Part shown: piece after piece, positions 1-35,521 of the stretch | How positions within the stretch are numbered: position 1 is the stretch's first letter | Layout: every line of letters begins with the position of its first letter | Virus record (IMG/VR): IMGVR_UViG_3300048433_000995 | Location: 1 to 35,521 of that record | Source: a virus | Strand: one strand, 5' to 3' | Length of the DNA: 35,521 nucleotides | Translations under genes and position numbers: made by a program | Notes under the pieces: generated by a model | Told to the model about the DNA's origin: nothing | Database searches by the model: none | Seen by the model: the letters and a program-made list of their open reading frames with translations, nothing else

Positions 1-1191
1 CGTATGATACCTTTTGCTGACTTGATTCAGATTACTCATTTAAAACTACAGCAGGTTATTGCCAAGGTTGTGCCTGACGGTGTATTTATTGATGCTGATG
101 GTTTAAATGAAGTAGACCTAGGTACAGGAGCAGCATACAATCCTGAAGATGCATTAAGACTATATTTCCAAACGGGTAGTGTTATTGGTAGAAGCTATAC
201 AGGCGATGGTGAATTTAACAACGCAAGAGTACCAATACAGCAGCTAACATCAAACTCAGGTGCATCTAAAGCACAAATGCTGATAGGTAACTATAATCAT
301 TATCTAAACCAAATCAGAAATGTAACAGGTCTTAATGAAGCCAGAGATGGTAGCACACCTGACCCGAATGCTTTAGTTGGTTTACAGAAACTAGCAGCAG
401 CAAATTCAAATACTGCAACTAGACATATATTAGATGGAAGTCTTTATGTGTATAGGTCACTAGCAGAAAGTTTATCTTACAGAGTAAGTGATGTATTAGA
501 GTATGCAGACTTTAAGGATGAATTTATTAATAAGATAGGTAAGTATAATGTATCTATATTAAATGATATAAATGAGCTATACTTATATGACTTTGGAATA
601 TTTATTGAAGTATCTCCTGATGAGGAGCAGAAATCTCAGCTTGAGCAAAACATTCAAATGGCATTATCTAAAGGAGATATAAATCTTGAGGATGCTATTG
701 ATATTCGTGAGATTAGAAATATTAAGTTAGCTAATCAGTTACTAAAAGTAAAACGTAAAGCTAAGCAAGAGAGAGAAGAAAAGATGGCTATGCAGCAACA
801 AGATAGGCAAGCACAGCAACAAATGCAGTCTCAGCAGTTAGCTGCTCAAACATCTATGCAAAAAATGCAAGCAGAAGCTCAGGCTAAAATGCAACTTAAG
901 CAAGCAGAGGTAGCTTTTGAAATAGAGAAATTAAAGAATGAAGCAATGCTCAAAGAGAGGCTAATGGATAAAGAGTTTAGTCTTAATATGCAGCTAAGAG
1001 GTATGGAATCACAGCAGCTTCAGAATAGAGAAGACCAAAGAGAAAAAGCTAAGTCAGATAGAATTAGCCAACAAAACTCTGAGCAATCAAAACTAATAAA
1101 TCAAAGAAAGAATAATTTACCACCTATGACCTTTGAATCTAACGAGGATAGTCTAGATGGATTTGACCTAGCTGAGTTTGAACCTAGGTAA
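1..1191 (+). CDS. Portal protein, C-terminal part (5' end outside window)
   Basis: The portal is the dodecameric ring through which DNA enters and leaves the capsid. The frame is open to the left edge, so the Met at position 4 is probably internal and the N-terminal part is missing. Residues 110-175, counted from that Met (NEARDGSTPDPNALVGLQKL, then a NSNTATRHILD stretch), match the C-terminal half of crAss-like phage portals as I remember them. From about residue 205 an acidic helix leads into a long Gln/Lys/Glu-rich coiled coil (235-355) and an acidic tail. The neighbours, scaffold-like and capsid genes, agree with this. The terminase large subunit would be expected immediately upstream. 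The identification is by recall of the family, not by a search. Confidence 0.82.
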   Translation, partial: RMIPFADLIQITHLKLQQVIAKVVPDGVFIDADGLNEVDLGTGAAYNPEDALRLYFQTGSVIGRSYTGDGEFNNARVPIQQLTSNSGASKAQMLIGNYNHYLNQIRNVTGLNEARDGSTPDPNALVGLQKLAAANSNTATRHILDGSLYVYRSLAESLSYRVSDVLEYADFKDEFINKIGKYNVSILNDINELYLYDFGIFIEVSPDEEQKSQLEQNIQMALSKGDINLEDAIDIREIRNIKLANQLLKVKRKAKQEREEKMAMQQQDRQAQQQMQSQQLAAQTSMQKMQAEAQAKMQLKQAEVAFEIEKLKNEAMLKERLMDKEFSLNMQLRGMESQQLQNREDQREKAKSDRISQQNSEQSKLINQRKNNLPPMTFESNEDSLDGFDLAEFEPR

Positions 1192-1212
1192 AAAACATAA
1201 TTATTTTTTGTT

Positions 1213-1220
1213 TAATTTTG
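1213..1220 (+). promoter_or_regulatory. Weak candidate -7 box before scaffold gene
   Basis: TAATTTTG fits the TAnnTTTG pattern of the Bacteroidota housekeeping sigma factor and lies 17 bases before the scaffold start. No TTTG or TTG -33 element is found at 17-23 bases, and the region is very T-rich, so it may be chance. Confidence 0.25.
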
Positions 1221-1236
1221 CATAAAATCAAATCAA

Positions 1237-2355
1237 ATGGAAATTAAAGTAAAAGAAGTAGGTGTTGTTGAGGAAAAGTCTGTACAGCAAGTTGAACAGG
1301 AGTTACTCGAAAAGCACGAAGAAAAGTTAAATGAAGAGGTTGAATCTGAAGAAACGACTGATGTTGTTGCTCAAGAAGAAACCGAAAGTGTAGAGACAGA
1401 AGTTGAAACACAAGAAGATACAGCTCAACCCTCAGAGCTAAATGAGGAAAGTGTTCTTTCATTTATTAAGAATAAGTACGGAAGAGAAATTAATTCTCTT
1501 GATGAGCTTACAGCAGCTCAGGAATCTGAAGAGATGCCTGAAGATGTTGCAGCTTATTATAAGTACAAAAAAGAAACAGGGCGAGGAATTGATGACTTTG
1601 TTAGATTAAACAAAGACTTTGATGAATTGACCCCTGATACATTGCTACGAGAATATCTTAGTGCAACTGAAGAAGGATTAGACTCCGAAGACATTGATAT
1701 GCTAATGGAGGACTACTCATATGATGAGGATGTAGATGATGATGCTGACATTAAGAAAATCAAAATAGCAAGAAAAAAGACTATTGCTAAAGCTAAGAAG
1801 TATTTCAATGAGCAGAAGGAAAAGTACAGAGTTCCCCTTGAGTCAAGTGGGAGTTCTATTTCTGAAAGTGATGCGAAAGACCTTGAGGCATATAAACAAT
1901 ATATAGAGTCATCAAAGACTTACGAAGAAGAGTTACAAAGAAAGCGTGATTGGTTTTATAAGAAAACTGATAACGTATTCGGAAGTGAGTTCAAAGGTTT
2001 TGAGTTCACGCTTGACGATAAAAAGGTAACTTATTCTCCGGGTGATGCTACTGAACTAAAGAAAGCTCAATCTGACCCAAACAACTTCATAGGGAAGTTT
2101 TTGAATGAAGATGGACTTATCGAAGATGCAGTAGGATACCACAAGGCTTTGTCTATTGCAATGAATCCTGAAAAGTTTGCCAAGTTCTTTTACGAACAAG
2201 GTAAAGCAGAGGCAACTGACGATGTAATGCGTAAGACGAAAAACATTAATATGTCTGAACGTAAAACACCTGAAGTTACTTCTAAAGGCGGGATGCAAAT
2301 TAAATCTCTCGGCAACGACTCGGGTAGAGGTTTAAAAATTAGAAGTAAAAAATAA
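1237..2355 (+). CDS. Acidic capsid-assembly / scaffold-like protein
   Basis: This 372-residue protein lies between portal and capsid genes, the usual place for a scaffold or capsid-assembly protein that templates the head and is then lost. Residues 1-75 are very rich in Glu and Val. The middle (about 95-180) is acidic and helical, with a DEDVDDDADIKKIKIARKK stretch that changes abruptly from acidic to basic. Residues 200-330 are Lys/Glu-rich and probably helical. The end is basic (GRGLKIRSKK), like the C-terminal capsid-binding tail of known scaffolds. No catalytic motif is visible. The role is inferred mainly from position and composition. Confidence 0.6.
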   Translation: MEIKVKEVGVVEEKSVQQVEQELLEKHEEKLNEEVESEETTDVVAQEETESVETEVETQEDTAQPSELNEESVLSFIKNKYGREINSLDELTAAQESEEMPEDVAAYYKYKKETGRGIDDFVRLNKDFDELTPDTLLREYLSATEEGLDSEDIDMLMEDYSYDEDVDDDADIKKIKIARKKTIAKAKKYFNEQKEKYRVPLESSGSSISESDAKDLEAYKQYIESSKTYEEELQRKRDWFYKKTDNVFGSEFKGFEFTLDDKKVTYSPGDATELKKAQSDPNNFIGKFLNEDGLIEDAVGYHKALSIAMNPEKFAKFFYEQGKAEATDDVMRKTKNINMSERKTPEVTSKGGMQIKSLGNDSGRGLKIRSKK

Positions 2356-2380
2356 GTTTAAAAATTAAAAAAGAAAAATT

Positions 2381-3850
2381 ATGGCAGGAAGTGTCCAAAC
2401 AACCCCCGGGTTTGATTTGCAGCCAAGTGCACAGCAAGTCCCACTCGCAACAAATTATATTACCAACTTTGATTTCTTGAATCAGTATCTACCTGATACT
2501 TATGAGAAAGAATTTGAGAGATATGGTAATCGTACAATCTCCTCATTCCTTAGAATGGTAGGAGCAGAAATGCCTTCTAACTCTGACCTTATCAAATGGG
2601 CTGAGCAAGGAAGACTTCACACTAAATATGTAAACTGTACTTCAGCAGCTACTTATACGCCACCAGCGGCAGTAGCTTATGTAGATACAGCTACAATCAC
2701 CATCAACGATACGTTAGTACCTAACCGTGCTACTACTATAGGAACAGCAGGTTCTATTGCTATCAGAGTAGGTCAAACTATTATGATTAGCTCTAAAACA
2801 ATTGCAGCTGGTGTAGCTACTACTAACAAAGCTATTGTAACAGATGTAGATACTGCGGCAGGAACTATTGATGTAGCGTTTTACGATGCACAAGGTTTTG
2901 CTAATGGCGATGCAACTAATGTTTTTGAAATATTTGTTTATGGTTCTGAGTTTAAAAAAGGACAAGCTGGAATGACAGGTTCTTTAGAAGCAGACGATGA
3001 GATTTTTGAAACATCTCCAATTATCCTTAAAGATAAGTATGCAGTATCAGGTTCTGATATGGCTCAAATCGGATGGGTAGAAGTAACTACTGAAAACGGT
3101 GCTACAGGATACCTTTGGTACTTAAAATCAGAGCACGAAACTCGTTTACGTTTTGATGATTACTTAGAGACCTCAATGATTGAAGCAGTTCCTGCTGAAG
3201 CAGGTTCAGGTGCAATTGCAGCAGGTGGTGCTGTAGGTAACAAAGGAACTGAAGGTATTTTTTACACAGTAGAGAATAGAGGAAATGTATGGTCAGGAGG
3301 AAACCCTGAATCATTATCAGATTTTGACGACATTATCAGACGATTAGATAAGCAAGGTTCTATTGAAGAGAATGTTATTTTCTTGAACAGAAATTTTGGT
3401 TTTGATATCGATGATATGTTAGCAGCTCAAAATTCTTACGGTGCAGGTGGTACGTCTTACGGACTATTTGACAACGATAAGGATATGGCTCTTAACTTAG
3501 GTTTCACAGGATTCCGTAGAGGTTATGATTTCTACAAGACTGATTGGAAATACCTAAACGACCCAACTATGCGTGGTGGTCTTACAGGGGGTGAAGTTGT
3601 AAACGGATTATTAGTACCTGCGGGTTCTACTACTGTTTACGACCAAGTTCTTGGAAAGAACGCTAAGCGACCTTTCTTACACGTTCGATACAGAGCTTCA
3701 GAAACTGAAGACAGACGTTACAAAACGTGGATTACAGGTTCAGCAGGTGGTGCAATGAACAGCGACCTTGATGCAATGGAAGTACACTTCCTTTCTGAGA
3801 GAGCTGTATGTACTATGGGTGCAAACAACTTCTTTATATTTAAAGACTAG
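2381..3850 (+). CDS. Major capsid protein
   Basis: At 489 residues this fits the crAss-like HK97-fold capsid subunit, which is about this long because of an inserted domain. An N-terminal arm is followed by the conserved-looking segment SNSDLIKWAEQGRLHTKY (residues 67-84). Residues about 85-200 are Thr/Ala/Val-rich and beta-predicted, and they look like an insertion domain. The region after 200 (DEIFETSPIILKDKY and onward) and the C-terminal stretch with repeated aromatic/Gly motifs would complete the fold. It follows the scaffold-like gene by 25 bases in an A-rich leader and is closed by a strong terminator 16 bases after the stop, as expected for a very highly expressed gene. Confidence 0.85.
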   Translation: MAGSVQTTPGFDLQPSAQQVPLATNYITNFDFLNQYLPDTYEKEFERYGNRTISSFLRMVGAEMPSNSDLIKWAEQGRLHTKYVNCTSAATYTPPAAVAYVDTATITINDTLVPNRATTIGTAGSIAIRVGQTIMISSKTIAAGVATTNKAIVTDVDTAAGTIDVAFYDAQGFANGDATNVFEIFVYGSEFKKGQAGMTGSLEADDEIFETSPIILKDKYAVSGSDMAQIGWVEVTTENGATGYLWYLKSEHETRLRFDDYLETSMIEAVPAEAGSGAIAAGGAVGNKGTEGIFYTVENRGNVWSGGNPESLSDFDDIIRRLDKQGSIEENVIFLNRNFGFDIDDMLAAQNSYGAGGTSYGLFDNDKDMALNLGFTGFRRGYDFYKTDWKYLNDPTMRGGLTGGEVVNGLLVPAGSTTVYDQVLGKNAKRPFLHVRYRASETEDRRYKTWITGSAGGAMNSDLDAMEVHFLSERAVCTMGANNFFIFKD

Positions 3851-3866
3851 GAGTAACTAATATTAT

Positions 3867-3896
3867 AAGGGGTGTGAAATATCACCCCTTTTTTTT
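3867..3896 (+). terminator. Intrinsic terminator after major capsid gene
   Basis: An 8-base-pair stem, AAGGGGTG (3867-3874) with CACCCCTT (3883-3890), an 8-base loop and a run of eight T (3889-3896). It lies 16 bases after the capsid stop codon and should limit read-through into the next gene. Confidence 0.9.
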
Positions 3897-3916
3897 AAAA
3901 TTATAAATTAAATCAA

Positions 3917-4666
3917 ATGAAAAATAAAAAAATAGCTGTAGCAAAAACCTACAGATTAAAATCAGAAAGAGCTCCCTTATCGTTTATGATACCAACGAAA
4001 AGTTCTAGGAGCTATTCATTGCTTTACTTCGATGAAGAAAGAAATGAAAACAGACCACTTAGATATGCTAGAAACCAAAAGTCTCCATTTGAAGACGAGC
4101 AAGATGGTAATCTTATTTTAGAGCCAATTGTTTTTGAAGATGGTATGCTTCACGTTCCTAAAAATAATCCTGTACTACAAGAATTTTTACATTATCATCC
4201 TATGAATGGAAGTAAATTTGTAGAAATCGATGAAGCTAAGGATGCAGAAGAAGAGGTTGAAATTTTAAATCTTGAGGTTGATGCACTTGTTGAAGCAAGT
4301 AAGTTATCTATTGAGCAGATTGAATCATTATCTCGTGTATTGTTTGGTAAAGATACATCTAGAGTATCTACTGCTGAATTAAAAAGAGATATGTTGATTT
4401 TTGCTAAAAGCAATCCAAGTGATTTCTTAGAAGCTATTAATGACCCAACAGTAAAGGTTCAAGGTATAGTTCAATTATTCTTTGATAAAGGGTTATTAAC
4501 CTTTAGAAAAAACAAAAAGGAGATATGGTTTAATACACCATCTAACAAAACAAGAATGCTTGTTGTTCCATTCAATGAAGACCCATTGTATTTAGCAACA
4601 TCATACTTGCAGAGTGATGAAGGAATTGACTCACTAAAAATGCTTGAGAATCTTATAGAAGGATAA
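3917..4666 (+). CDS. Capsid-adjacent conserved phage protein, unknown function
   Basis: This 249-residue protein belongs, by recall, to a family that recurs immediately after capsid genes in crAss-like and other marine phages. Recognisable stretches are RPLRYARNQKSPFEDEQDGN (residues 48-67), a run around 118-160 containing NLEVDALVEASKLS and AELKRDML, and LATSYLQSDEGIDSLKMLE near the C-terminus. No enzyme motif, signal peptide or membrane segment is visible. The gene lies alone between two strong terminators, so its level is probably set by read-through from the capsid transcript and kept apart from the connector genes. A head-completion or minor virion role is an inference from position only. 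Confidence 0.7.
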   Translation: MKNKKIAVAKTYRLKSERAPLSFMIPTKSSRSYSLLYFDEERNENRPLRYARNQKSPFEDEQDGNLILEPIVFEDGMLHVPKNNPVLQEFLHYHPMNGSKFVEIDEAKDAEEEVEILNLEVDALVEASKLSIEQIESLSRVLFGKDTSRVSTAELKRDMLIFAKSNPSDFLEAINDPTVKVQGIVQLFFDKGLLTFRKNKKEIWFNTPSNKTRMLVVPFNEDPLYLATSYLQSDEGIDSLKMLENLIEG

Positions 4667-4689
4667 CGAGCATATATAGTATATATTAC

Positions 4690-4723
4690 AAGAGTCCGAT
4701 TTTCCATCGGACTCTTTTTTTTT
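4690..4723 (+). terminator. Intrinsic terminator, strong
   Basis: A perfect 11-base-pair stem, AAGAGTCCGAT (4690-4700) with ATCGGACTCTT (4706-4716), a 5-base loop and a T run through 4723. It separates the capsid-adjacent gene from the connector operon, whose promoter begins three bases further on. Confidence 0.93.
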
Positions 4724-4725
4724 GT

Positions 4726-4733
4726 TATCTTTG
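4726..4733 (+). promoter_or_regulatory. Bacteroidota-type promoter for connector/tail operon
   Basis: TATCTTTG matches the TAnnTTTG -7 box. It lies directly behind the terminator and 14 bases before the start at 4748, so the leader would be under ten bases. The -33 position falls in the terminator stem-loop, and no clear TTTG is present there. Confidence 0.62.
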
Positions 4734-4747
4734 TACAAAAGTTTATT

Positions 4748-5680
4748 ATGATAAACTCAGTAAGAAATACAGTCTTTTCGGTTCTTAACAAGAACAACTA
4801 TGGGTATATATCTCCACAGGATTTTAATCTTTTTGCTAAGCAAGCACAGCTAGAAATCTTTGAGAATTACTTTAGTAATTACAATACGGCTATAAATAAA
4901 GAGAACGCTAGGATATCAGGGTCTGAGTATGCTGATATGACAAAAGGTATAGAGGAGTCTATAGATACATTCTCAACAATAAGAAACTTTGACCAAAAAA
5001 ATTATAATAAATATTTTACACCATCTCAAATAACTACAGGAGATGATTACTATTTATTGAATAAGGTGTTGGCATATACTACATTCAGAATTAGTGGTAC
5101 TAATACTCTAGTTCAAGCATTGCAGTTAGTTGATGCTACAGCTACATTTACAACAACAGTTACTGTTGGGGATATTGTAGTTAACACAACTACTCTTGAA
5201 CAAGCAGAAGTCTTAAATGTACTTAGTGATACTCAATTAGCTTTAGACGAAGGTATATTTGCAGTAGTAGGAGACGGGTATTCTATATTTAAAAATGAAA
5301 GTTATGAAGCAGAGAAAGTAACTAACAGCAAGATTAGTATGCTAGCTAACTCATTGCTTACAGCACCTACTAAAACGTTTCCAGCATATTCTTTGAATAG
5401 TGATTCAATAACAGTATTGCCAAAAACAATAAACAATCCAGGACAGATATTTAGTCAGTATATTAGATACCCGAAAGACCCTAAGTGGACATATAGTACG
5501 TTATCAAGTGGAGAGCCTGTATTTGACCAATCGCAATCGGATTATCAAGACTTTGAGTTGCCAATTGATGATGAAGTAAATTTAGTAACTAAAATACTTC
5601 AATATTCAGGTATGCAAATAAGAGAAGCTCAGGTAGTTCAGTTTGCTAATTTAGAAGAACAAAAAGATAATCAACAATAA
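4748..5680 (+). CDS. Connector / ring protein (structural)
   Basis: This 310-residue protein opens a new transcription unit with its own TATCTTTG promoter. The N-terminus (NTVFSVLNKNNYGYISPQDF, residues 7-26) followed by a predicted amphipathic helix (FAKQAQLEIFENYFSNYN) resembles a structural protein found directly upstream of the P22 gp4-like adaptor in crAss-like phages. Residues 115-175 are Thr/Val-rich and beta-predicted, and the C-terminus is charged. The stop codon overlaps the next start as TAATG, so the two are translationally coupled. I infer a ring layer of the head-tail connector. A different minor virion role cannot be excluded. Confidence 0.6.
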   Translation: MINSVRNTVFSVLNKNNYGYISPQDFNLFAKQAQLEIFENYFSNYNTAINKENARISGSEYADMTKGIEESIDTFSTIRNFDQKNYNKYFTPSQITTGDDYYLLNKVLAYTTFRISGTNTLVQALQLVDATATFTTTVTVGDIVVNTTTLEQAEVLNVLSDTQLALDEGIFAVVGDGYSIFKNESYEAEKVTNSKISMLANSLLTAPTKTFPAYSLNSDSITVLPKTINNPGQIFSQYIRYPKDPKWTYSTLSSGEPVFDQSQSDYQDFELPIDDEVNLVTKILQYSGMQIREAQVVQFANLEEQKDNQQ

Positions 5681-6603
5681 TGGCATATATATCAGAATAT
5701 CAATATTATGAAAATGGAGGAGTTGACCCTAAAGATGCAAATTGGGGTTCATACCAATATGTCAGCTTGTATGATATAGTCAACAACTTTATGTTGATGT
5801 ATAATGGAAACCATTCACTTGTAAATAACGAGGAAAGATTTAAGGTATTGTTTCACGCAAAGCGAGCAATACAAGAACTTAATTACGATGCGTTCAAGGA
5901 AGTTAAAATACTAGAGCTATCTGTAACTGACAACTTAAGATTTGTTTTACCTTCTGACTATGTAAATTGGATTAGAGTAAATATATATAAAGATGGTTTA
6001 TTAAGACCATTAACTGAGAATATTCAGACTAATTATTCAAATGCATATCTTCAAGATAATGAAGGTAATATTTTATTTGATGTAGATGGTAATATACTTA
6101 GACCTCAGTTTTCAACTATAGATTTCGATAGAATTAAAAACAAAAAGAAAAGTATATATTTAAATCAAGGAAGCCAGTTTGATGGTATGGAAGGATATCT
6201 TTACGAAGGAAATTGGTATTTTGATTATGGCATTGGTGCTAGATATGGTTTAAATACAGAAACAGCAAATGCAAATCCTACATTTAAGATAGATAAAAGT
6301 TCAGGTGTTATAAACTTTAGTTCAGGTATGAGTGGAGAGCTTTGTATACTTGAATATGTATCTGATGGTATGGAAGGCGGGGATGACTCTAAAATTAGTG
6401 TAAATAAATTATTTGAAGATTATGTGTATGCATATATAGAGTATGCCATACTAAATAGTAAACTCAATGTGCAGGAGTACGTTGTACGAAGAGCACAGAA
6501 GAGAAAGACTGCTTTATTGAGAAACGCTAAGATAAGAATAAGCAACATCCATCCGGGACGATTGTTAATGAATCTAAGAGGTCAAGATAAGTGGATAAAA
6601 TAA
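5680..6603 (+). CDS. Head-tail adaptor / tail tubular protein (P22 gp4-like)
   Basis: This 307-residue protein would extend the portal channel and dock the tail hub. Residues 25-95 (SLYDIVNNFMLMYNGNH, then VLFHAKRAIQELNYDAFKEV) form the helical N-terminal signature I recall for crAss-like tail tubular proteins related to P22 gp4 and T7 gp11. The middle is beta-rich and the last 60 residues are helical and very basic (VRRAQKRKTALLRNAKIR), suited to nucleic-acid or connector contact. It is coupled to the previous gene by TAATG and is followed after one base by the giant tail gene. No catalytic residues of a muramidase, as found in P22 gp4, are evident. Confidence 0.72.
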   Translation: MAYISEYQYYENGGVDPKDANWGSYQYVSLYDIVNNFMLMYNGNHSLVNNEERFKVLFHAKRAIQELNYDAFKEVKILELSVTDNLRFVLPSDYVNWIRVNIYKDGLLRPLTENIQTNYSNAYLQDNEGNILFDVDGNILRPQFSTIDFDRIKNKKKSIYLNQGSQFDGMEGYLYEGNWYFDYGIGARYGLNTETANANPTFKIDKSSGVINFSSGMSGELCILEYVSDGMEGGDDSKISVNKLFEDYVYAYIEYAILNSKLNVQEYVVRRAQKRKTALLRNAKIRISNIHPGRLLMNLRGQDKWIK

Positions 6604-6604
6604 T

Positions 6605-9600
6605 ATGGCGAATATTACAAGAAACTTTATAAAAGGCAGAATGAATAAGTCGGTTGATGAGCGACTTATACCTGATGGCGAATATGTAGATGCGGTTAAT
6701 GTCCGCATGGGCTCTACTGAAAACTCTGAGATTGGTGTAATAGAAAACACTAAGGGTAACTTAGGTTTAACTAAATTATCATTTAATGGAACGGATTTAA
6801 GTACATCTGCTAGATGTATTGGTGCATATGAGGATGGAGCTAACGAAACGATATATTGGTTTGTTCACGATAGTAACTTTCCTATATCTGCGGGAGCACC
6901 AAATGGTAAGATAGACCTGATAGTATCATATAACGCTAAGGACGCTATAATTAATTATCACGTTATTAGTGTTGGTCAACTTACATCTACAGACACCACG
7001 CTAAACTTTGACCCTGAATATTTGATAACAGGTGTAGACTTGGTAGAAAACTTATTGTTTTTTACAGATAATAAGAATGCACCTAGATTTATAAATATAA
7101 AGAGTGCGTATCCTGAGCCAAACGCATCGGGTGTTGACTACAATGGAAACTCAGATTTACTAGCTGAGAGATTATTGGTTATAAAAAGACCACCACTATA
7201 TGCACCTTCTATTAATTTAAGAAGTACGGGAGATGAAGAAGAAAATTATTTAGAAGACAGGTATATATGTTTTGCATATAGATATAAGTATGCAGATGGA
7301 GAATATTCAGCAACATCTCCATTTTCAGAACCTGCATTCTCACCCAAAAATTTTGAGCTTAGTACAAATAGTTACTTAAATGAGGGAATGGTGAATAAAT
7401 TTAATTCAGTTACTGTTGGTTACGATACAGGAGGACCGTTAGTAGAAAGTATTGAATTATTATTTAAAGAAGCTCAAAATAGCATAATAAAAGTTATAGA
7501 TAAATTTAATAAAAAAGACAGAGGATTTGCAGATAACACAACTGAATCGTATTATTTCGATAACAGTAATATATTTACAATACTTCCTGACTCTGAGATA
7601 TTAAGACTATATGACAATGTACCACGTTTTGCTTTAGCCCAAACAGTAATGGGTAATAGGCTTATATATGGTAATTATATAGATGGATATAACTTAGAAA
7701 GAAACGGTGTTAAAACACAAATAGAATATACGGTTGATTTAATTAGTGAGCCTAATTCAGGAAAAATAATAGAAGCAACTACAACAACTCAAGTTGTTTA
7801 TGAAATACCAACAAGGTCATCAGGAAGTAGAATCGTAAATGTAGGTATTATTGATTTAACAGAAATAACAAATGATTTAAAGAAAGGTTCTGTTTTAAGT
7901 TTTGATATAACTTGGGACCATTCAAAAAATGGAGGTGCTACATATGATGGTTGGTTTGCACCAAACTTTACTCCCACTCAACAATCTCCTGAATTGAGTA
8001 TTGCTGTAAGTTTTGTTTTACCTCAGGATTATTCAAATATATATGAATTGGTAAATAGTTCTGAATTTCAAAGTTCGGTTGGTACTTCAGCTAACATAAA
8101 GCCTGTTTACGCACCTTCTCCTGATTTAACTTCCTGCGAAGGAATTACTTTTACAGATGACTTTAATTGTATAATACCTGATGAATTAGATGCACCATCA
8201 ACAAGTGGAAGCATAAAAAAATATGCTAGTGCCACTAGCGGTGCTAACCTTGTAGGAGCTACTGCATATCAAAATAATGAACCTATTATAGTTGATAATT
8301 TTGGCACTATAGGAGATGACAGAATAATTATACAAGCTCCTTATATGAGATTTGTTGATGACCAAACAAATGGAGCTGATACAACTCAAGACGCTTATGA
8401 GTTTTATGACATAATTTTTGCTTCTGCTAGTTTTCAATCTTCAGATAGCCCGGGTAGCCTTCATAGTAATAGAGGATACGAAATAGGTATAGTGTATATG
8501 GACGATTATGGTCGTTCAAGCACAGCACTTGTAAGTGACAATAATTCATTACACATTCCTTGTAGTGCATCTTCAAGTAAAAATAATATAAAAGTTACTA
8601 TACCAACAAGGCAAATTGCACCTGAGTGGGCTACTTATTATAAGTTTGCAATAAAGCCTGATGAAGAAAATTATGACACTATATACTCGTTTATATATTA
8701 TCAAACAACAGATGGTAACGAAGCATATTTTTTATTAGAAGGAGAAAATGCACAAAAAGTAGAAAAAGGAGATAGGCTTATTATAAAAGCAGATGCTTCA
8801 GGACCTGCTGTAACTTGTAAATATGTTACTGTTTTAGAAAAACAATCTTACGCTTCGGGTGATTTAGCTACAGATAGTTTTGCAGGTGTTTATATAAAAT
8901 TAAGTACGCAGAACTTAAATATAATTTTACAACAAAACGCTACAATAACTCAAGGGCTTCAAAGAGGAGAAAGAAATAATGAAACCGAATATGGGTTTTA
9001 TACGCAATTTAGTGGAGCTAATCCTCCGGGAAAATATGCAGGTGTTAAGTATCCTATGTCAACATATGATGGAGCTACTTGGACTGATTTTGATGTACCT
9101 TTAGGCAGTAGGGTTTCTATTGATTTGAATTTTTATAGAAATGGGGGAGGTAGTTGCGACCAAATTAAAATGACCTTAAACACAACAATGGTTGCTACTA
9201 GAGATTATGATGATATGTTTGATTTCTTTATAGGAGAAAACTTTCAATCAGAATTAGACCAAGCAAACTTTTATGGTAGCGGTCAGTATAATGAATTTTT
9301 AACAACAAAAGGAGCATTTGCTCAGCCAAGTATAGCTAGAAACTTATTTTATTGGGAGAATGGAACAGGAGCTACTCCTAGTTTTTTAACTATGTGGGGA
9401 ACGGTTGCTTGTGGTGGAGGAGGTGCTATTTCTGCAAACAGGAGACCCGTAGCAATTGCCACTATAATTGTATACAGAGCTGATGGAACTATAATATTTG
9501 AAACTCAGCCTCAAGACGCATTGCCTGATGTTTGGTTTGAATCTGCCGATACATACGAAATTGATTCAAATGGATTCCACGAGGGAAATCAGCAAACACA

Positions 9601-11188
9601 AACTGCAACATTGCCCGCAATAGTAAATACAGATTTTTACAACTGCTATTCGTTTGGTAACGGAGCTGAGAGTTACAAGGTAAGAGATTCAATTGTAGGT
9701 AAAACATTTAACCTTGGTAACAGGGTTTATACCACAGATGAAAAAGAGTTTAAAGAAGCACATCGATTTGCTGACTTAACATATAGTGGTGTTTATAATG
9801 AAGAGAACAACATTAATAAACTTAATGAGTTTAATTTAGGTTTGTTGAACTTTAAACCACTTGAACGTACATTTGGTCCTATTCAAAAGCTATTTGGTAG
9901 AGAGACTGACATACTTACACTACAAGAAGACAAAATATCATATGTTCTTCAAGGCAAAGAAATGATAACAGGTGCTACAGGCGGTAGTGCATTAGTTACA
10001 GTACCGGAGGTATTAGGTAAGCAAGTGGCTCGTGTAGAAGAGTATGGTATATCTAACAACCCGGAAAGTTTTGTTCAATGGGGTGCAGATAAATACTTTA
10101 CGGACGCTAAACGTGGTGCTGTAATACAGCTTAAGGGTAGTGCAGCTCAGAATGAAAAACTAACCGTAATATCTGAGCAAGGTATGCGTACTTGGTTTAG
10201 AGATTTATTTATAGATTCATTTGAAACTCAAAAGCTAGGAGGTTTTGACCCATATATGGATGAATATGTTCTTAGCTCTAACGACATATTAAAACCTGTT
10301 GACGAAGAATGTATTGATTGTGGAACTGTATTGAGTGGGATAGTCATAGATGAACTTAACCCATATACCTTCTGTGTTGATGTAGGAGATTTGGTTGGTC
10401 CTCTGACTATAGGTTACGAAATAAGAACTGATTTGGTTGTTAGCCCTGCTCAGTTTGAGATAAGCTACACATACAATGAGGTATCAAATGTTTATATTAG
10501 TGCAGACCCTCCCGTTACAGATTTAGCCGCTATAACTCTTAACAAAGACTCTGTATCTGCTCAAAAGGTTACCATAACAATTGCAAATGCTAGCGGTGAT
10601 AGTAGGACCACACCTATAGAAACATTTAAGGTAGGATGTCCTGTCCCTGAGCAGATAACAATTATACCTGTATCTATAACAAGTGATGCAATAAATGGCG
10701 AGTACATACATAGCGAATATAGTTGGACTGATGGTACTTTTGTATCACCACTACACTCACGACTAGTTAATTTTGAAAATGATAATACAACTGAGTTTGT
10801 CATATCTGACTATGCACAAATATCAGGACCTCAAGGGGCAGGGGTAATTCCTGCCGATGGAGCTACCGTTAGTATTATATGTAACAAAATAAATTACGAT
10901 GATTTTGTATTTGACAAAAACGTAAACAACTTTAGATACTTACGAAGCAATACATTTTATGATGATACTGTTGCGGATATAAAGTTATTATTGGCAGAAA
11001 CGCTAACTAATCCCAATGGTGGTATAGCAACACCAATAGATGATACGGATGAGCCCGATAGATACTTTGCTACATTTACAATGCCATCTACAGGAAGTAA
11101 CCTGTACTTGATTTGGGATTATAGATTATCAACTGAAGATGACTTATGTTTTGGAGCAACAATAGAAGATGCTTGTTGCAATTGTTAA
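6605..11188 (+). CDS. Tail stabilization / hub protein (P22 gp10-like, large)
   Basis: This 1527-residue protein is the largest beta-rich virion component here. The opening, FIKGRMNKSVDERLIPDGEY (residues 8-27) then VDAVNVRMG and a VIENTKGN motif, is characteristic of P22 gp10-like stabilization proteins that close the head-tail junction in crAss-like phages. Residues about 60-350 look like propeller blades with repeated short strands. Residues 375-1000 contain Thr/Ser-rich inserts without clear parallels. About 1030-1240 returns to a conserved-looking core (FKPLERTFGPIQKLFGRETD, FVQWGADKYFTDAKRGAVIQ). The C-terminus has Ig-like strands and ends in a Cys-rich tail. It is about three times the length of P22 gp10, so tail-surface modules may be fused to it. 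Confidence 0.75.
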   Translation: MANITRNFIKGRMNKSVDERLIPDGEYVDAVNVRMGSTENSEIGVIENTKGNLGLTKLSFNGTDLSTSARCIGAYEDGANETIYWFVHDSNFPISAGAPNGKIDLIVSYNAKDAIINYHVISVGQLTSTDTTLNFDPEYLITGVDLVENLLFFTDNKNAPRFINIKSAYPEPNASGVDYNGNSDLLAERLLVIKRPPLYAPSINLRSTGDEEENYLEDRYICFAYRYKYADGEYSATSPFSEPAFSPKNFELSTNSYLNEGMVNKFNSVTVGYDTGGPLVESIELLFKEAQNSIIKVIDKFNKKDRGFADNTTESYYFDNSNIFTILPDSEILRLYDNVPRFALAQTVMGNRLIYGNYIDGYNLERNGVKTQIEYTVDLISEPNSGKIIEATTTTQVVYEIPTRSSGSRIVNVGIIDLTEITNDLKKGSVLSFDITWDHSKNGGATYDGWFAPNFTPTQQSPELSIAVSFVLPQDYSNIYELVNSSEFQSSVGTSANIKPVYAPSPDLTSCEGITFTDDFNCIIPDELDAPSTSGSIKKYASATSGANLVGATAYQNNEPIIVDNFGTIGDDRIIIQAPYMRFVDDQTNGADTTQDAYEFYDIIFASASFQSSDSPGSLHSNRGYEIGIVYMDDYGRSSTALVSDNNSLHIPCSASSSKNNIKVTIPTRQIAPEWATYYKFAIKPDEENYDTIYSFIYYQTTDGNEAYFLLEGENAQKVEKGDRLIIKADASGPAVTCKYVTVLEKQSYASGDLATDSFAGVYIKLSTQNLNIILQQNATITQGLQRGERNNETEYGFYTQFSGANPPGKYAGVKYPMSTYDGATWTDFDVPLGSRVSIDLNFYRNGGGSCDQIKMTLNTTMVATRDYDDMFDFFIGENFQSELDQANFYGSGQYNEFLTTKGAFAQPSIARNLFYWENGTGATPSFLTMWGTVACGGGGAISANRRPVAIATIIVYRADGTIIFETQPQDALPDVWFESADTYEIDSNGFHEGNQQTQTATLPAIVNTDFYNCYSFGNGAESYKVRDSIVGKTFNLGNRVYTTDEKEFKEAHRFADLTYSGVYNEENNINKLNEFNLGLLNFKPLERTFGPIQKLFGRETDILTLQEDKISYVLQGKEMITGATGGSALVTVPEVLGKQVARVEEYGISNNPESFVQWGADKYFTDAKRGAVIQLKGSAAQNEKLTVISEQGMRTWFRDLFIDSFETQKLGGFDPYMDEYVLSSNDILKPVDEECIDCGTVLSGIVIDELNPYTFCVDVGDLVGPLTIGYEIRTDLVVSPAQFEISYTYNEVSNVYISADPPVTDLAAITLNKDSVSAQKVTITIANASGDSRTTPIETFKVGCPVPEQITIIPVSITSDAINGEYIHSEYSWTDGTFVSPLHSRLVNFENDNTTEFVISDYAQISGPQGAGVIPADGATVSIICNKINYDDFVFDKNVNNFRYLRSNTFYDDTVADIKLLLAETLTNPNGGIATPIDDTDEPDRYFATFTMPSTGSNLYLIWDYRLSTEDDLCFGATIEDACCNC

Positions 11189-11200
11189 AAGAATTAAATT

Positions 11201-12127
11201 ATGGCGATATATTACTTAAACGGAACGACACTATCTAACTCAACAACAGTATTTGACGATGCTGCATTAACCATTGTTAGTGCAGATGGATTTTATGCTG
11301 ATGGGAGTGGTATAAGCAGAGAGCAGGTTAGCGGTATACTAGGACCTATCCAAAGCTGCCCGGAGTGCTTAACTCCTTGCGGTGGAGCACCAATTACTTA
11401 TAGTTCGGGCGATGGTGTATTCTTGCTTGATATCGATTTGGGAGATACGGTAACTGATGTAGGTGCAGCGATTGTTAAATTTACTCCTGCAAATATCCCC
11501 GATGGCATTAAAGCCACTTATAATGGTGTAGTATATAATAAATTCAGCCTTAATAATCCGACTGTAGGAGGATACAAAGGAAGTACGGTGTCGAATGGAT
11601 ACACTTACTTAGGTTACGATACAGCTACTTGCGTTCCTGTTGGCGGGACTACATATAGCAATTTAACTAAATACAGATACAACGGAACAAGTTTTGTTGA
11701 TACGGGAACGACTGAAGATATAACACCACAGGCAGGCGAATTGCAATTTAGTACAGTTGCCAACCCGGGTACATTCTATATGGTCATACCTAAAGTATCG
11801 CAATCTATAAAAGAATTAAATATTGAGATAGCAGGCGTATGTACACTTACTGCATTTACAGTAGAAGTTGAATGCCCTGTGCTGCTAACAGGATATTCTT
11901 CATCTGTTGTAGGACCTGATTTTACAACCGCTTGTGGATACACAATAGGAAGTACATTTTATAATGCACCTGTGTCAGGAACAGCAGGGAATCCTGCCGT
12001 AAATGATTGGGTATTTTCAGATGCATACGGAAGTAATGTGTTAGCTCAGGGATTTTATAAGATAAACGCAACTGAATATATTGAGGTTGATGCAAATGGA
12101 GTAGTAATAGATAGAGCAAACTGTTAA
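11201..12127 (+). CDS. Tail-associated protein with duplicated terminal module
   Basis: This 308-residue protein follows the tail hub by 12 bases. It is Gly/Thr/Ser-rich and beta-predicted throughout. The N-terminal module (about residues 15-53: TVFDDAALTIVSADGFYADG up to SC) and the C-terminal module (270-308: VFSDAYGSNVLAQGFYKI up to the final NC) share the pattern VF-D-A-L--GFY-----V--GV/I----C, indicating an internal duplication. A CPECLTPC cluster (53-60) suggests disulfides or metal binding. I recall similar GFY modules in flavobacterial phage tail proteins, but no exact function. A distal tail or receptor-contact role is an inference. Confidence 0.55.
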   Translation: MAIYYLNGTTLSNSTTVFDDAALTIVSADGFYADGSGISREQVSGILGPIQSCPECLTPCGGAPITYSSGDGVFLLDIDLGDTVTDVGAAIVKFTPANIPDGIKATYNGVVYNKFSLNNPTVGGYKGSTVSNGYTYLGYDTATCVPVGGTTYSNLTKYRYNGTSFVDTGTTEDITPQAGELQFSTVANPGTFYMVIPKVSQSIKELNIEIAGVCTLTAFTVEVECPVLLTGYSSSVVGPDFTTACGYTIGSTFYNAPVSGTAGNPAVNDWVFSDAYGSNVLAQGFYKINATEYIEVDANGVVIDRANC

Positions 12128-12130
12128 GAT

Positions 12131-12961
12131 ATGGCAAATTATACACTAACATATGACGAAGGAGTACAGGGATTCCCATCCTTCTATAGCTATTATCCTG
12201 ATTGGATGATAGGAATGAATAATTACTTTTATACTTTCAAAGGGGGTAACCTTTACCGCCATAATGTGAACGAGAGTAGAAATACATTTTACTCGCAATG
12301 GTGGACTCAAATAGGGACTCCATTAGAATCTTTTAAGCCATCAACTCTACAGAGTGTACTCAACACATCTCCTCTAGAAAATAAGCTCTTTAAAACGCTT
12401 AATTTGGAGGGCGATGATAGTTGGGCAGCTACAATTCAAACAGACATACAGGACTCAGGGTTTATTGATTCTAGTTATTTTGAAAAGAAAGAGCAGAGTT
12501 GGTTTGCTTTTGTTAGGAATGAAGGACTAGGCTCAACACCTGCTGAACTTCCTGAGTTTGCATTGCGTTCAGTAAATGGTATAGGTAACAGCACAACTGT
12601 TAGTATTGTAGGACAGACATCAACTATAAACTTTGCTACAATAATACAGATAGGGAACATATTAAGTGTGGGAGATTACTTCTACTTTTTATCTGCAACC
12701 AATCAACCTATATATGCAGGAAACGTAACAGCCATTAATACAGACCTTAGAAGAGGTATTAACAATGTAGTCATAGATACATCACCTGCCGGGACTACAC
12801 CAATACCATCAAACACAGAGACCTTCTTATTTATCAAGAACTCAGTTGCTGAATCTCACGGAGTATTAGGACATTATGCGGTATTTAACCTAACGTATTC
12901 AGAGAATACAAAGGTTGAGTTATTTGCCGTAGAATCAGAGGTTATGAAAAGTTTCCCTTAA
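12131..12961 (+). CDS. Tail/virion structural protein, unknown exact role
   Basis: This 276-residue protein is beta-rich. The N-terminal half (TYDEGVQGFPSFYSYYPDWM, residues 5-24, then GMNNYFYTFKGGNLYRHN) and the middle (ENKLFKTLNLEGDDSWAAT and SYFEKKEQSWFAFVRNEG) belong to a family I remember next to stabilization proteins in crAss-like and marine flavobacterial phages. The conserved aromatics suggest a beta-propeller-like or carbohydrate-contact surface. It is the last gene before the ejection-protein promoter, and the stop lies only seven bases before the TATCTTTG box. No catalytic motif is seen. Confidence 0.6.
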   Translation: MANYTLTYDEGVQGFPSFYSYYPDWMIGMNNYFYTFKGGNLYRHNVNESRNTFYSQWWTQIGTPLESFKPSTLQSVLNTSPLENKLFKTLNLEGDDSWAATIQTDIQDSGFIDSSYFEKKEQSWFAFVRNEGLGSTPAELPEFALRSVNGIGNSTTVSIVGQTSTINFATIIQIGNILSVGDYFYFLSATNQPIYAGNVTAINTDLRRGINNVVIDTSPAGTTPIPSNTETFLFIKNSVAESHGVLGHYAVFNLTYSENTKVELFAVESEVMKSFP

Positions 12962-12967
12962 ATTTAT

Positions 12968-12990
12968 TATCTTTGTGCTAAATCACAAAG
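12968..12990 (+). promoter_or_regulatory. Bacteroidota-type promoter with overlapping inverted repeat, ejection-protein genes
   Basis: TATCTTTG (12968-12975) lies 25 bases before the start at 13001 and just after the stop of the previous gene. CTTTGTG (12971-12977) and CACAAAG (12984-12990) form a perfect 7-base inverted repeat with a 6-base centre. It shares bases with the -7 box and covers the expected transcription start, so it may be an operator or a 5' hairpin. Confidence 0.6.
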
Positions 12991-13000
12991 AATATTTATT

Positions 13001-13837
13001 ATGGGATTAGCCACAGCATTAACACTAGCAGCAGCAGGCTCTCAGTTAGCCGGGGCGGGAATGTCTTTTGCAAACGCTAGAAAGCAAAAACAAAGACAGA
13101 GGGAGGCAGAGGCAACTGCTGACAAATATATGGCAGAAGCTCGAAGGAAACTCGAGAAGAATTATATGGAATCATTGGCTATTCAGAAAGAGCCATATGA
13201 ATTAGAAAGAGAAGCTGCATTGGTAGCAGGAGCACAAGCAACAGAAGCCCTTAGAGAAAGCGATAGAGGTATGGGTAGGGTTGGTGCTATATACGGTCAA
13301 CAACAGCAAGCACAGCGACAAATAGCAGCAGCTATGGGTCAGGAGATGTTTAACTTAGATTACCTAACTGCACAAGAAGAGTCAAGACTTCGTGATATAG
13401 GGACTCAACTTGATTTAGGTGAAGTGACAGGTGCACAGCTTGAAGCAGCTAACGCAGAGGAAAGAAGACAGCAGCAATTACAAGCAGGTATACAGGGTAT
13501 TGGAGGAGCAGCAATGACAGGATTAGATGCTTTAGCGTTATATGGTAAGCAGAAAGCTCCTGTAACGTATGGAAATACTGTTTCCGAAGGAAGTATTGAA
13601 ATGACAGGACTTAAGCCAACGGCAGAACAAGCAGCTAGATATAACATTACTCAAACGCCTCCACCACGAATGCCATTGACCCCTCAGGAACAAATAATGT
13701 CAATACAGCCTGTAGACCAATCGCTACTGACTACTCAAACTGATTTTTATCCGGGAGTATCTAAACGTATGGGTTTTCTAGCTCCTCCTGAACAAAATAT
13801 ATACTCATTTAATCCATACACAGGACCAATAAGATAA
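13001..13837 (+). CDS. Internal virion / ejection protein, small Ala-Gln-rich
   Basis: This 278-residue protein has a short hydrophobic, Ala/Gly-rich N-terminus (ATALTLAAAGSQLAGAGMSF, residues 4-23), then a Gln/Glu/Arg-rich helical region (25-155), then a second Ala/Gly stretch (163-180) and a Pro-rich tail. This is the usual make-up of T7 gp14-type internal virion proteins, which leave the capsid with the DNA and help form a channel across the cell envelope. It is first in a three-gene set of internal proteins and has its own promoter (12968-12975). The family assignment rests on composition and gene order rather than on conserved motifs. Confidence 0.62.
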   Translation: MGLATALTLAAAGSQLAGAGMSFANARKQKQRQREAEATADKYMAEARRKLEKNYMESLAIQKEPYELEREAALVAGAQATEALRESDRGMGRVGAIYGQQQQAQRQIAAAMGQEMFNLDYLTAQEESRLRDIGTQLDLGEVTGAQLEAANAEERRQQQLQAGIQGIGGAAMTGLDALALYGKQKAPVTYGNTVSEGSIEMTGLKPTAEQAARYNITQTPPPRMPLTPQEQIMSIQPVDQSLLTTQTDFYPGVSKRMGFLAPPEQNIYSFNPYTGPIR

Positions 13838-13843
13838 TAATTT

Positions 13844-15610
13844 ATGGCAACTAAATTTGGATATGTAGAAAGGAACATCGAGAATGATGTTAATTGGGGT
13901 GAAGTTGGAAAAGGCTTTGCTGATATGCTCGTTGCAGAACGAGAAGAGAGACAAGCTAAGAAAGACCTTCTTGATGATGCAATGATTAAAACTCAGGATG
14001 CATTGAAAGAAGCACCCTTGGGATACAATACAGACTTTAACGACAGAATAATTGGTCTAGCAGATAATGCAAGTTCTTACTTGTTGGCTGCTAATAAAGA
14101 TTTAAAAGCAGGGCGAATTACTCCTGCTGAATATATGCGTAAGGTTCAGAGAATGAACAGTAGTGCAGACCAAATATTTAACTTAAGTAATAATTACAAC
14201 AAGCTATATGAAAAGCATCTAAATAGATTAGATAGTGGTGTTTCAGGTGAGGTTGAGCAGCAGATATTTGAAGATATATCTAATATGACTAACTTCAATG
14301 AGAATGATTTCTTTATTGACAGCACAGGTGCTATTGTAGCAGCTCCATTAGTTACAGATAAGAATGGTGTAACAACCATAGACCCAAGTCGTGCAAGAAG
14401 TGCACAGGCTATGTTTAATTTAGCTCAAAACTTTATCGACAAAGTTGACATAAATAAAACAACAGCAAATGCTGTATCGTTCCTTGGAGAGTACATAGAT
14501 ACAGAGTCGGCAGCAGCTAGTAGAAAAGCAGGTGGTAAAACAGTTGAAGTTAGCGACATTACTAAAAGACCTGACTACGAACAAACTAGGGCAGCTCAAA
14601 TTGATATTATACTTAGCTCAGATAACGACATAGCTTCTGTTCTAGCAGACAGTATGAAGTCGAAAGGGTATAAGGTAGTTACTGATGTAAATAAATTATC
14701 TAAAGATTCTGCCGAAAGAGAAAAGCAAGTTTATATTGATTTATCAAACGGTAAAGAAGGTATGGCTCAATTGACTGACGGTCAGAAAAAAGAAGCTAGA
14801 GACCACGTTGGAAAGTTAATTGACAGTATGATTGACAAAAAGTATGATGTAAAAACTACTCCTAAAGTTGAGGCTTCTTGGGCAGAGAAGCAGTTTTGGT
14901 GGAATCAAAGCCAAGATAAAAAGAAAAATCAAACAAGTTTAAATCAATTAGCATTGCTTTATGCAGGTCAATCTGAAGAAGATGTTCAGGGAGCTATACA
15001 ATACTTTAAAGGTTTAAGTAAAGGTAAGATTCAGGATATAAAACGAACAGACACCGGCATATCTGTTATTTATAAAGACAAGGATGGTAAGTTAATTGAA
15101 AGTAGTCCATTAACATATACAAGCGATTTCAATACTTTTGCTAAAACAGCTACAGCACTTACAGGTATAAAAGATGCTGATGAATCATTAAAGTCTCTAG
15201 ACCTAACAGGGAATTTAGAAAAAGATTTTAATGGTAATTTAATAAAGAAAGATTTTGAATTTGATATTAATCTCCCTAGCGAAGACTTAAGACCTTCTTC
15301 TAGTAGTGACCCTCGAAGACAATTTAGAGCATACTTACAAAGAAATATACAGGAAGGCAGTACCGTAGCAGATGTAAACTTGGCTTTATCTAAGGCTTCT
15401 CAAGACAAAAAAGTTATATCTCTAACCCAAGATGGTGTACTTATGATAGGAGGCAAAGCAGCATCGGACAAAGAGTATAATTTAAACAACTCAGACGATG
15501 TTACTTCGTTAATAAACGTAGTGAATAGTTTAGAAAACGCTGCGACCTACATAGATAAAGTTGGAGCACAATCAACAGGAGGAACAGGGTCTAAATACAA
15601 CAAAGAATAA
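13844..15610 (+). CDS. Internal virion protein (putative ejected cargo)
   Basis: This 588-residue protein is mostly charged and helical. The start, YVERNIENDVNWGEVGKGFA (residues 6-25) followed by a Lys/Glu-rich helix, and a long helical stretch to about residue 215, suggest an elongated protein. Residues 330-460 contain a basic mixed alpha/beta region, and the C-terminal 120 residues look like a small separate domain (PSSSSDPRRQFRAYLQRNIQ onward). No enzyme motif is visible. It lies between the small and giant internal proteins with spacings of 6 and 2 bases. The role is inferred from its place in this trio. Confidence 0.55.
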   Translation: MATKFGYVERNIENDVNWGEVGKGFADMLVAEREERQAKKDLLDDAMIKTQDALKEAPLGYNTDFNDRIIGLADNASSYLLAANKDLKAGRITPAEYMRKVQRMNSSADQIFNLSNNYNKLYEKHLNRLDSGVSGEVEQQIFEDISNMTNFNENDFFIDSTGAIVAAPLVTDKNGVTTIDPSRARSAQAMFNLAQNFIDKVDINKTTANAVSFLGEYIDTESAAASRKAGGKTVEVSDITKRPDYEQTRAAQIDIILSSDNDIASVLADSMKSKGYKVVTDVNKLSKDSAEREKQVYIDLSNGKEGMAQLTDGQKKEARDHVGKLIDSMIDKKYDVKTTPKVEASWAEKQFWWNQSQDKKKNQTSLNQLALLYAGQSEEDVQGAIQYFKGLSKGKIQDIKRTDTGISVIYKDKDGKLIESSPLTYTSDFNTFAKTATALTGIKDADESLKSLDLTGNLEKDFNGNLIKKDFEFDINLPSEDLRPSSSSDPRRQFRAYLQRNIQEGSTVADVNLALSKASQDKKVISLTQDGVLMIGGKAASDKEYNLNNSDDVTSLINVVNSLENAATYIDKVGAQSTGGTGSKYNKE

Positions 15611-15612
15611 TA

Positions 15613-18600
15613 ATGAACGAAGAAGCAATATTAGACGGATTTAAGTATTTTGTATCGACAGGATATAATGGGACAATTGAAGATTACAAGCAATTAATAA
15701 ACTCAAACCCTGAAGCACTATCTGACACTTTTAAATATTTTGCATCAACAGGATATAAAGGGAATGAAAATGATTTTTCTATCTTGATGGGCGTAAAAAA
15801 AAAAGACGTTTCAGAGCCTGTTGGAACTACCGAGGTCACTACGGAATCTACTACAGAGGATACTTCTTCGGACTCAGTATTTTCAAATAACTTACAAGAG
15901 TTTGAGAAACAAAGAGAAGAAGAGGTAGCACAAAGACAAGCAGGGGAATATGACTTTAAACCTAAATCCCAAGATGTATCTGAAGATAAATTTGGAATTT
16001 ATGATACTGAGCCATTAAAAGCACCTTCATTAGACGAATCTCCTGAAATTGTTGCAGAAAAAATAAATGCATACAATCAAGCTCGCAGCAAAAAATTAGA
16101 AGAGATAAGGCAAAATGCAATAGAGAAAGGCATAATTGAACCTATCGAAAAAGAAATTTCTTCTGAATCAATATTTGATTATAATCTACAAGAATCTGAA
16201 AAACAAAAACAACAAGAAGCTGCTCGAATGAAAGAGGGTGATTATGATTTTAAGCCCGGTGAAATAACAGATAATTTATTTGGCTCAAATGAAGAATATA
16301 ATCAGCAAATAAAAGAGCTATATGAAAAGATACCTAATTTAGAGCAAAAAATACAAGAGGAAGTTAATGAAGAGCAATCTTTACTTTCTGTCAAGGAAGA
16401 CGAAGAGGCTTCAATTCGTATGTCTGAATTTGAATTAATTAACGAATATGATAAACTATCTGATGAAATAAAACAAAAAATAGAACCTGCATTAAAAAAA
16501 GAAAATGGAGAAATAGTAGGAGTAGATTATTCCTTATTAAGCAAAGATGTTATAAATGAATTAATCGAAGAAACAAAAAAAACTACTAGAATTGAAGGTC
16601 TTGAAGAGGTTGGTGGAGATTTAGCTTTACTTGAAAAAAGAAAAGAGCAACAAGATTTAATAAAAAATATTTTAGAAAACTATGCCATATCTGAGGGAAT
16701 AGAGTATAAACAAAAAGCAAAAAAAGCAGGGGAGTTACAGAAAGAAATAAAAAACGAATACAATAAAATATTAGATTTAGAGATAGAAGGTTTTTTTAAT
16801 TTATCAGATAAATTAAAAGTTAACCTTTATGATAAAACAAATGAATACAATGAAATAGCAAAAGGATTAACAGATAAATCTATAATTTTAAATGCTGCTC
16901 AGATAGCAGCCGATAACGAAGAACTTACTACGGTTGAGTCAATTTCTTATTCAGCCATAGAAAGTTTTGGAACAAATGTTGTAAAACTAGCACCTAGTTT
17001 AGTTGCCACAGGAGCAAAACTTGTAAGTTTTATTCCGGGAGTAGATGCCGAAAGAACTGAAAAAATAATGATGAACTTCAATAAAGAGGCTTCAGAATTT
17101 ATAAAAGAATCAATTCCTACTGATTATGATGACGTTAAAGCAAACTTTGTTGGAGACGTTGTGGGGCAGATTGGTTTTGTTGCAGGGGGATACGCTCTTG
17201 GAGGAACGCCTCTTGCAATGTCAGCAGCTTATTCTATGTCAATGAGTGAGATGTATGAAGAGGCTATTGCCAATGGACTAGAACATAACGATGCTATGAA
17301 TCTTTCTATAGCATATGGTGGTATATCAGCTCCACTAGAGATGATACCTTTGAAGGGAGTTTTTGGTAGATTAGGAGGCAAATCAATTAGAAGAAAAGTA
17401 CTTAACGAAATATTAGAAAAGGGAGCTAAAGGTTTTACAAAAGAGTTTGCTGAAAATACAGTTAAATTATCATTAGCACCTATTATCAAGGAAACATTAA
17501 AAGAAGCAGCAGAGGAGGGTCTTCAGGAGGGAACTCAGTATCTATTAAGTAAAGGATTGGCAGAAACTTATAATGCTTTAAAAGATGAAGATAAAGCAGA
17601 ATTTATAAAAGCTCAGTTAGGCTCGAAACAATTTTTTAAAGAGCTTGTTCAAAATATTGTATTAGGTGCTGTCGGTGGTGCTATAGGTGGTGTTTCTTTA
17701 AATGCATTAGGAGGAAATATTTTTGTTGGTAAAAATTACAAAGCTATGGAGGAGATGTTTACTGACCCAAAACAAATGGCTAAAATCACAAACCAATTAA
17801 ATGCATATAGAAAAAATGGTACAATAAAAACAGATGAAGAGCTTCAGTTAGTAAAAGAGCAAGTGGGAATTGTTCAGTCAGCAGCAGCAGAAGTAATGAA
17901 CGCAACTAAAGGAAAAGAATTTAGTTCTGTTACAAAAAAGAAATTATTTGAATTAACGGCAGAAAGACTTTCAGTTCAAAAAGAAATTGATGGAGTAGCC
18001 ACACCTTCATTAGTTGCTGATAAAAAACAAAGAATAGCTGACATAGATAAAAATATAGAAGATATAGTTTCAGGTAAGATAACAGATAAAGATATTATAG
18101 CAGAGCAAGTAGCTGAAGAAAAGGATACAGAAGAACAAGCAGTAGATGAATTTGTTGTTACCGAAGAGGAATATAAAAACTTTGTTGATAATGGAGAGGT
18201 TTCTGAAGAAACAATTAGCAATATTGCAGACATTGTTCAGGAAGGTAAGGAAATTTCTGATGAAAAAACTTTAGCAATTTATACAGACAAGGTTTCTGAA
18301 ATAAATAAAATACTGTCTGACAGGAAAGATGCTGAAGAAGCTGCACCTGAAGCAAAAGTTGAGCTTGAGCAAGCTAAGACCCCGGGAGAACAAATAACAA
18401 CTACTGAAGAGCAAACCTTATTTAAGGGTATGCAGCCTAAAATAAAAGATGGTAAGCCTTTTTCGGCACACAAAATAGAGAAAGGTGAATTTGCTGCTGC
18501 TGATAAGAAATTAGCTAGTGATTACAAAGGAGACAAGCCATTAAAAAAATTCACAGTTCCTCCCGGAACTACGATTGACGTGGTAAAAGTTGAAGATACA

Positions 18601-21600
18601 AATCAACCTTTAAGTGAGGTAAAAAAGCAAGAGGAGAAACTAATTGACGATTCGGATGCTCAGGTTGTAAAACTAATTACTCGTGATGCAAGAGGTACAG
18701 TTGAAGAGCAGTACATTATAAAGGATGATAGTATACTAGAAACAGCAGAGGATATTATTGAAGAAGAAGTAGCACCTGAACCTAAACAGGTTAGGTACGA
18801 AATGAACAAGACTGATAAAAGGATTTGGCGTAAAGATTTTGAGATTATAGATAACAGGGATGGAAAAACATTCGGTCCTCCAAAAGAAAATGGAAGATGG
18901 ATAGTTGAAAACAAGGTTACAGGTTTAATGATGAATGTGAGCACAAAAAAAGAGGCTCAATATACCATTGACAACGCACCCGGTGACCCGGAAATATTTG
19001 GTGAAGGACAGATAGTAGATGCTGACAGAATTATAACTCCTGAAACCGGAGTCGAGATTACTGAGGAAGTTAAACCTGAAGCAGAGGCTGCGGTAAAAGT
19101 TGAAGAGGAAGTTACTGAAGAAGTTAAACCTGAAGTAGTTGAAGATTCTAAGATAAAAGAAGCTAAAAGCAAGTTACCTCAAGCTAAAAAGAATATAAAG
19201 AAAAAAATTGGAGCAGCAGTTGATGTAGGACCTTTACTAGATAAATTATTTGCTGTTAATCCAAATATAGTACCTAAGTCAGTTTTTAATGAATACCTTG
19301 ATGTGTTAGATGTGTTCTCTAAAAAAGGTGAACTCAGCCCACCTGAAGTTCAAGAGGTAATAAAGAAGGCAGAAAATTTATTAAATGAAATAGGTGAACA
19401 GTCAATAAAAGAACCTAAAAAACAAAAAGGTAAAAAGAAAGAATCTAAAGAAGAAAAAAAACAATTAATAAACGATGCAAAAAAATCTGCATCTACAAAG
19501 AATCCTAAGTTCTCACTTGAAGAAGAAACTGCTCTCGCTAAAGAATTAAAGAAATTTGTAAAAAGCAAAGCAATAGATAAACTTTCTGTTAATGAGCTAA
19601 AAACACTTAATCAAGTTTTAAATAATTTAAACAATGGTTGGATTAATAATACAACTCAGGTATATACAAATAAATTAAAATCAATAGAAAATACAGTAAA
19701 AGCTAAAAGGGGTATGATTAAAGGTAAGCTAGGTAGGTTTACAGAACAATACTCTAAATTTAAAAGTTCTTTATCTCTTAGTGGAAAAGGAAATGTTCAA
19801 AAAGCATTGGAGTCTATACCTAAGTATTATATAGACCAAGCATTAAGCGTTGCTCATTCTACAGATTTATTTGATTCTATATTAAGAGGATTGGCTGAGG
19901 CTGAACAGTTATATACATTTCAATTAAGAGCATTAGACGAAAGGCTTAAGAAAATTGAAAACGAAGTTTTAGAATCTCTTAAAGACCCAAATAAAGCAAT
20001 AATTTCTTCAGCAAAGCAAATGGTTTATATTCTTAATTTAGAATATAAATCAAACCAAGGGAATGTTCAAGTTAATCCTGTTATAGATTTTATTAACGAA
20101 ACCATTAATAAAGAAGACATAGATGTTTCAGATAGGAAGATTCTTGAAGATATTAAACAAAAGTTTTTTGATGGAAATAATTTAAAAGAAAAAGAATTAT
20201 TCGATTCATTTAATAATGCAGAAAAAAATTCAATAAAAGAAGTTCAAAAAATAAATGAAGAATTATCAAGCCTAGCTTTATTTACAGCAGGGGTTATTAG
20301 AGGTGATAGAATATCCTTATTAAATAATTATGTACATCACGTTGTAATTGATGATAAGTTTGATGGCTCTAAAGTTATGAATGTTGAAAGTCAAGTTAAA
20401 AGTATGATGGACAGCAGAAAGCCTGATACAAAAGCAAAGTCATTAATTGAAAGAACAGGGGCAGTAACTGCTTTAAATTTTGATATATATAACTCAGTAT
20501 CTAGAGGAGCTAAATACACATATATAGATTATCACTTAACTAATCCAATATTAGTTGCTAGAGAAACCTTACAAAGAACAAAGCAGGAGCTAAAAGAAGA
20601 AGGAAATTACCTCGAAAATGAAAATATTTTTAAAGGCATAAACGGTTTATTAGAAAAAGATATAGAGATAACATTAGTTAATAATATTGCATCATCAAGT
20701 ATAGGAGAAAGAATTGCTTCCGAATTAGCTAAATTTGGTTATCAAAAAATATTAGTAAATACAGGAAGGCTTATTAGAGAACTTTCAAGTAATATGGCTT
20801 TTATAATACTTAGAGGTCAGTTATCATTTATAGAAGGCACTAAGTACATTAGTGTTATGCAATCTGATTTAGGACCTGAAGTTATGGAAGCTGTTAAGTC
20901 TCTGCAACTAAACAGAACTTATCAAACTGCTGATATGAACAGTAGATTTGTTGAGAAATACGAAAATGACCTTTCAGGAATAAGAGGCAAAAAAACTAGA
21001 GGTGCTATTATAAATAGAGCAGCTCAAATACATACAGCTAGTACTAAAAAATTAAAAAATAAATTTGATAAGGTTGCAGGTGCTGCATTATCAACACCTG
21101 ATAAGATTATGAACAGACCATTATGGTTTGGTTCATTTGCACTTGAATTTAAAAAACAATCAGGTGTTGAAGTTAACTTTGAAAAAATAGCAGCAAAGGA
21201 TAAAGATTATTTTGAAAAACACGAAGAGGCTATAGAAAAAGCAAAAAGAAAAGCAGATGACACTAGTATTGAGGCTGCTGCATCTGAAGGATTATTTACC
21301 GGCATATCTAAAGGTAAGGATTGGAAGACAGAAAAAGACGGATTTGATAGATTCTTAAAATTTGCATTTTCTAATTTTAATGGTTTTATGAATAGGTTTC
21401 TTGTATATGAATATACAGCTTTTGCAAAAGGTTGGGCTGCTGCAAGAGGAAATGGAACTTTAACTAAGAGGGAAGGTGTTTTTCTAATGGCAGCAGTATC
21501 TTCAAGAATGTATCTGTATTCACTAATAGCAAGTACAACAACAACAGGAGTAATTGGAATAATATTCCAAGCATTAGGGATATCTGAGGAAGAGGAAGAA

Positions 21601-22158
21601 GATGATGAGAAGCTATCAACTAAAGCTCTAAGAGCAGGTGCTCAAACTATTGTAAACTTAGGTCAAAGAAATTTCGGTAATGCCACAAGAGCTGTGATAA
21701 ATTGGGGAGTTGAATATGCTAATGAAAACTATCTTGATGTATTAAGAGATGGTGAATTCGACAAGTTTAAAAACTCTATAGTATATAAAGTACAGCCTTA
21801 TAAAGATAGTTGGGTAGTGCCTTTCGCAGGACCATATTCTCCTATAATAAAAACAGCTATTTTGGCTAAGGATATATACGATAGGGATGATTTAACAGAT
21901 AAAGGAGCAATAGAAAGAAGACAAAATGAATTGTTTAAAAGACTACCTCTTGAGGTTCTTGGTTCTATAGGATATCTTCCTGCATCTAATGAAATTATAA
22001 AAGAAGTTAATAGAGGCATTTACAAGGACTTAAATAAAGCATCAAAAGGTAAGTATGTAACACCAACAAAAATGTCTGACAAAATTTTAAAACAAATTTC
22101 ACCTGAACTTTACAATGAAATGAAAATACAAGAAAAGTCTTTAAATAAAGATAAATAA
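15613..22158 (+). CDS. Giant internal virion (ejected) polyvalent protein
   Basis: At 2181 residues this is the longest gene in the window. It starts with two copies of a short module, FKYFVSTGYNG (10-20) and FKYFASTGYKG (40-50). A second pair of repeats follows, SVFSNNLQEFEKQ to GEYDFKPKS (88-119) and SIFDYNLQESEKQ to GDYDFKPGE (186-217). Residues about 505-590 and 680-705 are Gly/Ala-rich and hydrophobic, possibly membrane-active. Residues about 930-1045 (LFKGMQPKIKDGKPFSAHKI, then a beta-rich stretch) faintly resemble an ADP-ribosyltransferase-like polyvalent domain. Residues 1720-2030 (FDRFLKFAFSNFNGFMNRFL and neighbours) resemble the C-terminal region of large phage polyvalent/internal proteins. 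No transglycosylase Glu motif was found. Ejection into the cell with the genome is inferred from size, order and composition. Confidence 0.65.
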   Translation: MNEEAILDGFKYFVSTGYNGTIEDYKQLINSNPEALSDTFKYFASTGYKGNENDFSILMGVKKKDVSEPVGTTEVTTESTTEDTSSDSVFSNNLQEFEKQREEEVAQRQAGEYDFKPKSQDVSEDKFGIYDTEPLKAPSLDESPEIVAEKINAYNQARSKKLEEIRQNAIEKGIIEPIEKEISSESIFDYNLQESEKQKQQEAARMKEGDYDFKPGEITDNLFGSNEEYNQQIKELYEKIPNLEQKIQEEVNEEQSLLSVKEDEEASIRMSEFELINEYDKLSDEIKQKIEPALKKENGEIVGVDYSLLSKDVINELIEETKKTTRIEGLEEVGGDLALLEKRKEQQDLIKNILENYAISEGIEYKQKAKKAGELQKEIKNEYNKILDLEIEGFFNLSDKLKVNLYDKTNEYNEIAKGLTDKSIILNAAQIAADNEELTTVESISYSAIESFGTNVVKLAPSLVATGAKLVSFIPGVDAERTEKIMMNFNKEASEFIKESIPTDYDDVKANFVGDVVGQIGFVAGGYALGGTPLAMSAAYSMSMSEMYEEAIANGLEHNDAMNLSIAYGGISAPLEMIPLKGVFGRLGGKSIRRKVLNEILEKGAKGFTKEFAENTVKLSLAPIIKETLKEAAEEGLQEGTQYLLSKGLAETYNALKDEDKAEFIKAQLGSKQFFKELVQNIVLGAVGGAIGGVSLNALGGNIFVGKNYKAMEEMFTDPKQMAKITNQLNAYRKNGTIKTDEELQLVKEQVGIVQSAAAEVMNATKGKEFSSVTKKKLFELTAERLSVQKEIDGVATPSLVADKKQRIADIDKNIEDIVSGKITDKDIIAEQVAEEKDTEEQAVDEFVVTEEEYKNFVDNGEVSEETISNIADIVQEGKEISDEKTLAIYTDKVSEINKILSDRKDAEEAAPEAKVELEQAKTPGEQITTTEEQTLFKGMQPKIKDGKPFSAHKIEKGEFAAADKKLASDYKGDKPLKKFTVPPGTTIDVVKVEDTNQPLSEVKKQEEKLIDDSDAQVVKLITRDARGTVEEQYIIKDDSILETAEDIIEEEVAPEPKQVRYEMNKTDKRIWRKDFEIIDNRDGKTFGPPKENGRWIVENKVTGLMMNVSTKKEAQYTIDNAPGDPEIFGEGQIVDADRIITPETGVEITEEVKPEAEAAVKVEEEVTEEVKPEVVEDSKIKEAKSKLPQAKKNIKKKIGAAVDVGPLLDKLFAVNPNIVPKSVFNEYLDVLDVFSKKGELSPPEVQEVIKKAENLLNEIGEQSIKEPKKQKGKKKESKEEKKQLINDAKKSASTKNPKFSLEEETALAKELKKFVKSKAIDKLSVNELKTLNQVLNNLNNGWINNTTQVYTNKLKSIENTVKAKRGMIKGKLGRFTEQYSKFKSSLSLSGKGNVQKALESIPKYYIDQALSVAHSTDLFDSILRGLAEAEQLYTFQLRALDERLKKIENEVLESLKDPNKAIISSAKQMVYILNLEYKSNQGNVQVNPVIDFINETINKEDIDVSDRKILEDIKQKFFDGNNLKEKELFDSFNNAEKNSIKEVQKINEELSSLALFTAGVIRGDRISLLNNYVHHVVIDDKFDGSKVMNVESQVKSMMDSRKPDTKAKSLIERTGAVTALNFDIYNSVSRGAKYTYIDYHLTNPILVARETLQRTKQELKEEGNYLENENIFKGINGLLEKDIEITLVNNIASSSIGERIASELAKFGYQKILVNTGRLIRELSSNMAFIILRGQLSFIEGTKYISVMQSDLGPEVMEAVKSLQLNRTYQTADMNSRFVEKYENDLSGIRGKKTRGAIINRAAQIHTASTKKLKNKFDKVAGAALSTPDKIMNRPLWFGSFALEFKKQSGVEVNFEKIAAKDKDYFEKHEEAIEKAKRKADDTSIEAAASEGLFTGISKGKDWKTEKDGFDRFLKFAFSNFNGFMNRFLVYEYTAFAKGWAAARGNGTLTKREGVFLMAAVSSRMYLYSLIASTTTTGVIGIIFQALGISEEEEEDDEKLSTKALRAGAQTIVNLGQRNFGNATRAVINWGVEYANENYLDVLRDGEFDKFKNSIVYKVQPYKDSWVVPFAGPYSPIIKTAILAKDIYDRDDLTDKGAIERRQNELFKRLPLEVLGSIGYLPASNEIIKEVNRGIYKDLNKASKGKYVTPTKMSDKILKQISPELYNEMKIQEKSLNKDK

Positions 22159-22159
22159 T

Positions 22160-22342
22160 ATGCCATTTAAAAGCGAAGCACAGAGACGATATATGCATAA
22201 GAACCTCCCTGAGATTGCAGCGAAGTGGGAGAAGGAGTACGACTCTAAGAATCTACCTGTAAGAGTTAAGCCAAAGAAGATGAAGAATAATTTTAAACCT
22301 AAAAAGGTTACAAGACTAACTTCAAGACGAACAAAACTATAG
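22160..22342 (+). CDS. Small basic conserved phage protein (MPFKSEAQRRYMH family)
   Basis: This 60-residue, strongly basic protein starts one base after the giant gene. The N-terminus MPFKSEAQRRYMHKNLPEIA and the following WEKEYD are typical of a small protein family found in many unrelated phages and prophages, always with an unknown function. The C-terminal half is a Lys/Arg-rich tail that may bind DNA or RNA. It is the last gene of the plus-strand virion module and meets the minus-strand module 51 bases further on. Confidence 0.72.
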   Translation: MPFKSEAQRRYMHKNLPEIAAKWEKEYDSKNLPVRVKPKKMKNNFKPKKVTRLTSRRTKL

Positions 22343-22357
22343 CTGTATTAATTAGTA

Positions 22358-22369
22358 TCGCTATAGCGA
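22358..22369. repeat. 12-base palindrome at the convergent gene junction
   Basis: TCGCTATAGCGA is a perfect palindrome in the 51-base space between the ends of the plus-strand and minus-strand modules. It has no T run on either side, so it is not a normal terminator. It could be a protein-binding site or chance. Confidence 0.35.
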
Positions 22370-22393
22370 ACTCTTCGTAGTTTGGTCCTTTGC

Positions 22394-22660
22394 TCATATG
22401 TTGTGGTCTAGTCTTATGAAGATTGGTGAACTCTCTCCTACATACGCATTATGTATGTTGAAGTAAAAATAATCTATAGCATCTTCATAATCCATATCTT
22501 GTGCAATTATATCTATACACTTATCTATATCGTAAGCTGCTACTAGATTGCCTCTGAAGTCACAATAACCCATTAGAGCTTCTCCAAATCCTGTTACAAT
22601 CATTGCTTCTGAATCTCTGAGCACTTCTAGTGTTCTTAATTTATCATCGTATGTTGCCAT
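22394..22660 (-). CDS. Conserved phage protein of unknown function, 88 residues
   Basis: This protein resembles a widely spread phage family recalled for the pattern YDIDKC-----DMDYEDAIDYF followed by N-----AYVGESSPIFI (here residues 43-80). It is acidic, with no signal peptide or metal motif. Its start directly abuts the stop of the upstream gene (TAAATG), and it is the last gene of the minus-strand module. The family is common in podoviruses and siphoviruses and has no assigned role. Confidence 0.7.
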   Translation of the reverse strand: MATYDDKLRTLEVLRDSEAMIVTGFGEALMGYCDFRGNLVAAYDIDKCIDIIAQDMDYEDAIDYFYFNIHNAYVGESSPIFIRLDHNI

Positions 22661-23050
22661 TTAAAATTTTAATTTTTTAATATTCCACTTAACGCCTATA
22701 TTATTTAAGGCATCTATTAATGTTGATTTTTTATCAATCCAATTTTTATTATAATAACAGCTTTCAACCATACACATATCTAGTGGTATGTCTGATAAGT
22801 CGTTTTTATATTTATGAACTACTTTTAAAACTATAGATTTATCTGTTCTCCAAGAATTACAAATCCTTTCTAACAAAAGTCTTTGACCTGTAGGTATATC
22901 GTTGTTCTCTCTCTTTACTTCTATAAGTATTAAAGCCTCATTGTCAAACTCTAGAACTGCATCTATATCTGATGGATGTATTTTACCATTTTGAACACCT
23001 GTGAAATCTATCGCTTGTTTTACTTGATTACTGTTTCTTATTAAACTCAT
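22661..23050 (-). CDS. Putative PD-(D/E)XK-fold protein
   Basis: A start at 23050 is chosen over an in-frame ATG at 23101. It gives a 4-base ATGA overlap with the phosphoesterase gene, the arrangement used repeatedly in this phage, and the extra 17 residues of the longer form lie wholly inside that gene. The 129-residue product contains GKIHPSDIDAVLEFDNEALI (22-41) followed by LIEVKR (42-47): an Asp, a hydrophobic strand and then E44-x-K46. This is the core of the PD-(D/E)XK nuclease fold, and Q56 could be the trailing Gln often seen. It may be a nuclease processing DNA ends with the coupled phosphoesterase, or a catalytically idle relative. Confidence 0.55.
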   Translation of the reverse strand: MSLIRNSNQVKQAIDFTGVQNGKIHPSDIDAVLEFDNEALILIEVKRENNDIPTGQRLLLERICNSWRTDKSIVLKVVHKYKNDLSDIPLDMCMVESCYYNKNWIDKKSTLIDALNNIGVKWNIKKLKF

Positions 23051-23763
23051 AACTCCATCATACAGTTTATTGCTGTGTGTCCACCGAATACTACACCACA
23101 CCCTATCGCTTGTTTCTTAAAGTTCTTAGCGTATGCTGCTGCGTATGACTTGCCATCAACACCACATCCTACCTGCATTCCGAATATCTTGAAGTTCTTA
23201 CCTACATTCCATTCGGTATATGCTTGCGTATGGATATGACCTTGTACGGTTGACATCATATCATTCTTAGATTTAGTTCGTGCTGTTCCTCCCTCTCCGT
23301 GAACGTATTGTACACCATCGTAGACTACTTGCTCAACCCAATTCCAATTAGTTCCAAGAACCTCGTTGTAATCTTTAATCCAACGTGAAGGAATCTGAGA
23401 ATCAAATGCCTTACGCATTATTATCCTGTCGTGGTTTCCAATACATACATCTGCTTTTGGAAACTCATCTCGCCACTTGGCAATCTCTTCAATAGCATAG
23501 TCAAGCTCATCGCCACCACCCATACCATCCGGGTCGGTCGTATGGAAGGATGAGTAGTGGTTGTCGATGATGTCACCAATAAATATTACTTGATTGCAAT
23601 TATACTTGGCATAGGTGTCCTTACAGAACTCAAAGTACCCGTCAAGGGTAAATGGTGCGTGAAGGTCACCTATAACAAGTATACGCTTTTCGTTTTTGGT
23701 TAAGTTTAGGTAGGCATCTTTCTTGTTGCCTTTTAGTCTTGGTCTAAAATCACTATAGCTCAT
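23047..23763 (-). CDS. Calcineurin-like metallophosphoesterase
   Basis: The 238-residue protein shows the full motif series of two-metal phosphoesterases in order: GDLH (32-35), GDIID (63-67), GNHD (109-112), an HGEGG segment (155-159) and GHIH (175-178). These supply the Asp, His and Asn metal ligands. Such phage enzymes act as phosphatases or as nucleases of the Mre11/SbcD type; the substrate here cannot be read from sequence. No capping domain of SbcD type is present. It overlaps the gene upstream by 11 bases and is coupled by ATGA to the PD-(D/E)XK-like gene downstream, so a joint role in nucleic-acid processing is plausible. Confidence 0.85.
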   Translation of the reverse strand: MSYSDFRPRLKGNKKDAYLNLTKNEKRILVIGDLHAPFTLDGYFEFCKDTYAKYNCNQVIFIGDIIDNHYSSFHTTDPDGMGGGDELDYAIEEIAKWRDEFPKADVCIGNHDRIIMRKAFDSQIPSRWIKDYNEVLGTNWNWVEQVVYDGVQYVHGEGGTARTKSKNDMMSTVQGHIHTQAYTEWNVGKNFKIFGMQVGCGVDGKSYAAAYAKNFKKQAIGCGVVFGGHTAINCMMEL

Positions 23764-23941
23764 CGGTAATTGATAATTGAATTTCTCTTAACTCCTCGAT
23801 TAACTCGACAAGCACATCACTCAATTCATCAAAATCTCTGTCGACTAGAAGTTCATAGACGTCATCTACATAGTCGTGAATAACTCCCATCTTGTAGTTG
23901 ATGTGAGCTAATCTCTCCTTTTCGTATGCAGACAATTTCAT
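23753..23941 (-). CDS. Small acidic helical protein, unknown
   Basis: This 62-residue protein is rich in Asp, Glu and Leu and is probably entirely helical (for example DDVYELLVDRDFDELSDVLV, residues 25-44, then a Leu/Glu helix). No motif is recognised. It lies 34 bases downstream of the preceding gene and overlaps the phosphoesterase start by 11 bases, so it is almost certainly expressed. Small acidic phage proteins of this kind often act as inhibitors or adaptors, but nothing in the sequence shows that here. Confidence 0.6.
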   Translation of the reverse strand: MKLSAYEKERLAHINYKMGVIHDYVDDVYELLVDRDFDELSDVLVELIEELREIQLSITDEL

Positions 23942-23975
23942 CCCTGTGGTTTCAAATCTAAATAATATTTTTTAA

Positions 23976-24212
23976 TTATCCTAATTTTATATTATCTATA
24001 ACTTCATTCCAATTATTTACCATAGCATCGTGCATTTCTTTTAGGCTATCGTGCTTATAAAATGCTTCGGCTGCTTCATTAGCTTGCTCTTCGCAAAACT
24101 TATTAACTCTAATGAAACTACTTTTTGTTTTAGGTGGCATTGGTGCATCAATCTCATCTAATAATGCAGGCAGCATTAGTGTCATTAAATATATTTTTAA
24201 TTCGGGTGTCAT
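23976..24212 (-). CDS. Small protein, unknown, coupled to DnaA-like gene
   Basis: This 78-residue helical protein has a hydrophobic N-terminal stretch (LKIYLMTLMLPALLDEI, residues 5-21), too interrupted by charge to be a clear membrane segment. A charged part follows (NKFCEEQANEAAEAFYKHDS, residues 37-56). The start overlaps the stop of the DnaA-domain-IV-like gene by ATGA, so the two are probably made together and could interact. I do not recognise the family. Confidence 0.6.
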   Translation of the reverse strand: MTPELKIYLMTLMLPALLDEIDAPMPPKTKSSFIRVNKFCEEQANEAAEAFYKHDSLKEMHDAMVNNWNEVIDNIKLG

Positions 24213-24631
24213 AATGCAAATTGTCTTTTTCTAAGTAATTGTATTTCTTGTTTCAAGGAAACATTTTCTCTTTCTAAATTAGATACACATCTCACAAGCT
24301 CGCTATATGTTGCGTGTTCTATATCATTCGTATTCATATTCTTAATTATAAGTTCTTTAATAATAGTATATGTGCGATATAATTCTTTATCATAGATAAC
24401 TAAATCATCAAAGGTTCTTACGCTATGTATAACCGTTGAGTGGTCTTTATATAGTGTCCTGCCAATAGGTGCGTACCCATATCCTAAGTCTCTGAGTATT
24501 TTGAAATAAACCATTCTACCAAAAACATATTCTTGTTTTCGGCAATCATCTGTTATGTCTATTTTAAATGTGTTGTTAATTAATTTTATTAATTTTCTTT
24601 TTAATTGTGGGTCTATAATTGTTTTTCTCAT
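24209..24631 (-). CDS. Stand-alone DnaA domain IV-like DNA-binding protein
   Basis: The 140-residue protein carries the helix-turn-helix signature of the DnaA C-terminal domain. Residues 36-49 (VFGRMVYFKILRDL) correspond to the helix that opens domain IV, and YAPIGRTLYKDHSTVIHSVR (53-72) corresponds to the basic loop plus the DHTTVLHA-type recognition motif that reads DnaA boxes. There is no AAA+ ATPase domain. Instead, the last 30 residues (ELVRCVSNLERENVSLKQEI, then LLRKRQF) look like a short coiled coil, possibly for dimerization. It is the first gene after a terminator, so it starts its own transcription unit, although I see no clear promoter. It could be an origin-binding initiator, a competitor of host DnaA or a transcription regulator. 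Confidence 0.78.
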   Translation of the reverse strand: MRKTIIDPQLKRKLIKLINNTFKIDITDDCRKQEYVFGRMVYFKILRDLGYGYAPIGRTLYKDHSTVIHSVRTFDDLVIYDKELYRTYTIIKELIIKNMNTNDIEHATYSELVRCVSNLERENVSLKQEIQLLRKRQFAL

Positions 24632-24717
24632 ATGTTTTGGTAATTTTTTTATTGTTATTTAATTTAATTGATTTAATTTCGCACTATTCTTTGAATGGAT
24701 AGATTTTTTTCATTATC

Positions 24718-24750
24718 AAAAGCCCTCAATTGACCAAGAGGGCTTTTTTT
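24718..24750. terminator. Hairpin terminator closing the helicase operon
   Basis: A perfect 10-base-pair stem, AAAAGCCCTC (24718-24727) with GAGGGCTTTT (24738-24747), a 10-base loop, seven T on the plus strand and four T on the minus strand. The zinc-ribbon stop codon lies within its 3' flank (24749-24751). Both neighbouring genes are on the minus strand, so its main job is probably to end the primase-to-zinc-ribbon transcript. The remainder of the non-coding stretch (24632-24717) is AT-rich and shows no clear promoter. Confidence 0.85.
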
Positions 24751-24910
24751 ATGCCTCACGTTTTGCCTTGCATTCTTTACACAAGACCTCTGTGCTGTGT
24801 GTAGAGTCTAACACAAGGTCTCCTGACCTCAAGCAATCTACACAAAAGTTTTGACCATACTCCCAAAACTGTTTGTTTAGGGGATGATGACTGTCTGTTG
24901 TATTATTCAT
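24749..24910 (-). CDS. Small zinc-ribbon protein, 53 residues
   Basis: Translation of this stretch gives a 53-residue protein with CVDC at 23-26 and CKEC at 44-47, a four-Cys zinc ribbon with a 17-residue spacer. It begins 15 bases after the VRR-NUC gene, and its stop codon lies inside the terminator hairpin region (24718-24750), so it closes the operon neatly. It otherwise fills a gap of about 290 bases. The ribbon could bind DNA or a protein partner in the helicase/nuclease operon; the function is unknown. Confidence that it is a gene rests on the Cys pattern, the operon spacing and the terminator placement. Confidence 0.7.
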   Translation of the reverse strand: MNNTTDSHHPLNKQFWEYGQNFCVDCLRSGDLVLDSTHSTEVLCKECKAKREA

Positions 24911-24925
24911 ATTATTATTATTTAA

Positions 24926-25168
24926 TTATTCACCTCTATACACTTCAGTTTTAAAACCGAATGTACTAAGTTCTTTTAATCTATATTCTTGTAGTTTTGA
25001 CAGCTTACCTGTCTTAGTTTTGATTTCGCTAAAGATGACAGCAGCATCAGGATGAATAGCTAAAACATCAGGGATTCCATTTTTGTTCGTCTTAATTAAC
25101 TTAAGAACGTAATAACCTTGCTCTTCTAACTCTTTTATCCTTTTGCTTTGTATCTGCTGTTCGGTCAT
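24926..25168 (-). CDS. VRR-NUC domain nuclease
   Basis: The 80-residue protein is essentially a bare VRR-NUC domain, a branch of the PD-(D/E)XK nucleases. The catalytic pattern is readable as GIPDVLAI (31-38, Asp34), SEIKTKTGKLSKLQ (47-60; Glu48, Lys50, Gln60) and a final hydrophobic strand. Family members cut branched or flapped DNA. In phages the domain is often stand-alone, as here, and acts as a structure-specific nuclease during replication or packaging. It overlaps the upstream basic-protein gene by ATGA and lies in the SNF2-helicase operon. Confidence 0.85.
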   Translation of the reverse strand: MTEQQIQSKRIKELEEQGYYVLKLIKTNKNGIPDVLAIHPDAAVIFSEIKTKTGKLSKLQEYRLKELSTFGFKTEVYRGE

Positions 25169-25452
25169 TTCTTTGTCGACTTACCGTTCTGACCGTTTCT
25201 AGCACGGTTACGGCTTCGTCTTTCTTTAACTAAGCGTCCACTCTTCGTGTGACTCATATCCATACCATCACCATTGCCATATGTCCCTGCCTTTTTGTTA
25301 GCAGCATTTAGCTTAGCACGATACTTCTTGCGTCTCTTAGTGGCATTATACTTCTTATCATATGCTCTTTTACGTTTGATTTGTTCATCAGACATATTTT
25401 TTTTATCATATGATGGATGCTTGCCGGCACGAGAGTTTCTTTTGCTTTTCAT
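25165..25452 (-). CDS. Highly basic conserved phage protein, unknown
   Basis: This 95-residue protein is dominated by Lys and Arg. The stretch KYRAKLNAANKKAGTYGNGD (43-62) followed by GMDMSHTKSGRLV is a recurring signature I recall from uncharacterized proteins of many podoviruses and siphoviruses. The first 45 residues look like a long basic helix. It starts two bases after the helicase stop and is coupled by ATGA to the VRR-NUC gene. DNA or RNA binding in replication is likely from charge and context but is not shown. Confidence 0.72.
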   Translation of the reverse strand: MKSKRNSRAGKHPSYDKKNMSDEQIKRKRAYDKKYNATKRRKKYRAKLNAANKKAGTYGNGDGMDMSHTKSGRLVKERRSRNRARNGQNGKSTKK

Positions 25453-25454
25453 TA

Positions 25455-26873
25455 CTACAAAGTTAGCAAATCTTTCTTAAAGTGTTTGGTGGTATAGTCT
25501 TTTTTATTAGATACAGCCTTATATATCTTATCTTCTATACCTTTCTCGGCAAATATCCAATACACATCACTCTCTAATCTTTCTTTAGTTGTCATCCTAT
25601 CCCTGCTCTGCCAATAGCTTGTTGCACTATAATCAATATTGTAGTATACCAATGCCTCGGCTTTACGAAGACTAATACCCTCTCTACCTGATTGAATCTG
25701 TAGGGCTATGGTTTTAGACGTTGTATTGAACTCATCCAGCTCTGTACATAGATTGTCTCCATAGACCTCTTTTAGGGCGTTATACTCCTCTTTAAACTTA
25801 TAGAAGATACCAACCTTACTATCGCCAAAGTTATCGTGTATAAACCTGGCTTTACTCAAATCAAGTATCTTTGAGTTACCTGATTCAAACTTAACCGTAC
25901 CTGAGTATATCTGATGCAACTTAGTCATTAGCTTTACACTAGTATCGCCAAGTATTACTTCATCCTTTCCTTCAACCACTAAATCCTTCTTCAGTTTCTT
26001 AGCTATGTTATATGTGATGTCATCCATCTTTACATACAGCTTATGTTCCCGGGTATCAACCTTAAAACCTGCATCCTTCTGAGAGTAACTAATCGTATAT
26101 GCTTTCATCATATCAATGATGCTCTGCTTACCATTTGAATAATCTCTGATACGAAGACCATTGATTTTCTTTTCAGTAACCGTTACATAATCATCACAGA
26201 ACCTATAGAAGTTCTTGTACTGCTTGAATGGATTATTTGGTATACCATATACCTGATGATACATCTGACTGAATGATTCAGGAGTTGGTGTGCCTGACAT
26301 AAGTATAACATAAGGATTATTCTTAGCTATCAACTCACGCACCTGCTTAGCACGTTTGCTTGGCTTAGGGAACGCACCCATACTGTGTGCCTCGTCACAT
26401 ACAATCAAGTCCCACATATCTTGTGGTAGCTTGTGGATGCTTTCGTAGTTCATAACCACTAGGTTATACTTAGGGTTGAGCATTGCGTAGTCAGACTCGA
26501 TAGTGCTAATTGCCTTCTTCTTAGTTAAGAAGAGTACATTCCCTGCACCAATCTCATCAGCAATACCAAGACTTGTTAAGGTCTTGCCTGTGCGAACTTC
26601 CATAGCTAAATACAAAAAACGTTTAGCCTTAAGAACCCCCACCCCCTTAGAGATGATAGTTCTCTGATAGTCTCTGAACTTAAAACTTGATTTAGTCATA
26701 TCCTTGTTTAACTTTATTTCAATTAACTTAAACAAAGGTCTCTGTGAATGTACAATCTTATGTCTATTCATTAGTCTAGCAAACAAAGAATCCTTATCCT
26801 CCGAATCTCCGTAGACTTCAGAGGATAAGATTCTTTTACCTTTTTGTGCTGTTACTTGATATAATCCTTTCAT
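25455..26873 (-). CDS. SNF2-type SF2 DNA helicase/translocase
   Basis: The 472-residue protein has both RecA-like lobes of an SF2 ATPase. After a short N-terminal region come FRDYQ (66-70, Q-motif-like), the Walker A variant MEVRTGKT (91-98), a VVMNYES strand, the Walker B VCDEAH (158-163), SGTPT (193-197, motif III) and a C-terminal lobe ending in QSRDR (422-426, motif VI with the arginine finger). The spacing and the YWQSRDR context are those of compact phage SNF2-like helicases, also seen in crAss-like phages. It is coupled by ATGA to the primase-helicase gene, so it probably acts in replication, fork remodelling or recombination. Confidence 0.9.
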   Translation of the reverse strand: MKGLYQVTAQKGKRILSSEVYGDSEDKDSLFARLMNRHKIVHSQRPLFKLIEIKLNKDMTKSSFKFRDYQRTIISKGVGVLKAKRFLYLAMEVRTGKTLTSLGIADEIGAGNVLFLTKKKAISTIESDYAMLNPKYNLVVMNYESIHKLPQDMWDLIVCDEAHSMGAFPKPSKRAKQVRELIAKNNPYVILMSGTPTPESFSQMYHQVYGIPNNPFKQYKNFYRFCDDYVTVTEKKINGLRIRDYSNGKQSIIDMMKAYTISYSQKDAGFKVDTREHKLYVKMDDITYNIAKKLKKDLVVEGKDEVILGDTSVKLMTKLHQIYSGTVKFESGNSKILDLSKARFIHDNFGDSKVGIFYKFKEEYNALKEVYGDNLCTELDEFNTTSKTIALQIQSGREGISLRKAEALVYYNIDYSATSYWQSRDRMTTKERLESDVYWIFAEKGIEDKIYKAVSNKKDYTTKHFKKDLLTL

Positions 26874-29254
26874 AACTTAATCATATACCATTTACCCATC
26901 ACATCTTTTCCTTCCTGCACATCTTTCCCCGTTAGGTATTTAGCATATGCTTTTACATATTTATTAAACTTAACACGACTTAACTTTATACTACCTGTCT
27001 TTCCGTAGTCAGGATAGTCATCACAAAAATCAATATATAGTTTATTTAGGTGTATGGTTTCTTCTACAGGTAGTAATGGATTCTTCTCTCCTGTTTTTAT
27101 ACCACACCACTCTACAAAGTCTTCTGATGTTTCTAAAACAAATGATTTGTATTTACCATTCACAAGTTCACTCTCAATAAGACCTGTTCTCATATAACTA
27201 CTCAGGCAGTTAACCATATAGCTATCAAACAAACACCACTCATCTGAATCCCAATCGTTAAACAGATGTTTCTTAAACTCATCAAATGGTGTGTACTGCT
27301 TACTATAATGTGCGTGTAATTCAATCTCAAACTTACGTCTTGCAAATGAATTACCTGTACCTCGTATTGCGTAGTTAGTTGTGATTGCTACCTTCGGTGA
27401 ACGAGTATATGGTATCTTGATTGCATCCTTGTTTTTCTTCTCTAATGTAAGACCCTCCGTAATAACACTAAACAATCTCTCAAAGTCAAAGTTACGCTTA
27501 ACATCATCAAAGCATAATAGTTGTGTGTCAACCGATACGGTCTGATATGGGAATGATTTCTCAAAGTTAAATGCCTTACCATCAATCACTACTAGCTTCT
27601 TCATATGAGATAGTGCATTCATAAATATTCCCTTACCCGTTCCACCTTCAGGATTCTCACTAGCAACCTCATCATTCAATATGATTGCCGGGCAGGATGA
27701 TAAGTTCTTAAATCCGTGTAGCATAAAACCAATTGTTGATTCCATTGTATCAATTCTATCTTGGCTACCACCACATATCCTAGATATAAATGTTTTGTAA
27801 TCGCAATTATCATTACGACACATTCTAAATGTTCTATCTATAACGTGGTCTTTCCAAACATACCCATCTAAATCAACATATTGAATTGTCTCAATATCGT
27901 TTGTTGTAACCTTTACTGCACAATTATTATAATACAGAAATGATGTATCTTTTGTATCTCTAACAAAGTGAATATCAATAGTAGATAGTAATGTAAGGAA
28001 ATCTTCCTTAAATAAACTTGTCCTATCTGCGTAGTGATTATAAACCGATAAGTCATCAAGGTCTAAAAGATGATTAAGTATAAAGTCTTTTATTTCTTTA
28101 TCCGATGTGTGGTCTATCAGGTTTTCAATAACTCTAACAAATACAAAGTTAGCTGTACCTTCAGGCGAATACTTATAGAATCCATTATCCTCAAGAAACT
28201 GCTTAAATAATACAGGTATATTTCTAATTACACCCTTCTCACTCTTTGACCAAAACTTAACATTTGCACCCTCATCATCTACACGCTTAATAACTGATTC
28301 TACATCACATTCAGGATATGATTTATTATTACTATCCAACTCCTCAATAATCTCTTTTTTGGTTGCTCCATTCCTAACCTTTAATCTAACTATATTAACA
28401 GCCGACTCATCCTCATAGAATTTTGTTCTAAACTTAGCAGTATGGTTATATGCATTCTCAATTGTAGCTTGTATCTCTTTTAAATTAAAGTCTTCCTGCT
28501 CATATTGATTCAAAACATATGCTGCTAATGACTTATTAATACCATACTCATTAAAAGCCATTGCTAGTGTGTATGCGTTTTGGTTTCGCATACCCTCGTG
28601 CATTGGAAACTTTTTCTCCCACCACTTAACAAGTATCTCTACAATCTTATTCTCATCTGTAATTGGTAGTGTTGCTATGTTAGATAACACATCTACCTCT
28701 ACATATTCCTTCTCCTTTATTTTATCATACACTTCAGAGTTCTCGTTGATATGAATTAGATTATCCCAAGACTCATAACATACTCTACTTATATTCTTTG
28801 ATGTCTTATCAAAATATGGTGAATCAAAATACTCCTCAAGCGAATTAAAATAGTTAACGTGTTTGTCTATATCAGCAGGTATCTTAATCAATACCTTTAG
28901 ACCATTACCTGATGGAGATATAAATACCGAATAGACATACTTGTCTTTAGCTATCTTATCTTTATGCTCCTTCATTATGCTTTTCTTCTCATAATCATCG
29001 AAGTCTAAACATATAATACCACTATGCTCTAGTATTGACTTATCGTTTCTTTTATTGAATGTTCCACTAAAACATATAGCAGGTAGCTGTTGCTTTAGTT
29101 CTGCTCTTTTATTCTTATCCTTCTCAGACCTTATAGACTTTACGAGTTCCTTACTCTTACCATCCTTGATTCTATCAAGTATAACACCAATAGGAAGATG
29201 AAATGGTGCTTGGGTTTCTTTTATATTTTTAAAGATTGTGACGTTGTTTGACAT
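26870..29254 (-). CDS. Primase-SF3 helicase fusion (BT4734/VirE-N-like plus D5-like helicase)
   Basis: This 794-residue replication protein has an N-terminal domain like the BT4734/VirE N-terminal primase-polymerase-related fold: ICLDFDDYE (81-89), FISPSGNGLKVLIKI (111-125), SRVCYESWD (156-164). A helical linker of PriCT type follows (about 218-285). The C-terminal part is an SF3 helicase with Walker A PEGGTGKG (535-542), Walker B LLCFDD (579-584), motif C KVAITTNY (621-628) and the arginine-finger region ARRKFE (638-643). It should prime and unwind the phage origin. No polymerase gene accompanies it here. A 202-base non-coding stretch with repeats lies just upstream of its start. Confidence 0.88.
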   Translation of the reverse strand: MSNNVTIFKNIKETQAPFHLPIGVILDRIKDGKSKELVKSIRSEKDKNKRAELKQQLPAICFSGTFNKRNDKSILEHSGIICLDFDDYEKKSIMKEHKDKIAKDKYVYSVFISPSGNGLKVLIKIPADIDKHVNYFNSLEEYFDSPYFDKTSKNISRVCYESWDNLIHINENSEVYDKIKEKEYVEVDVLSNIATLPITDENKIVEILVKWWEKKFPMHEGMRNQNAYTLAMAFNEYGINKSLAAYVLNQYEQEDFNLKEIQATIENAYNHTAKFRTKFYEDESAVNIVRLKVRNGATKKEIIEELDSNNKSYPECDVESVIKRVDDEGANVKFWSKSEKGVIRNIPVLFKQFLEDNGFYKYSPEGTANFVFVRVIENLIDHTSDKEIKDFILNHLLDLDDLSVYNHYADRTSLFKEDFLTLLSTIDIHFVRDTKDTSFLYYNNCAVKVTTNDIETIQYVDLDGYVWKDHVIDRTFRMCRNDNCDYKTFISRICGGSQDRIDTMESTIGFMLHGFKNLSSCPAIILNDEVASENPEGGTGKGIFMNALSHMKKLVVIDGKAFNFEKSFPYQTVSVDTQLLCFDDVKRNFDFERLFSVITEGLTLEKKNKDAIKIPYTRSPKVAITTNYAIRGTGNSFARRKFEIELHAHYSKQYTPFDEFKKHLFNDWDSDEWCLFDSYMVNCLSSYMRTGLIESELVNGKYKSFVLETSEDFVEWCGIKTGEKNPLLPVEETIHLNKLYIDFCDDYPDYGKTGSIKLSRVKFNKYVKAYAKYLTGKDVQEGKDVMGKWYMIKL

Positions 29255-29404
29255 AAATTGATTGTTTTCTGACGTTTAAATTGTTGATTATCAATGACTC
29301 TGACCTGTTGACCACTTTTACTAAGTAAATTTAGAATAAAAAATATTATATATATATAGTAGTAGTAGTAGTATAGGGATTTTTAAGTTGGTCAGCATAA
29401 AGAG
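29255..29404. other. Repeat-bearing intergenic region, candidate replication origin
   Basis: This non-coding stretch between the primase-helicase start and the SSB-like terminator holds (TA)n at 29347-29356 and five perfect TAG triplets at 29357-29371, then TATAGGG. TGACC occurs twice in direct order (29301-29305, 29309-29313) and once inverted (29390-29394). No TAnnTTTG box is found for the downstream primase gene. The order TGACC site, GGG, TAG triplets, TA tract resembles the box, GC cluster, DnaA-trio and unwinding-region layout of bacterial oriC. An origin role is inference. Confidence 0.45.
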
Positions 29405-29433
29405 CAAATAAAAGGGAGTCGTATAACTCCCTT
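29405..29433 (-). terminator. Intrinsic terminator after the SSB-like gene
   Basis: On the minus strand, AAGGGAGT (29433-29426) pairs with ACTCCCTT (29419-29412), an 8-base-pair stem with a 6-base loop followed by TTATTTG. It lies 23 bases after the SSB-like stop codon. Confidence 0.85.
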
Positions 29434-29456
29434 ATTATCTGCAACTTAGACTCTAA

Positions 29457-29729
29457 TTAGAATGGCAGTTCATCGCTTTTTTCGCTGACCACTTCCATCA
29501 CATCCTTCTTTTCGCCCTTTGGTTTAGGTTGCCAAGTATCAAGCTGGCAGTAATATTTACCACCTTTACTCTGCTTGATGTCTAGGTTAACCCATCCATT
29601 CTTTTGGTTTGCTTGAAGAAATGCAATTGCCTCTTCTACTTTAATTGATTGCGACCCTACTACAAATTCAGGTGCGTTTTCTTTTCTCTTGAAGATGAAT
29701 CCATCTGCAAAAATTGTCTCGTTTGACAT
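29457..29729 (-). CDS. Small single-strand DNA-binding-like protein with DELPF tail
   Basis: This 90-residue protein has a compact beta-predicted core (about 8-70, including GSQSIKVEEAIAFLQANQKN and YYCQLDTWQPKP), then a Lys/Glu-rich linker and an acidic end, SDELPF. An acidic tip ending in hydrophobic-Pro-Phe is the hallmark of bacterial and phage SSBs, where it recruits replication and repair enzymes. The core is shorter than a usual OB-fold SSB and the match is not clear by eye, so the call rests on the tail plus the position between the exonuclease/annealase pair and the primase-helicase. It is followed by a terminator. Confidence 0.6.
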   Translation of the reverse strand: MSNETIFADGFIFKRKENAPEFVVGSQSIKVEEAIAFLQANQKNGWVNLDIKQSKGGKYYCQLDTWQPKPKGEKKDVMEVVSEKSDELPF

Positions 29730-29750
29730 AATAATTATATATAAAATTTA

Positions 29751-29800
29751 TCCCAATTAATTTAGGTGTGGTACGATTGGGAAGTACGAACCCACCTTAT
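29751..29800 (-). other. Structured spacer between exonuclease and SSB-like genes
   Basis: The 76-base gap contains TCCCAAT (29751-29757) with its inverse ATTGGGA (29776-29782), and two GTAC sites that could form an alternative stem. On the minus strand the first hairpin is followed by an A/T-rich stretch. It may partly terminate the early transcript, protect its 3' end or serve as a leader for the SSB-like gene. Confidence 0.45.
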
Positions 29801-29805
29801 CATAA

Positions 29806-30537
29806 TTAAATTAACTCCTCCTCTATATAGTAGTCGTTAATATTTTCCTTTGCACTTTCTGCAAAAAACTTTTTGTATACCTCTACTGCTCTCTCAACCT
29901 TGTCTTCTCCACGTTCAAGAAACTCTGTGGTTGGTCTGTATATACCCAACCTACCTGTACCTTTCTCTATTGCGTAAAATACTAATGGTTTATTAAACAA
30001 TGATTGGTAGATGTATGCTTGGCTATCGTAGTTATATCTCCTTGCACTCCACTTAAAGTCATCTATATTGGATGTGGTCTTCAAATCAATAAGCATATCA
30101 GGATGTACAATATCTGCCTTGCCTTTCCACATCTGACCACATATCTTACCAATAGCAGGTACTTCATACTCATTGCCATCGTTTCTGATATCATCAAAGA
30201 ATGTGTAGTTGCTCAGCATCTTTGTAACCAATCTCTGTATCTCTTCAACCTCACTCTCAAGTAGTGCATATGGTAGGTCATTGTCCTCGCAGTATTGCTT
30301 GTACGCCTTTGTTGTTCGTGTACTTGCAGTTACATACTTAACATTCTCTGCCTTGCTTGGCTCGAGTATCAACTGATGAAAGTATCTACCTTTTGCAAAG
30401 TTCTGATTGTCGGGCTGTGATACACCAAACTGACTAGGGTCTTTTAGTAGTGTACCTATATCTGAATTAGATAGGTACTGCTTACCGAAGTCACCATAGT
30501 AGTTAGTGTCATCCCGTAACATTTCAATAACATCCAT
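29806..30537 (-). CDS. RecE-like PD-(D/E)XK 5'-3' exonuclease
   Basis: The 243-residue protein matches the small phage exonucleases of the PDDEXK_1/exonuclease VIII C-terminal type. Readable landmarks are SNSDIGTLLKDP (23-34), GRYFHQLILEP (50-60), GKADIVHPDMLIDLKTT (139-155; Asp142, Asp151, Lys153 as catalytic residues) and SQAYIYQSL (172-180, the helix that packs behind the active site). Such enzymes resect one strand of double-stranded ends and hand it to an annealing protein. Its start overlaps the stop of the Sak-like gene as TAATG, the classic coupled exonuclease-annealase arrangement. Confidence 0.87.
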   Translation of the reverse strand: MDVIEMLRDDTNYYGDFGKQYLSNSDIGTLLKDPSQFGVSQPDNQNFAKGRYFHQLILEPSKAENVKYVTASTRTTKAYKQYCEDNDLPYALLESEVEEIQRLVTKMLSNYTFFDDIRNDGNEYEVPAIGKICGQMWKGKADIVHPDMLIDLKTTSNIDDFKWSARRYNYDSQAYIYQSLFNKPLVFYAIEKGTGRLGIYRPTTEFLERGEDKVERAVEVYKKFFAESAKENINDYYIEEELI

Positions 30538-31115
30538 TACTTAAGTAGCTTTTGAAGTTCTTTCTTGGTAGTTGCATTGATGGTATACTTCTTAGATAGA
30601 TTGACAACAATCTCATCTATGTTTAAGCTACCCTTGTTCTGCAATACATATCGCTTTACCTTCTCCCAATTATCATCACCAACCTTCAGACCCATTTTCT
30701 TTACAGGCTCTGCTTTGGTTAACATCTCGGGAACATCCTCGCCCTTCCAAAGCGACAGACCTAATCCGTGCATTGCAATAGCCTTAGCAGTTGAACGCTG
30801 AATAGTTTTGTTGACATCCATAGATGTAACATCATCTGCTACAATAGCTTTGTTACGGAAGTCCATAATTGGTAGGTAATCGATGTGTTCAACATCATTA
30901 ACTACGATACCAACCTTTACCCAAGATGACCTACCATCTGAGAAGTAGTTCCATCCCGTTGCCGGGTCTTCGTATACGATACGTTGTGCTGATGGATATT
31001 GTTGCTTAAGCATATGCCACGCATTTGCCCACGATAGGTAATCCATTCTACCTTTTCTTTCTACCTTGTCTTTAACGCTTATAGCTGACAAGACTTCATA
31101 ACTCGGTTTGCTCAT
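30537..31115 (-). CDS. Sak-type single-strand annealing protein (DUF1071-like)
   Basis: The 192-residue protein shows the N-terminal signature of Sak/DUF1071 annealing proteins: LSAISVKDKVERKG (9-22) followed by DYLSWANAWHMLKQQYP (25-41), then VNKTIQRSTAKAIAMHGLGL in the second third. These Rad52-related proteins anneal complementary strands and drive phage recombination. It is translated ahead of, and coupled to, the exonuclease. The C-terminal 50 residues are a separate Lys-rich helical part. The gene overlaps the upstream unknown by 20 bases. Confidence 0.87.
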   Translation of the reverse strand: MSKPSYEVLSAISVKDKVERKGRMDYLSWANAWHMLKQQYPSAQRIVYEDPATGWNYFSDGRSSWVKVGIVVNDVEHIDYLPIMDFRNKAIVADDVTSMDVNKTIQRSTAKAIAMHGLGLSLWKGEDVPEMLTKAEPVKKMGLKVGDDNWEKVKRYVLQNKGSLNIDEIVVNLSKKYTINATTKKELQKLLK

Positions 31116-31497
31116 TTAACTTATTATTTAATTGTGTGTAACTTGACATCAAGGAATCCCTTGTTGCCTTTAATTGTTTAATTGTTTTTTCACTACCTTT
31201 ACCATTGACTTCATCTCGAATACTCTTCTCTACTTTGTCTAGCTTTGAACGATAGTTCGCCAAAGTTACTACATATACCCCATATCTCCAACCCTTTTCT
31301 TTAAAGGTATCAGACTCATAGTCTGTGAGTCTTTTGTAATATCTCTTACTTGTGTTTAGTAAATCAATCTCGTGTGTGTAGTCATCCTTAAGAATCTTTA
31401 CATCTAAAAGCATTACACACTGGTATCCGTTTTCAATCCTTTTTACTGATTTGTTGTCAGTAAATGCTTGGTCGAATATCTCTTCTAAACTGAACAT
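31096..31497 (-). CDS. Unknown protein ahead of annealing protein
   Basis: This 133-residue protein has a mixed alpha/beta N-terminal 80 residues and a C-terminal helical part (95-133), Lys/Ser/Asn-rich and probably coiled coil. There are no recognisable catalytic or metal motifs. It overlaps the DnaA-domain-IV-like gene by 13 bases and the annealing gene by 20 bases, so it belongs to the recombination operon. It might be a partner or loader for the annealing protein, but this is only positional inference. Confidence 0.6.
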   Translation of the reverse strand: MFSLEEIFDQAFTDNKSVKRIENGYQCVMLLDVKILKDDYTHEIDLLNTSKRYYKRLTDYESDTFKEKGWRYGVYVVTLANYRSKLDKVEKSIRDEVNGKGSEKTIKQLKATRDSLMSSYTQLNNKLNEQTEL

Positions 31498-31772
31498 ATT
31501 TTTTCTTTGAAGTTTTTGTAATCCTTGTCTTTAGTCTCGGCAATCCTATCAATACCTTGTCTTACTGATGGATACTGAATGTGATATCCATTCTCTCCCA
31601 TCATTCTAATTATACTAGCTATTGAAAAATCGTTCTTGTGACAGGTCCAATAAAGCATCTGCCTTGCATCTACAATCTCACGTTCTTTTATCTTTGTAAA
31701 GAACACATCTTTTGATATACCAAACTCTCTTAGTATGACCTCTACGTAAAAATCAAATCTCTTTTTCTTCAT
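31485..31772 (-). CDS. Second DnaA domain IV-like helix-turn-helix protein
   Basis: The 95-residue protein has a C-terminal two-thirds patterned like DnaA domain IV. REIVDARQMLYW (31-42) corresponds to the RxxvxARQiamyL helix that opens domain IV, FSIASIIRMMGENGYHIQ (49-66) to the next helix and basic turn, and YPSVRQGIDRI (67-77) to the TTVLHGVRRI recognition helix. The Thr/Ser of the DnaA signature is only partly kept (PS instead of TT), so DNA specificity may differ from that of classic DnaA boxes. It lies in the annealase/exonuclease operon, about 7 kb from the other DnaA-like gene. Confidence 0.68.
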   Translation of the reverse strand: MKKKRFDFYVEVILREFGISKDVFFTKIKEREIVDARQMLYWTCHKNDFSIASIIRMMGENGYHIQYPSVRQGIDRIAETKDKDYKNFKEKICSV

Positions 31773-31920
31773 CTTTCTTTTTTAATACAATCTTATCTGA
31801 ATTGTTTACTCTCTCTCTGTTAATCTTCTCCCACTCATTGTACCAATAGTCGGAGTCTGCATACACACTATAAAATTCCATAGAGTGCATATCTTCTAAT
31901 AATTGTTTAGTCTTGCTCAT
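31753..31920 (-). CDS. Small protein, 55 residues, unknown
   Basis: Reading this stretch gives a 55-residue protein that begins MSKTKQLLEDMHSMEFYSVY, contains an aromatic cluster (YADSDYWYNEWEKI, 20-33) and ends in a Lys/Glu-rich tail. It overlaps the Nmad1-like gene by 14 bases and the second DnaA-like gene by 20 bases, filling what would otherwise be a hole in a tightly packed operon. Small phage proteins with a similar aromatic run exist as I recall, without a known role. Confidence 0.65.
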   Translation of the reverse strand: MSKTKQLLEDMHSMEFYSVYADSDYWYNEWEKINRERVNNSDKIVLKKKDEEKEI

Positions 31921-32287
31921 TTTTTGCTATAATTAATAATATTAAATATCCTGCTAAATCGAATAACGTGTCTTCTGTTTTATCGTTTAGCCCTTTGTTC
32001 TTGATTCTACTTAACTTGTCATCTAGTCTAGCACACAGAGAATCTACTGCGTTCTGACTTGAGAATATGTTAAGTGGCTCTAGTGCCGAGTTACCATATG
32101 CTCTGTTCTTTTTAATTAATAATTCTTGTAACTGATTAGTTACCTCTTTAATCTGAAACTCACTATCTGATTCCTCATCGATTCTGTAAGCCTCTTCCTC
32201 ATCCAAAAGTTGTTGTAACCTTTGAATCTTTGCTTTGTCTGCACCAAATGTCTTGGCATCTAATAATTGTTGTCTAATTGATTTCAT
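31907..32287 (-). CDS. Nmad1-like (DUF1599) nucleotide-modification-associated protein
   Basis: The 126-residue protein ends with the characteristic signature of the nucleotide modification associated domain 1 family: KKNRAYGNSALEPLNIFS (59-76), ARLDDKLSRIKNKG (86-99) and EDTLFDLAGYLILLII (105-120). The family is common in phages and is named for its association with base-modification pathways; its biochemical activity is not settled. The first 55 residues are a Gln/Glu-rich helix. It lies 6 bases after the ParB-like gene. No thymidylate-synthase-like or other modifying enzyme is visible in this window. Confidence 0.8.
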   Translation of the reverse strand: MKSIRQQLLDAKTFGADKAKIQRLQQLLDEEEAYRIDEESDSEFQIKEVTNQLQELLIKKNRAYGNSALEPLNIFSSQNAVDSLCARLDDKLSRIKNKGLNDKTEDTLFDLAGYLILLIIAKNEQD

Positions 32288-32293
32288 GTTTTC

Positions 32294-33151
32294 TTAAAAT
32301 GGATGGGTAGTTTTTACTAACTCTATAGCAGGCAAATCACCATTAATATTAAATATAAGTCTATGTACAGGCGGGTTGCCATTTATATAGTTGTTCCAAG
32401 CCTTTATTATTAATCCTTTTAACCAATACTTGTTTAGATGCGTCTTTGAATTTTTAGCCTTAACCATACATTTGTAAACATAAGACGCAGAACTACCTCC
32501 CGCATATTCTGCACCGCAAAGCTCTTTTAGGAATCCTCTTATATATTCATTTTCTAAATCATATCCAACTAGCATATAAGCGACGAAAGCTAAATCAGCA
32601 ACAGATATCACACTATTTGGAGACTTGCTAGTAATTTGAGATGCCATCTTTATAACTTTATTTAAAAAATTATTGTTCTCTATTACGTAATCCAATCCTG
32701 CCGAATTTGAAATATAAGAATTACCGCTTGCGAATAATACACGTTTCGTTACACTACCTTTTCCTTTTCTTTTGTGCGAAGATGATAATATCAACTTAGC
32801 TAACTTAGATTTCTGATTGGGATAAGAGTATCCATTTAAAGAAATAATATCTTGCAGTGACCTATTCTTACCTGTGTCTATCGTGTCCATAGCATTGCTG
32901 TCCACTTCGGTAATTAATGGTACTCTGTAAGAATGTCTTGCTTTAATTACAGCTAGTAACCTATGCTGACCATCTTTAATTACATTGTCATCACCTATGA
33001 TTATGGCTTCACCATTTTCTTTCCATAATCCTGAATTCATTTGATTTACATAAAAAGCCACTTGCTTTTCACTTGGTTTTCTGTTGTGCTTGTTCTTCTT
33101 AAGTAACTCACCTGCCACTTCTGGCGTTAATTTAATAATACTTGCGTTCAT
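32294..33151 (-). CDS. ParB-like DGQHR-domain protein
   Basis: The 285-residue protein is the first gene after the strongest promoter in the window. Residues 6-98 form a ParB/sulfiredoxin-like domain: NRKPSEKQVAFYVNQMNSGL (23-42), GEAIIIGDDNVIKDGQHRLL (47-66) and IDTGKNRSLQDI (91-102). DGQHR corresponds to the nucleotide-binding motif of ParB-fold CTPases/nucleases. The remaining 180 residues are helical with a basic stretch (HKRKGKGSVTKRV), perhaps for DNA binding. As the first early gene it may regulate transcription, take part in DNA partition or modification, or act as a nuclease. I cannot choose among these. Confidence 0.72.
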   Translation of the reverse strand: MNASIIKLTPEVAGELLKKNKHNRKPSEKQVAFYVNQMNSGLWKENGEAIIIGDDNVIKDGQHRLLAVIKARHSYRVPLITEVDSNAMDTIDTGKNRSLQDIISLNGYSYPNQKSKLAKLILSSSHKRKGKGSVTKRVLFASGNSYISNSAGLDYVIENNNFLNKVIKMASQITSKSPNSVISVADLAFVAYMLVGYDLENEYIRGFLKELCGAEYAGGSSASYVYKCMVKAKNSKTHLNKYWLKGLIIKAWNNYINGNPPVHRLIFNINGDLPAIELVKTTHPF

Positions 33152-33185
33152 AATGTTTGTTATAAATTGTTGTTTAATTTGTGTT

Positions 33186-33217
33186 CAAATATAGTTTAAT
33201 TGTATGTAAATACCAAA
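33186..33217 (-). promoter_or_regulatory. Strong Bacteroidota promoter of the early recombination operon
   Basis: On the minus strand, TTTG (33217-33214) and TATATTTG (33193-33186) are separated by 20 bases, an exact match to TTTG-N17-23-TAnnTTTG. The leader to the ParB-like start at 33151 would be about 28 bases. The -33 element abuts the stop codon of the preceding gene. Confidence 0.82.
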
Positions 33218-33234
33218 TTAATATGGTATTACAT
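33204..33234. repeat. Inverted repeat over the -33 element, candidate operator
   Basis: ATGTAAATACC (33204-33214) and GGTATTACAT (33225-33234) are inverted copies with one extra A in the left arm. The centre is AT-rich. The repeat covers the -33 box of the early promoter and the stop codon of the gene before it, a position suited to a repressor. The weak stem without a T run makes a terminator less likely. Confidence 0.55.
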
Positions 33235-33442
33235 CTAAATCCTTTTCATTGTTAGTGTCAATAGCATCTTCAATCTCATTTTTGTATGCTACAACTTCTT
33301 TACATAAATCAAGTAGTTCTTCTAAGGCATCTACCTCGTACTGACTACCTAAATCATTAATCTCTCCATCTTGGATTGCATCTAGGCAATCTTGTAAATC
33401 TCGTGCAGTATTTTCAAACCTGCAATAACTCATATTACTCAT
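33218..33442 (-). CDS. Small conserved phage protein (MSYCRFENT family)
   Basis: This 74-residue acidic protein begins MSNMSYCRFENTARDLQDCL, a start I recall from many uncharacterized phage proteins in marine and gut phages. The rest is helical and acidic. The first Met is kept as the start because it forms an ATGA overlap with the endolysin stop. The stop codon lies inside the inverted repeat (33204-33234) and next to the -33 element of the downstream promoter, so the two transcription units interlock. Confidence 0.72.
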   Translation of the reverse strand: MSNMSYCRFENTARDLQDCLDAIQDGEINDLGSQYEVDALEELLDLCKEVVAYKNEIEDAIDTNNEKDLDVIPY

Positions 33443-33912
33443 AATTGTTTTTTTATTTTGTTAAAATATTTAATTGTTGCTCTTTTTTTATGTCCTCTCG
33501 GACCTCCGTTCCATCGTCTTGATACTATCTCTGCGTATTCCATAAATGTTGTGTACTCACAGCACTCGTATTGCTCTGCTATGATGTTAAACATCTCAAT
33601 AGACTTGGCTCTACTATACCTATCCTCTAATGTATATACCAATGGTATATCATTCTTGCGTAGGATTCGGTTTACCTCTCTCACACATATAGGATGTATC
33701 TGTAGGCATCCAACTGCCTTACCTCTATCGCCAATGGCAGAGTCATTACCTCTGCTCTCAACGTAGATAATTGCGTTGATAAGCCTATCCCAATCAGACA
33801 AGGTGTCAACCTCGCCTACAGAGATGATAGTTCTCTCCGTTGTTAGATTGTGGTCGGCAGTCCATACCACCGACCCAATCATAAACATAAAAACAATAAA
33901 TCTACTAATCAT
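33439..33912 (-). CDS. Endolysin: lysozyme-like lytic transglycosylase with N-terminal signal/anchor
   Basis: The 157-residue protein has a hydrophobic N-terminal segment (FIVFMFMIGSVVWTA, 5-19) that could be a Sec signal with cleavage near WTA-D or a membrane anchor. The lysozyme-like domain follows: AIIYVESRGND (47-57) with catalytic Glu52, AVGCLQIHP (66-74) and SRRWNGGP (131-138). These are the ES, GxxQ and NGGP landmarks of SLT-type enzymes that cleave peptidoglycan. An export signal means it need not pass through a large holin hole. It is coupled by ATGA to a 28-residue membrane peptide upstream, which completes a likely lysis cassette. Confidence 0.85.
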   Translation of the reverse strand: MISRFIVFMFMIGSVVWTADHNLTTERTIISVGEVDTLSDWDRLINAIIYVESRGNDSAIGDRGKAVGCLQIHPICVREVNRILRKNDIPLVYTLEDRYSRAKSIEMFNIIAEQYECCEYTTFMEYAEIVSRRWNGGPRGHKKRATIKYFNKIKKQL

Positions 33913-33995
33913 AACACAAAAGTTAGTAGAATTATCGTCACTTGGAATAATACAAGTCCAAGTATAAATAGGTTTATTTTTTTTCTATCTTCCAT
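33909..33995 (-). CDS. 28-residue single-pass membrane peptide, candidate mini-holin or lysis regulator
   Basis: An ATG at 33995 opens a 28-codon frame. It has a charged N-terminus, MEDRKKIN, followed by an unbroken hydrophobic stretch of 20 residues (9-28) that ends at the stop, enough for one membrane-spanning helix. Its TGA overlaps the endolysin ATG as ATGA, and its start overlaps the previous gene by 11 bases, the same overlap seen at 34474-34484 and 23753-23763. Such exact placement argues for a real gene. A holin, pinholin or antiholin role is inferred from topology and position; typical holins are longer. Confidence 0.6.
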   Translation of the reverse strand: MEDRKKINLFILGLVLFQVTIILLTFVL

Positions 33996-34200
33996 TTCGC
34001 ATATCTTTTAATTCGTCATCATCAAAAACATAATTCTCAAAGTCAGCACCACTCTGTACTATATCCTCACAAGCCTCGTAAAAACTATGGTAGTCATAAT
34101 ACAAGTCATTCTCGGGGGATTGTAGTGTGGTGTCTGTGTGTTCGTGTAGCCAATAGATTTCAAATCCATCAGCCGTATAAATGCTATCAAATACTTTCAT
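33985..34200 (-). CDS. Small acidic protein, unknown
   Basis: This 71-residue protein is very acidic, especially at the C-terminus (ENYVFDDDELKDMRNGR), with an aromatic-rich middle (YYDYHSFYEACEDIV). No family is recognised. It is linked to both neighbours, by ATGA upstream and by an 11-base overlap with the membrane peptide downstream. The expression of the lysis genes therefore depends on the ribosome traffic through it. Confidence 0.62.
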   Translation of the reverse strand: MKVFDSIYTADGFEIYWLHEHTDTTLQSPENDLYYDYHSFYEACEDIVQSGADFENYVFDDDELKDMRNGR

Positions 34201-34484
34201 TTTATTATATCTTTTATTCTTACATAAATATACCCTTCGTGGGTAATCTTCTCTGAATCATCCCACCAATCAATACTTGGTGTGGGTAGGTGTCCACCTT
34301 CGATGCACACTCTTAATGTACCACTATGTAACCAATTAGTAAGTTGGTATTTACTCTCAATTAGATGCTCTGTATGTCTATCCACATCTACTACATACAA
34401 GTCTTCTTTACCCCAAAGACTCTTTGCAATATCTGTTACATCTACAAAGACAAAGTCATCAAATACTATTAATCTATTCATCAT
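34197..34484 (-). CDS. Small protein, unknown (95 residues)
   Basis: The protein is acidic with many hydrophobic beta-type stretches (RLIVFDDFVFVDVTDIA, 4-20; EGYIYVRIKDII at the end) and a Trp pair (DWWDD). It has two candidate start codons in tandem (34484 and 34481), both inside the preceding gene; the second begins a 16-base stretch identical to the start of that preceding gene. No family is recognised. It may be a small beta-sheet protein that binds a partner. Confidence 0.6.
   Translation of the reverse strand: MMNRLIVFDDFVFVDVTDIAKSLWGKEDLYVVDVDRHTEHLIESKYQLTNWLHSGTLRVCIEGGHLPTPSIDWWDDSEKITHEGYIYVRIKDIIK
34466..34481 (-). repeat. 16-base direct repeat, copy 1 (start of 95-residue gene)
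   Basis: The minus strand reads ATGAATAGATTAATAG from 34481, identical to the stretch starting at 34629. It begins at the second of two tandem start codons and codes MNRLI. It may be a shared translation-start element or a remnant of duplication. Confidence 0.6.
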
Positions 34485-34629
34485 CTTTTCTTTTTAATTT
34501 TGATTCAAGCACCTCAATGTATTTCATAAATGCTTTTATGTAATACACGTCATCTGTTTTTAATTCTTCTAATCTGAAATCGTTAAAGTAGATGAATCCA
34601 TCATCTACTTGGTCTATTAATCTATTCAT
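34474..34629 (-). CDS. Small protein, 51 residues, unknown
   Basis: This frame encodes MNRLIDQVDDGFIYFNDFRL, then a Lys/Glu-rich helical half. It is joined to the gene before it by ATGA (34626-34629) and overlaps the next by 11 bases, so it closes a gap of about 140 bases in the operon. Its first five residues, MNRLI, are encoded by the same 16 bases as the start of the following gene, suggesting a shared translation-start element or an old duplication. Function unknown. Confidence 0.62.
   Translation of the reverse strand: MNRLIDQVDDGFIYFNDFRLEELKTDDVYYIKAFMKYIEVLESKLKRKDDE
34614..34629 (-). repeat. 16-base direct repeat, copy 2 (start of 51-residue gene)
   Basis: Identical to the copy at 34466-34481, exactly 148 bases away, and also beginning at a start codon. 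The flanking bases differ on both sides, so the identity is sharply limited to the start region. Confidence 0.6.
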
Positions 34630-34874
34630 ATGTATATATCGTATTTATCTTTTAACTCTTTTTTCTTTTTCTCCTCGTACTCTTTGTACTCTTCGTATAG
34701 TTCTTCGGTTTCTTCAGAGACCTCTTGATAATCTCTCATATCATTAGCCAATGAGTCTAACCAATTAGCTTGTTTGTGTTCAATTCTATAGTTAGCGTCT
34801 AAACTAAGTATAGTAAGGCATAGACCGAATCTTTCTCGACCTTCAAATGCTTTTAAAATTTGTTCTTTGTTCAT
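34626..34874 (-). CDS. Small charged helical protein, unknown
   Basis: This 82-residue protein begins MNKEQILKAFEGRERFGLCL and ends in a dense Glu/Lys/Tyr helix (about residues 52-78) that probably forms a coiled coil. No motif is recognised. It is coupled by ATGA on both sides, in a run of very small genes typical of phage host-takeover or accessory blocks. Confidence 0.6.
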   Translation of the reverse strand: MNKEQILKAFEGRERFGLCLTILSLDANYRIEHKQANWLDSLANDMRDYQEVSEETEELYEEYKEYEEKKKKELKDKYDIYI

Positions 34875-35071
34875 AATTGTATTTCTATTTTTCTATAATT
34901 TTCTCCATCATTAAATTCATTGATGGTTTGATACTTTGTGTCAAATTCTCTGTTAAATTCTTTCACCCATAGCTTTGCTTGTGCATAGGAAAGGCAAAAG
35001 GTAGCCGTATCATCATCGACCTCCGAATACACGAAGGTCAATGTCTCTGAAAATAGTTGCTCTATTGTCAT
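34871..35071 (-). CDS. Small protein, 66 residues, unknown
   Basis: A start at 35071 is preferred to the in-frame ATG at 35125. It forms an ATGA overlap with the upstream stop, as at most other junctions in this operon, and the 18 extra residues would lie entirely within the upstream gene. The product MTIEQLFSETLTFVYSEVDD onward is mixed alpha/beta with a conserved-looking aromatic/charged middle (LSYAQAKLWVKEFNREF). Function unknown. Confidence 0.6.
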   Translation of the reverse strand: MTIEQLFSETLTFVYSEVDDDTATFCLSYAQAKLWVKEFNREFDTKYQTINEFNDGENYRKIEIQL

Positions 35072-35454
35072 CCAAATACTACTTCTCCCATTACTAATAC
35101 TTGAAACAATGTGTCTGCCGTCCACGAATCAAAATCTCCACTAATCATTGACTCTAACTCACTCAAATGGTTTTCCGTAGCCAACTGCATTCTCTCTCTC
35201 ACACTATTGTGTGTTAGTATGCCCAACAACTCTTCTTCATTTTCCAAATCGTAAATTTGCAATCCTGCATCTCTATTGTGCCACAATCCGTATGCTATAC
35301 GTTCTGATGGTGCTTTGTCGGGAAGTTCATCGGGGAATGGGCAACCTTTTATGTCGCCTAGCATATACCAATAGTTACTGCCACCTTCAAGGGCAGTTAC
35401 AATGATGTTTTCAAATGTCTCGTACTCTAAATTTAATTTTACTTGTAATTGCAT
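35068..35454 (-). CDS. Conserved phage protein, GGSNYWY/GEVV family, unknown
   Basis: This 128-residue protein has features I recall from a phage family of unknown role: TALEGGSNYWYMLGD (20-34) near the start, an ERIAYGLW segment, and the end SWTADTLFQVLVMGEVVFG. The middle is acidic (YDLENEEELLGILTHNS). It follows the fragment at the right edge by four bases. The conserved aromatic and Gly residues suggest a folded ligand-binding domain rather than a linker protein, but no enzyme motif is visible. Confidence 0.68.
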   Translation of the reverse strand: MQLQVKLNLEYETFENIIVTALEGGSNYWYMLGDIKGCPFPDELPDKAPSERIAYGLWHNRDAGLQIYDLENEEELLGILTHNSVRERMQLATENHLSELESMISGDFDSWTADTLFQVLVMGEVVFG

Positions 35455-35458
35455 AATT

Positions 35459-35521
35459 TTAATGTATTAATATTTTAATATTCTTTTTACCTTTACCTTG
35501 TGTGCCACTACATAGCCCACA
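35459..35521 (-). CDS. C-terminal end of an upstream gene (cut by window edge)
   Basis: The minus strand is open from the right edge to a TAA at 35461-35459, giving 20 residues that begin CGLCSGTQGKGKKNIKIL. The CxxC followed by Gly and a basic tail looks like the last part of a zinc-ribbon or zinc-finger protein. The next gene starts four bases later, which fits the operon spacing. The fragment is too short to identify and could be chance. Confidence 0.4.
   Translation of the reverse strand, partial: CGLCSGTQGKGKKNIKILIH

Follow-up and report, generated by a model that had tools for sequence, protein, structure and literature searches.

Stand-alone DnaA domain IV proteins flanking the replication genes of a phage family

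DnaA domain IV (PF08299; PDB entries 1j1v and 3pvp) has, to our knowledge, rarely been considered outside DnaA. Phage proteins of the kind described here are already known from annotation, since relatives of the protein termed A below carry a DnaA helix-turn-helix annotation in Flavobacterium phage tooticki6-1 (gp026) and Olleya phage Harreka_1 (gp24); a third relative, gp4 of Cellulophaga phage Nekkels_1, is annotated as hypothetical. All three are domain-IV-only proteins, 31 to 36% identical to A by tblastn, from phages whose gene orders differ from that of the phage studied here. Podoviridae sp. ctfjg026 (MW202828) carries both A and the second such protein, B, under the annotations 'dnaA' and 'chromosomal replication initiation protein', and in PMC4615864 a 'replication initiation protein DnaA' appears for Polaribacter phages as a list entry. 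A literature search yielded no study of what such phage domain-IV-only proteins do. With respect to origin recognition, the closest described systems are SaPI Rep and SCCmec Cch2, in which, according to PMC7581432, iterons adjoin the helicase gene and are bound by the C-terminal domains of these proteins.

The window analyzed here is a whole stretch of viral DNA of 35,521 nucleotides, the relevant features of which are listed in Table 1. A 140-residue open reading frame with an ATG start encodes protein A; this frame, proposed in a sequence-only reading, is real and lies on the minus strand.

Table 1. Positions of the features discussed, numbered along the window
Feature	Position	Strand	Remarks
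62-aa acidic helical protein	23753..23941	-	constant neighbor of A
78-aa ORF	23976..24212	-	proposed partner; overlaps A by 4 bp; rarely conserved
Protein A	24209..24631	-	DnaA domain IV at residues ~8-100, then a leucine-zipper helix at the C terminus (109-139); AAA+ domain absent
Primase-helicase	26870..29254	-	BT4734-like_N, DUF5906; residue 736, which covaries with the origin repeats, lies in the C-terminal region
Origin-like noncoding region	29255..29456	-	parts in the rows below; repeats extend to 29239, inside the primase start
Extra repeat copy	29239-29243	-	within the primase start
Repeats	29270-29274, 29301-29305, 29309-29313	-	
IHF-like site AATCAACAATTTA	29277..29289	-	perfect match to WATCAANNNNTTR
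AT-rich TAC-repeat block	29335-29373	-	
Inverted repeat copy	29390-29394	-	
Terminator hairpin	29414-29431	-	
Protein B	31485..31772	-	shorter DnaA-domain-IV-only protein, 95 aa; conserved in the family

The same reading had described A as a DnaA domain IV without its ATPase, and profile searches and structural modeling agreed. Pfam Bac_DnaA_C (PF08299) matched A with an E value of 2.1e-7 (31.3 bits, cut-off of 31.5), and in a six-frame search the protein scored 32 bits, above the cut-off. As a single-sequence query, A matched no DnaA chain in the PDB, while a profile of 66 members matched 1j1v (E. coli DnaA domain IV; E = 1.6e-14), 8btg (8.4e-14) and 1l8q (2.3e-12). Bac_DnaA_C was matched individually by 59 of these 66 aligned members, a biased sample because some of the loci had been retrieved by the recognition-helix motif. 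An AlphaFold2 model of the monomer (pLDDT of 93.5) contained helices at residues 8-22, 33-48, 53-59, 64-80, 82-106 and 109-139. VIA-align placed this model on 3pvp_A (M. tuberculosis DnaA-DBD; Z of 14.5, rmsd of 1.5, 92 residues) and on 1j1v_A (Z of 13.9, rmsd of 1.5, 89 residues), with the top non-DnaA row reaching a Z of only 6.8; Foldseek gave modest E values (5e-3) at a probability of 1.00. The domain had been located at residues 36 to 75, where it is indeed present, but its span is considerably wider (Table 1). No AAA+ match was present among the Pfam hits of A, and a protein of only 140 residues and six helices leaves no room for such a domain. Profile and model thus identify A as DnaA domain IV alone, with the same fold and helix order. 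It differs from full-length DnaA in having neither domains I to III nor the AAA+ ATPase and in the leucine zipper that follows domain IV.

R407 and T436, which we take to be further DNA contacts of DnaA, are both kept in A. According to PMC5043019, E. coli DnaA makes base-specific contacts through residues 399, 423, 432-435 and 438-439, and relative to this list A keeps the equivalents of R399, D433, H434 and H439 and carries the substitutions P423 to A, R432 to K, T435 to S and L438 to I, positions 399, 432-435 and 438-439 thereby reading R, K, D, H, S, I and H. Among 53 nonredundant A proteins, the R399 equivalent was R in 41, R407 was kept in 49 and H434 in 48, and the D433 position was occupied by D in 24 and by N in 17. 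A thus retains most of the equipment for reading a DnaA-box-like site.

Heptad leucines with an interposed asparagine are the classic leucine zipper pattern. The tail of A has leucines at residues 112, 119, 126, 133 and 140, with Asn123 between them, and four such leucines arose in only 64 of 20,000 shuffles of this tail. The coiled coil suggested earlier to follow domain IV is, therefore, real in this protein and would allow a dimer. A simple heptad score was unusual in just 5 of the 53 family members, the window protein included, indicating that the zipper is particular to a few members rather than family-wide.

Protein A evolves fast and, on sequence comparison, has evidently been exchanged between phages. 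Mean pairwise identity in 34 genomes was 26% for A, 47% for B and 72% for the primase. The window phage and L089 have primases that are 92% identical and A proteins that are 27% identical; for L121, the corresponding values are 62% and 58%. The intact recognition signature was failed by A in 19 of 67 genomes, which is hard to reconcile with one strict target. Such losses, together with the loci from which A is missing (see below), would fit the decaying remnant of a captured DnaA, one that has no specific DNA target and is kept for a protein contact; we consider this very improbable given the confident fold and the retention of the H434 and R407 equivalents in 48 and 49 of the 53 proteins.

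The six-frame search also detected a second Bac_DnaA_C match at 31596-31742, inside the open reading frame of protein B, which the first reading had missed. The window B matched Bac_DnaA_C with an E value of 9.7e-6, and its model (pLDDT of 93) aligned with 1j1v (Z of 13.8, rmsd of 1.6, 88 residues); all 36 aligned B members also matched Bac_DnaA_C. The Asp433 column is missing from B proteins; of 40 such proteins, 36 have Lys at position 399 and 37 retain H434. The recognition helix of the window B is altered, with QYPSV replacing xHSSI and the loss of the D-H signature, histidine included. B is a more conserved sibling of A with a different recognition helix.

The phage family was taken as the best 80 of 593 confirmed primase-helicase relatives in viral contigs (identity of at least 61%). 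Scored with profiles built partly from the same loci, A lay downstream of the primase in 54 of the 56 loci of this set having at least 5 kb there (not found in L131 and L158), and B lay upstream in 53 of the 56 having at least 4 kb there (not found in L124, L125 and L126); both were present in 36 of 40 loci. In the window, B sits just ahead of ERF-like, exonuclease-like and SSB-like genes. The 78-residue product of the gene overlapping A had been proposed as its first candidate partner. This gene was present in just 4 of 61 loci holding A plus at least 900 bp beyond, as against 61 of 61 for the 62-residue gene, ruling out the former as a general partner of A; the 62-residue gene was also present in L131 and L158. 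PADLOC defense models yielded no match for A, B or the 78-residue protein and a lone weak hit for the 62-residue protein (DRT model, 15.3 bits), which was disregarded. Megablast of positions 15000-35521 against a phage collection detected no close DNA relatives, and narrow pattern scans of bacterial genomes detected no relatives of A. A terminator-like hairpin lies at 24700-24750, between a 53-residue open reading frame and A, and hence a separate promoter may serve A in the window phage. A 285-residue protein (32294-33151, minus strand) contains a DGQHR motif, presumably that of ParB-like or DGQHR-type proteins.

The segment at 29255-29404, singled out for DNA binding tests in the first reading, does look like the phage origin, with conserved iterons, an IHF-like site and an AT-rich block. 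A similar noncoding stretch, in which a terminator hairpin is accompanied by an AT-rich block, by repeats and by a central element, was found in most of 76 regions upstream of the primase-helicase. The repeats, about five per region, have the consensus AAATCGACATAA; those of the window, like those of its close relatives, read CGTCA or GGTCA instead. Tandem repeat pairs numbered 83 in the origin-like stretches (3.46 per kb) and 6 elsewhere (0.0052 per kb). A conserved, palindrome-like element is situated among the repeats. Against WATCAANNNNTTR, the IHF consensus, the central elements of 50 representatives were perfect in 20 cases and had one mismatch in 24 and two in 6, compared with 23 perfect matches among 1,000 shuffled elements. 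On the minus strand at 29335-29373, (TAC)n stands beside TATATA in the presumed melting region, an arrangement seen in several relatives but not all; the other strand of this block reads TAGTAGTAG, which is reminiscent of DnaA-trio repeats.

Canonical DnaA boxes were absent from the origin-like region of the window, and no cluster of them marks an origin there. The window as a whole contained 1 box where 5.2 were expected, the sole TTWTNCACA being at position 3260, within a plus-strand gene distant from the replication genes. Across the family, 69 were observed as against 131 expected under an order-3 model, and 18 of 600 permuted motifs were as low or lower. Being absent from that region and scarce in window and family, canonical boxes were ruled out as the phage origin signal. 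The scarcity was equal in genomes in which A has lost its signature (ratios of 0.59, 0.43 and 0.50). It is thus independent of the signature of A and offers no evidence that A acts on boxes; self-avoidance driven by A was ruled out on the same ground.

The repeat carries G or A at base 6, and covariation with this base was examined in 42 genomes, the window having a different repeat type and standing outside this test. Among 514 columns, that of primase-helicase residue 736 explained the base best (p = 4.9e-12), followed by 735. None of the B columns reached 1e-3, and the top A columns, a tail position and residue 42, reached approximately 1e-5. In matched pairs, residue 736 differed in 14 of 14 pairs with contrasting repeat types, compared with 4 of 32 same-type pairs and 6 of 31 distance-matched control pairs, and it ranked first of 792 columns under both control sets. 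Lys736 was restricted to the G-type member in 13 of the 14 contrast pairs; overall, Lys accompanied G, and Met, Thr, His, Leu or Gln accompanied A. Between L103 and L130, whose primases are 89% identical, Lys changes to Met together with a change from TCGACA to TCAACA. Residue 736 is, on this covariation, likely to be a specificity switch for base 6 of the iteron. With distance-matched controls, the contact columns of A and B gave no repeat-tracking signal in the 10 contrast pairs available, leaving either protein unsupported as the iteron reader. Covariation and motif together point to the C-terminal domain of the primase-helicase as the best candidate for reading the repeats, probably with the help of an IHF-like protein. 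This arrangement would resemble that of SaPI Rep and Cch2 as given in PMC7581432, with the differences that the phage repeats are located upstream of the helicase gene, that C-terminal reading is inferred here from covariation and that sequence searches with this region matched no known fold.

These results weaken the earlier proposal that A marks the phage origin for the primase-helicase, as the repeats track residue 736 rather than any contact column in A or B and as canonical boxes are absent from that region. Either protein might still place the primase-helicase via an element other than the iterons, a role to which their near-constant presence in the replication block of the loci counted above and the palindrome-like element would lend themselves. 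We regard this as unlikely: apart from the tracking of residue 736, the central element conforms to an IHF site, and that site is intact in the window despite the altered recognition helix of B. In a covariation test of the central element, whose signal came mainly from a single deep split between clades, no column of A or B stood out.

Since A does not appear to read the origin repeats, it is most likely an accessory aimed outside the phage origin. Our tentative preference, held at somewhat less than even confidence, is that A is a sequence-specific DNA binder directed away from that origin, plausibly at host DnaA boxes. As a stand-alone domain IV, A would bind a DnaA-box-like sequence, in the window phage probably as a zipper-mediated dimer, and would be unable to melt DNA or load a helicase; the origin repeats would be left to the C-terminal domain of the primase-helicase and an IHF-like protein. 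A would then be an exchangeable accessory on boxes elsewhere, most plausibly those of the host, in oriC or in promoters under DnaA control, and would there be a competitor of the host's own DnaA.

DnaA itself is also a transcription regulator. A and B could accordingly be phage transcription regulators that bind diverged box-like operators at phage promoters, an explanation that is rather doubtful in itself and yet fits nearly as well as an outside target for A. Domain IV is a sequence-specific helix-turn-helix fold, and B, located upstream of the primase in 53 of the 56 scored loci of the best-80 set, occupies an early-gene position. However, a search for DnaA-box-like motifs upstream of the two genes revealed no enrichment: no exact site upstream of A in 41 genomes (16 sites with at most one mismatch, compared with 29.5 in shuffles) and one upstream of B in 40 genomes (22, compared with 32.4). 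No target site for A or B was found in the phage sequences analyzed.

On a bolder reading, two ATPase-less box readers would flank the replication genes, and at least one would act as a dominant-negative DnaA on the boxes of host oriC, stopping host initiation, while the phage, relying on its primase-helicase to read its origin repeats, would be immune. We put this forward as a conjecture that is, on balance, unlikely. The origin analysis provides a testable one-residue specificity rule for a phage initiator helicase, in which Lys736 goes with G and Met or other residues go with A. A family of phages in which two free-standing domain IV proteins are almost always retained, and in which origin reading seems to fall to the primase-helicase, would permit a direct test of whether phages block host initiation with a truncated DnaA.

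Follow-up and report, generated by a model that had tools for sequence, protein, structure and literature searches.

The gap between the SSB-like and primase-helicase genes

The window, which is the whole 35,521-base phage fragment analysed here, contains a non-coding gap (29255-29456) between two minus-strand genes. One of these encodes a primase-helicase (26870..29254), the proposed initiator, with a BT4734-like N domain, a DUF5906/SF3-type helicase, a C-terminal winged-helix-like domain, and family matches to PF08800 and PF19263. The other encodes a small SSB-like protein (29457..29729). The sequence-only reading had placed its element between SSB and primase genes, which holds on the primase-helicase side, but the 'SSB' matched none of the family models and takes its name from an acidic DELPF-type C-terminal tail only. 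Two DnaA-domain-IV-like proteins are also encoded on the minus strand: protein A (24209..24631), in which the KDHSTVIH recognition motif is retained, and protein B (31485..31772). Elsewhere in the window, the gap before the protein A gene (24632-24925) holds (TAT)4 at 24910 as well as a short minus-strand open reading frame encoding CxxC...CxxC, and a lytic transglycosylase-like gene was recognised, by eye only, at 33439-33912 (minus strand).

Read along the primase (minus) strand, the gap begins downstream of the SSB-like gene with an intrinsic-terminator-like hairpin, AAGGGAG..CTCCCTT and then TTTATTTG (29412..29433). An inverted iteron copy, TGACC on this strand and GGTCA on the plus strand (29390..29394), forms the left flank of the core and is followed by a GC cluster, CCC (GGG on the plus strand; 29376..29378). 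The putative unwinding element (29326..29375) combines a TA tract, triplets and a T-run, and is the 50 bp of lowest stability in the window. Its triplet block is (CTA)5 on the primase strand, or TAGTAGTAGTAGTAG = (TAG)5 on the plus strand (29357..29371), beside (TA)6 at 29347-29358. This is the sole (TAG)5 in the whole record. At 17 nt it is also the window's longest trinucleotide run; 100 sequences simulated with a first-order Markov model gave a maximum of 16 and a mean of 10.9.

On the right-hand side of the core lies a direct iteron pair, GGTCA-ACA-GGTCA (minus strand, 29301..29313, with its members at 29309-29313 and 29301-29305), which is the only such pair in the record, and an additional GTCA site at 29295-29298. 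It is followed on the minus strand by a site resembling the IHF consensus (AATCAACAATTTA, consensus WATCARNNNNTTR; 29277..29289), which overlaps TGATAATCA at 29285-29293, and by a further direct iteron core (ACGTCA; GTCA) at 29270..29273, ahead of the primase start. The layout first noted, with (TAG)5, TA tract, GGG and GGTCA/TGACC in non-coding DNA, is thus real, and each of these parts lies where it had been placed. The GGTCA iteron pair, the extra GTCA sites, the IHF-consensus site and the terminator hairpin had been missed.

A common plan upstream of the primase-helicase gene

Relatives were gathered by primase-helicase protein, giving 80 viral contigs (61-92% identity) and the GenBank genome MW202828. 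After removal of near-duplicates, and with the window and MW202828 added, 63 non-redundant upstream regions were compared. The host is taken to be a member of the Bacteroidota, since the hosts of named phage relatives include Flavobacterium, Nonlabens, Polaribacter and Cellulophaga.

All 63 regions have one plan in common, read along the primase strand from the SSB-like stop codon to the primase start codon. The left half contains the stop codon, a terminator hairpin (present as a rightward terminator in 59 of the 63 regions), one or two inverted sites, CCC, and a TA- and pyrimidine-rich core that ends in a T-run. The right half contains a purine-rich stretch, two direct iterons, the block TGATAATCAGTAAGTTA, in most cases a further two or three direct iterons, and the primase start. 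The inverted sites left of the core are of the ATGTCGA type in relatives and TGACC in the window. The two direct iterons are about 9 bp apart and read ATCGACATNATCGACAT in most regions, GGTCA in the window clade, CGTCA in L004, and GTTAACAT in others. In three loci (L192 691-857, L005 and L006), the IHF-like block is swapped for GTATCACTCATTC.

Enrichment was judged against dinucleotide shuffles; the 63 regions are related by descent, and the figures therefore overstate the independent evidence. The IHF consensus occurs in 41 regions (1.6 expected). Tandem YTA on the primase strand was found in 24 (3.9 expected), compared with two for the opposite polarity, TAR (1.9 expected), and tandem CTA, (CTA)>=3, in 11 (0.14 expected), leaving 52 regions without it. 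In contrast, the Bacteroidota -7 promoter motif TAnnTTTG is depleted, with two regions against 8.8 expected. The 50 bp of lowest stability coincide with the core not only in the window but in 40 of the 59 loci tested.

The absence of the triplets from close relatives would have pointed to an ordinary microsatellite, yet they are retained in all five nearest relatives (L002-L006; 66-92% primase identity), which argues against a stray repeat. On the primase tree, tandem CTA is present in six of six members of the window's deep clade and is sporadic elsewhere, with six changes in total. The number of units varies (five in the window, six in L003, seven in L002), and the polarity of the block is reversed in L014. 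Judged from these sequences, the tandem-CTA motif is not a fixed part of the element, whereas the core as a whole is.

A second copy of the element

Second copies were sought over whole records by pattern scan, nucleotide profile and sequence model. Nearly all relatives with records longer than 50 kb have a second element beside the phage groEL gene; it usually lies 8-12 kb upstream and shares the orientation of the first. Examples include L084 (42621-42787), L145, L151, L155, L164, L192 and others; the window ends short of where its own second copy is expected. L002 (85% primase identity) comes from the 56-kb record G001, whose second copy spans 691-857; its iterons are CGTCA and its core contains CTACTATTATTATT. 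A weak match at 55735 of the same record (L147) has no iterons and was dropped. Four matches to the CCNTAYACTACTACTACTA pattern (L134, L135, L137 and L138) were in unrelated contexts. The sequence model found one copy only in the long records G035, G010, G020, G031 and G032, several of which may be fragments, and in G020 the pattern scan left a trace of a second copy at the contig end (L144).

Downstream of the second copy there is usually non-coding DNA or a tRNA-Arg gene (tct in L149, L150, L153, L155 and L162, where it adjoins the site), and the nearest open reading frame in the same direction is generally some hundreds of bases away. A hairpin able to stop incoming leftward transcription abuts the second copy in 14 of 25 cases. 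Two head-to-head copies of the element are present at the second site of L161 and L173. Among 29 second sites, tandem CTA occurs in five and tandem TAG in three (L149, L153 and L162), and triplet polarity is thus not conserved there. Within one phage, the iterons of the two sites are more similar than are those of different phages (permutation p=0.0005; Mantel 0.66, or 0.53 as a partial on the primase), a pattern that points to a binder acting in trans.

Candidate readers of the iterons

Three proteins were considered as the binder. Proteins A and B are relatives of Bac_DnaA_C (PF08299), both slightly under the curated Pfam cut-off (protein B: E=9.7e-6, 26.0 bits; cut-off 31.5). The predicted fold of protein B (pLDDT 95) is closest to the DnaA DNA-binding domains 3pvp, 1j1v and 8btg (TMq 0.76-0.81; 0.76-0.79 for 3pvp and 1j1v), so that its model can be assigned with confidence to the DnaA domain IV fold; the MW202828 protein row (L082) was left out of structure prediction. 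The presence of two DnaA-like proteins that lack an AAA+ domain had been noted from the sequence, and is borne out here: both consist of domain IV only, one of them confirmed by its predicted fold. By eye, protein A of the window is closest to that of L036, while the window's iterons and protein B go with L002 and L004, a mismatch that suggests exchange of gene A.

The primase-helicase model is of modest confidence (mean pLDDT 67). It has helix and wing elements at residues 700-794 and, in Foldseek searches, matches the SaPI5 primase-helicase (TMt ~0.4-0.5) and other PrimPol-helicases. In the SaPI Rep and the related Cch2, iterons are recognised by the C-terminal domain (PMC7581432).

Covariation was assessed with Mantel tests on distances between 17-nt iteron pairs. 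The site-1 pair correlates best with the primase C-terminus (r=0.68; 0.40 when the remainder of the primase is controlled for, 0.60 when protein B is), less with protein B (0.45; 0.19 given the primase C-terminus), and least with protein A (0.26), which was set aside as a reader of the iterons. Windows along the primase give a similar ranking. This order suggests, at the level of sequence covariation, that the primase-helicase is a SaPI-like self-recognising initiator. However, Mantel tests remove phylogeny incompletely, and Sak, which is no expected binder, also holds a partial correlation of 0.39. At the second site, which is distant from the primase gene, the primase still ranks first, with 0.62 for its C-terminus and likewise for its remainder, against 0.51 for protein A and 0.44 for protein B. 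Since proteins A and B also correlate there, the primase C-terminus as the reader is a lean rather than a proof.

Interpretation of the element

Overall, the gap at 29255-29456 is probably an iteron-type phage replication origin. Its sequence contains a terminator, inverted and direct iterons of 5-7 bp that flank an AT-rich core of about 60 bp, and, separating two groups of iterons, an IHF-like bend site. Additional support comes from the architecture conserved across the 63 regions, the two copies in nearly all records longer than 50 kb, the core of minimum duplex stability, the iterons matched within a phage at its two sites, the enriched IHF consensus and YTA triplets, the depleted -7 box, the structural match to the SaPI5 primase-helicase, and the covariation of the iterons with the primase C-terminus. 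At such an origin, the primase-helicase would bind the iterons, probably via its C-terminal winged-helix domain and possibly together with the DnaA-domain-IV-like proteins, and a host protein of the IHF/HU family would bend the right half of the gap. Torsional strain would then melt the TA/TAG/T-run stretch of the core, after which the SF3 helicase would load onto the exposed strand, followed by priming. The TAG triplets would serve as an easily melted, perhaps strand-specific, unwinding stretch rather than as a place for host DnaA to dock. Cumulative GC skew, proposed earlier as a check, shows no turn at the site and follows gene direction. As an origin marker it was discarded: in MW202828 its turn, at 43.9 kb, coincides with a switch in gene direction, and skew between the two sites did not differ from that downstream of them (p=0.64).

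The main rival to a replication origin is transcription control, in which the gap would be the promoter and operators of the primase operon, with iterons bound by DnaA-domain-IV-like transcription factors, repeated before a second early operon. The terminator found ahead of the element in nearly all regions means that the primase operon needs a promoter here, and the family consensus has an iteron TTGACA about 17 bp ahead of GATAAT. However, TTGACA is not kept (GGTCA, CGTCA and GTTAACA stand in its place in others), the usual -7 element is depleted, and the conserved block is a better match to the IHF consensus than to a -10 box. Moreover, the second copy is generally without a gene directly downstream and often abuts a hairpin, and an operator needs no 60-bp core of minimum stability. 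Transcription control in place of an origin is thus considered unlikely. Because a terminator precedes site 1, that site probably also holds the primase promoter, and part of the conservation could be regulatory; origin and promoter roles may both hold there. A functionless microsatellite of the ordinary kind, lying in AT-rich DNA, would account for the variable CTA copy number among close relatives and for the absence of tandem CTA from most of the family. It is highly improbable given that all members of the window clade keep the triplets across deep divergence, that the block sits between the CCC side and the T-run, and that (CTA)>=3 is so far in excess of expectation.

The sequence-only reading had proposed a DnaA-trio-like phage origin, on which host DnaA or the SF3 helicase would have to act. 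In a true DnaA-trio origin, assembly on the TAG strand as in Bacillus subtilis would be by host DnaA, or by the phage's DnaA-like proteins together with a partner. The order and strand polarity of the GC cluster, triplets and AT tract do agree with a real Bacillus origin, that of B. spizizenii (L099), which reads TTATCCACA-AATCCACA-AGCCC-TACTATTACTTCTACTA-T7; CCC, CTA triplets, T-run and AT tract match it. In addition, YTA is enriched in the trio polarity only, at the primase site, and single-stranded TAG repeats are a preferred target of DnaA proteins (PMC10316083). The published rule combines at least three 3'-NAN-5' trios (consensus GAT) with a DnaA box of no more than two mismatches to TTATCCACA, 0-16 bp away (PMC8287927). 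The window has the five TAG triplets at 29357-29371, but no such box within 16 bp of them; its best candidate has three mismatches and lies 20 bp away. Similarly, the canonical box followed by three YTA triplets occurs in none of the 63 regions, and no region has a perfect host DnaA box. Iterons of many relatives do resemble the DnaA box (TTATCGACA, TTATCAACA), but almost never with C at position 6. Across the family, left-hand iterons (ATGTCGA) are inverted relative to the Bacillus box, with the ACA end not facing the trios, and reversed boxes inactivate incC of B. subtilis (PMC6669920). The triplets themselves are reversed in L014 and in three second sites (L149, L153 and L162), and reversal of trio polarity blocked unwinding in H. 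pylori (PMC8235120). Finally, the phage DnaA-like proteins have domain IV only. What stands of the proposal is an origin-like element with triplets kept in the nearest relatives; the lack of a qualifying box, the inverted iterons and the presence of CTA in only a minority of regions do not fit, and a true DnaA-trio origin is very unlikely.

The element was therefore not filed as a DnaA-trio member, and a better reading of the TAG block is as one variant of an iteron origin's unwinding element. The element may still act in part as a DnaA-trio does, given the preference of DnaA proteins for single-stranded TAG repeats. A related, rather improbable arrangement is that the free-standing DnaA domain IV proteins read iterons derived from DnaA boxes, with the primase-helicase as the motor and the TAG/TTA triplets as a strand-specific landing strip. 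If true, the phage family would have split the bacterial initiator and rebuilt the bacterial oriC layout from phage parts, twice per genome. Among the papers searched, there was no phage DnaA-trio and no phage origin based on DnaA domain IV.

The iteron-origin reading maps a compact candidate origin for a widespread environmental phage family with genomes of ~60 kb, for which no studied member was found. For nearly all long records of this family, the reading predicts a pair of origins per genome. The element is also a natural test of the iteron reader, that is, of the primase-helicase C-terminus against the DnaA-like proteins, and of whether TAG triplets aid unwinding outside DnaA systems.

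Comparison with known systems

Origins of the SaPI and SCCmec type (SaPI5 Rep, Cch2) likewise have short iterons beside a primase-helicase gene and an AT-rich core. The phage primase-helicase is of the same D5/SF3 kind, with a predicted structure that matches the SaPI5 enzyme, and its C-terminal domain may read the iterons as it does in those systems. Unlike those origins, the phage element is located upstream of the gene and recurs 8-12 kb away; it also contains an IHF-like site and is accompanied by two DnaA-domain-IV proteins. These two proteins match the DnaA domain IV family (PF08299), protein B in fold as well, but in contrast to full DnaA they stand alone without AAA+, and the DHT motif of protein B is missing its Asp.

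Iteron plasmid and phage origins have direct iterons, an IHF bend site and an AT-rich unwinding element. The phage element differs in that its iterons lie on both sides of the core, and in that the likely initiator is a primase-helicase and not a winged-helix Rep alone. In the bacterial basal unwinding system (B. subtilis, H. pylori and the eTrio of T. maritima), the GC cluster, TAG triplets, T-run and AT tract are ordered and polarised as in the window. However, the window has no DnaA box, its iterons are oriented in the opposite direction, no AAA+ DnaA was found, and the triplets are not conserved across the phage family.
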